A model generated the notes under the pieces. It was not told the DNA's origin. It ran no database searches and worked only from the letters and a program-made list of their open reading frames with translations. The position numbers were made by a program, and so were the translations under genes. From Halomarina pelagica (GTDB taxonomy: Archaea > Halobacteriota > Halobacteria > Halobacteriales > Haloarculaceae): a DNA stretch of 64,000 bases. Below are positions 1 through 64,000 of this stretch, in pieces (the first letter of the stretch is position 1; every line of letters starts with the position of its first letter). Location of the stretch: positions 1,798,001 through 1,862,000 of the forward strand of contig NZ_CP100454.1 of NCBI RefSeq assembly GCF_024228315.1, in the 5' to 3' direction.

Positions 1-152
1 TCGCGTCGCCCGACCGCGGTGGTTAACGTCGCGGTGTCCCCCGCGCGGCCGAGTGCAGCGAGGCCGCGACCCGCCGACCGACCGCAGTTCCCGCGAGCCG
101 GAGGCGAGCGGGAGCACGCCGGACGAGCACCGCGAGTCCGGCGGTGGGAGGG

Positions 153-220
153 AGGCGGGGTTTTAGTGGAGGTTTTGCCAGCGGGTAGCCCGAAGGGCTA
201 CCCGCGCAGCAAACGGTGGG
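153..220. repeat. TTTTAGT hairpin element, copy 1
   Basis: The core reads TTTTAGTGGAGGTTTTGCC followed by a perfect inverted repeat, GCGGGTAGCCC-GAA-GGGCTACCCGC (181-205, 11-bp arms), then GCAAACGGTGGG. The layout matches the element at 447-512: the same TTTTAGTnnAGGTTTTGCC lead, a different palindrome, then GCAAA and GTGGG. The conserved shoulders with a variable palindrome suggest a dispersed intergenic element and not a chance hairpin. Function is unknown. Confidence 0.6.
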
Positions 221-446
221 CGTGCAGGCGACGCCGGGGGCGGCTCGCGGGGCGTGGCGTCGCACAACCGCAGGCACCCCGCGACGACTCTCACGTCACG
301 GGAGCCTCTGGTCCCGCTTTCTGTTATAAAGGTACGGACGGCTGGCCCTAGTTCACCACCGCCGACGCCAGCGCGGCACCCGCGAGCGAGTGGAGCGAGC
401 GAGCGGACGCGCCGAATCCCTCGAAGGAGCGGAGCGACTGAGGGGG

Positions 447-512
447 TGAGGCGCGGTTTTAGTCCAGGTTTTGCCAGGGGGCGGCCTCCGGCCGCCCCCG
501 CGGCAAAAAGTG
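447..512. repeat. TTTTAGT hairpin element, copy 2
   Basis: The core reads TTTTAGTCCAGGTTTTGCC, then GGGGGCGGCC-TCC-GGCCGCCCCC (477-499, 10-bp arms), then GGCAAAAAGTGGG. TTTTGCC and GGCAAAA at the two shoulders are themselves complementary, extending the stem around the inner palindrome. It sits just before the rpl10e TATA box, so it could be a terminator for something upstream or a regulatory or structural element. Confidence 0.6.
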
Positions 513-556
513 GGTTCGAAGGGTTTATTCGCGCGCTGGGCGTCTCCCAACGTAAT

Positions 557-1087
557 ATGGCCGACAAACCCGCCTCGATGTACCGGGACATCGACAAGCC
601 TCCCTACACGCGACGGGAGTACATCACGGGGATCCCCGGTTCGAAGGTCGCCCAGTACAAGATGGGCGACATCGACGCGGACCCCGACGACTACCCTGTC
701 CAGATCAGCCTCGTCGTGGACGAGGCCGTGCAGATCCGCCACGGATCGCTCGAGGCCTCGCGCCTGTCCGCCAACCGCCACCTCATCAAGAACCTCGGCG
801 AGAAGAACTACAAGATGATCCTCCGCAAGTTCCCCCACCAGATCCTGCGGGAGAACAAGCAGGCGACCGGCGCGGGCGCGGACCGCGTCTCCGACGGCAT
901 GCGCCAGTCGTTCGGGAAGATCGTCGGCACCGCCGCCCGGATCGACAAGGGCGACCGCGTGTTCACCATCTGGTGTCAGCCCGAGCAGGCTCCCGTCGCC
1001 AAGGACGCGCTCCGCCGCGCGTACAACAAGGTCTCGCCGCCGTGTCGCATCGTCGTCGAGCGCGGCGAGGAACTGCTCGTCGCCTGA
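557..1087 (+). CDS. rpl10e: Large ribosomal subunit protein L10e/L16 (uL16)
   Basis: This 176-residue protein begins [22 protein letters not shown], an N-terminus typical of archaeal L10e. Its sequence runs through the conserved [11 protein letters not shown] and [14 protein letters not shown] segments, and length equals the family norm. uL16 binds 23S rRNA near the peptidyl-transferase centre and the tRNA elbow. The frame is open far upstream, but the ATG at 557 gives the family-standard N-terminus and has a TATA-like tttatt 28-33 nt before it with no Shine-Dalgarno, consistent with a leaderless haloarchaeal transcript. It stands alone, with no r-protein operon neighbours. Confidence 0.97.
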
Positions 1088-1103
1088 ACGGACGCACGGG
1101 ACG

Positions 1104-1149
1104 GAATCGAATCGAATCGAATCGAACCGAATCGAACCGAATCGAACCC
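1104..1149. repeat. Pentanucleotide tandem repeat (GAATC/GAACC)
   Basis: About nine tandem copies of a 5-bp unit (gaatc, with some gaacc variants) lie directly after the rpl10e stop and before the next promoter. It is non-coding. Such a short tract can change copy number by slippage and would alter spacing between the rpl10e 3' end and the downstream promoter. Confidence 0.85.
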
Positions 1150-1198
1150 GGCCGCGGGCTCCTCTACGCTTTTAGGCCCGTCGTCCCTCTCCTCGCCC

Positions 1199-2068
1199 AT
1201 GCTCCGCCTCGCGGTCACGACGCGTGCCGAGACGTACGAACGGATCGAGGCTCCCCTCCGCGAGCGCGGCGTCGAGATCGGGCACGTGGACCTCACCGAG
1301 GGGACCGTCGCGCTCTCCGACCCGCCCGTCGACGCGTTCGACGCGGGGTTCGTCTACCCGGGTCGCCTGCCGGAGGGCGGCGTCGCCGACGCCCTCCTCG
1401 GCGTGCCGTGGGTGAACGACCGCGAGGCGATCCTGCGCTCGCGGCACAAGGCCGAGGCGCTCGCCCGCCTCGACCGCGCCGGCGTCCCCGTCCCCGAGAC
1501 GGTGATGCTCTCCAGCCCGGCCGACGAGGCGGACCTCCGGGCCGCGTTCGAGCGCTTCGACCCGCCGGTGGTCGTGAAACCCAACTCCACCACGCGCGGG
1601 ACGGGCGTGACGAGAGTCCACGACCTCGACTCGGTGCTCGGCGTCGCGGACTACCTCTCGCTGCTCCACGAGTTCCCCGCGACCGGCGACCGGTCGTTCC
1701 TGCTCCAGGAGTACCTCCCCGACGCGCGCGACTACCGCGCGATGGTCGTGGACGGTCGGTACGTCGGCGCGGTCGAGCGCCGCCTCCCCGAGCACGCCCT
1801 CGAGGACGGCGGGTGGAAGCACAACGTCCACCGCGGGGCCGAGGCGACGGGCGCGGCGCTCCCGGGGGACCTCAGACGGCTCGCGGAGGACGCCGCCGCG
1901 GCGCTCGACGTGCCGTACCTCGGCGTGGACCTGCTCGTCAGCGGCGGGCGCGCGGTGGTGAACGAGACGAACGCCCGGCCCACCGTCGACGACGAGACGA
2001 AGTACGAACCCGGCTTCTACGACGACCTCGCCGCGCTGATCCGGCGGACGGCCGAGCGGGGGCGGTGA
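1199..2068 (+). CDS. ATP-grasp ligase, RimK family
   Basis: 289 residues. The central and C-terminal parts show an ATP-grasp fold: an ATP-binding lysine region VVKPNSTTRGTGV (about 120-135), LLQEYLPDARDYRAMVVDG (about 165-185), and the metal-binding VVNETNARPTV near 260. RimK-type enzymes form amide bonds between a carboxylate and an amine using ATP (glutamylation of proteins, LysX in lysine or arginine biosynthesis, cofactor glutamylation). The substrate cannot be told from sequence, and no carrier-protein LysW or other lysine genes are adjacent. A TATA-like ctttta lies about 30 nt before the ATG. Confidence 0.85.
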   Translation: MLRLAVTTRAETYERIEAPLRERGVEIGHVDLTEGTVALSDPPVDAFDAGFVYPGRLPEGGVADALLGVPWVNDREAILRSRHKAEALARLDRAGVPVPETVMLSSPADEADLRAAFERFDPPVVVKPNSTTRGTGVTRVHDLDSVLGVADYLSLLHEFPATGDRSFLLQEYLPDARDYRAMVVDGRYVGAVERRLPEHALEDGGWKHNVHRGAEATGAALPGDLRRLAEDAAAALDVPYLGVDLLVSGGRAVVNETNARPTVDDETKYEPGFYDDLAALIRRTAERGR

Positions 2069-2120
2069 GGGCGTTCGCGGCGATCCTGAACCCGCCGTTC
2101 CGTCGATCGATCGCCGCCTC

Positions 2121-2423
2121 TCACCCCTCGTAGACGGCGATCCAGAGCAGGAGGAGGGCGAAAGTTCCGACGAGGAGCAGCAGGTACCAGGCGACGATCC
2201 CGCCCACGAAGACGACCGCCCACGCGCCGAGCGCCAGCATGCCGATGCCGAGCGCACCCGCGACGGCGCGGACGGCCGGGTTCGGCGGGCGCTCGGGGGG
2301 CGTTCGCTCCTCGTCGGCGAGGGCCGCGACGCCCACGAGCGCGGCGGCGAGCAGGCGGAGCGCGCACAGCCACGGGACGGTGCCGGCGTCGTAGCGCCAG
2401 TCGACGGTGGAGGGGGCCGCCAT
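2121..2423 (-). CDS. Small membrane protein, unknown function
   Basis: 100 residues with an N-terminal hydrophobic segment (about 14-36) and two close hydrophobic segments near the C-terminus (about 52-75 and 78-97, the latter rich in Leu), so probably two or three transmembrane helices. I do not recognise a family. It lies tail-to-tail with the ATP-grasp gene and is followed upstream by the divergent-spaced lipoprotein gene; ATG at 2423 was chosen because it starts MAAPSTVDWRYDAGTVPWL immediately before the first helix. Confidence 0.6.
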   Translation of the reverse strand: MAAPSTVDWRYDAGTVPWLCALRLLAAALVGVAALADEERTPPERPPNPAVRAVAGALGIGMLALGAWAVVFVGGIVAWYLLLLVGTFALLLLWIAVYEG

Positions 2424-2475
2424 GGACGGATCTTCGTATCGATCGATAAAAACGGGGCGGTCGTGCGGCGGGGTG

Positions 2476-3471
2476 CTACCGCCACCACTCGCTCCGTTGC
2501 TCGCGCGCGGTCGCGTCGCGCCGGAGCGGTTCGGGGAACTCGGACTCCTCGTCGAAGCCGAAGCCCGTCCCGAGCCAGCGGGCGACGTGCCACGCGACCG
2601 CGTCGGCGTCGATCCCCGTCAACGTGATCGTGAGGTCCGTGTAGGTCTCCATCGCGCCGTCCCCGTCCGGGTCGGGACCGGAGAGCGTCCCGCAGGAGGC
2701 GGGTCCCTCGTGGCACGGCGACCGCTCGGTGAAGCGGATCGCGACGTCGGCGCGCTCGGGCGACGCGACGTACTCGAAGGAGACATTCTCGGGGACGGTC
2801 CCGTCGGCCCCGCGGTCGTAGTAGTCGAGCGCGGCGTCGATCTGGCGGCGGACGGCGTCGCGCTCGCTCGCGGGGACGGCGGCGAGGTCGACCGCGACCG
2901 AGAGCGTCGTGTGGTTCCACGGGAAGGCGCGCTCGGTGGCGTTCGGCCGCGGGAGCGTCGTGAGTTCCGATCGGGCGGTCATCACCCCCAGGGGCGGGTC
3001 GCCGTGATCGAGTCCGAGGATGTGGCCGAACTCGTGTTTCAGCACCTGTACCGTGGAGGCGTCGGAGAAGCCCGTCCGCACCTGCACGCGGACGGGGCGC
3101 TCGACGGGACCGCGCGTGACGTGCGGGGCGCACCCGGCGGCGTGCTCCTCGGTGCCGCAGTCGGGGATCTCCTCGACGACGGTGACGACGACGTCCGGGT
3201 CGGCGGCGTCGGGGACGAGGCGATAGTCGACGGCGTACCCCGCGTACTCCGCCGCGTGCGCCTCCCAGTAGGCCAGTGCCCGCGAGACGAGCGGCGCGAA
3301 GTCGCGGTCCGTGCTCGCGTCGTACCGGAGGGCGACGGTGAGCGTCTCCTCCCCCCACGGGGAGCTGGAGCCGCCGTCCCGCACGGAATCGACCGACGGA
3401 ACGGGCGGAACCTGCGCCGAACAGCCCGCGAGCAGGACGACGAGCGCGAGGACGAGGGCGCGAACGGTCAT
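2476..3471 (-). CDS. Secreted lipoprotein zinc metalloprotease-like (zincin)
   Basis: 331 residues. The N-terminus MTVRALVLALVVLLAGCSA is a signal peptide ending in a lipobox (LAGC), so the protein should be lipid-anchored outside the cell. A canonical extended zinc motif HEFGHILGLDH (HExxHxxGxxH) marks the metzincin type, as in matrixin or archaemetzincin-like proteases. Acidic, Cys-containing segments (CGTEEHAAGC, CHEGPASCGT) could form disulfides. It is a likely surface protease, but no substrate can be inferred. The next feature downstream of its start is the 3' end of rnpB. Confidence 0.8.
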   Translation of the reverse strand: MTVRALVLALVVLLAGCSAQVPPVPSVDSVRDGGSSSPWGEETLTVALRYDASTDRDFAPLVSRALAYWEAHAAEYAGYAVDYRLVPDAADPDVVVTVVEEIPDCGTEEHAAGCAPHVTRGPVERPVRVQVRTGFSDASTVQVLKHEFGHILGLDHGDPPLGVMTARSELTTLPRPNATERAFPWNHTTLSVAVDLAAVPASERDAVRRQIDAALDYYDRGADGTVPENVSFEYVASPERADVAIRFTERSPCHEGPASCGTLSGPDPDGDGAMETYTDLTITLTGIDADAVAWHVARWLGTGFGFDEESEFPEPLRRDATAREQRSEWWR

Positions 3472-3532
3472 GCGTTCGCACCATCGGCGTCCGGAGAGAT
3501 ATACTGTCGGCTATCCGTGTCACGGTGAAGTC

Positions 3533-3921
3533 GAAGCGCGTGGCTGCGGGCCGTAAGCCCCCTTCTGTTCTATCCGGCATTCGGCTGAGCACCCGCGGCC
3601 GTGGTCGGGCTACCTTGTCGCCGCGGGCTTGCACCGGCGAGGGTTCGCCGTTCCATCCGTTCTCTTCCATCGGCGCGAGCGGGCGGAGCCCGCTCGCGCG
3701 AACCGCGACGCCTCGGTCGAGCCGTCGCGCGGCCCTCGGTGGGTTAGCTCCCCTTCCTCGCGGTCGGGTTCGCGCACCTCATCGGTCCGGAAGAGGGGTC
3801 TCGTTTCTGTTCCAGTGCCGGCGGTCTCCCGCCCCGGGCTTGCGCCCGGTCGCCTGCCCGACCGGTGGGGGGACTTTCCTCGTGCGTCGCACGGGGGCCG
3901 GGCACCCGCTGCCACCGCTGG
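3533..3921 (-). ncRNA. rnpB: RNase P RNA
   Basis: The minus strand carries the universally conserved GAGGAAAGTCC (complement at 3871-3881) near the 5' end, GCAAGCCC-type sequences, and ACAGAAGGGGGCTTA near the 3' end (complement around 3553-3567). The termini pair as helix P1: complement of 3905-3919 (AGCGGTGGCAGCGGG) with complement of 3535-3550 (CCCGCAGCCACGCGCT). About 389 nt is in the range of archaeal type A RNase P RNAs. It is the catalytic RNA that removes 5' leaders from pre-tRNAs. Its promoter must lie within or next to the last codons of pncB, whose stop is only about 33 nt upstream. Confidence 0.93.
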
Positions 3922-3953
3922 AGGTTGGCGAGTCGGCGGCGTAAGTCGTTCGG

Positions 3954-5096
3954 TTAGGCCCCGTCGCCGAAGTTCACGAGGGCGGCGTCCCGCTTCGCCC
4001 GGGCGACCGCGTCGTCGAGGTCGAACTCGCGGACGATCTTGCCGTCGCGGACGAGCGGGGAGAGCAGCGCCTCACCGTCCGCGGGCGCGGGTTCGTCGGC
4101 GCGCCGGACGCGGTGGCCGCCGTCGGGCGTCCGGTAGACCTCCTTCTTCCCGGGGAGCTTCCCTCGCTTGCCCCACGGCTCTCCCTCCACCTCGGAGATG
4201 TCGAGCGCGAAGTCCACGGGGTCCGCGTTGCTGACGTAGCCGCCGACGCCGAAGCCGTCCGCCACGTCGCGGAGGTCCGCCAGCGCGTCGGGGTCGAGCC
4301 CCCCCGAGAGGAAGATCTCTACGTCCTCGAAGCCCGCCTGATCGAGCCGCCAGCGCACCTCGCGGGCGATGTGGCGGAAGTCGCCCCGCCGGGAGCCGGT
4401 CGTGTCGAGGCGCACGCCGTCGAGATCGATCGCCCGGGCGGCGCGCAGCGCCTCGTCCGTCTCGTCGGTGTAGGTGTCACAGAGGGCGATGCGGGGAGTC
4501 TTCGGGGGGGCCGCCTCGTCGAACGCCTCCCACGCCCGCTCCTGCTCGCCGGGGCCGAAGCAGATGACGAGCGCGTGGGGCATCGTCCCGCTCGCCTCGC
4601 GGCCGAGCAGGTCGCCGGCGGCGACGTGCGAGAAGCCGTCGAAGCCCGCGATCAGCGCCGAGCGCTCCACGACGGCGGCCATCGACGGGTGGACGTGGCG
4701 CGCGCCGAACGAGAGCAACCTCGAATCGGGGGCCGCCCGCCGGGCGTCGAGCGCGGCGGTCGCGATGCCGCTCGCGTGCGAGAGGAAGCCGAGGAGGGAG
4801 GTCTCGTAGCGCGCGAAGTCGAGGTACTTCCCCTCGATGCGCATGACCGGCCCGCCGTCGAACAGCGTCCCCTCGGGGAGCGCGTCGGCGTCGATCGGGA
4901 GGTCGGCGAGCAGGTGGGCGGCGTCCTTCACGCCCGCGAGCAACTCGAAGTCGCCGTCGGGGAACTGGTCCGCCGTCACCTCGGCGACGACGCGCGGGTT
5001 CCGGTCGGCCCCCTCCAGCGCGGCGACCGTCCGGTCGAAGTAGGCGTCCGTGGCCCGCCCCTCGCGGATGGCCTCGGACGAGACGATGTCGAACAT
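3954..5096 (-). CDS. pncB: Nicotinate phosphoribosyltransferase
   Basis: 380 residues with the quinolinate/nicotinate phosphoribosyltransferase fold: ADQFPDGDFELLAGV, GPVMRIEGKYLDFARYETSLLGFLSHASGIAT (about 85-115), FGARHVHPSMA (about 130) with the active-site region, the barrel segment ALCDTYTDETDEALRAA, and EIFLSGGLDPDAL. The enzyme converts nicotinate and PRPP to nicotinate mononucleotide in NAD salvage. A nicotinamidase-like gene 3.1 kb away (8212-8790) would supply its substrate. The 3' end abuts the rnpB promoter. Confidence 0.93.
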   Translation of the reverse strand: MFDIVSSEAIREGRATDAYFDRTVAALEGADRNPRVVAEVTADQFPDGDFELLAGVKDAAHLLADLPIDADALPEGTLFDGGPVMRIEGKYLDFARYETSLLGFLSHASGIATAALDARRAAPDSRLLSFGARHVHPSMAAVVERSALIAGFDGFSHVAAGDLLGREASGTMPHALVICFGPGEQERAWEAFDEAAPPKTPRIALCDTYTDETDEALRAARAIDLDGVRLDTTGSRRGDFRHIAREVRWRLDQAGFEDVEIFLSGGLDPDALADLRDVADGFGVGGYVSNADPVDFALDISEVEGEPWGKRGKLPGKKEVYRTPDGGHRVRRADEPAPADGEALLSPLVRDGKIVREFDLDDAVARAKRDAALVNFGDGA

Positions 5097-5186
5097 ACCC
5101 TTGGTACTCGCGGCGCGTCGAAAAAGGTACGCGATACGCCCCGGAACGGGTCGCGGACTCGCCCGCCCTCGCGAACCTCCCCGAGA

Positions 5187-6554
5187 TCACTCGACGCGGT
5201 GGACGTCGTCGAGCGCCCCGCGGGTCGGCGCGTTCACGACGGTCACCGTCTCCCCCTCGCGCGTCACCCGAAAGGCGTCGGCGTAGGGGTCACCCTCGGG
5301 GATCACGTAGACGTTCCCGCCCCGGGTCGCGCCGCGGGTGGCGAGCAGGTCGCGGTACCCCCGCGTGAACTCGCGGGCGTCGCGCTCGGTATCCCACTCG
5401 ATCCGCCAGACGTAGCCCGCCGCGTCGCCGTTGCGGTAGGGGACGAGCCGATCGCCGGCCCACCCCGCAGAGAGCGGGTGCGAGTAGTCGAAGCGCCCGC
5501 CGCCCTCGACGACGCCGTTGGCGCGGAACGCCGCGTAGATCGTCGCCTCGCCGAGCGTCGTCCGGGGCGTGTCGCGCTCGAAGCGCGTCCAGCCGTCCGA
5601 CGAGCGGTCCTCGATGCGAACCTCCACGGGGGCCTCGTCGGGGTACCGGGCGGGGTGGATCACCTGTTCGGTGCTCGCCGGAACGCGGTCGTAGGCGTCG
5701 TTCACCGCTGCCCAGCCGCCGCGCTCGCGGAGGGCGTTCACGAACGCCGGCCCCTCGGCGTAGGGCTGGATGAGCGCGAAGTAGGCGTTCGAGGGGACCG
5801 TCGACCCGCTGCCGTCGCGATCGGGGCGCGGCAGACAGGACCACTCCGCGCCGCAGCGCGCCTCGTAGGCGTACTCGACGGCGGTGGCGTCGCCCTCGAT
5901 CAGGCCGTCGCGGGCGAGGCGACCGTCGAAGGTACGCCGGTCGGGACCGAACCCGAGGTGCTGGTCCTGGAGAGCGTGGACGAGTTCGTGGGCGAGCGTC
6001 CGCGTGTCGATCGTCGGCGTCGACCCCTCGCTGACGACGACGACGTCCCCACCGGCGTAGTAGCCGGCGACGGACGTCCCGTAGACGGCGTCGAGTTCCT
6101 CGCCGACGGTCGCGCGCTCGCCGACGAGGAAGGCCGCCTCCCACACCTGCTCGCGGAACGCGCCGTCGCCGCCGGTCGCGTTCGCCCGCCGGTCGCGGTA
6201 CTCGGCGCGAGAGACGACGCGCACGTCCACCTCGCGGGTGAACTCGAGCCCGCGGATCGCCTCGACGCGGGCCATCGTCCGGGCGACGACCGCCTCGCGC
6301 TCGCTCCGGTTGAGACCGTCGGCCGTCCGCACGGCGATCGGGTCGGTCGCCGCGTAGCCGCCCTCCCACCCGAGGCGGTCGTCGCCGTCCGACCCGATCG
6401 GGAGCGGGAGGTTCGGGACCGCACACCCCGCGGTGACGAGGAGGGCGACGAGGACGAGCGCGGCGTCACGACCGGGCGCGGGCGAGGAGGGCGACGAGGA
6501 CGAGCGCGAGCGCGACGAGCGCGGCGGGCGGTCCGAAGCCGGGACCGCTCGCAC
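5187..6554 (-). CDS. Hvo_1808-family surface lipoprotein with HExxH motif
   Basis: 455 residues from the ATG at 6554. A hydrophobic segment ending LLVTAGC looks like a lipoprotein signal, but about 28 Ser/Arg-rich residues precede it and the frame overlaps the upstream gene by 89 nt, so the true start is uncertain. No better in-frame ATG or GTG is seen close to the hydrophobic core. Mature part: LGWEGGYAATDPI, repeated basic/acidic segments, and LAHELVHALQDQHLGF containing HExxH, then a Hvo_1808-type C-terminus. The family is haloarchaeal and predicted to be surface-exposed; protease activity is inferred from the motif only. It is a paralogue of the next gene upstream (6466-8127). Confidence 0.75.
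   Translation of the reverse strand: MRAVPASDRPPRSSRSRSSSSPSSPAPGRDAALVLVALLVTAGCAVPNLPLPIGSDGDDRLGWEGGYAATDPIAVRTADGLNRSEREAVVARTMARVEAIRGLEFTREVDVRVVSRAEYRDRRANATGGDGAFREQVWEAAFLVGERATVGEELDAVYGTSVAGYYAGGDVVVVSEGSTPTIDTRTLAHELVHALQDQHLGFGPDRRTFDGRLARDGLIEGDATAVEYAYEARCGAEWSCLPRPDRDGSGSTVPSNAYFALIQPYAEGPAFVNALRERGGWAAVNDAYDRVPASTEQVIHPARYPDEAPVEVRIEDRSSDGWTRFERDTPRTTLGEATIYAAFRANGVVEGGGRFDYSHPLSAGWAGDRLVPYRNGDAAGYVWRIEWDTERDAREFTRGYRDLLATRGATRGGNVYVIPEGDPYADAFRVTREGETVTVVNAPTRGALDDVHRVE
6437..6507. repeat. 25-bp direct repeat at the junction of the two paralogues
   Basis: A 25-bp sequence occurs exactly at 6437-6461 and 6483-6507. On the minus strand the second copy encodes ALVLVALL in the C-terminal anchor of the upstream protein. 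The first copy encodes the same ALVLVALL in the signal peptide of the downstream protein, in a different frame. Flanks differ, so this is not a simple tandem duplication. Confidence 0.7.
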
Positions 6555-8127
6555 CCGACCCGCCGTCGGTGGCGTTAGAGCGGTTCTCCGTCCCGTTCGT
6601 CGTTCGGTTTTCCGCCCCGTCTCCGGCCCCGGCCCCGCCGCCCGCCTCGATCGGCTCGACCGTGACGCTCGTGCGGACGCCGGAGAGGTCGTCCACCGTC
6701 GGCGCGTTGACGATCGTCACCGTCTTGTTCCGGACGACGAGGTGGACGGCGTCGCCGGAGCCGCCGTCCTCCGGGAGGCGGTAGGTGGCGTTGCCGACGC
6801 GCTCGGCGTCGTGGTACTCGAGCAGTTTCCGGTACGCCGCGGCGAACTCGCGGGCGTCGCGCTCGGTGTCCCACGCCGTCTTCCAGACGTAGCCCGTCTC
6901 GTTCGTCTCCCGCGACTCGTCGGTCACGTACGGGAGCAGGCGGTCGCCGTCCCAGCCGGCGCTGGCGGGGTGTGAGTAGTTGATCGGGTCGAGCCGGTCG
7001 AGGCGGCTGTCGTTGCCGAGGTTGAACGGCTTCGCGTACGGGATCACGACGTTCGTGACGGTGCCGGAGCGCTGGGACGCCTCGTAGCTGGGGTACCAGA
7101 GCATCGAGAAGATCCCCGCCTCGCCGAACGCGGCGTGGTCGACGCTCCCCTCCAGGTCGAGCGGTCGCCAGCGGTCGTCGCTGCGGTCCGCGACCGTGAC
7201 GTTCGTCGGCGCGTCCACCCCGTACTTCTCGGGGTGGATCGTCTGCTCGGTGCTCGCCGGCGGGTTCTCGTAGACCGCGTTGACGGCCGCCCAGCCGCCG
7301 CTCTCGTGGATGGCCTTCACGAACGGCGGGCCGTCGCTGTACGGCTGGAACGCGAGGAGGTACATCCCGAAGTTGGCGACGGCGGTGTCGCCCGCGGCGG
7401 GCGGGGCCGTCGAGTCTGCGAGGCAGTTCCACTCCGCCTCGCAGCGTCGCTCGTAGAGGTAGTCGACGTAGTTGCCGTCGCCCTCGACGATGCCGTCGAG
7501 GGCGTTGTGCGCCTCGCGGGTGGACCCCCGCTGCCAGTCGACGTCGAAGCGCTGGTCCTGCAGGGCGTGGAACAGCTCCTGGGCGAGCGTGATCTCGTCG
7601 ATGCGCGGGGCGGTGGCGTTCTCGGAGACGAGCACGATGCGCCCGCTTCGCGGGTCGTAGTACCCGCCGATGGTCGCCCCCCGATTGGCCCGCTGGACGG
7701 CGAGCGCGTCGGTGGATTCGCCCACCATGTACAGCGCCTCGTACTTCACGTTCTGGTGGAGGCGGTCCGCTCGGCTCACCGGCCCGGCGAGCGTCGCGAG
7801 TCGGTCGCGCAACTGCTGTCGGGTGACCACCTCGACGGGGACGCGGCGCTCGAACTCCAGCCGCCGGATCCGTTCGACCCGCGCCATCGACCGCGAGACG
7901 ACGGCGTCGCGTTCGGTGTCGTTGAACCCGTCGGCCGCCGTCACGGGGATCGACTCGTTGTACCAGTAGCCGTCCTCCCAGCCGAGCGCGTCCGCCGGGG
8001 GATCCTCGGGAGGCGCGTCCCCGGGGGGTCCGCTCGCGGGGGCTCCGGCGACGAGAGGGACGACCGCGCCGGTCGCGGCGAGGACGACGAGAACCGCCGC
8101 GACGAGCGCGGCCGGGGACTGTCGCAT
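6466..8127 (-). CDS. Hvo_1808-family surface protein with PGF-type C-terminal anchor
   Basis: 553 residues from the ATG at 8127, chosen because MRQSPAALVAAVLVVLAATG is a clean signal peptide; the open frame upstream of it is a shadow of the neighbouring gene. The body is similar to the downstream paralogue (LGWEDGYWYNES, YENPPASTEQTIHPEKYG). The position of the paralogue's HELVHALQDQ reads QELFHALQDQ, so the first zinc-binding His is replaced by Gln. A Thr/Asn/Gly-rich linker leads to SGPGFGPPAALVALALVLVALLARARS-type end: a PGF motif, hydrophobic helix and basic tail expected to be cut by an archaeosortase and lipid-linked. It probably lacks protease activity or uses other ligands. Confidence 0.82.
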   Translation of the reverse strand: MRQSPAALVAAVLVVLAATGAVVPLVAGAPASGPPGDAPPEDPPADALGWEDGYWYNESIPVTAADGFNDTERDAVVSRSMARVERIRRLEFERRVPVEVVTRQQLRDRLATLAGPVSRADRLHQNVKYEALYMVGESTDALAVQRANRGATIGGYYDPRSGRIVLVSENATAPRIDEITLAQELFHALQDQRFDVDWQRGSTREAHNALDGIVEGDGNYVDYLYERRCEAEWNCLADSTAPPAAGDTAVANFGMYLLAFQPYSDGPPFVKAIHESGGWAAVNAVYENPPASTEQTIHPEKYGVDAPTNVTVADRSDDRWRPLDLEGSVDHAAFGEAGIFSMLWYPSYEASQRSGTVTNVVIPYAKPFNLGNDSRLDRLDPINYSHPASAGWDGDRLLPYVTDESRETNETGYVWKTAWDTERDAREFAAAYRKLLEYHDAERVGNATYRLPEDGGSGDAVHLVVRNKTVTIVNAPTVDDLSGVRTSVTVEPIEAGGGAGAGDGAENRTTNGTENRSNATDGGSGASGPGFGPPAALVALALVLVALLARARS

Positions 8128-8211
8128 GGGCGGTGTATGGGAGGGGGTGTCAAAAATAAACCGGACCGCGGCCGTCGGAACGGTTTTCCGGCCCGTGAGC
8201 CAACCAGTGGC

Positions 8212-8790
8212 ATGGAGTTCGATCCCGATCACGCGGCGGTCGTCGTCGTGGACATGCAGAACGGGTTCTGTCACCCCGACGGGAGCCTCTACGCGCCGGG
8301 GAGCGAGGACGCGATCGAACCCGTCTCCCGCCTCGTGGAGCGGGCCCGCGAGGCCGGCGCGCGCGTCGTCTTCACCCGCGACGTCCACCCGCCCGAGCAG
8401 TTCGAGGGGAACCACTACTACGACGAGTTCGAGCGCTGGGGCGAGCACGTCGTCGAGGGGACCTGGGAGACCGAAATCGTCGAGGAACTCCCCGTCGAGG
8501 CGGACGACCACGTCGTGACGAAGCACACCTACGACGCCTTCTACAACACCGACCTGGAGGGGTGGCTGCGCGCCCACGGGGTCCGCGACCTGCTCATCTG
8601 CGGGACGCTCGCGAACGTCTGCGTCCTCCACACCGCCGGGAGCGCCGGCCTGCGCGACTTCCGCCCGGTCGTCGTGGAGGACGCCGTCGGCCACATCGAG
8701 GAGGGCCACCGCGAGTACGCGCTCGAACACGCGGACTGGCTCTTCGGCGAGGTCCGGGCGATGGACGAGATCGAGTTCGCTCGCCCCTAG
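8212..8790 (+). CDS. pncA: Isochorismatase-fold cysteine hydrolase, probable nicotinamidase
   Basis: 192 residues. The catalytic triad of the family is visible: Asp in VVVVDMQNGFCHPDGSL (about 14), Lys in VTKHTYDAFYNTDL (about 103) and the nucleophilic Cys in CGTLANVCVLHTA (about 140). Together with DVHPPEQF in the metal-binding region, this resembles nicotinamidases (nicotinamide to nicotinate plus ammonia). The pncB gene is 3.1 kb away, which supports a nicotinamidase role in NAD salvage, although other isochorismatase-type activities are possible. The ATG at 8212 lies about 85 nt from the divergent Hvo_1808-family gene, so the two share an intergenic promoter region. Confidence 0.82.
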   Translation: MEFDPDHAAVVVVDMQNGFCHPDGSLYAPGSEDAIEPVSRLVERAREAGARVVFTRDVHPPEQFEGNHYYDEFERWGEHVVEGTWETEIVEELPVEADDHVVTKHTYDAFYNTDLEGWLRAHGVRDLLICGTLANVCVLHTAGSAGLRDFRPVVVEDAVGHIEEGHREYALEHADWLFGEVRAMDEIEFARP

Positions 8791-9240
8791 TCAGCCCTGA
8801 AACAGCCGGTAGGCCCCCTGTCCCACCGCGACGGGCTTCACCCCGTCGTTCGGCGTCTCGCTCTCGACTGCCACCTGGCTCACCCCGACGCTCCCGCCCG
8901 CCCGGATGACCTCGGCGCGGGCGGTCACGTCCCCCGCCGCGCGCCGGAGGTAGTTGACGTTGAGGTTGATGGTGGCGACGCCGCCGGCGATCGGGTCCTC
9001 GAGCGAGGGGCGCAGGGCGATGCCGCCGGCCGTATCGATCAGCGTGGCCGCGACGCCACCGTGCATCGTTGGGGGCGACGTGGGATTTGTGAGTTTGTCG
9101 TCGTAAGGGACCCGGAGCGTGATGGAGTCGTAGGTGAACTCCTCGACGGTCGTCCCCAGCCACGAGAGGTAGCCGTGTTCCTCCTCGATGTGCCGCTGGA
9201 CGAACTGCTTGGCCGCGGGCGGGAGTTCCTCGTCCGACAT
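8791..9240 (-). CDS. Hotdog-fold thioesterase (PaaI family)
   Basis: 149 residues. HGGVAATLIDTAGGIAL (about 73-90) is the hallmark HGG(x)n-D helix region of PaaI-like acyl-CoA thioesterases, followed by NLNVNYLRRA and the terminal beta strands. Such enzymes hydrolyse acyl- or aryl-CoA thioesters; the substrate is unknown. The ATG at 9240 gives the usual length. Its stop directly abuts the stop of the convergent pncA-like gene with no spacer, so the 3' ends of the two transcripts must overlap. Confidence 0.88.
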   Translation of the reverse strand: MSDEELPPAAKQFVQRHIEEEHGYLSWLGTTVEEFTYDSITLRVPYDDKLTNPTSPPTMHGGVAATLIDTAGGIALRPSLEDPIAGGVATINLNVNYLRRAAGDVTARAEVIRAGGSVGVSQVAVESETPNDGVKPVAVGQGAYRLFQG

Positions 9241-9267
9241 GCGTGTGAGTGGTCCGCGGGCGGGTTT

Positions 9268-9870
9268 TTGACATCCTCCCCGCCCTGAAGGGCGAGGATT
9301 CCTTCGTGGGGCGTCGGGCCGTTCCGTCAGCCCCCGAAGGCAACTTCCTCCCACGAAGGGAGTACCGGGTTCGTGCGCTACACGTCGGCCCTCAAGCGAG
9401 GGTATGGCGTATTCGGCGTCCGAGGTGGACGCGGTATCCGCTTGTGCCGTACCCGATACCGCCTGAACCGAGGCGTCCGAATACCGGGCAACCACCCACG
9501 GTTGGAACGTGGGTGGACACGGGTCGTGCCATCGACCGTACTCCGCCGACGAGGGCGGAGTGCAACCGCGAACGGGGCGTGGTTTGGTATGCTGTCGCCC
9601 CCTCGTGTGCGCGGTCGTTGCCGACCGGCTCCAGTGACGGGTAGGGGTACTGTGAGGACGGCGAACGAATCCGAACCACGTACTCCCCACCGGGGGTGCC
9701 GGTGGCGGGCGTGGAACCGTCCGGATCAGCGGGAAGCGACCCCGAGTCTTCCGATTGAGAGTTTACGCGAGTTGTCTTACCGCATGAACCGACGCCGGGC
9801 TACTTGATAATGTCGGTTGCGTAGGGGTTGTCGGATTCATCCCCGCGCTCAAGCACGGGGCTTTCTCCTC
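9268..9870. mobile_element. Gene-less element with IS200/IS605-type hairpin ends (PATE-like)
   Basis: The left side begins TGACATCCTCCCCGCCCTGAAGG and forms a hairpin (CGCCC-TGAA-GGGCG inside ATCCT/AGGAT), a sequence type seen at the ends of tnpB-carrying IS200/IS605 elements. The right side has GGATTCATCCCCGCGCTCAAGC with a second imperfect hairpin (9841-9860), resembling the other end of that family. The about 600 bp between encode no TnpA or TnpB that I can recognise. Non-autonomous haloarchaeal elements of this kind are known as palindrome-associated transposable elements, moved by TnpA in trans. Exact boundaries are estimates. Confidence 0.65.
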
Positions 9871-9938
9871 GATTTTCCGGAAGCAGCGGTTGGCACAAGG
9901 GACGGCGTCGCCGTGCAGCCCTCAAGTGGAGATACTCG

Positions 9939-10406
9939 TCAGCGTTCGCCGTCCTCGGGCACGCGAGTGAGGCCGAGGGTCGCGAAGTCCGAATCGAACG
10001 CGAAGACGTGCTCGACGTCGCGCTCCCGGGCCGCGACGGCGGTCAGGTGGTCGACGAACGAGATCTGCTGGTCGTCGTAGCGGGCGAACTGCTCGCAGGT
10101 CGCGGCGAACAGTTCGGCCTCCGGGTAGACGACGGTGACGTTCGGCGACTCCCGAACGTGGGCGAGCGCCCGCGTCGCGTCGGCGTGGGTCGCCTTCCGG
10201 AGCATGAGCGTCGTCAACTCGCTCAGCGCGTAGCTCGTCACGTAGAGCGGACGGTACGGCAACTCCCCGCGGTGAATCGCCCGCCACGCCGCCAGCGCCT
10301 CGTCGTGACGGTTCGCCCGGTCGTACAGGACGGCGAAGATCCCACCCGTGTCGAGAAAGAGCGGCGTCGCTCGGGGCGGAGGGTCCGCGGCGTCGCCGGC
10401 GTTCAT
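9939..10406 (-). CDS. PIN-domain toxin (VapC-like), pair 1
   Basis: 155 residues. The PIN fold is indicated by FLDTGGIFAVLYDRANRHDEAL (first acidic residue), a central Glu in SYALSELTTLM, and the C-terminal FVDHLTAVAARERDVEHVFAFDSDFATLG with two or three Asp residues. PIN toxins are Mg-dependent RNases that typically cut tRNA or rRNA. The start overlaps the stop of the upstream HTH gene by the ATGA type, so the two are translated together. The ATG at 10406 was chosen over the longer open frame because it gives the standard PIN N-terminus. Confidence 0.87.
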   Translation of the reverse strand: MNAGDAADPPPRATPLFLDTGGIFAVLYDRANRHDEALAAWRAIHRGELPYRPLYVTSYALSELTTLMLRKATHADATRALAHVRESPNVTVVYPEAELFAATCEQFARYDDQQISFVDHLTAVAARERDVEHVFAFDSDFATLGLTRVPEDGER

Positions 10407-10792
10407 GGCGACGCGTCGGTTTCGCCGTCGCCGTCCGTTTCGATCGAACCGTAGAGCACGTCGTCGATGTCCTCGACGGCGACCGGATCGCCGCCCGTGA
10501 CGATCGGCGGGTCCGCGAACAGCGGGTCGTCGGGGTCGAACGCGTCGTCGATCGTCGCGTCCGCGTCGCGCCAGTAGACGACCGTTCGACCCGTCGTCCG
10601 CCTGTGGACGTCGCCGCGGTCGTGGAGGGTGGCGAGCTTCTGACGAGCCGCCTCCGTCGAACACCCGAGGATCGTCGCCACGTCGCTCGACGTGATGACC
10701 GGTCCCTCGACCTGGTCGAAGACCCGCAGGACGCGAGAGAGCGTGACGGTCTCGGCGTACTGACCCGACTCCGTGCGCGTTCGGTCGCCCAT
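10403..10792 (-). CDS. Winged-HTH antitoxin or regulator of PIN pair 1
   Basis: 129 residues. The first 75 residues form a winged helix-turn-helix: VTLSRVLRVFDQVEGPVITSSDVA, then TEAARQKLATLHDRGDVHRR and TVVYWR. The tail is acidic and contains IVTGGDPVAVEDIDDVLYGSI, which could bind the toxin. It overlaps the PIN gene by 4 nt. Its promoter is visible: TATA-like GGTTAAGC about 25-31 nt before the ATG, with the inverted repeat TATTGG-aatag-CCAATA (10825-10841) directly beyond it, a likely autoregulatory operator. Confidence 0.8.
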   Translation of the reverse strand: MGDRTRTESGQYAETVTLSRVLRVFDQVEGPVITSSDVATILGCSTEAARQKLATLHDRGDVHRRTTGRTVVYWRDADATIDDAFDPDDPLFADPPIVTGGDPVAVEDIDDVLYGSIETDGDGETDASP

Positions 10793-10824
10793 GTCCGTCC
10801 GTCCGTTCTCGGGAGGCTTAACCG

Positions 10825-10841
10825 TATTGGAATAGCCAATA
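10825..10841. promoter_or_regulatory. Candidate operator of PIN pair 1
   Basis: TATTGG-aatag-CCAATA is a perfect 6-bp inverted repeat with a 5-nt spacer. It lies upstream of, and next to, the TATA-like box of the minus-strand HTH-PIN operon, a placement where the HTH protein could block or recruit TBP/TFB. It has the same arm and spacer sizes as the inverted repeat at the second PIN module (22352-22368), though the sequence differs. Confidence 0.6.
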
Positions 10842-10908
10842 GGTAGTCGGCAGATCGGAGACGGCAGCGAGCCTCGGTGAACGGGAAGCGCCGAGACCGC
10901 ACGGGAAA

Positions 10909-11763
10909 CTACGGTATCGGGGAAACCGTCACCCGCACCGCTTCCCCCATCTCGAACGTCGCGTCCGGGCAGACGAGCTTCGCGCCGAACGCCTCGTCCC
11001 GGGCGCAGAACAGCGAGATCCCGGTGATCGGCGTCCCGTTCGCGCGCACCTCGATCGCGTCCCACCGCACGTCGCGGCCGTTCTCGCCCAGGCGGCCGAC
11101 GGGGGAGCCCGCGAGCGTCAGCGTCCCGGGGGCGGCGCTCCCCGGGGGGACGAGCGCGCCGCCGCCGTCGTAGTGCGGACAGCCGCCGTCGAGGACGACG
11201 CCGTCCCCGCCGGCGATCCCGACGAACCGCTCGCCCGGCGCGGGGTGGGCGGGCGCGTCGAGCACGACGTACGTCCTCCCGACCTCCCGGACGCGGCCGG
11301 TGCCGTCCCAGGGGAGGGGGTCGACGGTCGCGCCGACCTCGATGGGGACCGACCCCGCGGCGCGGTAGTGGTTGGCCTCCCGCGGGCGGAAGCCGAGGTG
11401 GATGTGGTTGTCGACCCAGGGGGCGAAGAAGCCCGCGCGGACGAGCGTGCCGAGCGGGTCGCCCACCTCGACGCGGTCGCCCGCCGAGACGGACGGCTCG
11501 ACGTGGAGCATCCGGGCGACGTGCTCGCCCGTATCCACGAGGATCAGGTGGTCCCGCTCGGCGGCGTACGCCTTCGGCGGGGCGCGCACCGCGCGGGTGT
11601 CGAGGACCTCGCCGGCGACGGGCGAGGGTGCGTCCGTGGCGCGCTCCCGCCCGTCGCCGGGGTAGAGGTCGATGGCGCAGCCGTGGTCGTGCGCGACGTA
11701 CGGCGAGTTGTAGAGCGAGAAGCGGCGGTAGCGCGCCAGCACGTCCCCGGCGAGGGTGACCAT
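10909..11763 (-). CDS. M23-like (LytM/lipoyl hybrid-fold) protein
   Basis: 284 residues. The N-terminal half shows HDHGCAIDLYPG (25-36) and VDNHIHLGFRP (118-128), matching the His...Asp and HxH metal-ligand arrangement of M23 peptidases, with SPVAGEVLD and AGDRVEVGDPLGTLVRAG between as in the barrel-sandwich fold. Archaea lack murein, so a peptidoglycan role is excluded; the fold may bind or cut another ligand. The C-terminal half (about 150-284) is beta-rich and unassigned. It has no signal peptide, so it is cytoplasmic unless exported otherwise. It is divergent from the lipoate ligase gene. Confidence 0.6.
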   Translation of the reverse strand: MVTLAGDVLARYRRFSLYNSPYVAHDHGCAIDLYPGDGRERATDAPSPVAGEVLDTRAVRAPPKAYAAERDHLILVDTGEHVARMLHVEPSVSAGDRVEVGDPLGTLVRAGFFAPWVDNHIHLGFRPREANHYRAAGSVPIEVGATVDPLPWDGTGRVREVGRTYVVLDAPAHPAPGERFVGIAGGDGVVLDGGCPHYDGGGALVPPGSAAPGTLTLAGSPVGRLGENGRDVRWDAIEVRANGTPITGISLFCARDEAFGAKLVCPDATFEMGEAVRVTVSPIP

Positions 11764-11814
11764 GGGGAGGAGTACGAGCGCGGCGCTTTAGCCCCGTCGA
11801 CTCGGAGGGGAGGC

Positions 11815-12504
11815 ATGCGCGTGCGCGTCCTGAGGGGACGAGCGGAGACGGTCGAGGCGGACCGGGCGGTGACGCGGACGCTCTGTGCCGACGCCGCCGA
11901 GACGGGCGAGCGGGCGGTGCGGGCGTGGACGCCCCACCGGCAGGTGGCGTTCGGGCGGCGCGACGCGGGCGCGCCGGGGTACGAGCGCGCGAGGGCGGCC
12001 GCCGAAGCGCGCGGGTTCGAGGCCCACGTGCGACCCGTCGGCGGGCGGGCGGTCGCCTACACCGGGACGACGGTCGCGTTCGCCCGCGTCGAACCGCTGG
12101 ATGACCCGCGCGAGGGGCTGGCGGCGCGCTACGACGCGATGACGCGCGACGTGAAGCGCGCGCTCGCGACGCTCGGAGTCGACGCGACGGAGGGCGAACC
12201 CCCCGACTCCTTCTGTCCCGGTGCGCACTCCCTGCAGGCGGGGGGGAAGCTGGTGGGGATCGCCCAGCGCGTCCGGCGGGGCGCGGCGCTCACGGCCGGC
12301 ATCTGCGTCACGGACGACCGGGCGGCCGTCGCGGACGTACTCGACCCGGTGTACGACGCGCTCGGCGTCCCCTTCGACCCGGAGAGCGTCGGGAGCGTCG
12401 CCCGCGCGGCGGGACGACCCGTGGAACCGAGGGAGGTGATCGAGGCGCTGGAGGCGGCGCTGGTGGGGGACGGCGCGGCGCGGGTCGAAACGCTCTCGCC
12501 CTGA
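11815..12504 (+). CDS. Lipoate/biotin protein ligase family (LplA-like)
   Basis: 229 residues from the ATG at 11815, with a TATA-like gctttag 25-30 nt upstream; the longer open frame upstream is antisense shadow. VRPVGGRAVAYTG (about 76-88) corresponds to the RRxxGGGxVxHD lipoate-binding loop and SFCPGAHSLQAGGKLVGIAQRVR (about 131-153) to the lysine-containing segment that activates lipoate as lipoyl-AMP. It probably transfers lipoyl or a related acyl group to E2 or GcvH domains. Haloarchaea often split or vary these ligases, so the exact substrate is open. Confidence 0.85.
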   Translation: MRVRVLRGRAETVEADRAVTRTLCADAAETGERAVRAWTPHRQVAFGRRDAGAPGYERARAAAEARGFEAHVRPVGGRAVAYTGTTVAFARVEPLDDPREGLAARYDAMTRDVKRALATLGVDATEGEPPDSFCPGAHSLQAGGKLVGIAQRVRRGAALTAGICVTDDRAAVADVLDPVYDALGVPFDPESVGSVARAAGRPVEPREVIEALEAALVGDGAARVETLSP

Positions 12505-12933
12505 GGCAGGCCGAGCGACCGCTCCGGGTGGGACATCGAACGGGGCCGACCGCTCGATGAGCGAGAACCCGCACGCACGCCGGAGGCGCGCGCAGCGTGG
12601 TTCGCAGCCATCGAGCGGGAGGGGGCTTTCGGACCCGTCGTCGGCCACGGCCTCGCCGACTGAATCACCGTCTCTGAACGCTACCTAGCCGAGATACCGG
12701 GGACTCACAGCCGCCGTGACGAAGGCGACACCCCAGCTCAGCGCCGCCGACGTGAGACGGGTCCAACCGCGTGTTTCCGGTGCCGTCACGAACCAGAACG
12801 GGATAGCGACGAGGGTCGCGCTGACTGTAGGTGAACGATCGATAGGAACGGTCGGTGATCCGAGCAGAATTCGTCATCTGTTAAGAATATACGCGTCCGG
12901 CAGGATTAGGAGACCTCCCGTCCGAGAGGGACC
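12505..12933. other. Intergenic region before pyrC
   Basis: 429 nt with no clear intact gene. It holds a possible frameshifted small membrane-protein gene on the minus strand (12685-12877, listed separately) and, at its right end, an AT-rich stretch ttaagaatata (12883-12893) that probably provides the TATA box for pyrC, giving a short leader before the ATG at 12934. Confidence 0.5.
12685..12877 (-). pseudogene. Possible frameshifted small two-helix membrane protein
   Basis: An ATG at 12877 opens MTNSARITDRSYRSFTY. One frame over, the sequence continues as SATLVAIPFWFVTAPETRG, then LTSAALSWGVAFVTAAV and SPRYLG before a stop at 12685-12687. The second frame has hydrophobic stretches typical of a small membrane protein but no start codon of its own. 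ATG to stop is 193 nt, one more than a multiple of three, so one indel would restore a protein of about 63 residues. It may be a pseudogene, a sequencing error or a coincidence. Confidence 0.35.
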
Positions 12934-14226
12934 ATGCTCATCAAGGACGCCACTCTCGCCGACGGGCGCGTGCGCGACGTCCGGATCGAGGGCGGCCGCA
13001 TCGAGACGGTCGGGCGCAACCTCAACGGCGTGGCCGACGTCGACGCGGCGGGCAGGCTCCTCCTGCCGGGGATGATCGACGTGCACGTCCACTTCCGCCA
13101 GCCCGGCTTCCCGCACAAGGAGACGTGGGAGACGGGCAGCAGGAGCGCCGCCGCCGGCGGGGTGACGACGGTCGTGGACCAGCCGAACACCGACCCGCCG
13201 ACGGTGACCGGCGAGGCGTTCGACGAGAAGGCGACCCTCGCGCGCGCGTCGCTCGTCGACTACGGCGTCAACGGCGGCGTCACGCCCGCCTGGGAGCCGG
13301 ACTCGCTGTTCGAACGACCGCTGTTCGCGCTCGGCGAGGTGTTCCTCGCCGACTCGACGGGCGACATGGGCATCGGCGCGGACCTGTTCGGCGAGGCCGT
13401 CGAGCGCGCGACCGACCGCGGCGTCGGCGTCACCGTCCACGCCGAGGACGCGACGCTGTTCAGCGCGGACGCGCGGGAGCGCGACGACCCCGACGCCTGG
13501 AGCGCGTACCGGACGGCCGAGGCAGAGCGCGTCGCCGTCGAGCGCGCCTGCGAGGTCGCCCGCGAGGCGGGCGCGCGGATCCACGTCGCCCACACGAGCA
13601 CGCCGGAGGGCGTCGACGCGGCCGCGGCCGCGGGCATGACCTGCGAGGTGACGCCCCACCACCTCTTCCTCTCGCGGGACGACTACGACCGCCTCGGCAC
13701 GCTCGGGCGGATGAACCCGCCGCTGCGGAGCGAGGAGCGCCGGATCGAACTCCTCGAACGCCTCGCCGACGGGGCCGTGGACGTGGTCGCCACCGACCAC
13801 GCGCCCCACACCCGCGAGGAGAAGGACGCGAGCGTCTGGGACGCGCCGAGCGGCGTCCCCGGCGTCGAGACCGCCCTCCCGCTCCTGCTCGAGGCCGCCC
13901 GCCGGGACCTGCTCTCCTACGAGCGCGTCCGGGACGTCACCGCGGCGAACCCCGCCGCGATCTTCGACCTGCCGCGCAAGGGTCGCGTGGAGGCGGGGCG
14001 CGACGCCGACCTCGTGCTCGTCGACCCGGACGCCTCCAGGGAGATCCGCGGCGACGACCTCCACTCGAAGTGCGGGTGGACCCCCTTCGAGGGGATGGCC
14101 GGGGTCTTCCCCGAGTGGACGATGGTGCGCGGGGAGTTCGTCTACCGGCGCGACGGAGGAGAGCGGTTCGGCGAGGCGATCGGGGAGAACGTGAGAACCC
14201 GGGAGCGCGCTACGCGAGCGCGATAA
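12934..14226 (+). CDS. pyrC: Dihydroorotase
   Basis: 430 residues of the amidohydrolase superfamily. DVHVHFRQPGFPHKETWETG (49-68) carries the HxH zinc ligands plus the substrate-binding Arg. HVAHTSTPEGVDAA and EVTPHHLFLS supply further His ligands, and VATDHAPHTREEKD the catalytic Asp. It cyclises carbamoyl-aspartate to dihydroorotate in de novo pyrimidine synthesis; pyrD is also in this window (53407-54462) but 39 kb away. The 3' end overlaps the convergent membrane-protein gene by 17 nt. Confidence 0.95.
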   Translation: MLIKDATLADGRVRDVRIEGGRIETVGRNLNGVADVDAAGRLLLPGMIDVHVHFRQPGFPHKETWETGSRSAAAGGVTTVVDQPNTDPPTVTGEAFDEKATLARASLVDYGVNGGVTPAWEPDSLFERPLFALGEVFLADSTGDMGIGADLFGEAVERATDRGVGVTVHAEDATLFSADARERDDPDAWSAYRTAEAERVAVERACEVAREAGARIHVAHTSTPEGVDAAAAAGMTCEVTPHHLFLSRDDYDRLGTLGRMNPPLRSEERRIELLERLADGAVDVVATDHAPHTREEKDASVWDAPSGVPGVETALPLLLEAARRDLLSYERVRDVTAANPAAIFDLPRKGRVEAGRDADLVLVDPDASREIRGDDLHSKCGWTPFEGMAGVFPEWTMVRGEFVYRRDGGERFGEAIGENVRTRERATRAR

Positions 14227-14620
14227 CCGCGTCGAGCGTCCCGAGCGCCCCGAGTACCGTCGTCGTCACCGCGACCGCGAGCATCGCGCCCGCCCCCGCC
14301 GCGGCGATCCGCGCCATCGCCCGGCGGGAGTCCGCCTCCGTCCAGTCGGTGCCGGTGTCGAGCGTCCGCTGGACCCGCTCGACGGACCGCCCGAGCACGA
14401 CCGACCCGGACCAGCCGAGCAGGCCGAAGCCGAAGGCCAGCGCCCCGAGCGCGAACGCCCGCGCGCTGGCCGCCGGGAGCGGCGACGAGAGCGCGAACCC
14501 GAACGTCGCGAGCGCGCCGAACGCGGCCCCGACGAGGGCGGCCCCGAGGACGAGACGGACGCGCGGACGCGCCCGGGCCGCGAGGCGATCGGGGTCGACG
14601 GCCAGCGCGACGGTCGCCAC
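14210..14620 (-). CDS. Membrane protein, unknown function
   Basis: 136 residues with four hydrophobic segments: about 22-45 (LVLGAALVGAAFGALATFGFAL), 52-72, 73-80 extended, and 105-135 (IAAAGAGAMLAVAVTTTVLGALG). The loop between the halves is hydrophilic (SVERVQRTLDTGTDWTEADSRRAMAR). I do not recognise the family. It ends 3 nt from the stop region of the dipeptide permease operon and runs in the same direction, so it may be the last gene of that operon. Confidence 0.65.
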   Translation of the reverse strand: MATVALAVDPDRLAARARPRVRLVLGAALVGAAFGALATFGFALSSPLPAASARAFALGALAFGFGLLGWSGSVVLGRSVERVQRTLDTGTDWTEADSRRAMARIAAAGAGAMLAVAVTTTVLGALGTLDAVIALA

Positions 14621-14623
14621 GGC

Positions 14624-15625
14624 TCAGTCGACCGTCTCGCGCATGCGCGGGTCGAGCGCGTCGCGCATCCCGTCGCCGAGGAGGTTGAACCCGAGCACCG
14701 TGATCGCGAGGAACAGGCCGGGGAAGAACGACATCCACCACTGGCCGGTGAGGAGGCCGTTCTCGACTCCCTTCGCGAGCATGATCCCCCACGAGGGGGT
14801 GCCGGCCTCCGCCCCGAAGCCGAGGAACGACAGCGCCGCGAGGTCGATGATCGCCAGCCCGAAGTTGAGCGTCGACTGGACGGTGATGGGCGCGAGGCAG
14901 TTCGGCAGGACGTGCCGGAACAGCACGCGCGGGTCGGACGCGCCGAGCGCGACCGTGGCGTCCACGTACTCGTCCTCGAGCACCTTGAGCGCGGTCCCGC
15001 GGACGACGCGGGCGAACCGCGGCGTGTAGACGAGCGTGAGCGCGAGGACGGCCTTCCAGAGGCCGGCACCGAAGATGGCGACGAGCGCGAGCGCGAGCAG
15101 CAGCGAGGGGAACGCGAGGAAGACGTCCATCGTCCGCATGATCACGTTGTCCGCCACGTCGCCGTAGTAGGCGGCGACGATGCCGAGCGTGATGCCGAGC
15201 GCGGTCGAGAGACCGACCGTGATCGTTCCGTACTTCATCGCGAGCCACGCCCCGTAGAGGGTGCGCTCGTAGATGTCGCGGGCGGCGACGTCCGTCCCGA
15301 AGAGGTACTGAGTGGCCGGGCCGGGACCCATCCACCCCGGCGGGGCCTTGTTCGGGTGCGACCCGAGTCGCGACTGCATGAGCGGAGAGAGGTCGGCCGT
15401 GACCAGTTCCCCGAAGAAGGCCGCCGGGGAGCGGGTCAGCAGCGACGGGTCGGGCGCGACCAGCACGAACCGCGCGTAGAGCGCGGTCGCGACTATCGTC
15501 AGGATGATCCCCAGGCCGACGACGGCGAGGCGGTTCGAGAGCAGTTCCGAGACGAACGGCGAGGCCAGCAACCGCTCCAGCGGGCCGCGCGTTCGCGTCG
15601 TCCGTGTGTCCGTTTCCGTACTCAT
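14624..15625 (-). CDS. dppC: Dipeptide/oligopeptide ABC transporter permease, DppC type
   Basis: 333 residues; ATG at 15625 overlaps the dppB stop by the ATGA type. After a charged N-terminus comes a first helix (NRLAVVGLGIILTIVATALYA), a long external loop (about 55-120), then the BPD_transp_1 domain with the EAA loop YVDATVALGASDPRVLFRHVLPN, the contact site for the ATPase. DppC is the second of the two channel subunits that pass peptides or related solutes through the membrane. Its partners are the adjacent dppB, the binding protein and the fused ATPase. Confidence 0.92.
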   Translation of the reverse strand: MSTETDTRTTRTRGPLERLLASPFVSELLSNRLAVVGLGIILTIVATALYARFVLVAPDPSLLTRSPAAFFGELVTADLSPLMQSRLGSHPNKAPPGWMGPGPATQYLFGTDVAARDIYERTLYGAWLAMKYGTITVGLSTALGITLGIVAAYYGDVADNVIMRTMDVFLAFPSLLLALALVAIFGAGLWKAVLALTLVYTPRFARVVRGTALKVLEDEYVDATVALGASDPRVLFRHVLPNCLAPITVQSTLNFGLAIIDLAALSFLGFGAEAGTPSWGIMLAKGVENGLLTGQWWMSFFPGLFLAITVLGFNLLGDGMRDALDPRMRETVD

Positions 15626-16665
15626 TGGTCGATCCGCGGGTCGAGGTAGCTGTAGGTGACGTCGACGCCGAGGTTCACGAGCGTGAACAGCAGCGCGAAG
15701 ACGAGGACGGTCCCCTGCACGAGCGGGTAGTCGGTCGCGCCGATGGCCGAGACGAGGAGCGTGCCGATGCCGCCGATGCCGAACACCGTCTCCGTGAGGA
15801 CGGCCCCACCGAGGAGCGTCCCGAACTGGATGCCGATAACGGTCACGACCGGGATGAGCGCGTTCTTGAAGCCGTGTTTCATGACCGTGATCTTCGCGCC
15901 CTGGCCCTTCGCCCGGGCGGTCCGCATGTAGTCCTGCCGGACGACCTCGAGCATCGACGAGCGCATCATCCGCGAGAGCAGCGCCATGGAGTAGATGCCG
16001 ATGACCGCCGCGGGCAGGAACAGGTGGTGGGCGGCGGAGACGAACGCGTCGAACCGCCCCAGCAGCAGCGTGTCGACGGTCACCATCCCCGTCAGGGGGA
16101 GTTCCGTCCCGAACAGCGTCCACGTCTCGGGAAGGAAGATCGTCGACCCGATGCGGCCGCTCGTCGGGAACCACCCGAGGTAGGTCGCAAAGAGCAGGAT
16201 GAGCAGCGGGCCGCTCCAGAAGATCGGAATCGAGATGCCCGAGAGCGCCCCGATCCGGGTGAGGTGGTCCGTCAGCGAGTCCTGCTTGACGGCGCTCAGC
16301 ACGCCGAGCGGGATGCCGAGGACGATGCCGATGAACTGCCCGTAGAGCGCGAGTTCGATGGTGACGGGCAGGCGGTCGACGAGCACCTCGCGAACGGGCG
16401 TCCCGCGTGCGATCTGGTAGGACCTGCCGAAGTCGAACTGGGCGGCGTCGAGCAGGAATCTGGCGTACTGGATCCAGATGGGGTCGTTCAGTCCGAGTTC
16501 CCGCCTGACCGCCGCGACCTGCGCCTGCGAGGCGCGCTGGCCGGCGATGATCCGGGCGGGGTCGCCGGGTGCGAGGTGCAGGATGGCGAAGACGAGCGTC
16601 GCCACTCCGAACAGCACCGGGACGAGCAGCAGCAGCCGCTTGATGACGAATCGCTTCGAGGTCAT
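15622..16665 (-). CDS. dppB: Dipeptide/oligopeptide ABC transporter permease, DppB type
   Basis: 347 residues. It begins MTSKRFVIKRLLLLVPVLFGVATLVFAILHLAPGDPA, the characteristic first helix and PGDPA motif of DppB/OppB proteins. It includes the EAA loop YMRTARAKGQGAKITVMKHGFKNALIP and ends with helices before SYLDPRIDQ. ATG at 16665 sits 30 nt after the binding-protein stop, in one operon with dppA upstream and dppC downstream. Confidence 0.93.
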   Translation of the reverse strand: MTSKRFVIKRLLLLVPVLFGVATLVFAILHLAPGDPARIIAGQRASQAQVAAVRRELGLNDPIWIQYARFLLDAAQFDFGRSYQIARGTPVREVLVDRLPVTIELALYGQFIGIVLGIPLGVLSAVKQDSLTDHLTRIGALSGISIPIFWSGPLLILLFATYLGWFPTSGRIGSTIFLPETWTLFGTELPLTGMVTVDTLLLGRFDAFVSAAHHLFLPAAVIGIYSMALLSRMMRSSMLEVVRQDYMRTARAKGQGAKITVMKHGFKNALIPVVTVIGIQFGTLLGGAVLTETVFGIGGIGTLLVSAIGATDYPLVQGTVLVFALLFTLVNLGVDVTYSYLDPRIDQ

Positions 16666-16694
16666 TGAGTGAGATCTCGTTGGGGAGGGGTTCG

Positions 16695-18422
16695 CTACTG
16701 CTTGAGCTTGACCGTGTTGAGGTACGGTCCGCCGATGGAACTGACCGTGTAGGTGCTCTGATCGACCGCCTCGTTGACGCCGCGGAGCGTCTTCGCGTAG
16801 TCGATGAACACCCACGGTGCCTCCTCGTGGGCGAGCTTACCCGCCTGCTGGTAGAGCGTCCGGCGCTTCCCCTCGTCGTAGGTGGTCTGTCCCTTCTCGA
16901 CGAGCGTCATGTACTCGGGGTTGGCCCACGCGGCGACGTTCAGCGTGTTCATCCCCTTCGTGTCCCAGCTGACCCAGTCCTGGCCGCCGGGGACCTTCGA
17001 GTCCTCCACCTGCGGGTGGAGCAGCGCGTAGAAGAAGTTGTCCGGGTCCGCGTTGTCGGTGTACCACCCGAGGAAGCAGGCGTCGTGCTTGCCCTGGCTG
17101 GTGAAATCGAGGAACGACGAGAACGTCGAGAACTGGTTGATCTCGACGGTGACGCCCACGTCCGCGAGGTCGGATTTCACCTGCTGGGCCGTCTCGAGCG
17201 GCGACGGGTTGTACCCCCGGGGGTTCGAGAACGTCGCCAGCTGGAAGGTGAGACCGTCGCCGAAGCCCGCCTCCTCCAGCAGCTTCTTCGCCTTCTGCTT
17301 GTCGTTCGGGTACGGCTTCACGCCGTCGTTGTACCCGAGGACGTTCGGCGGGATGGGCTGGTCGGCCTGCGTGGCGAAGCCCTCGTAGATCTCCTCGACG
17401 ATGACCTTCGTGTTGACGGCGTAGCTGATCGCCTGCCTGACCTTCTTCTTCCGGAACGGTTCGAACCGGGCCATGTTGAACGCCATGTACCCGACGTTGA
17501 TGCCGTCCTTCTCCAGCAGCGTCGCGGAGTCGGCGCTCTTGATCTGCTTCGAGGCCTGCGCGCCGATCCCGTCGATGACGTGCGCGTCGCCGTTGACGAC
17601 CGCCTGCGCGCGCGTCGAGTTCTCCTTGATCCCCCTGAACACGACCTGGTCGACGTGGGGGCCGTCGCCCCAGTACTCGCCGTTCTTTCGGAGCAGGACG
17701 CGCTGGTTGCTGTTGTCCATCTGGTCGAACGTGAACGGGCCCGTCCCGACGGGGTTCGCCCCGAGTTGCTGCTGGTCCGAACCCAGTTCCTCGATCTGCT
17801 TCTTCGAGAGCACCGAGGAGGCGAACATCGCCAGGTTCCGCAGGAACGGCGCGTACTTCTGCTTCAGTTCGATGGTCAGCGAGCGCTTGCCGTCGGCCGT
17901 GACGTCCTTCACCCAGTTTCCGAGCGTGAAGGGACCGTAGGCGGACATCTTCCCGGTGACCGACTCCTTGCCCAGGTAGTACTGGTAGCTGTCGTCGACG
18001 AACCGGCGGTAGGTCGCCACGAAGTCGTCGGCGGTGAACTCATCGCCGTTGTGGAAGGTGACGCCCTCGCGGAGCGTGAGCGTGGCCGTCGTCTCCGTCA
18101 GTTCGTAGTCGGTCGCCAGCCCGGCCTCGAGCTTCCCGCCGCCGCCGGGGACGAACTGGATGAGCTGGTTGAAGATCTGGTTGGTGACCTTCACGACCTC
18201 GCCGCTGGTCGTCTGCTGGGGGTCGTAGTTCGTCGGGTGGTCGCCGCGGGCCCAGATGAGGGTACCGCCGCTGCCGCCGCCACCGCCGTTACCGTTGCCG
18301 TCGCCGTCGCCGTTACCGTCGCCACCGTTACCGCCGGCACACCCCGCCAGCGTCGCGGCCGCCGCCGTCGCGCCCGCCGCCTTCAGGAACGTTCTCCGGC
18401 CATATTTGTCACCAGTAGGCAT
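16695..18422 (-). CDS. dppA: Dipeptide/oligopeptide ABC transporter substrate-binding lipoprotein
   Basis: 575 residues of solute-binding protein family 5. GRRTFLKAAGATAAAATLAGC (9-29) is a twin-arginine signal with a lipobox, so the protein is exported folded by Tat and lipid-anchored. A Gly/Asn/Asp linker follows. The body has LRRGVTFHNG-type features (LREGVTFHNGDEFTADDFVATYRRF, about 110-135) and GWYTDNADPDNFFYALLHP near the end, typical of DppA/OppA. It captures the solute outside the cell for DppBC. A GTG six nt upstream of the chosen ATG is an alternative start. Confidence 0.92.
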   Translation of the reverse strand: MPTGDKYGRRTFLKAAGATAAAATLAGCAGGNGGDGNGDGDGNGNGGGGGSGGTLIWARGDHPTNYDPQQTTSGEVVKVTNQIFNQLIQFVPGGGGKLEAGLATDYELTETTATLTLREGVTFHNGDEFTADDFVATYRRFVDDSYQYYLGKESVTGKMSAYGPFTLGNWVKDVTADGKRSLTIELKQKYAPFLRNLAMFASSVLSKKQIEELGSDQQQLGANPVGTGPFTFDQMDNSNQRVLLRKNGEYWGDGPHVDQVVFRGIKENSTRAQAVVNGDAHVIDGIGAQASKQIKSADSATLLEKDGINVGYMAFNMARFEPFRKKKVRQAISYAVNTKVIVEEIYEGFATQADQPIPPNVLGYNDGVKPYPNDKQKAKKLLEEAGFGDGLTFQLATFSNPRGYNPSPLETAQQVKSDLADVGVTVEINQFSTFSSFLDFTSQGKHDACFLGWYTDNADPDNFFYALLHPQVEDSKVPGGQDWVSWDTKGMNTLNVAAWANPEYMTLVEKGQTTYDEGKRRTLYQQAGKLAHEEAPWVFIDYAKTLRGVNEAVDQSTYTVSSIGGPYLNTVKLKQ

Positions 18423-18503
18423 ACTCACAAGGGTCGCACGGTATTACATAAGGTTACCGAAGACTCCCAAGTCAAATTCAGTCACGGGGAGCGGTTTTCT
18501 CTA

Positions 18504-21104
<2,601 letters not shown>

Positions 21105-21265
21105 AGCCGTCGTTGGCGAGATGTCACTAAATCGTTTGGGGAGTCGCGTCGCGGGACGGTGTCGCAATCGAGACGCCGATCGCCGCCGACCGTCCGCGGG
21201 GCCCGGGTGGAGAGCTGAGAGGGGAGAGCGGACACCCTTTTACTCCCGGAACGTTGAGGTCGGAC

Positions 21266-21721
21266 ATGGACGAACACGGCGGCGTGCGCGTCGGCGACGG
21301 CTGGGAGCAGGTCATCGACGACATGGAGGCGACCGCGGACGAGTACCGCGAGGAGGGGTACGACGTGGTCGCGCTCCACCCCGGCGACGTGACGACACCC
21401 GACGACGGGAGCGGTTTCGACGTCGTCGTCCCGGGCGAGGAGTTCGAGCGGGTGCAGGCGCTGGTCGCGTCGTCGTCGCTCGACGAGACGGAGGTGTTCC
21501 GCGCCGAGGAGGAGGGCGTCGTCTACGTGCTCGTCGTCGTCCGCGACGGCGACGCCGGCGTCGCGGTCTGCTGTCCGCTCTACTACGCGCCCGATCGGAT
21601 CGACGGGGTGCGCGAGTCCGCCGCGGAGACGGGGCAGGTGCTCACCTACGTGCGGAGCCTGAGCAGCGACGAGGCCGTCGCGATCGCGTTCGACCGACCG
21701 GAGCTGTTCTTCGCGGACTAG
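21266..21721 (+). CDS. Conserved haloarchaeal protein, unknown function
   Basis: 151 residues, acidic and soluble, with [31 protein letters not shown] near the N-terminus and a C-terminal beta-rich part ([23 protein letters not shown]). The compositional profile fits a real haloarchaeal protein, but I can name no function. A TATA-like cttttac lies 23-29 nt before the ATG at 21266; the alternative upstream ATG (21254) would overlap the expected transcription start. Confidence 0.7.
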
Positions 21722-21834
21722 TCCGGATTTGGCCGGATCGTCCGGGTCGCGCTCGCAGCCGCGCCGCCCACTTGTGGCCCCTCTTACGCACGGATGCGGA
21801 ACGCGGATGGTCGGCGACGGGAAGGGTCCGCACG

Positions 21835-22269
21835 ATGACCGCGATCGAGATCGAGGAACTGACGGGCGAGGACGAGTGGCGCGACGCCCACCCCGTGATG
21901 CGCCAGCTACGGCCGCACCTGGACGAGGCGGCGTTCCTGGACTACCGCGGACGGCTTCGAGAGGAGGGCTACGCCCTGTTCGCGCTCTCCGTCGACGGCG
22001 AGATCGCGGCGCTCGCGGGCGCGCGGATCCGGACGACGACCTACTACGGCCGCCACGTCTGGGTTGACGACCTCGTGACCGACGCCGAGCGCCGCTCCCG
22101 GAGCTACGGCGAGCGCCTGCTCGATCACGTCGCGGCGTGGGGGCGGGAGAACGGCTGTGGGACGATCGCGCTCTCGTCCGGCCTCGAACGTGCCGACGCG
22201 CACCGCTTCTACGAGGAGCGGGCCGGGATGGATCGGGCGAGCTACGTGTTCACGCGGTCGCTGGAGTAG
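21835..22269 (+). CDS. GNAT-family N-acetyltransferase
   Basis: 144 residues. The GNAT fold is shown by the substrate-side helix [19 protein letters not shown], the strand [18 protein letters not shown], the motif A region [33 protein letters not shown] (acetyl-CoA pyrophosphate loop in RSRSYGERL) and [21 protein letters not shown]. It transfers acetyl from acetyl-CoA to an unknown amine. It stands as a single gene following the 21266-21721 gene. Confidence 0.87.
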
Positions 22270-22351
22270 CTGGCGCTCCGACTCGTGGAACGTACGTTGC
22301 GGTAGCCCTCTCGCTACCCACGCGATTCGGGGCGAACAGATTTAGCGCCGG

Positions 22352-22368
22352 GACGAGTAGATCTCGTC
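22352..22368. promoter_or_regulatory. Candidate operator of PIN pair 2
   Basis: GACGAG-tagat-CTCGTC is a perfect 6-bp inverted repeat with a 5-nt spacer ending one base before the ATG at 22369. A TATA-like GATTTAGC is at 22339-22346, so the repeat sits at the expected transcription start and could be the binding site of the adjacent antitoxin. Confidence 0.55.
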
Positions 22369-22629
22369 ATGAGTACGGGGCGTGAGATCCGGTTACTCGA
22401 AGGGCCCGACCGGTGGACCGCGGTCGATGAGGAGACGGGGGTCACGGCCACTGGCGAGACGCGCCGACGAGCACTCGGTCGGCTCGATGCAGCCGTCGCT
22501 CGATACGTCGCTGAGGACCGATCGCGTAGCGACGCGCAGAACCGTTTGGGCAAGCGACTCGCCGGACGCTTCGCGGACATCGACGTCGATTCCGTCGCGA
22601 GCGTGCGCGAGATCCGCGAGCGCGAGTGA
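22369..22629 (+). CDS. Antitoxin-like protein of PIN pair 2
   Basis: 86 residues. The first 50 (REIRLLEGPDRWTAVDEETGVTATGETRRRALGRLDAAVARY) resemble the small alpha-beta HicB-like fold found in several haloarchaeal antitoxins. The remainder (NRLGKRLAGRFADIDVDSVASVREIRERE) ends in a basic/acidic helix that could wrap the PIN toxin. The gene directly precedes the PIN gene with a 3-nt gap. It is unrelated to the HTH antitoxin of pair 1. Confidence 0.75.
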   Translation: MSTGREIRLLEGPDRWTAVDEETGVTATGETRRRALGRLDAAVARYVAEDRSRSDAQNRLGKRLAGRFADIDVDSVASVREIRERE

Positions 22630-22632
22630 TCG

Positions 22633-23028
22633 ATGAGCGGTCCGCTGTTCGTCGATACGAACGTCTTCATCGCGACTTTGACCGACGAACCCCAACGAGG
22701 AGCGGTCGCAACGGCGCTCCTCGACGGGTCACGAACGCTCGCGACCTCGACGCTCGTGCTGATGGAACTCCGGACCGTCCTCGCGAAGAAGAAGCGCGTC
22801 GAGCAATCGCGCGTCGAGGAGACGCTCGCGGATCTCCGTGAGGATCTCCTGGTCTTTCCGCCGGCGATACAGGACGTAGTAAACGCCGAATCGCTACAAC
22901 AGGAGACGCTCCTGTACCCGATGGACGCTCTCCTTCTCGCGCAAGCACAGCGGCGCGACTGGCCGTTCGTTACCTTCGACGGCGAACTGCTCGCGAACGG
23001 GGCGGTACCCCTGGACGAGTTCATTTGA
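22633..23028 (+). CDS. PIN-domain toxin (VapC-like), pair 2
   Basis: 131 residues: LFVDTNVFIATLTDEPQRGAVATALL (first Asp), STLVLMELRTVLAKKK (conserved Glu), and LLYPMDALLLAQAQRRDWPFVTFDGEL (C-terminal Asp residues) form the PIN active site. It is predicted to be an Mg-dependent ribonuclease neutralised by the upstream 86-residue protein. Start chosen at the ATG 3 nt after the antitoxin stop. Confidence 0.88.
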   Translation: MSGPLFVDTNVFIATLTDEPQRGAVATALLDGSRTLATSTLVLMELRTVLAKKKRVEQSRVEETLADLREDLLVFPPAIQDVVNAESLQQETLLYPMDALLLAQAQRRDWPFVTFDGELLANGAVPLDEFI

Positions 23029-23216
23029 GTCAGTATTCGTGCTGCTCGGCCGGTGTCACTTCACCGTCAGGGTTTTTCGGCAATGCTCTCGTCTCCCGCT
23101 GGGCCGCGTCTATCGAAGTGGGCGTCGCAGGGCGGACAACGAGCCCGGTATCGGTAGATCGCGTCTGGAGACGTTATTCAGGAGAAGCCGACCGTTCGAT
23201 CGCTCGACTGACGCCG

Positions 23217-23960
23217 CTAGTCGTCGTCCGCGCTCGTCTCCGTCTCCGTCTCCCGCTCGCGCAGTTCCGAACTCGCCTTCCGCACCTCGCGCATGATGCT
23301 GCTGATTCGCTCCTCCGCCTCGAGTTCCTGCTCGACGGAGAGGTCCACGCCCTCGACTTCGAGGAGGAACTTCGCCACCTCGGTCGTCTCGTACATGATG
23401 TCGTCGAGTTCCTCGGCGGTGAAGAAGTCACACATCGCGCCGTAGAGGAACGTCGCGCCCGCCTTGCGGACCTTCTCCTCGAACGCCGCGCGGGCCTGGT
23501 TGACCGCCTGGGGCGTGTAGGTGTCCTCCATGAATGGGACGAGTTCGGGCAGGTTTTCGCCGATCTTCGTCATCTCGACGCCCGTCTCCGTGCGGAAGTC
23601 AGAACAGAGGCGGGCGATGGCCCACTCGCGGGCCGTGATGTACGTCCGGTCGCGGAGGAAGCGGTTCGCCCGGTCGTACTGCGCGCCGTCGATCTTCTTG
23701 AAGCGTTCGTACTTGCGCACGTCCTCCGGGACCTCCCGATCGACCGGCCCGTCCGCGCCCCCCGGAGCGGCGTCGGCGTCGCTCGAGGCCTCCCGCTCGT
23801 CGATCCCTCGCTCGTCAGTCGATCCGGCGTCGGTCGATCCGGCGTTGGACCCGCGAGACGACGAGTCCGGTTCGTCGGTGGGGGCGTCTCCTCGTGGGGA
23901 CTCGTCGGCGGCGGACGGCTGGCGACGGTCGTTCTCGTCGTCTCCCGGCGTCTCGGTCAT
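23217..23960 (-). CDS. Conserved haloarchaeal protein, DUF5806-like
   Basis: 247 residues: an N-terminal disordered Asp/Ser/Gly-rich tail (1-85), then a conserved core starting RKYERFKKIDGAQYDRANRFLRDRTYITAREWAIARLC and continuing MTKIGENLPELVPFMEDTYTPQAVNQAR. This core matches what I recall of DUF5806, a helical haloarchaeal family of unknown function. The C-terminus is a charged coiled-coil-like helix (VEQELEAEERISSIMREVRKASSELRERE). The ATG at 23960 is followed immediately by the disordered tail; a start nearer the core cannot be excluded. Confidence 0.75.
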   Translation of the reverse strand: MTETPGDDENDRRQPSAADESPRGDAPTDEPDSSSRGSNAGSTDAGSTDERGIDEREASSDADAAPGGADGPVDREVPEDVRKYERFKKIDGAQYDRANRFLRDRTYITAREWAIARLCSDFRTETGVEMTKIGENLPELVPFMEDTYTPQAVNQARAAFEEKVRKAGATFLYGAMCDFFTAEELDDIMYETTEVAKFLLEVEGVDLSVEQELEAEERISSIMREVRKASSELRERETETETSADDD

Positions 23961-24070
23961 ACCTTCCCTCCAGTCCGGTCGCGAAAAAGGGTGTCGCCGG
24001 GCGTCTCGTCGGGGGGGGCCCGACGATCGTTGCCGGGAGGCTTTTGCTCTCACGGGGTAATCACCCACGC

Positions 24071-24439
24071 ATGCGAACGCTGGTGGGCATCGGCGGCAGC
24101 GACGATTCGCTGCGCGCCCTGGGGCAGGCGCTCGATCGCGCGCGCGAGGCCGGCGACGAGGTGACGGTCGCCGTCGTGGAGAACCCGGACTCGCCGCTCT
24201 CGGTCGAGGAGGTCGAATCGCGTGCGCGCGACCGGCTCGTCGACCTCGGGATGGACGCCGAGGTCGTGTCACTGGAGGGCCACGCCGGGAGCCGGCTGGT
24301 CGACCTCGCGGAGAGCGGCGGCTTCGACCGCATCGTGCTCGGGGGCGGCGAGACGAGTCCCCTCGGGAAGATCAACATCGGCAGCATCGCCGAGTTCGTC
24401 CTGCTGAACGCCAACACGTCGGTGACGCTGATACGATGA
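24071..24439 (+). CDS. Universal stress protein (UspA domain), first of three
   Basis: 122 residues with the Usp fold: MRTLVGIGGSDDSLRALGQALDRA at the N-terminus and FDRIVLGGGETSPLGKINIGSIAEFVLLNANTSVTLIR at the C-terminus, which contains the G-x9-G(S) nucleotide-binding loop pattern. It overlaps the following GNAT gene by the ATGA type, so the two form an operon. Divergent from the DUF5806-like gene. Confidence 0.87.
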   Translation: MRTLVGIGGSDDSLRALGQALDRAREAGDEVTVAVVENPDSPLSVEEVESRARDRLVDLGMDAEVVSLEGHAGSRLVDLAESGGFDRIVLGGGETSPLGKINIGSIAEFVLLNANTSVTLIR

Positions 24440-24972
24440 CGCGCATCTATCCCGATGAACCGGCCGGACCGTTCGAGGCCCCGCCGCTGTCCTTCGAGGA
24501 CAAGGAGGGCCGCACCGTCGAGATACGGGCGTTCGACGGGGACGTGGACGCGCTCGTCGCGATGTACCTCGACTTCGACCCGGAGGACCGCGCGCAGGGC
24601 ATCCCGCCGACGGGCGAGGAGCGCATCCGCGACTGGCTCGACGGGATCGCGAGCGAGGACTGCGTGAACGTCGTCGCGCGCGCGAACGAGCAGGTCGTCG
24701 GACACGCCACGCTCGTCCCCGACGGCGGAGCGGGGTACGAACTCGCCATCTTCGTCCTCTCTTCGTACCAGAACGCGGGCATCGGGACGAGGCTCATCAC
24801 CGCGCTGCTGGGCCAGGGCGAGCGCGAGGGCGTGGACCGCGTCTGGCTCACCGTCGAGCGGTGGAACGCGCCCGCCATCGCGCTCTACCGGAAGGTGGGC
24901 TTCGAGTCGAGCAAGTCCGAGAGCTTCGAGATGGAGATGTCGCTGCGCCTCGATCCCGGGCGGCGGGACTAG
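24436..24972 (+). CDS. GNAT-family N-acetyltransferase
   Basis: 178 residues. After a tail (PDEPAGPFEAPPLSFEDKEG) the fold begins RTVEIRAFDGDVDALVAMYLDF. The acetyl-CoA motif is ELAIFVLSSYQNAGIGTRLITALLGQGEREG (QNAGIG pyrophosphate loop), followed by VWLTVERWNAPAIALYRKVGF. It lies in an operon with the Usp gene just upstream (ATGA overlap) and its stop shares the palindrome CTAG with the stop of the convergent Usp gene, so the 3' ends are fully fused. Confidence 0.87.
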   Translation: MTRIYPDEPAGPFEAPPLSFEDKEGRTVEIRAFDGDVDALVAMYLDFDPEDRAQGIPPTGEERIRDWLDGIASEDCVNVVARANEQVVGHATLVPDGGAGYELAIFVLSSYQNAGIGTRLITALLGQGEREGVDRVWLTVERWNAPAIALYRKVGFESSKSESFEMEMSLRLDPGRRD

Positions 24973-25349
24973 ACCGACAACACGGGCTGTTCGGCGAACT
25001 GGAGGACGTACCCCGCGACCTTGCCGAGCAGCTCGCCGGGGTGCTCGCGGGGGACGACGAGGAAGTCCGCCCCGGCGTCCTCGCCGGCGTCGAGGACGAC
25101 GCTCCCGGGGTGGGTCGTGAGGTGCGACGTGGAGAAGCCGTAGGCGACCGAGTGGGTGAGCGGAACGTCGTCCGCGAGGGCGCGGACGCTGGTCATCATC
25201 TCCTCGGTGTGCTCGCGCCGGTCCCGATCGAGGACGTACAGCGCGTGGACCTGCGCGTCGTAGCGCTCCGCGACGGCGACGGCGACCTCGATCGCCCGGT
25301 CCGACTCCCCGCTGCCGTCGACGGGGACAAGCACCGTGTCGATGTCCAT
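24969..25349 (-). CDS. Universal stress protein (UspA domain), second of three
   Basis: 126 residues from the ATG at 25349: MDIDTVLVPVDGSGESDRAIEVAVAVAERYDAQVHALYVLD is a canonical Usp start. The C-terminal nucleotide-binding loop is weakened: GADFLVVPREHPGELLGKVAGYVLQFAEQPVLSV keeps the shape but lacks the usual GxxGxxxxxxxGS, so ATP binding is doubtful. Divergently transcribed from the third Usp gene with a 68-nt shared promoter region. Confidence 0.85.
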   Translation of the reverse strand: MDIDTVLVPVDGSGESDRAIEVAVAVAERYDAQVHALYVLDRDRREHTEEMMTSVRALADDVPLTHSVAYGFSTSHLTTHPGSVVLDAGEDAGADFLVVPREHPGELLGKVAGYVLQFAEQPVLSV

Positions 25350-25417
25350 ACGGGGTCCTGCGCCAGCGAGGGCAAAAACCCACCGAGTATTTGAGACCGG
25401 CCGCGATAGTCGCACAC

Positions 25418-25816
25418 ATGTTCGAGACGGTGGTCATCGCGACCGACGGCAGCACGAGCGCGGCGCGGGCGGTCGACGCGGCGCTCGATCTCGCCCGTCG
25501 CTTCGACGCCGAAGTCCACGTCCTCTCGGTGCTGGACGAACCCACCGCCGCCCACGAGGCGGAGGTGCGGGACGTCCTCGCCGCGCTCAGGGCCGACACC
25601 GACTACCCCCTGACGACCGTGATCGAGCGCGGCGAGGCCGCCGAGACGATCCAGGCCTACGCCGCGTCGGTCGACGCCGACCTCGTCGCCACGGGGACGC
25701 GCGGCCGAGACGGCCCCTTCTCCTACCACCTCGGGAGCGTCGCCGAGGCGATCGTCCACGACTGTCCCGTCCCCGTGCTGACCGTCAGACAGCTGGAGCA
25801 CCCAGAGGAGGCGTAA
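25418..25816 (+). CDS. Universal stress protein (UspA domain), third of three
   Basis: 132 residues, MFETVVIATDGSTSAARAVDAALDLARRFDAEVHVLSVLD at the start and VATGTRGRDGPFSYHLGSVAEAIVHDCPVPVLTVR at the end, containing the GxxGxxxxxxxGS nucleotide-binding pattern. The ATG at 25418 gives the family-standard N-terminus; a short upstream extension in the open frame is not needed. Confidence 0.9.
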   Translation: MFETVVIATDGSTSAARAVDAALDLARRFDAEVHVLSVLDEPTAAHEAEVRDVLAALRADTDYPLTTVIERGEAAETIQAYAASVDADLVATGTRGRDGPFSYHLGSVAEAIVHDCPVPVLTVRQLEHPEEA

Positions 25817-25852
25817 CGCCCGACGACGCATCGTCGAGCGACCTGGCGGACC

Positions 25853-25887
25853 GTGGACGGTGGACGGTGGACGGTGGACGGTGGACG
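25853..25887. repeat. Heptanucleotide tandem repeat (GTGGACG x5)
   Basis: Five exact tandem copies of the 7-bp unit gtggacg lie between the third Usp gene and the DHH gene, followed by the degenerate acggacgg. It is non-coding in the chosen annotation and lies about 55-90 nt before the DHH start codon, so it may modulate the distance between upstream sequences and that gene's promoter. Confidence 0.85.
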
Positions 25888-25942
25888 ACGGACGGCGCGG
25901 GCGAACCACCGCCTTGATTGCGTCCCGTCCCCTCGGCCCCGT

Positions 25943-27082
25943 ATGAACGAGGACCTCATCGACACGGATCGGCTCTCCCTGTCGCGCAAGTCGGTCATCC
26001 CCGGCGCGGGCTTCTTCCTGCCGGACGAGGAGGGACCGAGCGAGGAGCGCGTCGCCGCGCTCGAACGCGCGGAGACGGTCGTCGTCGCCGACCCGGACGC
26101 GGACGGCCTCGGGTGCGTCGCGCTGATCCGCGAGGCGCGCGGCGACGTCGAGGCGGGGACGGTCGATCCCGGCGAGGAGTTCGAACCCCCAGAGGGGCGC
26201 GTCGCGCTCCTGCCCACCTCGCCGCACGACCTCGCCGACTCCTTCGCGGCGGCCGCCGAGTACCTCCCGGACGGCGTCGAGGTGTTCGTCTGCGACCTCT
26301 GCCCCGACGAGGAGACAGACGTCGACGCGCTCGCGGACGTCGTCGCGGGCGCGTCCACGGTGTCGTGGTTCGACCACCACCAGTGGGACCCCGACCTCGC
26401 CGCGCGGGTGCGCGAACTGGGCGTCGAACTCGTCGTCGGCGACTCGGAGGAGGAGTGCACGACCGACGTCGCCCTGCGTAGCCTCGATCACGACTTCGAC
26501 GCGCGCTTCGAGGACCTCGCCGCGGTGACGCGCGATCACGACCTCTGGATCCGCGCCGACGAGCGCAGCGACGACCTCGCCGACTACGCCTACTGGGTCT
26601 CCCCGGAGGTCTACGTCGCCACCGTGCGCGCCCACGGCGCGGACCTCCCGCCGATCGTCGAGCGGTACGTCGAGGAGCGGCGCATCGAGAAGCAGGCGCT
26701 GATCGACCTCGCGGTCGAGCGCGCCGACGTGCGGGAGGTGGACGGCGTCGACGTCGCCGTCACCTACGGGCGCTGTTCGCAGAACGAGGTCGCGGAGGCG
26801 CTGCGCGAGCGCGGCGCGGACGCCGCGGTGATCGTCAAGCCCGCCGGGAGCGCCTCCATCCGCGGCTCCGACGGGTTCGAGCGCTGTCACGAGGTCGCCG
26901 CGCAGGTCGGCGGCGGCGGCCACCCCCGCGCCGCCGGGTGCAAGCCCGACATCTACCGCGACATGCTCGACTACGCCCACCACTGGACGACCCGCGGCGC
27001 GACGACGAAACAGGTCATCCTCGACGCGTTCCGCAACCTGCCGCCGGAGGAGGAGGAGTCTGAGTTCGACGCCTACGACTGA
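25943..27082 (+). CDS. DHH-superfamily phosphoesterase (RecJ-like)
   Basis: 379 residues. Motifs: VVVADPDADGLGCVA (about 47-60, metal-binding DxD), a second Asp in FVCDLCPD, the DHH motif in SWFDHHQWD (about 144-146), DHDLW for motif IV, and the DHHA1 substrate motif VGGGGHPRAAG near 340. The family includes RecJ exonucleases, nanoRNases and cyclic dinucleotide phosphodiesterases. No OB or CBS domains are seen, so it is a small archaeal RecJ/DHH-type enzyme of uncertain substrate. Confidence 0.85.
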   Translation: MNEDLIDTDRLSLSRKSVIPGAGFFLPDEEGPSEERVAALERAETVVVADPDADGLGCVALIREARGDVEAGTVDPGEEFEPPEGRVALLPTSPHDLADSFAAAAEYLPDGVEVFVCDLCPDEETDVDALADVVAGASTVSWFDHHQWDPDLAARVRELGVELVVGDSEEECTTDVALRSLDHDFDARFEDLAAVTRDHDLWIRADERSDDLADYAYWVSPEVYVATVRAHGADLPPIVERYVEERRIEKQALIDLAVERADVREVDGVDVAVTYGRCSQNEVAEALRERGADAAVIVKPAGSASIRGSDGFERCHEVAAQVGGGGHPRAAGCKPDIYRDMLDYAHHWTTRGATTKQVILDAFRNLPPEEEESEFDAYD

Positions 27083-27115
27083 GCGAGCGGTCGCCTCCGT
27101 TCATCGAAGGACTCG

Positions 27116-27577
27116 CTATTCGTCCTCGTCCGGCACCGGTCGATCGCCCGCGACCCACCGGTCGGAGTAGGTCGTCCCGCAGGTGCAGGCCGCGTAGGCG
27201 TGGATCACGTCGCCCTCGGCGTAGAGGCCGCCGACCTCGGGGTTCGCCGCCTCCGCGAACGCGAAGACGAACCGCACGCGGTGGTCCTCGCCCGGTTCGT
27301 CGGGGTGGGCGCTCGGGCAGTCGCCGGCGGCGAGGTCGGGGGCGATCTCGCCCTCCGTCCCCATCGCCGCGCCGGCGAAGTTCATCGGATCGACGCCGAC
27401 GGCCGACTCGAAGGCGCTCCGCCCCCGGTCGCCGGGGACCACGAGGACGACGCCGCGGTCGGTCGCCTCGCCGATCGAGAGGAGGCCGTCGGGGTTCGCG
27501 ACGGCCTCGTCCGCGAGGAACATGAGCACGTCGTCCGGGCGCTCGCCCGCGAGGAATTCGCGTCGTGCGGTGTCCAT
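27116..27577 (-). CDS. Conserved haloarchaeal protein, DUF5807-like
   Basis: 153 residues: MDTARREFLAGERPDDVLMFLADEAVANPDGLL at the N-terminus, then AFESAVGVDPMNFAGAAMGTEGEIAPDLAAGDCPSAHPDEPG, and a C-terminal HAYAACTCGTTYSDRWVAG with a Cys pair. I tentatively connect it to a haloarchaeal DUF (DUF5807); no biochemical role is known. It is the last gene of a likely operon S6e - 27619-28044 - this gene, all on the minus strand with short gaps. Confidence 0.65.
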   Translation of the reverse strand: MDTARREFLAGERPDDVLMFLADEAVANPDGLLSIGEATDRGVVLVVPGDRGRSAFESAVGVDPMNFAGAAMGTEGEIAPDLAAGDCPSAHPDEPGEDHRVRFVFAFAEAANPEVGGLYAEGDVIHAYAACTCGTTYSDRWVAGDRPVPDEDE

Positions 27578-27618
27578 GGGCGTGGCTACTCGCCGCGGTG
27601 GGAAAAGCCTGCCACTCT

Positions 27619-28044
27619 CTACTCGTCGAGGTCGCGGGCGATGTCCGCGAGCGAGTCCGAGGGCGTATCGCGCGAGTCGTAGGTGGCGCGTTCGCCCGGC
27701 GCGCGGACGCCGTAGAGGTCGCCGGGATCGACGACGTCGAAGTGGACCGAGCGACCGAACGAGAGGTTGCCGTCCTCGTACCACTCGACGAGGCGGTTCG
27801 CGCCGTCGCGTTCGCGGGCCATCCGGGCGTTGTCGTACGCGCCGCGGATCTCGGGGACGTCGTCGAAGTCGGGTTCGATCCGGGCGTGATACGTGCGGCC
27901 GTCGAGGACGAGGCGGACGGGGTCGTCGGGGATCGACACCTCCTCGGGGAGCACCAGTTTCGGGCGGTCGGTCCGGCCCGCGCGCTCGAGGTGGGCGCGA
28001 ACGGTAGTAACCGAGGAGTGGTCGTGCGGGATGCGGTCGGCCAC
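27619..28044 (-). CDS. Conserved haloarchaeal protein, DUF7112-like
   Basis: 141 residues beginning MADRIPHDHSSVTTVRAHLERAGRTDRPKLVLPEEVSIPDDPVRLVLDG, then RIEPDFDDVPEIRGAYDNARMARERDGANRLVEWYEDG. It is a small beta-rich acidic protein that I loosely associate with haloarchaeal DUF7112. It starts 4 nt after the rps6e stop, so it is probably cotranscribed and possibly translationally linked with that r-protein gene. Function unknown. Confidence 0.7.
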   Translation of the reverse strand: MADRIPHDHSSVTTVRAHLERAGRTDRPKLVLPEEVSIPDDPVRLVLDGRTYHARIEPDFDDVPEIRGAYDNARMARERDGANRLVEWYEDGNLSFGRSVHFDVVDPGDLYGVRAPGERATYDSRDTPSDSLADIARDLDE

Positions 28045-28048
28045 TGCC

Positions 28049-28456
28049 CTATTCGTCGCCGCCGTCGTCGCCGTCGTCGAGACCGAGCAGTTCCTCGACG
28101 GACTGGCTGCCGCGCTCGACGATCTTCGCGTTGATCTGGCGCGTCTCCTCGTTGATCTCGCGACCGCGAACGGTGACGCGCTTGCGCTCGCCCTTCACGG
28201 TCGGCTCGTAGCCGACGCCCCCGGTGAGCAGCAGCGCCTTCAGGTTCGGCCCCGCCACGTCGGCGCGCATCGGACGCCCGGCGTTGTCGGACCCGCCGGT
28301 GAGTTCGATGGTGTAGCCGTCGAGGCCCACGGCAGCGCCGTCGACCTCGTCGCCGAGGTCGCGGCCGATGAAGCGGTTCGCGTCCTGTCCCTCGATGTCG
28401 AACTGGTGGGTCGTGCCGTCCTCGGGGTCGGCGACGACGACCTGAAACTCAGCCAT
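28049..28456 (-). CDS. rps6e: Small ribosomal subunit protein S6e (eS6)
   Basis: 135 residues. [38 protein letters not shown] and [61 protein letters not shown] are the conserved archaeal/eukaryal eS6 core. The ATG at 28456 is the standard family start. The acidic C-terminal tail is a typical haloarchaeal addition. It leads the minus-strand group of three genes ending at 27116. Confidence 0.95.
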
Positions 28457-28670
28457 ACCCGGTGTGAAACGACGGGCGGTGAAAAACGTACTGAAACGAG
28501 CGTTCCCGACCGCAGGCCCCGAACGCCCCGAATTCTCGGCGTTCGATCGGCCTCCCGGGCGAGTTCGAGACCGCGTTCGGCAGGGCATTGTGTATAGCCG
28601 GCGCGCGGAGCGGCGGGGCTAGCGTGGTAGCGGAAAGCGGGGTCCGGCGGGGAGTGCTCTAGTCGAGCAC

Positions 28671-28991
28671 ATGACGAACTGCACCGCGAGGGATCACCCC
28701 GAGTACGACGGGGCGTCGTACGTTATCGACGCGGCGCGCGGGCACGCGGCCCGCGGCGAGTGGCAGACCGTCTCGGATCTCGTCCGGGAGGCGCTCGACC
28801 GCGTTCGAGCCACCGAGTACCCGCACCTCTTCGACCGCCTGCACCGCCAGGCGACGGACGTCGTGACGCGACTGAAGCGCGAGGACCCCGACTACGAGCG
28901 GGTCCGCGAGCGCCTGGAGGGGATGCAGGAGACCGTCGAGGGGATGCAGGAGCTCGCGACCGACGGGCGGTTCATGTTCCCGAGCGGCTAG
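28671..28991 (+). CDS. Small helical protein, unknown function
   Basis: 106 residues, acidic and mostly helical: ASYVIDAARGHAARGEWQTVSDLVREALDRVRATEYPHLFDRLHRQATDVVTRLKR, then ERVRERLEGMQETVEGMQELATDGRF with a short repeat (EGMQETV/EGMQEL). I do not recognise the family. It reads as a haloarchaeal gene by composition and codon use; the next gene starts 49 nt downstream. Confidence 0.6.
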   Translation: MTNCTARDHPEYDGASYVIDAARGHAARGEWQTVSDLVREALDRVRATEYPHLFDRLHRQATDVVTRLKREDPDYERVRERLEGMQETVEGMQELATDGRFMFPSG

Positions 28992-29040
28992 GGGCGGCCG
29001 ACGGCGCGACACTGATCCGGCTGGAGCGCGAGCCACCCGC

Positions 29041-29313
29041 ATGGACCGGGACGAACTGGAGCGGGCGCTCGCCGAGGCCTTCGACCCGACCCCCGGCGAA
29101 CTGCGGGTCGTCTGCCGGCAGGCCCGCGACCTGGCCGACTCGGGCCGCTACGAGTCGGACGTGGGCGCGGCGCTCTCGCCCGGGGCGGTCGTGGGGAATC
29201 TCCGGGACGCCCCCGACGGGCGTCTGCCAGAGCGCTGGAACTGGTGGATCGGGTCGCTCGAACTCGCCTTCGGCGGCTACGCGGCGTTTCAGGTGCGCGC
29301 CGTGGAGCGATAG
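29041..29313 (+). CDS. Small protein, unknown function
   Basis: 90 residues: MDRDELERALAEAFDPTPGELRVVCRQARDLADSGRYESDVGAALSPGAVVGNLRDAP then LPERWNWWIGSLELAFGGYAAFQVRAVER. No family is recognised. It follows the 28671-28991 gene in the same direction with 49 nt between and could be in the same operon. Confidence 0.6.
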   Translation: MDRDELERALAEAFDPTPGELRVVCRQARDLADSGRYESDVGAALSPGAVVGNLRDAPDGRLPERWNWWIGSLELAFGGYAAFQVRAVER

Positions 29314-29659
29314 CGCGAGACGCAACTGGCGAGACGGTGGCAGTGCGGCAGTGCTCCGACGCCGACCGCCCATCGTCCAGGCGGAGGTGGACGTAAGGGA
29401 CGCGATCGCGGGGGGATAGCTGTTGATCGGGAACTCGAGGGAGCGTTCACGCAGTACGGGAGACCCCGAGAGGGAAGGATCCGACGAGACAGAGCGGGGA
29501 GAGCGGATCCGTTGACGGCCAGGACGTAAGTACATAGTTCGTACATACTACCGTCTGGTCGACGTAGATGACAATATCACTACGTCCGGCCCCCCCTGGT
29601 AACGTGTAAAAATATATAAGAAATACGAACTTACTTGTTTAGAAACGATAACCGGTCGG
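29314..29659. promoter_or_regulatory. Upstream regulatory region of the pst operon
   Basis: No gene is seen in these 346 nt. The right half is unusually AT-rich for this genome, with tatataag near 29613-29620 as the best TATA candidate and a second AT-rich stretch at 29631-29641. Two direct copies of GTACATA at 29530-29536 and 29541-29547 are spaced 11 bp apart (one helical turn), a layout suited to a dimeric regulator. They are a candidate phosphate-response site; this is inference. Confidence 0.5.
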
Positions 29660-30808
29660 GTGATGACGGACGACTCAACGGAGTACGCGGCGGTATCGCG
29701 GCGGACGGTCATCCTCGGCACCGGGACGGCGGGGATCGCCGCACTGGCGGGGTGCGCTGGTAGCACAAACAACGACAACGGTAGCGACGGCGATAACGGG
29801 TCGGACGGATCGCAGAGCGACGACGGTGGCGATCAAGGGGGTTCCAGCGGCGACGCGCCGCTGACGGCCGACGGTTCCTCGACCGTCTACCCGATCACGA
29901 GCGACGGCGCGTCCGTCTGGAACTCGAATCCGCCCGCCGACGACAAGGAGTACTGGGGGCCTGGCCAGTACGGGATCGATACTGACATGCGGATGGCCGA
30001 CTACTGGGCGAGCCTCTACGGCTTCGAATCGAGCGGAAACAACGTCCCGTTCTACGTCAACGTCGGCCTCTCCCACTCCGGAACGGGCGTGAAGAAGGTC
30101 ATGAACGGGCAGGTCGACATCGGTGACTCGTCGGCACCGATCTCCGACGAGCTTCCCGACCTCGAACAATCGAAGCTCGAGAAGTTCGTCGATCACGTGG
30201 TCGGCGTCGACGGTCAGCCGATCGTCGTCTCCCGCGCGATCTACGACGCGGGCGTGAAGAAAATCACCGCAGACCAGCTGAAAGCCATCTACAAGGGCGA
30301 GATCCAGAACTGGTCGGAAGTCGACGGCTACAGCGGTCCCGACAAGGAGATCCAGGCCGTCGGTCGCGCGGTCGGATCCGGGACGGACACCGCGTTCCGC
30401 GCCAACCTGTTCGGCGATCCCGAGGCGAAGATCCCCGGCGTCGACGTCCGAAAGGGGCAGAACCAGCAAGTTCAGAGGATCGTCGCGAACTCCGACAACG
30501 CGAGCGCCTACATGGCGCTCGCGTTCATCAAACCCGACGGTGCCGTTCCGCCCATCGGCCTGACGATCAACGGGACGACCTACGAGTACGGTGCCGAGGA
30601 GAACGGCCTCGGAGCGAAGGACTACCCGCTCTCACGCGACCTCCACTGCTACACGTACGAGGGGACTTCGAAGAAGGAAGCCGCGTTCATCCGGATGCTG
30701 CTCAGCAAGTACGGTCAGGAGATGTTCGTCGAACCGAACAACTACTTCAAGCTGCCCAAGAGCCGCCGCGAGGAACAGCTGAAAAAGCTACCCGAACCCG
30801 AGAAGTAG
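29660..30808 (+). CDS. pstS: Phosphate ABC transporter substrate-binding lipoprotein
   Basis: 382 residues. SRRTVILGTGTAGIAALAGC is a Tat signal with lipobox, followed by an Asp/Ser/Gly linker. The body has LTADGSSTVYPITSDGA, GLSHSGTGVKKVMNGQVDIGDSSAPIS, ITADQLKAIYKGEIQNWSEV and RAVGSGTDTAFRANLFG, the conserved PstS phosphate-binding segments. It binds phosphate outside the membrane and passes it to PstC-PstA. First gene of pstSCAB-phoU. Confidence 0.95.
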   Translation: MMTDDSTEYAAVSRRTVILGTGTAGIAALAGCAGSTNNDNGSDGDNGSDGSQSDDGGDQGGSSGDAPLTADGSSTVYPITSDGASVWNSNPPADDKEYWGPGQYGIDTDMRMADYWASLYGFESSGNNVPFYVNVGLSHSGTGVKKVMNGQVDIGDSSAPISDELPDLEQSKLEKFVDHVVGVDGQPIVVSRAIYDAGVKKITADQLKAIYKGEIQNWSEVDGYSGPDKEIQAVGRAVGSGTDTAFRANLFGDPEAKIPGVDVRKGQNQQVQRIVANSDNASAYMALAFIKPDGAVPPIGLTINGTTYEYGAEENGLGAKDYPLSRDLHCYTYEGTSKKEAAFIRMLLSKYGQEMFVEPNNYFKLPKSRREEQLKKLPEPEK

Positions 30809-30892
30809 CCGCACCGGACCTCGTTCTATCGAACGGCGTCAACGGAAACGTAACTGGATCACTGAACATCGATCATTTAGAACCACCTTACA

Positions 30893-31951
30893 ATGCTCGG
30901 GAGTACAGGGGTAGAAACGACCGTACCGCGACGACTAGCCGACATGGATACTGGATCGCTACTCGTGTGGGGAGTCGGCGGACTGTCGCTCGTCCTGGCG
31001 TTCGCGGCGTTCTTGTTCGGGTCGCGCTTCACCGTCGTCCCGCTACTCGGATTCGTCGGTACGGTCGCGTACGGCTGGCACGCACATCAAGCAGAGACCG
31101 CACGCGGGCTGACGTTGCTAACGACGGTCGTAACGATCGTCGTCCTCGGACTTATCGCCGTATACACGGTCCTCGAATCGCTACCCGCGTTCCGACTGAT
31201 GGGAGCGCGGATCTTCACCACCGTCCAGTGGAACGCGGGTGGCCCGTACGGGTTGATCGCGCCCATCCACGGTACCGTGGTAACGACGACCATCGCGACG
31301 ATGATCGCGGCACCCCTCGGGATCGCGGGTGCGCTGTTCATCGCCGAGATCGCGCCGGATCGAGTGGGTGCGGCGATCAAACCGGCAGTCGAGATCCTGG
31401 CCGGGATTCCGTCGATCGTCTACGGGTTCATCGGCTTCGCCATCCTGAACCGGTATCTGTTCTACGAACTCGAACTGTCCTCGCAGGGCAGTCTCTTTCT
31501 CGCCGGAGTCGTGATCGGGCTGATGGCGCTGCCGACGGTCGTCTCCGTCGCCGAAGACGCGATCACGAGCGTTCCGGAGTCGGCGAAGAGCGGTTCGCTG
31601 GCGCTCGGAGCGACCGACTGGCAGACGATGAAGTCGATCACTGTGCCCGCTGCGTTCTCGGGCGTGGCGGCGGCAGTGCTACTCGGCGTGGGACGGGCGG
31701 TCGGTGAAACGATGGCCGCCACTGTCATCCTCGGTGGAACGGTCTATCTCCCCGATCCGCTGTACGACGTATTCGGGAACTCAGTCACCCTGACCAGTCT
31801 CATCGCCAGTCAGTACGGCGACGCGTCGTCGATGCAGTTGAGCGCGTTGTTCGCCGCCGGCGTGACGCTGTTCGTCGTCGTCATGATCATCTCGGTCGTC
31901 GCGCAGAGCATCGAACATCGGATGAAGCGCAAGTTGGAGGCCGAAACGTGA
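30893..31951 (+). CDS. pstC: Phosphate ABC transporter permease PstC
   Basis: 352 residues with about seven helices. The N-terminal quarter (about 20-90) adds two to three helices before the transporter domain. The core has NAGGPYGLIAPIHGTVVTTTIATMIAAPLGIAGALFIAEI and the ATPase-contact EAA loop VPESAKSGSLALGATDWQTMKSITVPAAFSG. Its GTG-initiated partner pstA overlaps the stop by the GTGA type. The start at 30893 may be slightly early; MDTGSLLVWG is an alternative. Confidence 0.92.
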   Translation: MLGSTGVETTVPRRLADMDTGSLLVWGVGGLSLVLAFAAFLFGSRFTVVPLLGFVGTVAYGWHAHQAETARGLTLLTTVVTIVVLGLIAVYTVLESLPAFRLMGARIFTTVQWNAGGPYGLIAPIHGTVVTTTIATMIAAPLGIAGALFIAEIAPDRVGAAIKPAVEILAGIPSIVYGFIGFAILNRYLFYELELSSQGSLFLAGVVIGLMALPTVVSVAEDAITSVPESAKSGSLALGATDWQTMKSITVPAAFSGVAAAVLLGVGRAVGETMAATVILGGTVYLPDPLYDVFGNSVTLTSLIASQYGDASSMQLSALFAAGVTLFVVVMIISVVAQSIEHRMKRKLEAET

Positions 31952-33528
31952 GCACCAGCCAGCAGACCGCCCTCGTCGACGACCGTCAGTCGCTTCACGA
32001 TCGGGCCGCCGCGGCGGTCATCGGCCTCGCGTTCGTCACGTTCGTGCTCGCGTGGGCGGCGCTGTTCGAGGTGGCGAAGCCCGGGAGCACCGTCGCGGGC
32101 ATCTCGCTGTACGACCTGTTCGGGGTGTTCTCCCTCGTGCTGGGCGCGATCGTCGCTGGCATCGGCCTCGTCTCGCGGTTCGGCTACGTAGAGACCGATC
32201 CGAGCGCGAGCGCGGGGCTGGTGACGGGCGGGGTGTTCGGTCTTCTCGGGTTCGTCGTCGTCGGCCTGATCGTCTCACAGACCCTCGGTATAAACGGTCC
32301 GTACGGGATTGGCTGGTTCGTCCCGGCGAGTCTCGGCGGGATCGGCCTCCTCCTGGCGACGGTGCTTCCACGCGAAGACGTGGGATCGACGCTCCCCGCT
32401 GGCGCGTTCGCCGTGTTCGTCGGGGTGATCCTCCTGACGCGGACTATCGGCCCCGAGTGGACGTGGCACCCGACGGACGTAGAACCGACGTTCAGCGCCG
32501 ACATCGTCGTTCCGGGTATCATGCTGGTCGTCTCGCTACTGGTCGTGTGGGCTGGCGCGAAGGCCTACGACGGATTCGGTAGTCGTGGGCGTCAGACGGG
32601 CGCATACGTGCTTATCACCCTGAACGCGTTCGGGATGCTCGCGGTACTGTTCCTCCTCGTCGCGTTCATCGTCACCCGTGGCTGGGCGGGTCTGTTTCGG
32701 GGCTTTTCGCTGCTTCCGTTCCATTGGCCGTTCGTGACGAACGCCGCGAACATCACCAACGACGTCAACGGCATCTGGCCTGCGATCGTTGGCACCGTCT
32801 GGCTCGTCGTCGGCGCGGTCGTAATCGCGGTACCGATGGGCGTCGGCGCGGCGATCTTCCTCACGGAGTACGCAGAGCAGGGGCGGTTCACCCGCGTTAT
32901 CGAAATCGCCACGAACGGGCTCTGGAGCACGCCGAGCATCGTCTACGGACTGTTCGGCCTGGCCTTCTTCGTCCCGCGGTTCGGCAACCACGACTCCATC
33001 TTGGCTGGCCAGTTCGTTCTCGGGTTCATGCTGCTCCCCCTGGTCGTCACCACCTCACGGGAGGCGCTGAAAGCCGTCCCCGACGAGTACCGCGATGCCA
33101 GTGCAGCGCTCGGCGTGAGCCAGTGGCAAACGATCCGAAGCGTCGTCCTCCCGGCAGCGCTTCCCGGTGTCGTTACCGGGATCATCCTCGGCATCGGACG
33201 CATTGCGGGCGAGACGGCACCGATTCTGCTGGTCACGTCGTCCTCATCGAACCCGACACCGCAGTACGCAGTAGACGTGCTCGGTTCGTTCACGTTCACC
33301 GCGACGCCGCCGTTCGTGACGAACGATGCCCTGTTGCAGGGATCGACCGCCCTCCCGTACCAGCTATACGCGCTCGTGACTGCGGGGATCGGACGAGCCG
33401 GGACGGGCGGTATCGGCGGTAGTATCGACCCCTGGAGCACCGCACTGGTTCTCCTCCTCGTGGTGCTCAGCTTCTACGCGGTCGGCATCACCACCCGATG
33501 GTACTTCCGGCGGAAACTACACCAATGA
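31948..33528 (+). CDS. pstA: Phosphate ABC transporter permease PstA
   Basis: 526 residues from a GTG overlapping the pstC stop. This is long for PstA: the first about 230 residues form six or so extra helices ([42 protein letters not shown] and others), as in other haloarchaeal PstA proteins, before the canonical domain with [39 protein letters not shown] and the EAA loop [33 protein letters not shown]. pstB starts inside its stop (ATGA). Confidence 0.93.
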
Positions 33529-34460
33529 GCGAAAAGAACATGCTTGACGAAGCGGAGCCGAGTTCGGACGCGACGAACGCGCTCGAACGAACGAACAGCA
33601 CCCGGACCACGACCGGTGAGACCGACGAGGAGATCAGAACGCGGTGGACGGACTACGATTTCGACGGGGAGGCGAAGCTTACCGTCGAGGATCTGAGCGT
33701 CTATTACGGCGACGAGCAGGCGATCAACGAAGTCTCGATGGAGATTCCCGAGCGGACCGTCACCGCGCTCATCGGCCCCTCGGGCTGCGGGAAATCGACG
33801 TTCCTTCGGTGTCTGAATCGGATGAACGACCGCATAAAAACGGCACGCGTCGAGGGGGGCGTCCGACTCGACGATACGAACGTCTACGACGAGGACGTGA
33901 ACGTAGTGGAACTCCGAAAGCGGGTCGGTATGGTGTTTCAGTCGCCCAATCCGTTCCCGAAATCCATCCGCGACAACGTCACCTACGGACCGCGAAAGCA
34001 CGGTGACATCGACCGCAGTCTCGTCGCGCGACTGCTGGGAGACGACGACGGGGAGGCGGAGGACGAACTGGTCGAGCGGTCGCTCGAACGCGCCGCGCTG
34101 TGGAACGAGGTGAAGGACCGCCTCGACGACAACGCCCTCGGCCTCTCCGGCGGGCAGCAGCAGCGCCTCTGTATCGCCCGGTGTCTGGCGACCGACCCGG
34201 AGGTCATCCTGATGGACGAGCCGGCGAGCGCGCTCGATCCCATCGCCACCTCGAAGATCGAGGACCTCATCGGGGAGCTGGCGACCGAGTACACCGTCGT
34301 CGTCGTCACGCACAACATGCAGCAGGCGGCGCGCATCTCCGATCAGACCGCCGTCTTCCTCACCGGCGGCGAACTCGTCGAGTACGGCGACACGGATCAG
34401 ATCTTCGAGAACCCGGAGAGCCAGCGCGTCGAAGACTACATCACCGGCAAGTTCGGATGA
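33525..34460 (+). CDS. pstB: Phosphate ABC transporter ATPase
   Basis: 311 residues. Walker A GPSGCGKS, the PstB-typical [56 protein letters not shown], signature [16 protein letters not shown] and Walker [15 protein letters not shown] 45-residue disordered acidic N-terminus precedes the ATPase core. ATG at 33525 overlaps the pstA stop. It energises phosphate import with PstC and PstA. Confidence 0.96.
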
Positions 34461-34495
34461 CGGAACGCACGACACAGCGGACGGAGGCGGTATAG

Positions 34496-35488
34496 ATGGA
34501 GCGACGCAAGGTACAGCTCACCGGCGGGTCGACCTACACCGTCTCGCTCCCGAAACACTGGGCGGAGACCCACGACATCGACGCCGGGACGCACCTGAGT
34601 CTGCACCCGAAGACGGACGGGTCACTGCTCGTCCGCACGAACGGTGAAATCGAGCACAGGCGCGCCGTCGAACGATCTATCGACGGACGCGAGCCGCGAG
34701 CGCTCGCCCGGATGATCCGCGCGCTTTACACCACCGGCGCGGACGTCGCCACACTGACCGCGACGGAGCCGATATCGACGGAGGAACGTCGGGCCGTGAC
34801 CGACGCGACGGGCGATCTCATCGGCCTCGAGGTCGTCCGCGAGTCGGACCACGAGGTGGTCGTCCGTAACCTGCTAAGCTCCGACGAGGTGTCGGTCCAG
34901 CAGACGGTCGTCCAACTCCAGCTCACCGTCCTCTCGATGCAGCGGAAGGCCGTCGATGCCGTCGCCCGCGGCGACCGGTCGCTCGCGGAGCGCGTGGCAC
35001 AGCGAGACGGTGAGACGGGCAGGCTGTTCGCGATGTTGTGCCGGCAGTACCACCGGGCGATCGACGATCCGTCAGAGGCGTCGACGCTCGGCGTCGATCA
35101 CGGCGAACTGCGCGGCTACTACGCCACCGCCGAGCGACTCGTGCAGGTCGGCGACTGCGCGGCGTCGATGGCAGCCGTCAGCGCGGACGAGGCGGACGAG
35201 GCGGACGTGGCGCTCCCCGACCCGCTGCTCGACGCCGCGAGGCGCGCCCGGTCGGTCGTCGAGGACGCGACGGACGTCGTCGTCAACGGGGAGGGCGTCG
35301 AACAGGCCTACGAGGCGCTCGACACGAGCGACGTCGTCCTCGACGAACTCGACGGGGACGACTGGCGCAGCGAAGCAGGAGACGCATATGCTGCTGGACG
35401 GTTCCGCGAGAACGTTCGACAGACGGCCGAGTGCGGTGCCGCCATCGCAGGGTTGGCGGTTCGGGCGGACCAGTACGGCGAGCGCTGA
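34496..35488 (+). CDS. phoU: Phosphate uptake regulator: AbrB-like domain fused to PhoU
   Basis: 330 residues. Residues 1-45 (MERRKVQLTGGSTYTVSLPKHWAETHDIDAGTHLSLHP) form a SpoVT/AbrB-type swapped-hairpin DNA-binding domain. The remainder is a helical PhoU-like region with VQLQLTVLSMQRKAVDAVARGDRSLAERVAQRDGE and a weaker second repeat. This fusion is usual in haloarchaea and suggests direct DNA binding by PhoU, replacing the PhoR/PhoB route of bacteria. Last gene of pstSCAB-phoU, 35 nt after pstB. Confidence 0.9.
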   Translation: MERRKVQLTGGSTYTVSLPKHWAETHDIDAGTHLSLHPKTDGSLLVRTNGEIEHRRAVERSIDGREPRALARMIRALYTTGADVATLTATEPISTEERRAVTDATGDLIGLEVVRESDHEVVVRNLLSSDEVSVQQTVVQLQLTVLSMQRKAVDAVARGDRSLAERVAQRDGETGRLFAMLCRQYHRAIDDPSEASTLGVDHGELRGYYATAERLVQVGDCAASMAAVSADEADEADVALPDPLLDAARRARSVVEDATDVVVNGEGVEQAYEALDTSDVVLDELDGDDWRSEAGDAYAAGRFRENVRQTAECGAAIAGLAVRADQYGER

Positions 35489-35598
35489 ACTCGTCGTCGC
35501 CGTCCTCCTCGTAGTGCGGGGCCCGCCGGGGCCGTGAGCGGCCGTGAGCGGTTCCACGCTGCACCCCGCTCGACCGAGACGCCGGGACGCCGGGACGA

Positions 35599-36891
35599 TC
35601 AGACCGCGATCTCGTCGCCGAGCGCGGGTGCCGAGGCGTCGAACCCGCGCTCGGCCAGTTCGCGGGCGAACCGCTCGCACCGATCGCCGTGGTTGACGAG
35701 GATTCGGGCGTCCCGATACGCGCCGAGGAACTCGAGCAGTCCGTCGCGATCCGCGTGCGCGGAGAAGTCGTGCTGTTCTACCTGCGCGCCGACCGGCATC
35801 ACGCGACCGTCGATCTCGGCGCTCCCGGTCTCCAGCAACTCGCGGCCGGGCGTCCCCTCGACCTGGTAGCCGGTCATGGCGATCTTGTTCGTCGGGTTCG
35901 ACCGGATCTCGGGGACGTAGGTCATCGCCGGCCCCCCCGAGAGCATCCCGCTGGTGGTGACGATCGCCGCGTTCTGTTCGGCGATGCGCCTCCGCTGGCC
36001 GTCGCGGCCGGTGACGAACCGCGCGTGGGACGTCGCCCGCGCGAGCGCGTCGGGATCGCGGACGAACTCGGGGTGCCGCCGGAGCATCTCGGTCACCTGC
36101 TGTCCCATCCCGTCTACGTAACACGGGATGTCGTGCGCCTCGCAGACGAGCAGCATCTCCTGGGTCCGTCCGATGGCGAACGCCGGCACCACGACCGTCC
36201 CCCCCTCCCAGAGGGTCGTCCGCACGCTCTCGACGAATCGCTCCTCGACGACCGATCGGTCCTCGCGCTCGACGTCCGCGTACGTACTCTCGCAGACGAC
36301 GACGTCCGCGTCGGGGCGCGCGGTGGTCCCCGAGACGAGGCGCTGTCCACGGACCGGCGTCCCGTCCCGGTCCGTGCGACTCGGGTCGGCGTCGTCGCCC
36401 GGGCGATCGTCCACGTGGAAGTCGCCCGTGTAGAGCAGGCGCGTCTCGCCGTCGTCGACCAGGACGTGAGCGCTCCCGGGGATGTGGCCGGCGTTGTAGA
36501 ACGTCACCTCGTGATCGGCCGTCTCGAACGTCTCCCCGTAGGCGTGGGTCCGCGACACCTCGGTGACCCGCTTGACGTCGTTCTCGGTGAAGGGGCAGTT
36601 GTACGATCCGCCCTGGAGCTTCAGCGTGTCGCGGGCGAGCGTGAGTGCGAGTTCCCGGGTCGGCGGCGTCCAGTGGATCGGCGGTCGGGCCTCGCCCGAC
36701 AGGAGAGCCGGCACGGTCCCGACGTGGTCGAGGTGGCCGTGGCTGACGACGACCGCATCGGGATCGACCGACCCCACCGGAAACCCCGGTGGCGTTCCGG
36801 CCTTCATCCCGTAGTCGAGGAGGAGAGCGTCGTTCACGAGGACGGCGCTCCGGCCCACCTCGCGCACGCCACCCAGGAACCGGACGTTCAT
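35599..36891 (-). CDS. Beta-CASP metallo-beta-lactamase RNase-like protein
   Basis: 430 residues from the ATG at 36891. Metallo-beta-lactamase motifs: SHGHLDHVG (51-56), HIPGSAHV and YTGDFHVDD. The beta-CASP part has VVCESTYADVEREDRSVVEERF, VVVPAFAIGRTQEMLL, SGMLSGGPA and QHDFSAHADRDGLLEF, as in CPSF73/RNase J/archaeal aCPSF2-like proteins. It lacks KH domains, so it is the short type. Predicted endo- or exoribonuclease in RNA 3'-end formation or decay. The upstream open frame to 37131 is translation of CRISPR repeats and was rejected. Confidence 0.9.
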   Translation of the reverse strand: MNVRFLGGVREVGRSAVLVNDALLLDYGMKAGTPPGFPVGSVDPDAVVVSHGHLDHVGTVPALLSGEARPPIHWTPPTRELALTLARDTLKLQGGSYNCPFTENDVKRVTEVSRTHAYGETFETADHEVTFYNAGHIPGSAHVLVDDGETRLLYTGDFHVDDRPGDDADPSRTDRDGTPVRGQRLVSGTTARPDADVVVCESTYADVEREDRSVVEERFVESVRTTLWEGGTVVVPAFAIGRTQEMLLVCEAHDIPCYVDGMGQQVTEMLRRHPEFVRDPDALARATSHARFVTGRDGQRRRIAEQNAAIVTTSGMLSGGPAMTYVPEIRSNPTNKIAMTGYQVEGTPGRELLETGSAEIDGRVMPVGAQVEQHDFSAHADRDGLLEFLGAYRDARILVNHGDRCERFARELAERGFDASAPALGDEIAV

Positions 36892-36940
36892 CACCGGTCG
36901 GTAGCCGTTCGGGACGTTTGGGCTCGTCGCTTTCCCGTTA

Positions 36941-37167
36941 ACTTCGACCCCACGAAGGGTCGTCTGAAACGTGCCGACACCCTGGGAAGCACTACCGACT
37001 AAGGGCTGCTTCAACCCCACAAGGGTTCGTCTGAAACTAGCGGCTTGAGTCCCTGGTCGGGCTCGTCGAGGACCCTTCAACCCCACAAGGGTTCGTCTGA
37101 AACTCCGCAACCGGTGGCGAGTCTTGTTCAACCGGAAGCTTCAACCCCACAAGGGTTCGTCTGAAAC
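36941..37167 (-). CRISPR. Four-repeat CRISPR array without cas genes
   Basis: 30-nt repeats at 36941-36970 (degenerate, 5 mismatches), 37008-37037, 37074-37103 (one mismatch) and 37138-37167, with spacers of 37, 36 and 34 nt. On the minus strand the repeat begins GTTTCAGACGAACCC and ends GTTGAAGC, the type I-B repeat of haloarchaea. The degenerate repeat at the low-coordinate end marks the leader-distal end, so transcription should run on the minus strand from the right, toward the beta-CASP gene. No AT-rich leader is evident to the right and no cas genes lie in the window, so it is probably an orphan or decaying array. Confidence 0.92.
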
Positions 37168-37214
37168 CATGCCCGATTCGCGGGCGATACGCTGTCTCCC
37201 GCCCGCTGACGCAT

Positions 37215-37280
37215 AACCGTTTCCGTCGACCGCCAATCCCCCCTCCACCCCCCGGGGGTCGACGGATCGGAGAAACGGTT
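37215..37280. promoter_or_regulatory. Large imperfect inverted repeat between CRISPR array and next gene
   Basis: AACCGTTTC plus CGTCGACC (37215-37231) is complementary to GGTCGACG (37257-37264) plus GAAACGGTT (37272-37280), with a 7-nt bulge on one side. It lies 28 nt before the ATG at 37308 and 48 nt beyond the last CRISPR repeat. It could be an operator, a terminator or an RNA hairpin in the leader of either transcript. Confidence 0.5.
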
Positions 37281-37307
37281 TCCAGGCTCCGCCGCGAGTA
37301 GTGTGAC

Positions 37308-37808
37308 ATGGCCGACGATCTGGAATTAACCGACGCGGAGCGAGAGGCGCTGCACGAACTCACCCTCGGCATCGAGCACATCTATCGAGGGTACGGGGAC
37401 CTGCTCGACTGTCACCACCAGGTCGGCAGGGGGATGAACCACCTCCACGAGGCGGAGCGCCTGCTGCGGGGGGCGGGCCACGGCGAGTTCGCGGACGCGC
37501 TGCGCGACGACCACCTCCCGTCGGGGGCGATCGAGGACATGTGGACGTACGAACTCGTGGACACGTTCTACGAGAACTTCCTCACGAACCTCGGCTCCTT
37601 CGAGGGGCGCGTCCGCGACGACCTCGCCGCCGGCGAGCGCCACATCACCGAACGGGAACAGCAACGCGAGTGGCGCGAACGGGCGAGAGACCGCGGCCAG
37701 AACCGGAACCGGAGCGGGAGCGAGAGCGGGAGCAGGACGAAAGGGAGCGAGAGGAGCGAGAGAAGTGAGGGAAGCGAGAGGGACGGGGACGAGGACGGGG
37801 ACGCCTAG
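37308..37808 (+). CDS. Conserved haloarchaeal protein with charged tail
   Basis: 166 residues. The first 115 form a helical domain: LTDAEREALHELTLGIEHIYRGYGDLLDCHHQVGRGMNHLHEAERLLRGAGHGEFADALRDDHLPSGAIEDMWTYELVDTFYENFLTNLGSFEGRVRDDLAAGERHITERE. The last 50 are a low-complexity Arg/Ser/Glu/Asp tail. The helical core looks conserved and could be an RNA- or protein-binding bundle; function unknown. Its stop overlaps the stop of the convergent next gene by 4 nt. Confidence 0.75.
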   Translation: MADDLELTDAEREALHELTLGIEHIYRGYGDLLDCHHQVGRGMNHLHEAERLLRGAGHGEFADALRDDHLPSGAIEDMWTYELVDTFYENFLTNLGSFEGRVRDDLAAGERHITEREQQREWRERARDRGQNRNRSGSESGSRTKGSERSERSEGSERDGDEDGDA

Positions 37809-38089
37809 TCGGACTGCGCGTCCTCGACCCGCTCTGCGTGCTCGACTAACTCCGCGGCGAGCGTCCGCGCCTGCTCGGCGGAGAGCGTCACGCGGTCCGC
37901 GTGCGCGGGGAGGTGCTCTAGTTGCGTGCCGTCCAGTTCGAGTTCCAGCGTGACGCGGTCGGGGTCCTTCCGGGGCGCGGTGACGTTCAGTACGGCGAAC
38001 GCCTCCTCCTCGAAGTCGTGGCCCTCGGCGCGGCCGTCGAGGAGGTCGAAGGTGGTGTAGGCGTTCACCCTGAGTAGTCGGTCGGGCAT
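37805..38089 (-). CDS. Small conserved haloarchaeal protein, DUF6360-like
   Basis: 94 residues: MPDRLLRVNAYTTFDLLDGRAEGHDFEEEAFAVLNVTAPRKDPDRVTLELELDGTQLEHLPAHADRVTLSAEQARTLAAELVEHAERV. Two-layer alpha-beta in appearance, strongly acidic. I tentatively equate it with a haloarchaeal DUF (DUF6360); function unknown. It is convergent with the preceding gene and has an independent start. Confidence 0.7.
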   Translation of the reverse strand: MPDRLLRVNAYTTFDLLDGRAEGHDFEEEAFAVLNVTAPRKDPDRVTLELELDGTQLEHLPAHADRVTLSAEQARTLAAELVEHAERVEDAQSD

Positions 38090-38169
38090 CGCCCGTCGCT
38101 ACTCGGCAGGGACCAATGTGCCTGTCGGGAGTGACCTATCCGTCGGGCGAGCGGCCGTAGTCGGGGCAG

Positions 38170-38214
38170 GGCGGAACGGGACGGGGCGGAACGGGACGGG
38201 GCGGAACGGGGCGG
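38170..38214. repeat. 15-bp tandem repeat, three copies
   Basis: GGCGGAACGGGACGG occurs at 38170-38184 and 38185-38199 exactly and at 38200-38214 with one change. It lies in the intergenic space between the divergent 37805-38089 gene and the AIM24-like gene, more than 100 nt before the latter's ATG. Non-coding. Confidence 0.85.
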
Positions 38215-38320
38215 GGGACCGAAACGAGAGTGACGAACGGGAACGAGCGGCGGCCGCGTTCACGCGCCGTGACCTATCGTCGAGTGAACGTTTTTCAACG
38301 ATGACGGCGAACGGTGCGGT

Positions 38321-38980
38321 ATGGAGTTCGAAATCGCGGACGGACACAGTTACGCGACGCTCGAGGTCACGATGGACGCCGGCGACCGCCTCGGGATCGA
38401 TCCCGGGTCGATGGTCGCGCGATCGGAGACGATCCGCTCGGAGACGAACGCGGGCGAGGGCGGTCTCGGGGGGATGCTGAAGCGCGCCGTCTCGGACGAA
38501 CTCGACGTGCTGACGACGGTGATGGAGGCGGAGGAGGACGGCTCGCGGCTCGTCCTCGCGCCGGACTACCTGGGCGACGTCGCCCGGATCGACCTCGACG
38601 GCGAGGGCGTGAAAGTGCAGTCCGGCGGCCTCCTCGCGTGGACCGAGACCGTGGAGCGCGGCACCGCGAGCAACGAGGCGAGCAACTTCTTCTCCTCCGG
38701 CGAACTCACCGTCCTCCGACTCGGCGGGACCGGGACGGCGTTCGTCTCGGCGTTCGGCGCGGTGCGCGAGGAGGAAGTCACCGAGGGGGACCCGCTCGTC
38801 GTCGACGAGGACCACCTGCTGGCGTGGAGCGAGGGACTGTCCGCGAAGCGGACGAAGGACTCGAGCGTCAAGTCCTCGCTGCTCGGCGGCGAGGGGTTCG
38901 TGACGCGGCTCTCCGGCGAGGGGCGCGTCTGGCTCCAGACGCGCGACCCGATGGTGCTCTACGGCGGCGGCAACAACTGA
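38321..38980 (+). CDS. AIM24/TIGR00266-family protein
   Basis: 219 residues: MEFEIADGHSYATLEVTMDAGDRLGIDPGSMVARSETIRSETNAGEGGLGGMLKRAVS, then ELTVLRLGGTGTAFVSAFGAV and GEGRVWLQTRDPMVLYGGGNN. This is the beta-helix-like AIM24 fold found in bacteria, archaea and mitochondria, of uncertain role (membrane or stress associated). A TATA-like tttttca lies about 30 nt before the ATG. The frame continues after the TGA as a strongly acidic stretch of about 26 codons, discussed in the findings. Confidence 0.87.
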   Translation: MEFEIADGHSYATLEVTMDAGDRLGIDPGSMVARSETIRSETNAGEGGLGGMLKRAVSDELDVLTTVMEAEEDGSRLVLAPDYLGDVARIDLDGEGVKVQSGGLLAWTETVERGTASNEASNFFSSGELTVLRLGGTGTAFVSAFGAVREEEVTEGDPLVVDEDHLLAWSEGLSAKRTKDSSVKSSLLGGEGFVTRLSGEGRVWLQTRDPMVLYGGGNN

Positions 38981-39076
38981 GACAGCGGCGAGGACGGCGA
39001 CGAGGACGAAGGCGGCGACGATGACGAGGAAGACGGTGAAAGCGGTGAAGACGACGACAGCGCGCCGACGCGTCCC

Positions 39077-40825
39077 TCAGTCGTCGGCCGGGACCGGCGC
39101 GCTGTCCATCGCGTCGTCCTCGGCGTAGGGGTACCACGTCATCTTCGTGTTGTGCATGTAGGGGTCCTCGTAGTCCGTCTCCTCGGGTTCGGCGAGGTCG
39201 GCCAGTTCGTCCTCGTCGCGGGCGGCGATGAAGTCGCGGAAGGATTCCCCATCGCGCCGCTCCGCCTCGTAGGTGGCGAGCAGGTTCCGGACGTACCCGG
39301 GCACCTCGTCGGCGGCGACGCGCATCTCGACCCACTCGGCGAACTGCGGGTTCTCGCCGAGCCCGCCGCCGAGGCCGATGTCGAACGCCTCGACCGGCTC
39401 GCCGTCCTTGCGCGTCTTCATGCCGCGCAGGGAGACGTCGGCGATCTGGGGCTGGGCGCAGGAGGCGGTACAGCCCGAGAGGTGGACGTGGAAGTCCTCC
39501 ACGCCGTCGGGCACCTCGACGTTGTCGCGCAGCCAGTGGGCGTAGCGGACCATGCGGTTCTTCGTCTCGACGATCGACAGCGAGCAGAACTCCGTCCCCG
39601 TGCAGGCGATGGAGCCGCGCATGAACGGGTGGGGGTCGGGACTGTACTCGTCGAGGAGCGGTTCGTCGAGGAAGTCCTCCAGGTCGTCCTCGTCGATGTC
39701 CGCGACGATGACGTTCTGGCGCTGGGTCAGCCCGACGAGTTCCGACCCGTACTCGGCGGCGAGGTCGGCGAGCCGAAGGGCGTCCGTCGTGCCCATCCGC
39801 CCGACGAGCACCGAGAGGCCGACGAAGTACCGCCCGTCGTTCTGCTCGTGGACGCCGACGTAGTCCCCCGGCGCGTCCGACCGCCCGGCGTTGTAGTCGT
39901 ACCGGTCGCGCAGGTCCTCGCCCGCGGTGGGGAGTTCGTAGTCGACGTACTCCTCCTGGAGGACGCGGCGGAACTTCTCGGGACCCCACTCGTCCATCAG
40001 GAACTTGATGCGGGCGTTGAACCGGTTGTCGCGGTCGCCGTGGTCGCGGAACAGCGCCGAGACGCCCGCCGCGACGTCGTAGATCCGCTCCGGCGTGCAG
40101 AACACGTCGATGTCGCGGGCGAAGCGCTCTTCCTTCCGGGCGAGGCCGCCGCCGACGAGGGTGTTGAAGCCCTTCACCTCCTCCCCGTCGATCTCCTTGA
40201 TCGCGGGTTCGAACGCGAGGTCGTTGATGTCGCCCTGCCCGCTGCCGCGGGTGTCGCCGGTGATCGAGACCTTCCACTTCCGGGGGAGGTTCTCGTGGGC
40301 GGGGTTGCCCTTGAACTCCTCGTTCAGCCCCTCGATGAGCGGCCAGACGTCGAGGTGCTCGTCGGCGTCGCGGCCGGCGACGGGGCTGCCGACGATGTTG
40401 CGCCACGAGTCGCCGCAGGCCTGGATCGTCGAGAGGCCGTGGGCCTCCAGGCGGTCGAAGATGTCCGGGACGTCCGCGAGTTCGATCCAGTGGAGCTGGA
40501 TGGACTGACGGGTGGTGTAATCGAGCCACGCGCCCTCCCACTCGGGGTTCTCCGCGGGGCCGCGGGCGTACTCGTCGGCGATCTCGGCGACGACCCGCAG
40601 TTGCTCGGGCGTGAGCCGACCGCCCGGCACCCCGACGCGCATCATGAAGTAGCTCTCCTGTCCGTTGCGCTGGTGGTACAACCCCCACCACTTGAAGCGC
40701 TCGAACCAGGCGTCCCGTTCGTCCTCGGGGATGGCGTTCCACCCCTCCTCCGCGAAGCGATTGAGGTGCTCGCGGATCTCCGTGCCGTAGACTTCGTCCT
40801 TCCAGCCCTCGACCTTGCTCGGCAT
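39077..40825 (-). CDS. Ferredoxin-dependent siroheme nitrite/sulfite reductase
   Basis: 582 residues with the two-repeat nitrite/sulfite reductase fold. N-terminal ferredoxin-like half-domain MMRVGVPGGRLTPEQLRVVAEIADEYARG, siroheme-binding TTRQSIQLHWIELADVP and the [4Fe-4S]/siroheme ligand motifs CTGTEFC (about 408-414) and CTASCAQPQ (about 450). Haloarchaeal assimilatory NasD/NirA enzymes have this size; sulfite reductase is the alternative. No nitrate reductase or sulfate-activation gene lies nearby, so the substrate is undecided. It is followed on the same strand by no partner; the small Cys-rich gene upstream (40913-41230) may belong with it. Confidence 0.92.
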   Translation of the reverse strand: MPSKVEGWKDEVYGTEIREHLNRFAEEGWNAIPEDERDAWFERFKWWGLYHQRNGQESYFMMRVGVPGGRLTPEQLRVVAEIADEYARGPAENPEWEGAWLDYTTRQSIQLHWIELADVPDIFDRLEAHGLSTIQACGDSWRNIVGSPVAGRDADEHLDVWPLIEGLNEEFKGNPAHENLPRKWKVSITGDTRGSGQGDINDLAFEPAIKEIDGEEVKGFNTLVGGGLARKEERFARDIDVFCTPERIYDVAAGVSALFRDHGDRDNRFNARIKFLMDEWGPEKFRRVLQEEYVDYELPTAGEDLRDRYDYNAGRSDAPGDYVGVHEQNDGRYFVGLSVLVGRMGTTDALRLADLAAEYGSELVGLTQRQNVIVADIDEDDLEDFLDEPLLDEYSPDPHPFMRGSIACTGTEFCSLSIVETKNRMVRYAHWLRDNVEVPDGVEDFHVHLSGCTASCAQPQIADVSLRGMKTRKDGEPVEAFDIGLGGGLGENPQFAEWVEMRVAADEVPGYVRNLLATYEAERRDGESFRDFIAARDEDELADLAEPEETDYEDPYMHNTKMTWYPYAEDDAMDSAPVPADD

Positions 40826-40912
40826 TTGCGCGTAGAGAGAGGTCCCGGACGTAAACGGGCGTGCCTCGCGTCAAGCCTGGCGGGTGCTTCCGACCCGCGG
40901 CAACATTATCCG

Positions 40913-41230
40913 CTATGCGCGAGGTCGGGGGACGTGTACGCTCTCGGGAACGCCCGACCGGAACGCGCCCGTCGCGGGGTCGACGCGGCCGACCGTGAGC
41001 CACCCCGTGACGCCCTGCGCGCCGCAGGCAATGCACTGTCCCGAGAGTCGCGCCTCGACGTCCGGGGGTTCCAGTCCCACCTCGACGAACCCCTCGGCGA
41101 GCACGTCCGCGAGTTCACAGCCGCAGAAGTCGTGGTCGGCGAGCCGCCAGAGACCGCCGACGCCGGACACCCGCCGGTCGTCGACGCTCACCCAGGCCCC
41201 GTCGTCGAGGAGGTAGACGTCGGTCGTCAC
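40913..41230 (-). CDS. Small Cys-rich protein, probable zinc-binding, upstream of reductase
   Basis: 105 residues. It has LADHDFCGCELADVLAEGF and LSGQCIACGAQGVTGWLTVGRVD, giving CxC and CxxC pairs that could bind zinc or an iron-sulfur cluster. No family is recognised. It starts from MTTDVYLLDDGAWVSVDDRRVSG and is on the same strand as, and 88 nt before, the siroheme reductase, so it may be cotranscribed with it. Confidence 0.6.
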   Translation of the reverse strand: MTTDVYLLDDGAWVSVDDRRVSGVGGLWRLADHDFCGCELADVLAEGFVEVGLEPPDVEARLSGQCIACGAQGVTGWLTVGRVDPATGAFRSGVPESVHVPRPRA

Positions 41231-41456
41231 GACCGGAGGTTCGGCGCTCGGGACGGTAATCCCAGCGGTGCGGGCAGACGCCGCCGCGTGTCGTCGGATT
41301 CGGTGACGATCCGTTCGTTGCGATCGCGTAGCTGTCGGGCGATTCCGTCGCGAGTCGGCGTCACACGTTCCGGCAAAAGCCTCCGCGGTGCGGCAGTACG
41401 GGCCAACGTTACAGCCGAGCGCGCCCTTTTGGGTGTCCTGCGCCTACCGGGAATCG

Positions 41457-41549
41457 ATGGTACTGATGGAGTCCCTGGACGACGGTTCTCGCCAGCACGT
41501 CTCGGCGGACGTCGCGCCGGAACTCTACGAGGAGAGAGACGATGAGTGA
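41457..41549 (+). CDS. Possible 30-residue protein
   Basis: ATG at 41457 opens MVLMESLDDGSRQHVSADVAPELYEERDDE before TGA. A TATA-like ccctttt lies about 28-34 nt upstream. Its stop overlaps the start of the next small ORF (ATGAGTGA), the usual sign of coupled translation in haloarchaea. Acidic, helical, no family recognised. It is too short to be certain. Confidence 0.4.
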   Translation: MVLMESLDDGSRQHVSADVAPELYEERDDE

Positions 41550-41688
41550 GCCGACAACCGTGACCGACGAGTCGACAGAGGAACCGGACGACGAAGAGGC
41601 GGTCGACACCCGCCACCTGGACGACCTCGAGGACGGCTGCGGCTGCACCGAGGTGTGGGAGCACCTCTCCGAACAGCGCGGTACGTAG
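41542..41688 (+). CDS. Possible 48-residue protein with CGC motif
   Basis: ATG at 41542 opens MSEPTTVTDESTEEPDDEE, continues through TRHLDDLEDGCGCTEVWEHLSEQRGT and ends at 41688. An acidic N-terminal half leads to a compact GCGC-TEVWEHL segment that could bind a metal through its two Cys. It overlaps the 30-residue ORF by 8 nt and ends 48 nt before the following gene. Composition matches haloarchaeal microproteins; no family is recognised. Confidence 0.5.
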   Translation: MSEPTTVTDESTEEPDDEEAVDTRHLDDLEDGCGCTEVWEHLSEQRGT

Positions 41689-41736
41689 CGCACAACCCCG
41701 AGACGCTTTTCCTGTCGCCCCCCGTGCGTTCCCTCA

Positions 41737-42459
41737 ATGAGTGACCCGGACGAGCCACCCGCCGATCGCGAATCGCCGGTGGGCCAGCCCGTCATCAGAG
41801 GCGACCCGACGCTCACCGGCGAGCGGGCGCGGCGGGCCGTCCAGTTCGATCCGAGCGACCCCGAGAGCGTCGCCGAGGCCGCCGACACGGTCCGGCGCTT
41901 CGCCAGGAACTCCGCCGGGGCGGAGGACAACGTCTACGTGCTGCGCGGCGCGGCCGCCTGCGCCGCGCTCGTCCGCGGCGAGGGGTCGTACAAGGCGGCC
42001 GCCGAGCGGGCGGGCGACGGCGTCACCGTCTCGTTCATCCGGAAGTGGGCGCGCGTCCACGACCTGCCGCGCGCGGTGCGCCGCTACGTCGCGACGGGGC
42101 GCATCGCCCCCACCGCCGCGAAGCACATCGCCCGCGTCCACGGCGAGGCGCGCTACCAGCTCGCGTGGGCGATCCTCGACCACGGCCTGACGGTGCGCGA
42201 GGTGCGCGCCGTCGCGAGCGCCATCAACGACGGCACCGACGTCGAGACCGCACTCGAGGCGGTCGACGCCGGCCTGGGCGAGATAACGCTCTCGCTCGAT
42301 CCGGAGACGTATCGCGACCTGCGCCGACGCGCCGCCCTCGACGACAGCGAACCGGAGGACGTAGTCGCAGAGGCACTCGGGGCGCTCGACTCGCTCGACT
42401 CGCTCGATTCGTTCGCGGCGGCCGCGGCGCGCGACGACGGCCCCCGTCGGTCGAAGTGA
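41737..42459 (+). CDS. Haloarchaeal HTH protein, DUF7119-like
   Basis: 240 residues. VRGEGSYKAAAERAGDGVTVSFIRKWARVHDLPRAVRRYVATGRIAPTAAKHIARVHGEARYQLAWAILDHGLTVREVRAVASAINDG resembles the ParB/KorB-type HTH in which a DNA-contacting helix follows the IAPTAAKHIARV segment. An N-terminal disordered tail (1-35) and an acidic C-terminus flank it. I recall a haloarchaeal family like this as DUF7119. A role in DNA binding is inferred from the HTH. Confidence 0.75.
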   Translation: MSDPDEPPADRESPVGQPVIRGDPTLTGERARRAVQFDPSDPESVAEAADTVRRFARNSAGAEDNVYVLRGAAACAALVRGEGSYKAAAERAGDGVTVSFIRKWARVHDLPRAVRRYVATGRIAPTAAKHIARVHGEARYQLAWAILDHGLTVREVRAVASAINDGTDVETALEAVDAGLGEITLSLDPETYRDLRRRAALDDSEPEDVVAEALGALDSLDSLDSFAAAAARDDGPRRSK

Positions 42460-42493
42460 CTCGCGACGGGTCGTCGGAGCCGCGGTGACGCGG

Positions 42494-43780
42494 TCACGCC
42501 GATCGGGACAGGTACGTCTCCGCCGCGCGCTTCAGCACCGCGCCCGCGGTCAGCACCTCCGACCAGTCGATCGTCTCGTCGGGGAAGTGCGCCTGCTCGA
42601 CGGTCCCGGGACCGAACAGGACGGCGGGGATCCCGGCCTCCACGTAGTGGCGCGCGTCCGCTCCGTACGTGACGCCGGTCGGTTCGGCGTCCGAGAGGCC
42701 CTCGCGCTCCATCGCCGCGACGACCGCCCCCACGATCGGCTCGTCGGGGTCGATCTCGCTCGCCTCGAACTGGACGGAGAAGCGCTCCAGCCGGAGGTGG
42801 TCGGCCAGCCACGGGTCGTCCTCGGCCAGCGTCTCGAGGCGGTCGCGCAGTTCGGCCTCGACGTCGTCGACGGTCTCGCCCGGGGCGACGCCGACGCGGA
42901 CCTCCGCGTCGAGTTCCGCCGGCACCGTCGAGGCCCACCGGCCGGCGCGGACGGTGCCGACGACGACCGGCCACGGGACGGGGAAGTCCTCGTACAGCGG
43001 GTGGGTGACGCGCTCTGCTCGCTCCGCCTCGAAGTCGACCAGCGCCCGCCGGACGGACTCGAAGTGCGGGAGGACGGACTCGCCGCGCCAGCTCGAGGCG
43101 GCGTGCGCGGACCGCCCCTCGACGTGGAGGCGCACCATGAGGCTCCCCTCGGTGGCGACGACGGGCCGCAGCCGGGTCGGTTCGGCGACGATCGCGGCAT
43201 CGCGCTCGAACGGGTAGGGGTTGTCCAGGGCGGCCGCCGCCGCGCCGATGCCCCCCTCCTCCTCGCCCGCGACCGCGTCGACGACGAGTCGGCCGTTCAC
43301 GTCGCCCGCGTCCTCCCCGTTCTCTCCTCCCTCCTCGACCTCGTCGGCGAGCGCGCGGGCGGCGTAGACGCAGGCGGCCAGCCCCGACTTCATGTCGGCC
43401 GCGCCGCGCGCGGTGAGGCGATCGCCGTCCCAGGACGGCGCGAAGGGGTCGCTCGACCACTCGCCCTCGGCCGGCACGACGTCCACGTGCCCGTTGAACA
43501 CGAGCGTCGGGCCGGCGTCGGGATCGCCGAGTTCGAGGACGCCGCCGACGGAGGGGCGGTCCGTCACGTCGATCGCCCCGGGGTCGTCGGGGAACGACGG
43601 GTGTGCGGCGAGGCGATCGGCGTCGGCGGTCCACTCGTAGGTCTCGAAGCCGAGTTCGTCGAGGTGTTCTCGGACGAAGCCCTGGATGGGGGCTTCGTCG
43701 CCGGTGATCGAGTCGAAGGAGACGAGGCGCTCGACGAACGCCCGGAGGTCGTCGTCGTAGCGGGACGCGAACGAGTTCAC
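42494..43780 (-). CDS. M20-family metallopeptidase/deacylase (ArgE/DapE/ACY1 type)
   Basis: 428 residues. Metal-site motifs: LVFNGHVDVVPAEGEW (about 93-108), GAADMKSGLAACVYA (bridging Asp), AVAGEEEGGIGAAAA (catalytic Glu) and AIVAEPTRLRP; the dimerisation domain carries GRSAHAASSWRGES. The final GADARHYVEAGIPAVLFGPGTVEQAHFPDE has the last His ligand. The family hydrolyses amide bonds of N-acyl or N-succinyl amino acids and small peptides; the exact substrate is not predictable. Confidence 0.93.
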   Translation of the reverse strand: MNSFASRYDDDLRAFVERLVSFDSITGDEAPIQGFVREHLDELGFETYEWTADADRLAAHPSFPDDPGAIDVTDRPSVGGVLELGDPDAGPTLVFNGHVDVVPAEGEWSSDPFAPSWDGDRLTARGAADMKSGLAACVYAARALADEVEEGGENGEDAGDVNGRLVVDAVAGEEEGGIGAAAAALDNPYPFERDAAIVAEPTRLRPVVATEGSLMVRLHVEGRSAHAASSWRGESVLPHFESVRRALVDFEAERAERVTHPLYEDFPVPWPVVVGTVRAGRWASTVPAELDAEVRVGVAPGETVDDVEAELRDRLETLAEDDPWLADHLRLERFSVQFEASEIDPDEPIVGAVVAAMEREGLSDAEPTGVTYGADARHYVEAGIPAVLFGPGTVEQAHFPDETIDWSEVLTAGAVLKRAAETYLSRSA

Positions 43781-43868
43781 GAGGCGGGGTTACCCCGGTG
43801 GGGGTAAGAGGTTTCCCAGTCGCACCGATCGTAACGGTTTAGCGACGTGGGGAGGAATCTCTGAGTAC

Positions 43869-43942
43869 GGGCTGATAGCTCAGTTAGGCAGAGCGTCTGG
43901 CTTTTAACCAGACGGCCGGGGGTTCAAATCCCTCTCAGCCCG
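43869..43942 (+). tRNA. tRNA-Lys (anticodon UUU)
   Basis: 74 nt cloverleaf: acceptor GGGCTGA (43869-43875) pairs TCAGCCC (43935-43941) with discriminator G. The anticodon stem TCTGG/CCAGA encloses loop CTTTTAA, giving anticodon UUU (Lys). T-arm GGGGGTTCAAATCCCTC. No intron and no encoded CCA. Partial copies of its 3' end occur downstream (see repeat). Confidence 0.97.
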
Positions 43943-44161
43943 TCACCTTCTCGTGCGAGCACTGCGAGCACGTGAAGTGACGACGCTGACGGGATTTGGA
44001 TCAGGGAGCGAAACGAGCGGCAGTGAGTGGAGCGACCGTGGTTCAAATCCCTCTCAGCCCGCTTTCTCGCGACGAACGGACGTGAGGAGCGTAGAAAGCG
44101 CACTTGAAGGGATTTGAATCAGGGAGCGAGCGTGAGCGAGCGACCGTGGTTCAAATCCCTC
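43921..44161 (+). repeat. Repeated 3' ends of tRNA-Lys
   Basis: A 22-bp segment starting GGTTCAAATCCCTCTCAGCC (tRNA 43921-43942) recurs exactly at 44040-44061, and its first 14 bp again at 44148-44161. Before each copy lies GGGATTTG(g/a)ATCAGGGAGCG, so each partial copy can form a stem GGGATTTGAA/TTCAAATCCC around a GAGCGAG-rich loop. Duplicated tRNA 3' ends are typical attachment-site remains of integrative elements; no integrase is present here. Confidence 0.75.
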
Positions 44162-44276
44162 GCGATCTATCGATTTTCCGGGAAGCGTCGGGGAGAAGCG
44201 AGCGCCAGTGACCGACGCGGCACTCGTCGAAAGGGAGCCGTCGAGCGAAGGGGGAGGTGAGTGGATCGGTGGCGGT
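43943..44276. other. Intergenic region after tRNA-Lys
   Basis: 334 nt without a gene. It holds the two partial tRNA-Lys 3' copies, the hairpin GCTTTCT...AGAAAGC at about 44061-44099, and short GAGCGAG tracts. Nothing coding is supportable. Confidence 0.6.
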
Positions 44277-45416
44277 TCAGCCGCGGTGGGGCATGTACGC
44301 CAGGCCCAGGAGGAGGAAGGCAGAGAGCCAGCTGATGATGCTCACGGCCCAGAGACCGCTGATGCGCTCGTGGAAGAACTCCTGTTGGGCGACCTCCTGC
44401 TGGTACGCCTTGCGCTCCTGGGAGAGCACGACCGTCTTGTTGTTCGGGTTGTCGCTCGGGAAGTGGACGACGTACGTCTCGTTGTTCGCGAGCGTGACGT
44501 TCTCACCCTCCGCGATGTCGGTGGAGACGACCACGTCGCCGCGCCAGACGAGCGTCGCGCCGCTCTCGGTGATGTTCTTCAGCGTGACCGTGGTGTTGTT
44601 GTACGGGAAGCGATCCCCGGGCTGGAACGTCTGCTGGGGGGCCGGACTGAGGTACTCCTGCAGCGGGACGAGCGTGTTGTTGTCGAGGTACCGGACGTAC
44701 GTCTGACCGCCCGTCTCGACCGTCTCGTTTGCGACCGCCGTGTCGTTCGCGAGGATGGCCGACACGTTGCGCTGCTGGGTGAAGACGAGGGTGTTCGGCA
44801 TCGCGCTGGTGTTGTTGCCCCCCGTGCCGTTCGTCGCGTTGGTCGCGTTCCCCGCCTGCGCGCCCGACGCGGCGGAAGCGTTCGTTCCGTTCGTCGCGTT
44901 GCCGGACGTGGCGTTACCGCCAGTCGCGTTCCCGGCCGTCGTGTTGTTCGTCGCCCCGGCGGTGGTGTTCCCGCCGGCGGAGGCGTTCGTCCCGTTCGTC
45001 GCGTTGCCGGACGTGGCGTTTCCACCCGTCTCGTTTCCGGCCGACGTGGGCGCGGTGGCCGGATCGGGGGCCATGCCGATCGTGACGAGGTACGACGAGT
45101 TGTTGAACTGGACGGTCGTGTTGTTCTCGAGCGTCTCCGACTGGAGCGCGTCGTTCTTGGTGTAGACGAGGGTGCCGGACCAGGTCGGCTCGCCGCCGCC
45201 ACCGCCGCCGTGGCCGCCGCCGCTACTGGAGGCCTCCTCCAGGCTGACTTCCGAGAGGTTGTACTCCTGCCCGTCGATCGTGAAGTTATTGCCGGGCTGG
45301 TACGCCTGTCCCTTCACCTCGATCTCCGGCTCCTGCGCCACCGTGATGACGGAGTAGGCGCTCGCGCCGATGACGAGGAAGAAGACGAACAGAACCGCGG
45401 CCGCTCGACGTTGCAT
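44277..45416 (-). CDS. Membrane-anchored, sequon-dense surface glycoprotein
   Basis: 379 residues with an N-terminal helix (AAAVLFVFFLVIGASAYSVITVA, 5-27) and a C-terminal helix (LWAVSIISWLSAFLLLGLAYM), so most of the chain is probably outside. A Gly/His stretch (66-76) and a region at 125-204 rich in Asn-X-Ser/Thr sequons separate two beta-like parts. GNATSGNATNGTNAS occurs twice with a 35-residue period (about 132-146 and 167-181). More than a dozen sequons in 80 residues predict heavy N-glycosylation. I know no function for this family; a cell-surface stalk-like or adhesive role is inference. Confidence 0.75.
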   Translation of the reverse strand: MQRRAAAVLFVFFLVIGASAYSVITVAQEPEIEVKGQAYQPGNNFTIDGQEYNLSEVSLEEASSSGGGHGGGGGGEPTWSGTLVYTKNDALQSETLENNTTVQFNNSSYLVTIGMAPDPATAPTSAGNETGGNATSGNATNGTNASAGGNTTAGATNNTTAGNATGGNATSGNATNGTNASAASGAQAGNATNATNGTGGNNTSAMPNTLVFTQQRNVSAILANDTAVANETVETGGQTYVRYLDNNTLVPLQEYLSPAPQQTFQPGDRFPYNNTTVTLKNITESGATLVWRGDVVVSTDIAEGENVTLANNETYVVHFPSDNPNNKTVVLSQERKAYQQEVAQQEFFHERISGLWAVSIISWLSAFLLLGLAYMPHRG

Positions 45417-45578
45417 ACAGGAGCCGACGGAATCCCCGCGTATAACGATTACTTTCCCGTGGCGAACGGACGATCCACACGACGGACCAGGGGCGATCGG
45501 CGGCGGAGACGGTCGTAGATGCCCCGTCCCCGTGAGAACGTCGCCAACACCGCCGGAATCACCGATCCGCGGTGCCTC

Positions 45579-46232
45579 TCAGTATCCGAGCGCCTCGCGG
45601 ACGAGCACGAGGGTCGTCCGTCCCGCCTCGAGTTCGCGGCGGTAGACGAGTTGCTTGGCGATGGCGCTCCCCACGCCGTAGGCGTCCTGCGCGCGGGCGT
45701 CCTCGAGCGGGTAGGCGACGTCCTCCAGACGGTCGAACGCCGCGTCGAGGTCGGGGACGATCTTGTTCGCGCCGCTGACCAGCACGAGGTTCGCCGCGGC
45801 GAAGGGGTACGCCCCGATGCGGCTACCCGAGGCGTCGGCGGCGACGAGTTCGCCGGTCCGCGCGATGGCGTTGACGCTCCCGAGGAAGTAGTCCGCCGTC
45901 TGCGCCCGGCGGCGCGCGGCGGCCCGCTCCCCCTCGTCCTCGACGGCGAACACCTGCGCGTGGAGGTCCTCCCAGTCGTGGTCGCCCGCGGCGAGGTAAT
46001 CCGTGAAGCCGATCTCCTCCAGCGTCGTCGAGTGCCCGTGCATCACGGAGACTCCCGCCGGGAGCAGATCGACGACGGCGTCGAGCGCCTCGTCGCCGGA
46101 ATCCACGACGACGACATCGAATCCGCGCGCTTCGAGGTTCTCGACCGCCTCGGCCAGTTCGTCGTCGGTCGGGAGGTCGTCGAGCGATTCGTCGATCGCG
46201 ACGTCTTCGTAGTCTTCTTTGGTCTGCGACAT
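45579..46232 (-). CDS. LUD-domain protein (lactate utilisation-like)
   Basis: 217 residues. LEARGFDVVVVDSGDEALDAVVDLLPAGVSVMHGHSTTLEEIGFTDYL and FLGSVNAIARTGELVAADASGSRIGAYPFAAANLVLVSGANKIVPDLDAAFDRL are hallmark LUD (DUF162) segments, the LutC-like fold resembling a phosphosugar isomerase. In LutABC the protein takes part in lactate oxidation to pyruvate, but no LutA or LutB partner lies nearby, so it is a stand-alone member of uncertain role. ATG at 46232 chosen as the first in frame with a family-like N-terminus. Confidence 0.87.
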   Translation of the reverse strand: MSQTKEDYEDVAIDESLDDLPTDDELAEAVENLEARGFDVVVVDSGDEALDAVVDLLPAGVSVMHGHSTTLEEIGFTDYLAAGDHDWEDLHAQVFAVEDEGERAAARRRAQTADYFLGSVNAIARTGELVAADASGSRIGAYPFAAANLVLVSGANKIVPDLDAAFDRLEDVAYPLEDARAQDAYGVGSAIAKQLVYRRELEAGRTTLVLVREALGY

Positions 46233-46594
46233 GGTGTATCCAGGTCTGCGTGGGCGCGCGAGAGCGTCGCCACTCACCGCTACCGAACGCGGACGAGGCG
46301 ACGGCGAGGCGCGCCGTCGACGGACGTGCGGACGGAACCCGCATAAGTGCTCGCGGACGCCGACGTCAGCAGGTGACGCGACCGTTACCGGCGAGACTCC
46401 TCGCTTCGAATGGAGTTAGCACTGATCGTTGCTACACGGAGTACAAAAGTTACATTCTCGTGCGATCTTCACGTCCGGCCGGTCGAAAGAGAGCCAAGGG
46501 CCGGATTTGAACCGGAGGAACTCGTTACACTCGTTCCAGGGTTCAACCCCTCGTATGGTGCACAGATCCCGAACCGCTGTTCGGGATCAGAAGA
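46233..46594. other. Intergenic region downstream of the rRNA operon
   Basis: 362 nt between the LUD gene start and tRNA-Cys, with no gene. It carries a 23-bp partial copy of the tRNA-Cys 3' end at 46493-46515, and an inverted repeat GATCCCGAAC...GTTCGGGATC at about 46566-46589 just after tRNA-Cys that may act as terminator of the rRNA transcript. Confidence 0.55.
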
Positions 46595-46618
46595 AGCCAA
46601 GGGCCGGATTTGAACCGG
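46493..46618 (-). repeat. Partial copy of the tRNA-Cys 3' end
   Basis: A 23-bp sequence (beginning gccaagggccggatttgaac on the plus strand) lies at 46596-46618 inside tRNA-Cys and again at 46493-46515 with 103 bp between the starts. As with tRNA-Lys, it consists of the acceptor 3' strand plus the T-arm, so it resembles an attachment-site duplication. No integrase is visible nearby. Confidence 0.7.
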
Positions 46619-46670
46619 CGTGATCACGCTCTGCAGGCGTGTGCGTAAGGCCAGACTCTGCCACCTTGGC
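46595..46670 (-). tRNA. tRNA-Cys (anticodon GCA)
   Basis: Minus-strand cloverleaf: acceptor GCCAAGG pairs CCTTGGC with U discriminator at 46595; anticodon stem CACGC/GCGTG encloses CTGCAGA, giving GCA (Cys); T-arm CCGGTTCAAATCCGG. No intron seen. It sits about 85 nt after the 5S gene, the usual last position of haloarchaeal rRNA operons. Confidence 0.96.
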
Positions 46671-46754
46671 ACGCAGACGTCTCTACCGGGAGGACGTGAA
46701 TAAGCGTAGCGGTCTGGAGCGACCGCTCACGGGAAGTCGAATATAGGGTATGAA

Positions 46755-46984
46755 TGGAAAGGCGGCGAACCACCAGTTGCGGGCGTCGACAGTCCGCTCA
46801 CCGATTCCACCGGGACGAACCCTGCGTGTACTACGGTTCACGGACCTCGGCCCGTACTTGGAGCCTCTTGCGAGACAGTTTTCCCAGAGGCTCTCGCACT
46901 CCAGTACTCGCTGGAACGCAGGCGGGCTTATCTTCCGTGTTCGGGATGGGTACGGGAGTTGCCCCGCCGCTATGGCCGCCTTAA
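46755..46984 (-). rRNA. rrf: 5S rRNA with an about 108-nt insertion
   Basis: From 46984 the minus strand reads TTAAGGCGGCCATAGCGG and continues through the conserved ACTCCCGTACCCATCCCGAAC and GATAAGCCCGCC, up to GAGCCTCTGGGAAAA (about 46879). The expected continuation GGTTCGCCGCC, which pairs with the 5' end to close helix I, is found only at 46771-46760. The about 108 nt between (roughly 46773-46880) are extra. Total length is about 230 nt. An insertion of this size at this place is the known feature of Halococcus morrhuae 5S rRNA (231 nt). Ends are estimated to within a few nt. Confidence 0.9.
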
Positions 46985-47032
46985 CGCCGATTCGTGGAAT
47001 CGAACCACGCTAAGGACCACTATCGGTCAGAT

Positions 47033-50078
<3,046 letters not shown>

Positions 50079-50217
50079 ACACGGTCTTCATCTGCGCGCC
50101 CGCTGGTGACGGGCGGCATCGACCCTTCCCATCCTCGTTTACACGGGATGGTGCATCTGTCTTCATCGGAACGAGCGCCGGATGCCACTTAAGGAACCCG
50201 GTTTCGTCCCGCGAATA

Positions 50218-50289
50218 TGGACCCACTGGGATTCGAACCCAGGGCATCCTCCTTGCAAAGGAGGCACTCTCCCACTGAGCTATGGGCCC
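50218..50289 (-). tRNA. tRNA-Ala (anticodon UGC) in the 16S-23S spacer
   Basis: Minus-strand cloverleaf: acceptor GGGCCCA with TGGGTCC (one G-U pair) and discriminator A at 50218. The anticodon stem CTCCT/AGGAG encloses TTTGCAA, giving UGC (Ala). T-arm CTGGGTTCGAATCCCAG. Position in the 16S-23S spacer is the archaeal norm. Confidence 0.97.
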
Positions 50290-50318
50290 TACCTGTTAGC
50301 CTCGGTAGTTCTGAAGTG

Positions 50319-51941
<1,623 letters not shown>

Positions 51942-52041
51942 TGTCACCGAACTACCAAGGCTAACATCAGATTCCATCGTATACGGCGGACCGCAGGGGT
52001 GGAATCCTCATTTCCTTCGGATCCTATCGTAGGCCATTCGA

Positions 52042-52236
52042 GGGTATAAACCCTTCGAACTCCCTCCGACGGATCGCGACTGTGGGACGGATCTAACGTC
52101 CCACACTCACTGTGTGTCTGCATACATTCCGAGACACCCTTAGTACATAAGGGCGTCGGTCCCAGTCTGGTACCGAAATCGCATTCCGGCACCGCCTTGG
52201 GCGTATCAGATCCGAACACCCTTAGACATATAAGGG
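52042..52236 (-). promoter_or_regulatory. Tandem rRNA promoters with palindromic TATA regions
   Basis: Three AT-rich boxes on the minus strand lie inside inverted repeats: CCCTTATATGTCTAAGGG (52219-52236), CCCTTATGTACTAAGGG (52137-52153) and GGGTTTATACCC (52042-52053), spaced about 82-95 bp. The first two share flanking TGT(t/c)(t/c)CGG. Haloarchaeal rRNA operons are known to have several tandem promoters; the TATA box of each copy here falls within the inverted repeat. Confidence 0.75.
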
Positions 52237-52692
52237 CTTCGGAGTCGGGTCGTCCCCGGCCGGGTCGATCCCGGCGGAGGACGTCCCGCGCTTCTTCGCA
52301 TTCTATTCGAGTCGAGCCGACCACTTAAGGCCGTCGAACCATCGGCGCTCCGTCACGCGATTTCATGGGAGACCGTTCACACGGTACTGTTCTCTCACGG
52401 TATCGACCACTCACGGTACGGGGACGCACGAAGACGCGCCTCCGATCAGCCGTCCGTCGGAAGCCGGTACTCGACCATCGGCCCGTCGGTGGAGCGGCAC
52501 AGAGAGCAGTAGTACGCGTAAGTAGTACGGATAGACGGTGTGGCGCGGTTGGAGATCGACGCGTCATCCCACGCGCGTGCGTGCGGTCCGGTCGGGTGAG
52601 TACCGCGCACGGTCGCCTACGCGTGCCCAAAGTAAGTACTGTCCGGCTCGTCTCGGCGTCCTCGACCTCCACAAAGAATCCGTCGACCGCGC

Positions 52693-53007
52693 TCAGATCT
52701 CTTCTAAGTGCTCGATTCCCTTCTTCGCGACGTTCGCCTTCGTGATGCGGTCGGGCATCCAGTCCGGCTTGTCGTCGGGAGCGCTCTCCTTCCAGGCCCA
52801 GCCCTCGTAGTGGTGGACTTTCTTCGTTCCCTTCTCCCGGAGCCTGAGTTCGACGCGGTCGGCCTCCCCCTCGCTTCCGGCGGGGTCGAGCCGTCGAGCC
52901 GCTTTCAGGGCCGCCTGGCGCGGCGTGCGTCCGGAGAAGACGCTCGATTCGTTACCGCTCGTGTCGCGAAGCGCGAAGTTCCGCTTCCCATCATCGCTAC
53001 GTGCCAT
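52693..53007 (-). CDS. Chromosomal protein MC1
   Basis: 104 residues: MARSDDGKRNFALRDTSGNESSVFSGRTPRQAALKAARRLDP and HYEGWAWKESAPDDKPDWMPDRITKANVAKKGIEHLEEI match MC1, a small non-histone protein that bends and compacts DNA in haloarchaea and methanogens. This haloarchaeal version is more acidic than the methanogen one. AT-rich tatagttatat at about 53045-53056 gives the promoter on the minus strand; ATG at 53007. The extended frame upstream was rejected. Confidence 0.93.
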   Translation of the reverse strand: MARSDDGKRNFALRDTSGNESSVFSGRTPRQAALKAARRLDPAGSEGEADRVELRLREKGTKKVHHYEGWAWKESAPDDKPDWMPDRITKANVAKKGIEHLEEI

Positions 53008-53202
53008 GGTTTCGAACCTCCATGCGAAAGCAAAACATGACCACATATAACTATATCCCCGAAATCGAGAGACTACGCCCGATATGTTTATATACAAACA
53101 ACGCGGGGTAGTAACGGATCGGCGAGCGATCGACGGGTCCGGGAGGGCGAGCACGCCAAACTTAAGTATCGCGTACGGCGAAGGGTGGTGTAAGATACCG
53201 CG

Positions 53203-53403
53203 ATGGTGCGAAAGAAGAAGCTCAGCCCCAGTGGTGCCAAAGACGAAAACGGCGAATACCACAACGTGCACCTGAACCTGCACGAGGACGAGCTGACGGT
53301 CGCCGGCATGGAGATCGGCGACGAGGTGTTCGTCCGCGTGCGTGACAACAAGATCATCATCCAGAAGGCGGACGCGGACGAGGAGATCGAACACGAGTTC
53401 TGA
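53203..53403 (+). CDS. Small AbrB/SpoVT-like protein
   Basis: 66 residues: MVRKKKLSPSGAKDENGEYHNVHLNLHEDELTVAGMEIGDEVFVRVRDNKIIIQKADADEEIEHEF. The pattern HLNLHEDEL-x-GMEIGDEVFVRVRDNKIII fits a swapped-hairpin AbrB transcription-regulator domain with a basic N-terminus and acidic tail. The stop is 3 nt before the pyrD start, so it is cotranscribed with pyrD. Promoter: cttaagta at about 53160-53167. DNA target unknown. Confidence 0.8.
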   Translation: MVRKKKLSPSGAKDENGEYHNVHLNLHEDELTVAGMEIGDEVFVRVRDNKIIIQKADADEEIEHEF

Positions 53404-53406
53404 GCA

Positions 53407-54462
53407 GTGCGACTCTACGACGCCGCGAAGCCGCTGTTGTTTCGGCTTCCCGCGGAAACGGCACACGGGGCAGTCCACGCGGTGCTTCGCGCCGGTCAGG
53501 GGACGCCCGTCGCGGCGGCGGTCGGACGGCGACTGACCGTCGACGACGAGCGCCTCCGGACCGCCGCCTTCGGGCTCGACTTTCCCAACCCCGTTGGCGT
53601 CGCCGCCGGGTTCGACAAGAACGCGGAGGTCCCGCGCGCGCTCGCGAACCTCGGCTTCGGACACGTCGAGGTCGGCGGCGTCACGGCGAAGGGGCAACCG
53701 GGCAATCCGCGCCCCCGACTGTTTCGCCTCCCGGAGGACCGCGCGCTGATAAACCGCATGGGCTTCAACAACGACGGCGCGGACGTCGTCGGCCCGCGGC
53801 TCGCGCGCACCGACGCGCCGGTTCCCGTCGGCGTGAACGTCGGCAAGTCGAAGGTCACGCCCCTCCCCGAGGCGGCGGCGGACTACCGCTACACCTACGA
53901 GCGGTGCGCCGACGGCGGCGACTACTTCGTCGTGAACGTCTCCAGCCCGAACACGCCCGGCCTCCGGGAGCTACAGAACCGCGAGCACCTCGAACGCATC
54001 GTCGCCTCGCTCGTGGACGCGGGCGCGTCGCCGCTCCTCGTGAAGCTCTCGCCCGATCTCACCGACGACGCCGTCGAGGAGGCCCTCGCGGTGGTCGAGG
54101 ACTTCGACCTCGACGGCGTCATCGCGACCAACACCACGACCGAGCGGCCCGCCTCCCTGCGCGGCGTCCACCGCGCCGAGACGGGCGGCCTCTCCGGGAA
54201 GCCCATCGAGGAGCGCGCGACCCGCGCGGTGCGCTTCGTCGCCGAGCGCACCGACGTCCCCGTCGTCGGCGTCGGCGGAGTCTCTGACGCCGCGGGCGCG
54301 TACGCGAAGATCCGCGCCGGCGCGTCGCTCGTCCAGCTCTACACCGGCCTCGTCTACGAGGGGCCGACGATCGCCCGCGACGTCAACCGCGGCCTGCTCG
54401 ACCTGCTCGCGCGCGACGGCTTCGAGGGCGTCGAGGAGGCGGTCGGTGCGGATCTGGACTGA
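53407..54462 (+). CDS. pyrD: Dihydroorotate dehydrogenase (quinone), class 2
   Basis: 351 residues from a GTG. Class 2 features: an N-terminal extension (LYDAAKPLLFRLPAETAHGAVHAVLRAG) thought to contact the membrane, FGLDFPNPVGVAAGFDKNAEVPRAL, the FMN-site NVSSPNTPGLRELQ with the catalytic Ser, LVKLSPDL, ATNTTTERP and a GVGGV phosphate loop. It oxidises dihydroorotate to orotate with quinone as acceptor. Preceded by the AbrB-like gene in one operon; pyrC lies far away. Confidence 0.95.
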   Translation: MRLYDAAKPLLFRLPAETAHGAVHAVLRAGQGTPVAAAVGRRLTVDDERLRTAAFGLDFPNPVGVAAGFDKNAEVPRALANLGFGHVEVGGVTAKGQPGNPRPRLFRLPEDRALINRMGFNNDGADVVGPRLARTDAPVPVGVNVGKSKVTPLPEAAADYRYTYERCADGGDYFVVNVSSPNTPGLRELQNREHLERIVASLVDAGASPLLVKLSPDLTDDAVEEALAVVEDFDLDGVIATNTTTERPASLRGVHRAETGGLSGKPIEERATRAVRFVAERTDVPVVGVGGVSDAAGAYAKIRAGASLVQLYTGLVYEGPTIARDVNRGLLDLLARDGFEGVEEAVGADLD

Positions 54463-54489
54463 CGGGACACGTTTCTTTCCTGGCGGACT

Positions 54490-54509
54490 GAAAGCCCACG
54501 AGGGCTTTC
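54490..54509. terminator. Hairpin between convergent pyrD and pheT
   Basis: GAAAGCCC-acga-GGGCTTTC is a perfect 8-bp stem with a 4-nt loop, 27 nt after the pyrD stop and 80 nt before the pheT stop. It could act on both transcripts as a bidirectional terminator; a U-run is weak on either strand. Confidence 0.4.
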
Positions 54510-54589
54510 GAGGCGGTAGAGCTGTCGTCGATCGTTCGGATCGAGGGCACTCGAGGGCGTTCCGCGACGAGAACGCCACAGACACTCGC

Positions 54590-56308
54590 TCAATCCAGCG
54601 CCCGGAGGTCGAACTCGAACGCCGCGACGGGCACCTCCAGGTCGTGCTCGACGAGCACGCGGGGGTGGATCTCGCCGATGACGCCCGCGGACTCGCCGTC
54701 GAGCACCACCTCGGCGGTCCGCCCGGGGATGAACGTCGGGTGCTCGGTCGGCGGGGTCTCGAGCGTCTTCCCGAACGCTCGGGCGACCGCCTGCAGGCGC
54801 GCCTTCGCCGCCTCGTAGCCCGCGTCGGTGCGCGCGAGGACGGCCGCGACGGTTCGACGCTCCGCGACCTTCGTCTCCTCGCTCCGGTCGACCCGCGCGG
54901 CGAGGCCGATCTCCGAGAGGTCCTGTGGGTACGCCCGGTGAGTGTTGTTCTCGAGCACCATCAGGAGCGAGGGGAGCGCCCACGTACGGACGATCGTGTA
55001 GTCCTCGCTGTACGGCTCTGCGATGGTGGCGGGGTCGCCCGCGCCGTAGACCGACTCCGACTCCCCGGGGGCGATCCCCATCCGGTCGAAGCACGCCGCC
55101 TCGCTGACGAGGTGGAAGTTCAGCATGTCCTCGAAGCCGAGGCCGACCAGCGCGTCGCGGGCGGCGTCCTCGAGCCGGGTGCGGTCGGTGCGCCCGCCGA
55201 TGGTTCCGACCTCGGGGTAGCGCGGTTCGAGGTCGTTGAACCCGTAGGCCCGGCCCACGTCGTCCACCACGTCGACCGGGTGGAGCACGTCGACGCGGTA
55301 CGGCGGGACCGACACGTCGTAGACCACCTCGTCGCCCCGCTCCTCGACCTCGCCCGCCAGCCCGGAGCGCTCGAGCAGGTCGAGCACCTCGTCGGAGTCG
55401 AGGTCGATCCCGAGCAGGCGCTCGATCCGCCGGTGGGAGACCGTCTTGTGCTCGATCTCGAAGTCCGGTCGCACGAGCGACTCCTCCGGGTACTCGACGC
55501 GCACCTCCTCGACGCGCCCGCCGCGGGCGGCGAGCGCGTAGCAGACGATGGCGCACATCCGGTCGATCGTCCACTGGTCGGTGCCCGTCATCTCGACGAA
55601 CACGTCGCGCGTGCCCTCGGTCACCTCCGTCCGGCGGCCGTTGATCACCGGCGGGAAGGAGAACAGACCGATGTCGTCGTAGATGACCGGGTACGAGCCG
55701 TAGTCCGCGAGCAGCGGGCCGTAGGTCCGCCCCGTCGGGTGCTCGGAGAGCACCTCCCCCGGGGTCAGTTCCGCGTCGGAGTCGAGCGGGACGAACCGGT
55801 CGCCGTCCGGATCGATCCCCCGGTAGGAGATCGTCTTGGGTCGGTCCTCGCCGGCGGGTCGACCTTTGAGCATCGTCAGGTCGTGGACGCCGATCGCGCC
55901 CTTCGCGCGCTGTCTGCCCATCGTCCGGTGGAGCTTCTCCTGAAGCTGGATGAGCGACTCGAGGCCCTCCTCGGTCATGTCGAGCCCGCGGACGATCGCG
56001 CCGGTCACGTAGGGGCGCTCCTCGGGCACCGACTCGTCGACCTCGATGACCCACTCGGCGTCGTTGGTCTTCGGGACGTACACGCCGCGGTCGTCGCCGT
56101 ACTGGTAGCGCAGCGACCGCGCGATGCCCTCGATCGAGAGCCGATCGAGGCGGTCGGGGGCGAACTCCAGTTGCATGTGGCCGTCCTCGGTGTCGCCCTC
56201 GTACTCGAGGCCGAGGGCGAACAGGTCGGCCTCCAGTTCGTCGTCGCTCTTCTCCTCGTGGCCGGTCAGCCGCCGGAGTTCGTCGGGGTCGACCTCGACG
56301 GTGGGCAT
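54590..56308 (-). CDS. pheT: Phenylalanine-tRNA ligase beta subunit
   Basis: 572 residues. Archaeal-type PheT without the bacterial N-terminal tRNA-binding domain. It contains VYVPKTNDAEWVIEVDESVPEERPYVTGAIVRG, the B3/B4 region QLQEKLHRTMGRQRAKGAIGVHDL and KGRPAGEDRPKTISYRGIDPDG, and the aminoacylation-like DVLHPVDVVDDVGRAYGFNDL and LPSLLMVLENNTHRAYPQDLSEIGL. The ATG overlaps the pheS stop by one base (TGATG), so the two are coupled. Forms an alpha2-beta2 enzyme with PheS. Confidence 0.95.
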   Translation of the reverse strand: MPTVEVDPDELRRLTGHEEKSDDELEADLFALGLEYEGDTEDGHMQLEFAPDRLDRLSIEGIARSLRYQYGDDRGVYVPKTNDAEWVIEVDESVPEERPYVTGAIVRGLDMTEEGLESLIQLQEKLHRTMGRQRAKGAIGVHDLTMLKGRPAGEDRPKTISYRGIDPDGDRFVPLDSDAELTPGEVLSEHPTGRTYGPLLADYGSYPVIYDDIGLFSFPPVINGRRTEVTEGTRDVFVEMTGTDQWTIDRMCAIVCYALAARGGRVEEVRVEYPEESLVRPDFEIEHKTVSHRRIERLLGIDLDSDEVLDLLERSGLAGEVEERGDEVVYDVSVPPYRVDVLHPVDVVDDVGRAYGFNDLEPRYPEVGTIGGRTDRTRLEDAARDALVGLGFEDMLNFHLVSEAACFDRMGIAPGESESVYGAGDPATIAEPYSEDYTIVRTWALPSLLMVLENNTHRAYPQDLSEIGLAARVDRSEETKVAERRTVAAVLARTDAGYEAAKARLQAVARAFGKTLETPPTEHPTFIPGRTAEVVLDGESAGVIGEIHPRVLVEHDLEVPVAAFEFDLRALD

Positions 56309-57813
56309 CAGTGCACCACCTCCACGGACCGCAGGAGGTCGAGATCGCAGAGCGTCCCGTGCACGTCCCGGATGTCCTCGAAGCCGTAGGTGAGCATGAG
56401 CAGGCGCTCGAGGGCGAGCCCCCACGCCATCACGTCACAGTCGACGCCGAGCGGGGAGAGCACCTCCGGGCGGAAGATGCCCGAGTTGCCGATCTCGATG
56501 ATCTCGCCCGTCTCGGGGTGCCGGCCGAACAGCTCGAAGCTCGGCTCCGTGTAGGGGTTGTAGTGAGGTTTGAACCGGATGTCCGTGATCCCGAAGCGGC
56601 TGTAGAACTCCGTGAACGTCCCCATCAGGTCGCGCACCGAGAGGTCCTCGGCCATCACCCAGCCCTCGATCTGGAAGAACTCGAGCAGGTGGGTCGCGTC
56701 GAGCGTGTCGTTGCGGTAGACCTTCTCGACGCTGAAGTAGCGCTGGGGGGGTTCGAGGTCGCCGACCGCCTCGCCCGAGAGGTAGCGCATCGACAGCGAG
56801 GTGGTGTGCCCGCGCAGCGCGAGCGCCCGGGCGAACGCCTCGTCCCACGGCGAGTGGTAGCCCTCGCCGTCGTCGCCCACCCCCTCCAGGTGCGCCCGGC
56901 GGACGCGCTCGACGAGGTCATCGGGGAGGTCGTCGATGTGCCGCGGGTCGGAGAGCGCGAAGCGGTCCCAGTGGGTGCGCGCCGGGTGGTCCTGGGGCAT
57001 GAACAGCGCGTCGTTGATCCAGAAGTCGGCGTCCACGTGCGGCCCCTCCATCTCTTCGAACCCCATCCCGACGAGCACGTCCTTCACGCGGTTCGCGGTC
57101 TGGCGGAGGATGTGCTCGCGGCCGCCGTAGATCGTCTCCGCGTCGGCCTCGACGTTGTACGCCGCGAACTCCGCGTCGCGCCACTCGCCGCTCGTGAGCA
57201 GGTCGGAGGTCACCGCGCCGACCGTGTCGGCCACCTCGATCCCCTCCATGAGCGCCGTGACGCCGTCGTCGGTGAGCGTCACCGAGCGGACGGTGGCCTC
57301 CTCGCGCCGGAGAAGCCCCCGGCGCTCCAGTTCCTCGACGGCGTCCTCGGGTGCCTCCTCGCCCGCCGCGACGGCGTCGAGCGCCGCCGCCTCCTCGTCC
57401 GCGTCGGGATCGGCGTCCGGGTCGACCGCGACGGATCCGCCCTCGATGCGGCCGTAGCCCTTCCGCGCGAAGTTCGAGAGGGCGATGTTCACCGCCGGGC
57501 CGTCGAGGCCCGCCCGCCCGAGCAGTTCGCCCATCGGGACGGGGGCCTCGTCGGCCCCGGCGTCGATCGCCGCCCGGTAGAGGCGTACCTCGGGGAGGCC
57601 GCCCTCCCGGTACCGCTCGCCCTCGTCGGTGAGCGAGACGGACTCAGCCGCCTCCTCCTCGATCGCGACGAGGCCCGAGTCGGCCAGTTCGAAGGCCGCC
57701 CGGGTCACCGTCGTCTGTGACTCGTCGAGGGCCCCCGCGAGGTCCTCGATCGTTCTCGGTTCCGTCGCGCTCGCGGCCTCCAGGACCGCGGCCTGTGCCT
57801 GTGGTACTCGCAT
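56308..57813 (-). CDS. pheS: Phenylalanine-tRNA ligase alpha subunit
   Basis: 501 residues. The N-terminal 200 carry winged-helix-like segments (PQAQAAVLEAASATEPRTIEDLAGAL, DEAPVPMGELLGRAGLDGPAVNIALSNFARKG) typical of archaeal/eukaryal PheS. The catalytic class II core follows with motif 2 EKVYRNDTLDATHLLEFFQIEGW and motif 3 GLALERLLML. It aminoacylates tRNA-Phe with PheT. The 130-200 nt before the ATG contain a hairpin with a U-run downstream of a TATA-like box (separate entry). Confidence 0.95.
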   Translation of the reverse strand: MRVPQAQAAVLEAASATEPRTIEDLAGALDESQTTVTRAAFELADSGLVAIEEEAAESVSLTDEGERYREGGLPEVRLYRAAIDAGADEAPVPMGELLGRAGLDGPAVNIALSNFARKGYGRIEGGSVAVDPDADPDADEEAAALDAVAAGEEAPEDAVEELERRGLLRREEATVRSVTLTDDGVTALMEGIEVADTVGAVTSDLLTSGEWRDAEFAAYNVEADAETIYGGREHILRQTANRVKDVLVGMGFEEMEGPHVDADFWINDALFMPQDHPARTHWDRFALSDPRHIDDLPDDLVERVRRAHLEGVGDDGEGYHSPWDEAFARALALRGHTTSLSMRYLSGEAVGDLEPPQRYFSVEKVYRNDTLDATHLLEFFQIEGWVMAEDLSVRDLMGTFTEFYSRFGITDIRFKPHYNPYTEPSFELFGRHPETGEIIEIGNSGIFRPEVLSPLGVDCDVMAWGLALERLLMLTYGFEDIRDVHGTLCDLDLLRSVEVVH

Positions 57814-57942
57814 GGTGTGTCTGTCGTGTCTGGTTTCGTGCTGGCGTCCGTATGCGTGCTGATCGCTGTTCGTAGACGACGCGCCGCGACGTCGGTTTGC
57901 TCGGTCGGACCCGTCCGGACCGATCCCCCGACGCCTACGCGC

Positions 57943-58041
57943 CAAAAAAGCCGAACCCCGCGCTGGACGGCCGGCGTGCGACACTCCGCGGCAGGGGTTC
58001 GGATGCCATACCTGCCCCTGTACCCCCGGAGCGTAAAAGGG
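57943..58041 (-). promoter_or_regulatory. Candidate pheS leader: TATA-like box followed by hairpin and U6
   Basis: On the minus strand, CCCTTTTACG (58032-58041) is the only good TATA-like box between trpS and pheS. About 30 nt further comes CCGAACCCC (58002-57994) complementary to GGGGTTCGG (57959-57951), a 9-bp stem with a 34-nt loop, followed by C and six T (57949-57944). A shorter stem GGCAGG (58016-58011) with CCTGCC (57995-57990) would compete for the same bases. pheS starts 130 nt after the U-run. It could be the trpS terminator, a small RNA or an attenuator-like leader. Confidence 0.45.
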
Positions 58042-58113
58042 TTCTGAGTCGGGGACTGCCCCGGGTGACGCGGCGGCGCTGAGCACCGCCGCGTTCCGGC
58101 GGCACCCACCGAC

Positions 58114-59703
58114 TCACCGCCGCGGCGACTCCAGTTCGAGGTCGAGCGAGTCGAGCAGTTCCTCGGCCTCCCGTCGCTTCTCCTGGTGGTCGGCGAGGAA
58201 CTCGCGCATGAGCCGCGCGGCCTGCTCCTTACAGTCGCCGCAGAGGCGCTCGCCGCCCACGCACTCGTCGTAGACGCGCGTCGCGAACTCGTCGTCGTCG
58301 GCCGCCAGCAGGTAGGCGTACAGTTCGTAGACGGGACACTCGTCGGCCTTCCCCCCCAGTTCGCGCTGGAGTTCGGCCGTCTCGCGCCCGCCGGTCGTCG
58401 CGGACGTCACCTTGTCGTAGCCGTCCTCGGGGTCGTCGAGGAGGCTGATGTGGCTCGCCGGCACGCTCGAACTCATCTTCCCGCCGGTCAGCCCCGTCAT
58501 GAAGCGGTGGTAGATCGAGGAGGGCGCGTAGAAGCCGTAGCCGCCGTGCTCGACCTCGACCTCGCGGGCGAGGCGGGACGCCTCCTCCCGGGAGAGGTCG
58601 AAGGCGTCGACGTGGCCCTCGTAGACGCGCTTCTCGCCCTCGACGCTCCCGATGAGCGCCTCGAACGCCTCCTCCGTGGCGTTGCGGTCGAGGAAGCGCA
58701 CGCGGGGTCGAAGCGGCTCCATCCCCGCGTTCTCCAGGCTCTCGACGAGGGCGGGGGCGTCGAAGGTCGCGGCGACGTAGGCGGCGGCCTCCTCGCAGCG
58801 GACGGGGTCCTCGCCGTCCGCCTCGCAAAGCGCCTCGTACGCCTCCGCGAGCAGCGCGCGCTCCGCGTCGTCGGTCTCGAAGCTGGCGTACGCCTCGGTC
58901 ACCTTGAAGAAGCGCATTCGGGCGGCGAGGTCGCGCGCGAGGCGGACGTGCGGGTCCTGGTCGGGACCGACCGGGATGACCGTGGGCTTCGGTTCCGCCA
59001 GTTGCGGGTAGAGGATGTCGGCCATCTGCGTGACGACCGACTGCATGTGCGAGACGTCGGTCTCGCCGTCGAAGCCGTAGATGGCCTGTAGCTCGGAGAA
59101 GTTCGCCTTCACGCCGAGTTCGAACGCGAGGTCCTGCACCGCGCGGTTCGTCGACTGGCGGTAGAGTTCCCCCTCCTCGGGATCGAACCCGAGCGCGAGC
59201 AGCGAGAGGAGGTAGTCGCGGGCGTGCTCGTCGATCTCCTCCCAGGAGAGGCCGCGGGCGGCGTGCGCCTCGAGGTCCGCGATGAGGCCGTAGGCGTCCG
59301 CGCCCTCCCGCTGGTGCCAGACGATCTCGTCGAACACCAGCTTGTGCCCGATGTGGGGGTCGCCGGTCGGCATGAACCCCGAGAGGACCGCCGCCGGTTC
59401 GCCCGCGCGCATCGCGTCGAGCACGTCCCGGTACTCGCGGTGGCCGAAGATGACCCCCCGGCGCATCAGGTAGTGCGGGTTCGGCACCTCGGGGAGCACC
59501 TCCTCGAACTCCTCGATGCCGAACTCCTCGAACAGTTTTCGGTAGTCCTCGACGGTGGACGACCCCCACGGATCGAGGGTCGTCTCGTCGACGCCGCCGT
59601 CGGTTCGCGTCGCCGGCCCGCCGTCCGCTCCGCCGGCGCGCTCCCCGTCCGTGACGGACGGGCGGCCGGCCGCCTCCTCGCGCGTCTCGTTGTCCTCGCT
59701 CAT
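58114..59703 (-). CDS. trpS: Tryptophan-tRNA ligase
   Basis: 529 residues. Class I motifs: GDPHIGHK (115-121) and GKMSSSVPASH (around 410). SGFMPTGDPHIGHKLVFDEIVWHQREG and NRAVQDLAFELGVKANFSEL match archaeal TrpRS. An N-terminal disordered tail (1-45) and a C-terminal region with C-x-x-C (ERLCGDCKEQAARLMREFL) that may bind zinc are haloarchaeal additions. In the order endA, (methyltransferase), trpS, pheS, pheT this is a tRNA-function neighbourhood. Confidence 0.95.
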   Translation of the reverse strand: MSEDNETREEAAGRPSVTDGERAGGADGGPATRTDGGVDETTLDPWGSSTVEDYRKLFEEFGIEEFEEVLPEVPNPHYLMRRGVIFGHREYRDVLDAMRAGEPAAVLSGFMPTGDPHIGHKLVFDEIVWHQREGADAYGLIADLEAHAARGLSWEEIDEHARDYLLSLLALGFDPEEGELYRQSTNRAVQDLAFELGVKANFSELQAIYGFDGETDVSHMQSVVTQMADILYPQLAEPKPTVIPVGPDQDPHVRLARDLAARMRFFKVTEAYASFETDDAERALLAEAYEALCEADGEDPVRCEEAAAYVAATFDAPALVESLENAGMEPLRPRVRFLDRNATEEAFEALIGSVEGEKRVYEGHVDAFDLSREEASRLAREVEVEHGGYGFYAPSSIYHRFMTGLTGGKMSSSVPASHISLLDDPEDGYDKVTSATTGGRETAELQRELGGKADECPVYELYAYLLAADDDEFATRVYDECVGGERLCGDCKEQAARLMREFLADHQEKRREAEELLDSLDLELESPRR

Positions 59704-59884
59704 GACGGTCGTCGCCCCGAAGTCGCCGCGGCGCGCGCAAAAAGCGTTCGTTTGCGGCGGTCGGCCCGTGACGACGTACCGGCACCCGAATCGGGGAGGC
59801 GGTCAGCGCAATAACTGACGGCGTGTCTGTAATTCATCGTTCGGAGCTAGTTTTATCTACCGAGGGTCACTGGATCCTCCAGGG

Positions 59885-60571
59885 ATGGCGAACGACGACA
59901 CCACCGACCGGAGCACGTTCTGGGCGGTCGCCGCGGGCGACGGCGAGCGCGACGCGGGCGGCGACGAGTTCGACGAGGCGGCCCTCCTCGATCGGTTCTT
60001 CCGGCGGGTCGGGGAGCCGACGTCGGTCGCGTCGGTCGACTGCGGTCACGCGCCCGTCTGCTTCGCGTTGGCGGACCGGTATCCGACGATCCAGTTCCGG
60101 GGGTACGACGCCGCCGACGCGGTCGTTCGCGCGAACCGCGAGCGCGCCGCCGAGACCGGACTGGCCAACCTCTCGTTCGCCGTCGACGCCCTCCCCGACC
60201 TCTCGGTCCGCCGGACGTTCGACCTCGTCTACTGCTACGGGACGCTCCACGCCGTCCGCGACGTCGAGCGCGCGCTCCGGGCGCTGTACGAGCGCGTCGG
60301 CGACGGGGGGAGACTGGTGTTCAACTACCCGAATCGGCTCACCCTCGGCCACCTGCGGCGCGACGTTCGGAAACGCGAGTCGGACGGACCGTCGTCCCCC
60401 GAGGACCTCCGCGAGCGGCTGGCACCCGTGCTCGACGGCGAGAGCGTCCTGTCGTACGGACGGATCGAGGAGGTGCTCGGCGTGCGCCCGCGGAGCTACT
60501 GGACGGCCATCGACGCCCCGGTCGAACCGTGGACGGCGCGCGACAACCCCTGCGTCTACGTCGAGAAGTGA
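59885..60571 (+). CDS. Class I SAM-dependent methyltransferase
   Basis: 228 residues. Motif I is unusual (VASVDCGHAPVCFALADRYP in place of a DxGxGxG loop), followed by IQFRGYDAADAVVRANRERAAETGLANLSFAVDALPDL (post I acidic residue) and FDLVYCYGTLHAVRDVERALRALYERVGDGGRLVFNYPNR (motifs II-III). It is a small-molecule or RNA methyltransferase of unknown target. Divergent from trpS and convergent with endA (15 nt between stops). Confidence 0.8.
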   Translation: MANDDTTDRSTFWAVAAGDGERDAGGDEFDEAALLDRFFRRVGEPTSVASVDCGHAPVCFALADRYPTIQFRGYDAADAVVRANRERAAETGLANLSFAVDALPDLSVRRTFDLVYCYGTLHAVRDVERALRALYERVGDGGRLVFNYPNRLTLGHLRRDVRKRESDGPSSPEDLRERLAPVLDGESVLSYGRIEEVLGVRPRSYWTAIDAPVEPWTARDNPCVYVEK

Positions 60572-60586
60572 GTCGTCGGGACGACG

Positions 60587-61636
60587 TCAGGGCGTGAGCC
60601 GCGACACCGACAGCCAGTCGATCCCCCCGTCGGCGTCGGTCAGCGCGAACGCGATCCGCTTTCGCACCCCGTGGGCGAGGCGCACGTCGAGCGCGAGGGC
60701 GCGCGGCGTGAAGGCGTGGTCCGGCGCGAGCACGCGCACGAGGTGCTCGGAGTGGCCGAGGTCCTCGACCGACTCGACGGCGGCGTAGGTGCGGAAGTCG
60801 GCCCCGAACTTGAAGCCCGTCTTCGGCACGACGCCGGCCTCCCGCAGGGCGCGGTAGACGGCCAGTCGGCGGTCGAACCGCTCGCCCTCGACGGCCCGAC
60901 CGCGCTCGACGATGCCCTCGTACCCCGCGTCGACGCGGATCGCTCCCCGTTCGGCGAGGTAGGCCGCCTCCACGAGCGAGCACTGGAGCGCGCCGTCCGC
61001 GGTCCGCCCGTCGAGTGGCTGGCCGTAGAACGTCCGCGCGTAGAGGGCGCGCGGCGGGTCCCACAGCATCACGCGGTCGGCGAGGAGCGCGGCGGGCACG
61101 CCGTCGGGCACCTCGGTCGCGCTCTCGCCGACCAGTTCGGGCCGCTCGACCGCGAGGTAGGTGAGTTCGCTCTCCTCGTCGACGACGGCCAGGGTGTCCG
61201 CGTCGACGAGGGCCGCCGCCGGGATCGTCTCGCGCTCGCCCAGGACGCGCACCCGGTACTCGACCGCGCCGTCCCACGGTCCCTTGCCGCGGGGGAAGAC
61301 GACGAGGTCCGCCTCCCCCGTCGCATCCGTCTCGTTCTCCTCCCCCGCCCCCGCCGCGTCGACCCACCCCTCGCGCGCGGGCGAGAGGTAGAACCCGCGG
61401 TCGCGGAGGTCCTTGTAGACGAGGAAGGGGAGCGTGCAGTCGGTCGCCGCGAGGAACGCGCGAAAGCCCATCCCGTCCACCGACTCGAGGTCGTCGCGGA
61501 AGAGCAAGTGGGCGGCCTCGACCGGCGCGAGGTCGAGGGCGTTCCCGTCCGGGCGGCCGTACCCCCGCGAGTCGTAGAACCGTTCGCGACCCGGTGGATC
61601 GACCCGGACCGCGTCGCCGTCGAGCGTGGCGTGCAT
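60587..61636 (-). CDS. endA: tRNA-splicing endonuclease
   Basis: 349 residues. This is the long haloarchaeal type in which two EndA units are fused: an N-terminal unit (MHATLDGDAVRVDPPGRERFYDSRGYG...LVYKDLRDRGFYLSP) and a C-terminal catalytic unit with the Tyr/His/Lys triad in FKFGADFRTYA, GHSEHLVRVL and HGVRKRIAFAL. It cuts bulge-helix-bulge motifs in pre-tRNA introns and in pre-rRNA, the motif found around 23S in this window. ATG at 61636; the frame extends upstream without support. Confidence 0.93.
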   Translation of the reverse strand: MHATLDGDAVRVDPPGRERFYDSRGYGRPDGNALDLAPVEAAHLLFRDDLESVDGMGFRAFLAATDCTLPFLVYKDLRDRGFYLSPAREGWVDAAGAGEENETDATGEADLVVFPRGKGPWDGAVEYRVRVLGERETIPAAALVDADTLAVVDEESELTYLAVERPELVGESATEVPDGVPAALLADRVMLWDPPRALYARTFYGQPLDGRTADGALQCSLVEAAYLAERGAIRVDAGYEGIVERGRAVEGERFDRRLAVYRALREAGVVPKTGFKFGADFRTYAAVESVEDLGHSEHLVRVLAPDHAFTPRALALDVRLAHGVRKRIAFALTDADGGIDWLSVSRLTP

Positions 61637-61736
61637 ACGCCCACTGGCGCGGCGACGGGCAAGTGCCCACCGGTCGCGTACGTGCGAGGGGAGTGACGTA
61701 AGGGTGACAGACATCGGGGAACCCCGTGTCGCACCG

Positions 61737-61906
61737 GACGCGAGTGAGCGGAGCGAACGAGCGTCCGGCTTTTTTTAGTCCTCCCGGACCGCCAGGCGGT
61801 TCCGGGAGCCTGTGAGACGCGTCGCGTCTCACAATGGAGGTTTTTTGGCGGGGTTCGAGGCGCGACGAAGCCGCGCCGAGGACCCCGTTAAAAAAAGTCG
61901 CAGGTG
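61737..61906. repeat. TTTTAGT hairpin element, copy 3 (expanded)
   Basis: GACGCGAGTGAGCGGAGCG and GAGCGTCC (61737-61771) form a stem followed by TTTTTTTAGTCC. Then come hairpin TCCCGGACCGCC/GGCGGTTCCGGGA (about 61783-61808), hairpin GTGAGACGCGTCGCGTCTCAC (61812-61832), GGAGGTTTTTTGGCGG, stem GGCGCG/CGCGCC and CCCCGTTAAAAAAAG. The TTTTAGTCC and GGAGGTTTTTTGGC parts match copies 1 and 2. It lies between endA and the next gene; several U-runs next to hairpins suggest termination or an RNA structure. Confidence 0.55.
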
Positions 61907-62469
61907 ACGCTGTCGTCCTCGCGCAGGTGGATGACGCCGTCGAAGAGGTCGCGGTAGCCGTCCAGTACGGCCTCGTCGTGGACCTCCTCGGCGACGTGGA
62001 AGAGGCCGATGGCGTCGTGTTCGCGGAGGAGGTCGAGCATCTCCTCGACGGCGGCGCGGGCGCGCTCCTCGTCGGCGTAGTAGGCCATCTCGGTGACCGA
62101 GTCCACGGAGACGCGGCGCTTGCCCTCGGTCTCCTCCAAGAACTCGCGGAGGTCCTCGACCATCCCGTCGAGGTCGTCGGGCGAGGAGACGTACCGGACG
62201 TGGTCGCCGGCGCGCCGGGAGTAGCCCCGTTCGATCGAGAGCGTGTCGAGGATGACCGCCTTCGACTCGTCGACCTCGTAGTACTCCAGTTTCTGCTGGA
62301 CCTCGCGGGCGGTGGTGCGCGTCGAGAGGATGAAGAGGTGGTCGGTGTCGGTCTTGAAGAACTCGGTGTCGAGGCGGTCGGTCTCGCCGGTACTCGGATG
62401 CAGGAGCATGATACTGGTTCCCCCCGGGACGGTCTCGGGTGCGCCCTCGATAGTGAGCGTGTAGTCCAT
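61888..62469 (-). CDS. HTR-like/RecA-fold protein (DUF7090-like)
   Basis: 193 residues: GAPETVPGGTSIMLLHPSTGETDRLDTEFFKTDTDHLFILSTRTTAREVQQKLEYYEV, then YADEERARAAVEEMLDLLREHDAIGLFHVAEEVHDEAVLDGYRDLFDGVIHLRED. It resembles the RecA/KaiC-like proteins annotated HTR-like in haloarchaea; a Walker A lysine loop is not intact (GGTS in place of GKT), so ATP hydrolysis is doubtful. Function unknown. Its stop lies within the E3 hairpin element. Confidence 0.7.
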   Translation of the reverse strand: MDYTLTIEGAPETVPGGTSIMLLHPSTGETDRLDTEFFKTDTDHLFILSTRTTAREVQQKLEYYEVDESKAVILDTLSIERGYSRRAGDHVRYVSSPDDLDGMVEDLREFLEETEGKRRVSVDSVTEMAYYADEERARAAVEEMLDLLREHDAIGLFHVAEEVHDEAVLDGYRDLFDGVIHLREDDSVTCDFF

Positions 62470-62577
62470 ACCCGGTCAGGGACCGCGACCGTCTTATAGG
62501 TCCACGTTCCATCGGAGAGTTCCCGGAACGGAAGGACGTGGCGAGAGGGAGACGGAGAGCGGGTCGACCGCCCGAGT

Positions 62578-63996
62578 TCAGGCGGTCGCCGCCTGCAGGA
62601 TGCCGCCCGTCTGGACGACGAAGTAGACGACGAACAGCCCCGCGAGCAGCCACTGCGTGACCGAGATCTCCCGCCACTCGCCGACGGCGACCTTCACGAC
62701 GGGGTAGGAGATGATGCCGGCGGCGATGCCGTAGCCGATGTTGAACGTGAACGGCATGATCAGGATGGTCATGCCGGCGGGGACGGTGTGGGTGATGTCG
62801 TCCCAGTCGACGCCGGTGATGTTCTGGAGCATCACGACCGCGATGACGACGAGCGCGATGTGACTGGCGTACTGCGGGATCGCCGCCGCGACCGGGACGA
62901 ACGCGAGCGACAGGAGAAACAGCAGCGCGACGACGAGCGCCGTCATGCCCGTCCGGCCGCCCTCCTCGACGCCGGCGGCCGACTCGATGTAGGTCGTGAC
63001 CGTCGAGGTGCCGAGGATCCCCCCGACGGTGGTCCCGACGGCGTCCGCCATCAGCGGCTTCTCGATCTCGGGGAGGTCGCCGTCGTCGTCGAGGAAGCCC
63101 GCCGCCTGCCCGACGCCCGTCAGGGTGCCGGCGGTGTCGAAGAAGTCGACGAAGAAGAAGGTGAAGACGATGAGCGCGAAGCCGAAGGGTTCGATGCCGG
63201 TCAGCCCCCGAACGAACGCTCCCGCCAGCGGGGTGATGTCGTACTGCACGCCGAACAGGGAGTTCGCCAACCGGTCCCAGAGGATCTGTCCGTTGCCGAC
63301 GAACCCGGGCGCGACGACCCCCGGCGCGACGAGGCCCGCGAAGGTGACGGCGGACCCGAGCAGCGTCGTTCCGAGGATGCCGACGAGGATGGAGCCGCGG
63401 ACGCCGCGGGCGTAGAGACCGAGGGTGAAGAACAGGCCGACGATCGAGAGGATGGCGACGGGATCGCTTGCGACGTTGCCGAGCGTGATGTAGGTCCCCT
63501 CGGGGTCGGGGACGACGACGCCCATCGCCTGGAGGCCGATGAGCGCGAGGAACGCGCCGATGCCCGATCCGACGGCGAACTTCACGGGTTCGGGGAACGC
63601 CTGGATGATGAACTTGCGCGCGCCGACGACGGTGAGCGCGATGAAGACGATCCCCTCCACGACGACGGCGGCGAGCGCCGTCTGCCAGGGGACGCCGAGG
63701 GTGAGCACGACCGTGAACGCGAAGAAGGCGTTCAGCCCCAGTCCCGGAGCCTGCGCGAACGGGCGGTTCGCGTACAGCGCCATGATGAGCGTCGCCACGG
63801 CCGCCGAGACGAGCGTGACGACGGTGATCATGGAGACGACCGCCCCCTGGCTGTAACCGGGAATGGAGATCGCCTGCGCCAGGATCGCCGGGTTCACGAC
63901 GACGATGTAGGACATGGTCAGGAACGTCGTGACGCCGGCGACGATCTCGGTCTCCAGGTCGGTGTCGTACTCCTCGAAGTCGAAGAACTCGCGCAA
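62578..63996 (-). CDS. NCS2-family purine/uracil permease (AzgA/PbuG type)
   Basis: 472 residues, about 13 helices. DLETEIVAGVTTFLTMSYIVVVNPAILAQA is the hallmark AzgA-type start; APGLGLNAFFAFTVVL, TFFFVDFFDTAGTLTGVGQAAGF and GTSTVTTYIESAAGVEEGGRTGMTALVV are the conserved purine-permease motifs (with the last two lining the substrate site). It is a proton- or sodium-coupled importer of adenine, guanine or hypoxanthine by homology. The ATG at 63996 is 4 nt from the window end, so the promoter is not seen. Confidence 0.93.
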   Translation of the reverse strand: MREFFDFEEYDTDLETEIVAGVTTFLTMSYIVVVNPAILAQAISIPGYSQGAVVSMITVVTLVSAAVATLIMALYANRPFAQAPGLGLNAFFAFTVVLTLGVPWQTALAAVVVEGIVFIALTVVGARKFIIQAFPEPVKFAVGSGIGAFLALIGLQAMGVVVPDPEGTYITLGNVASDPVAILSIVGLFFTLGLYARGVRGSILVGILGTTLLGSAVTFAGLVAPGVVAPGFVGNGQILWDRLANSLFGVQYDITPLAGAFVRGLTGIEPFGFALIVFTFFFVDFFDTAGTLTGVGQAAGFLDDDGDLPEIEKPLMADAVGTTVGGILGTSTVTTYIESAAGVEEGGRTGMTALVVALLFLLSLAFVPVAAAIPQYASHIALVVIAVVMLQNITGVDWDDITHTVPAGMTILIMPFTFNIGYGIAAGIISYPVVKVAVGEWREISVTQWLLAGLFVVYFVVQTGGILQAATA

Positions 63997-64000
63997 CGAG

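Follow-up and report, generated by a model that had tools for sequence, protein, structure and literature searches.

The single 5S rRNA gene detected in Halomarina pelagica belongs to the Halococcus type: a 105-nt expansion segment separates helix V from the 3' strand of helix I. Our reading as a whole, which we consider quite probable, is that this only detected Halomarina 5S keeps the segment in the mature molecule and that the tip of the segment most likely makes a specific contact. The basic finding is already known down to the genus Halomarina: Stepanov and Fox (2021) list the expansion segment in four genera, Halococcus, Halalkalicoccus, Halomarina and Halodesulfurarchaeum (PMC7812874). 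Their set includes Halomarina, and the structural type is the same, but it comprised four genera, a tree rooted on Haloferax and an explanation by horizontal transfer, whereas the present analysis covers ten genera, uses an outgroup-rooted tree and describes a conserved tip. The wider and deeper distribution, the conserved tip and the quantified fold are new here.

The expanded 5S rRNA gene and its operon

The window is the whole stretch of 64,000 nucleotides that was analyzed. The features that concern the 5S gene are the following.

46758..46984, minus strand, 5' end at 46984: expanded 5S rRNA gene (about 227 nt), identified by an RF00001 match to its 5' part, by helix I complementarity and by the same gene in congeners
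46772..46876, minus strand: 105-nt expansion segment between helix V and the helix I 3' strand, covariance model match of 123.6 bits
46864..46875, minus strand: hairpin A, UCUC-GCAA-GAGG, with a covarying stem (CCUC/GAGG, ACCC/GGGU) and a mostly GNRA loop
46773..46861, minus strand: arm B, a long imperfect stem of several helices with compensatory changes at most stem pairs
46805..46832, minus strand: conserved tip of arm B, AGUACACGCAGGGUUCGUCCCGGUGGAA, with 94% mean identity in 10 genera and 21 of 28 positions invariant
46865..46983, minus strand: 5S called "complete" by Rfam, with a false 3' end that falls inside the insert
47084..50020, minus strand: 23S rRNA of the same operon, upstream of the 5S
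46595..46670, minus strand: tRNA-Cys, downstream of the 5S

As the first-pass annotation had stated, the 5' strand of helix I (AAGGCGGC, 46982-46975, minus strand) lacks a partner where a 5S gene normally ends, and the partner (GCCGCCTT, 46766-46759) lies beyond the normal end of a 120-nt 5S. The archaeal 5S core is conserved from helix I to helix V, with loop E, and the gene belongs to RF00001; the match spans 46983-46865 only (77 bits), and its 3' end is forced falsely into the insert. Truncated annotation of archaeal 5S genes is the same type of error that was described by Stepanov and Fox (PMC7812874).

The operon has the order 16S-tRNA-Ala-23S-5S-tRNA-Cys. A second, normal 5S copy, which the first-pass annotation had named as a reason to doubt its reading, is absent from the 4.6-Mb genome as far as detected: there was a single 5S match, along with one 16S copy, and the expanded type is thus the sole 5S type found. 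Because no other 5S was found, this gene is functional by default, and it is a real gene of a known type.

Downstream, the 3' end of tRNA-Cys is repeated perfectly over 24 nt (46492-46515 and 46595-46618), 103 bases from the gene's own copy, a trace as left by an integration or excision event or a partial tRNA duplication. Elsewhere in the window, the archaeal RNase P RNA (3542-3913, minus strand) has an 85-nt stretch left unaligned against 7 positions of the Rfam model, which may be an expansion specific to the lineage. Three CRISPR-DR24 direct repeats (Rfam; 37008-37167, minus strand), about 65 bases apart, are a very short array or a remnant.

The insert and its relation to the Halococcus type

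The insert is bounded by ...GGGAAAACU, the end of helix V, and GGUUCGCCGCC, the 3' strand of helix I. It measures 105 nt (46876-46772), which corrects the first estimate of about 108; the insert of Halococcus dombrowskii has 108. The distance that separates the core motif from the 3' end is a constant 76 nt in ordinary haloarchaea, compared with 181 nt in the gene of the window. The insert occupies the same place in all seven Halomarina genomes with a detectable 5S, the window genome included, while an eighth genome, 73% complete, yielded no 5S. Because of this shared position and the contrast between 181 nt and a constant 76 nt, the insert is not a chance feature. The same expanded 5S gene stands on the Halomarina halobia PSR21 chromosome (NZ_CP119992.1).

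Halococcus-type segments were taken to be about 104-112 nt long and to lie between helix V and helix I (archaeal 104.1/105), and H. pelagica has 105 nt at that site. Alignments, covariation and a model match with an E value of 9e-25, from a model that contains the window insert itself, show the same type in sequence and fold.

The H. morrhuae 5S with its 108-nt insertion was sequenced directly as RNA in 1981 (Luehrsen) and is the only 5S in the cell (PMC7812874); cryo-EM showed a four-way junction, an unchanged core and a flexible arm (Tirumalai 2020; PMC7530397). The first-pass comparison with this insert was sound: the Halomarina insert lies at the same site, between helix V and the helix I 3' strand, its sequence can be aligned with that of Halococcus (H. 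dombrowskii was tested), the two-hairpin fold is the same as that predicted for Halomarina, and the expanded form is the sole 5S type in the genome. The two differ in that Halomarina has 105 instead of 108 nt, the 3' side of arm B being 3 nt shorter, and stems of other sequence, and in that the Halomarina insert is known from genes alone. The expansion segments of bacterial 5S rRNAs (Thermoanaerobacterium and others) likewise add a large module to an intact 5S core, but they are of other structural types and at other sites, e.g., the bulge of helix III at positions 52/53 (PMC7812874).

Other origins of the insert were considered and rejected. The region 46740-47000 gives no Rfam match except 5S, even at E values up to 5, and a tRNA-like reading of GGGUUCG..CCC was dropped for lack of any non-5S Rfam match. 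As for a mobile element, the insert occurs only once in the genome, the tip pattern is absent from viral contigs and no phage matches the insert. The flanking AACUG repeats could be read as a target-site duplication; however, in lineages with an altered helix V (CCAAC/UUG, CCAUC/GAUGG; the latter in the f11 family described below) the left repeat is altered along with it, and the right repeat could pair with a CCA of the arm itself and, in several lineages, with helix V too. Structural constraints thus appear to account for the repeats.

Fold of the arm

RNAalifold, applied to a MAFFT alignment of 27 distinct inserts, gave a short hairpin and a long arm. Double compensatory changes occur at 16 of the 26 pairs in this alignment (10.6 in shuffles), and double-change cells number 128, compared with 40.6 in shuffles; none of 500 shuffles was as high as 128. 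When pairs were counted without refitting, 97.9% of the cells were paired, compared with 80.8% in shuffles, and pairing fell to 30-58% when the partner was slid by 1-3 columns. Taken singly, the sequence from H. pelagica shows only a moderate gain in folding over its shuffles (z -2.1 to -2.6). Hairpin A is closed by a GCAA loop in most lineages and by a GAGA loop in g87 and the f11 family.

The suggestion that the insert may form its own domain is borne out by this covariation-backed hairpin and arm, which also fit the published four-way junction with helix V and helix I. In the proposed arrangement, the segment would be added where helix V meets helix I and would leave the 5S core intact; the short, mostly GNRA hairpin and the long arm would complete a four-way junction, and the arm would project from the central protuberance.

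Distribution among haloarchaea

A covariance model of the insert was used for the survey, and the insert was found in 34 of 391 Halobacteria genomes (10 of 86 genera, five GTDB families). Within the GTDB family of the window genome, 15 of the 146 genomes, belonging to 3 of the 22 genera, carry it. The bearers are Halomarina; Halocatena, including 'Actinarchaeum', which resolves taxonomically to Halocatena; Halococcus (the 5S at locus L066 is identical to that of H. dombrowskii); Halalkalicoccus (genome G194 has a plasmid in common with H. jeotgali B3); a Haladaptatus-like clade (genome G427 has a plasmid in common with Haladaptatus sp. QDMS2); g23, which is probably Halodesulfurarchaeum, by exclusion; and the further genera g11, g87, g79 and g86. 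The bearers include a deep-branching, MAG-like family, f11 (G374, G446 and G321; loci L141-L143). In a literature search, neither Halocatena nor Haladaptatus was reported to have the insert.

The sampled genomes that lack the insert have ordinary 5S genes wherever a 5S was found. Outside Halobacteriales, a sample of 393 genomes of the phylum, searched with strict filters, gave no match. Pattern matches in Natrinema and Haloferax contigs were assembly-gap duplications, and those in bacteria were due to chance or to a normal 5S followed by a stray match.

Evolutionary history

A tree of the RNA polymerase subunits B'', B', A' and A'' was rooted on ten non-haloarchaeal genomes. The f11 family is the sister of all other sampled Halobacteriales, with 100/100 support in a smaller, careful RNA polymerase tree. 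A discrete character points the same way: in the other sampled Halobacteriales, and not in f11 or most outgroups, the RpoA' match is split by an insertion near model position 166. The f11 genomes are drafts of about 2 Mb, below all other sampled Halobacteriales, without the RpoA' insertion that the others share.

The first-pass annotation had proposed that the insert dates the lineage, and this did not hold: the bearers are spread over five GTDB families, and their union in one clade is rejected by the RNA polymerase proteins (AU p 9e-34, six changes) and by 23S rRNA (p 0.011; three changes, on a weakly supported backbone). Halomarina and Halocatena are sisters that may share one inherited insert, and there the dating is perhaps valid.

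Stepanov and Fox proposed horizontal transfer for Halomarina and Halodesulfurarchaeum (PMC7812874). Transfer of the segment, the 5S or the rRNA operon between unrelated haloarchaea is a serious contender, to which we give slightly less than an even chance, and it is compatible with a functional arm. It would account for the polyphyly on RNA polymerase proteins, and the 23S tree needs only its three changes, which would fit an insert that moves together with the rRNA operon. The inserts of Halococcus, Halalkalicoccus and g87 differ by 7-9%, compared with 16-18% for their RNA polymerases. Two H. dombrowskii plasmids, NZ_CP095007.1 (L039) and NZ_CP095009.1 (L040), each carry tRNA, 23S and expanded 5S genes, and such plasmid rRNA operons are a possible vehicle for transfer. 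Against transfer, insert divergence rises with host divergence (Spearman 0.71, with pairs that are not independent), the g11 and f11 inserts have no close donor, the deepest sampled family bears the insert, and none was found in viral contigs or phages. The two plasmid rRNA sets are nearly identical and have the same nucS and TATA-binding-protein neighbors.

The bearers do not form a single clade, and the insert occurs in the deepest sampled family; an ancient insert with several losses and/or exchange of rRNA operons is thus at least as likely as the published segment transfer. The history that we favor is an old insert with several losses and some rRNA-operon exchange. Some 23S sites associate with the insert (0.88, compared with a 95% limit of 0.82 in a shuffle of genus labels), which probably reflects shared ancestry. 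At window positions 49823/49816 and 49431/49420 in the 23S gene, which are two likely base pairs, bearers and other genomes differ beyond the genus-label shuffle.

The conserved tip

With one representative for each of the ten genera, mean identity is 94% in the 28-nt tip, 62% in the rest of the insert and 90% in the 5S core. In the f11 family the stems are almost wholly changed, yet the tip of G374 is identical letter for letter. Deviations from the tip occur in g11 (AGCC for AGUA) and in one Halomarina species, G002 (L055), whose insert has 104 nt and several changes in the otherwise nearly invariant tip. AGUA opposite GAA in the tip may resemble the bulged-G motif (loop E, sarcin-ricin), from which G085 and G002 deviate.

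The stems are held by base pairing and the 28-nt tip by sequence, and for this reason the tip is most likely the site of a specific contact. Sequence constraint at the far end of the arm is what a contact site would be expected to show. The contact could be with 23S rRNA in the vicinity of the 5S, with a ribosomal protein or with a trans factor. We lean slightly towards a functional contact by the tip, and docking of the conserved tip on a partner is the interpretation that the sequence pattern favors; the conservation suggests that the arm has a role and is not just baggage that the ribosome tolerates.

The alternative is passive expansion, in which the arm is retained with no function and its stems are kept only to spare 5S folding. 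In the H. morrhuae map most of the flexible arm is not resolved and no docking partner is seen (PMC7530397), and most haloarchaea do without an arm, as 34 bearers among 391 genomes show; both points agree with passive expansion. However, the tip, which is farthest from the core and least needed for core folding, exceeds every other part of the insert in conservation and equals the core in this respect, and its conservation spans the distance between the deepest sampled families. We therefore regard passive expansion as rather unlikely. The first-pass statement that the ribosome tolerates a large extra arm holds insofar as the arm is kept and tolerated in Halococcus (PMC7530397, PMC7812874), but "tolerates" may undersell an arm with a tip as conserved as the core.

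Probable retention in mature 5S rRNA

The 105-nt segment would be transcribed with the rRNA operon and stay in the mature RNA. Retention in mature 5S and the four-way junction were shown for H. morrhuae (PMC7812874, PMC7530397), and by extension from that species we consider retention in Halomarina nearly certain. The size of the insert and its position inside an rRNA gene would also suit an intron or intervening sequence that is removed from the RNA. This is very improbable, because the insert is present in the directly sequenced H. morrhuae 5S RNA (PMC7812874), so that the intron reading is already refuted for Halococcus, and because the fold model predicts two hairpins at a multiway junction rather than a bulge-helix-bulge splice site. 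The chance that the gene is a pseudogene or an assembly artefact, with a normal 5S elsewhere, is negligible, given the single 5S found in the genome, its operon context, the identical structure in all congeners with a 5S and the compensatory changes in the insert.

Significance

Expanded 5S genes are cut short by standard 5S models, which is a practical warning for annotation. The wider distribution alters the evolutionary account of the insert. Since the same large arm is present in some relatives and absent in others, and must work where it belongs to the sole 5S, the haloarchaea offer a natural experiment in ribosome growth. The near-invariant tip is a precise target for finding the arm's partner, if there is one, a question that comes from the 2020 cryo-EM paper. 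As a tentative proposal, on which we would not wager even odds, the expanded 5S goes back to the last common ancestor of Halobacteriales, or close to it, and was lost repeatedly, often by rRNA-operon replacement, with the near-invariant tip acting as a docking module. If this is true, the arm would be an optional but functional part of the ribosome, and not a recent Halococcus curiosity.
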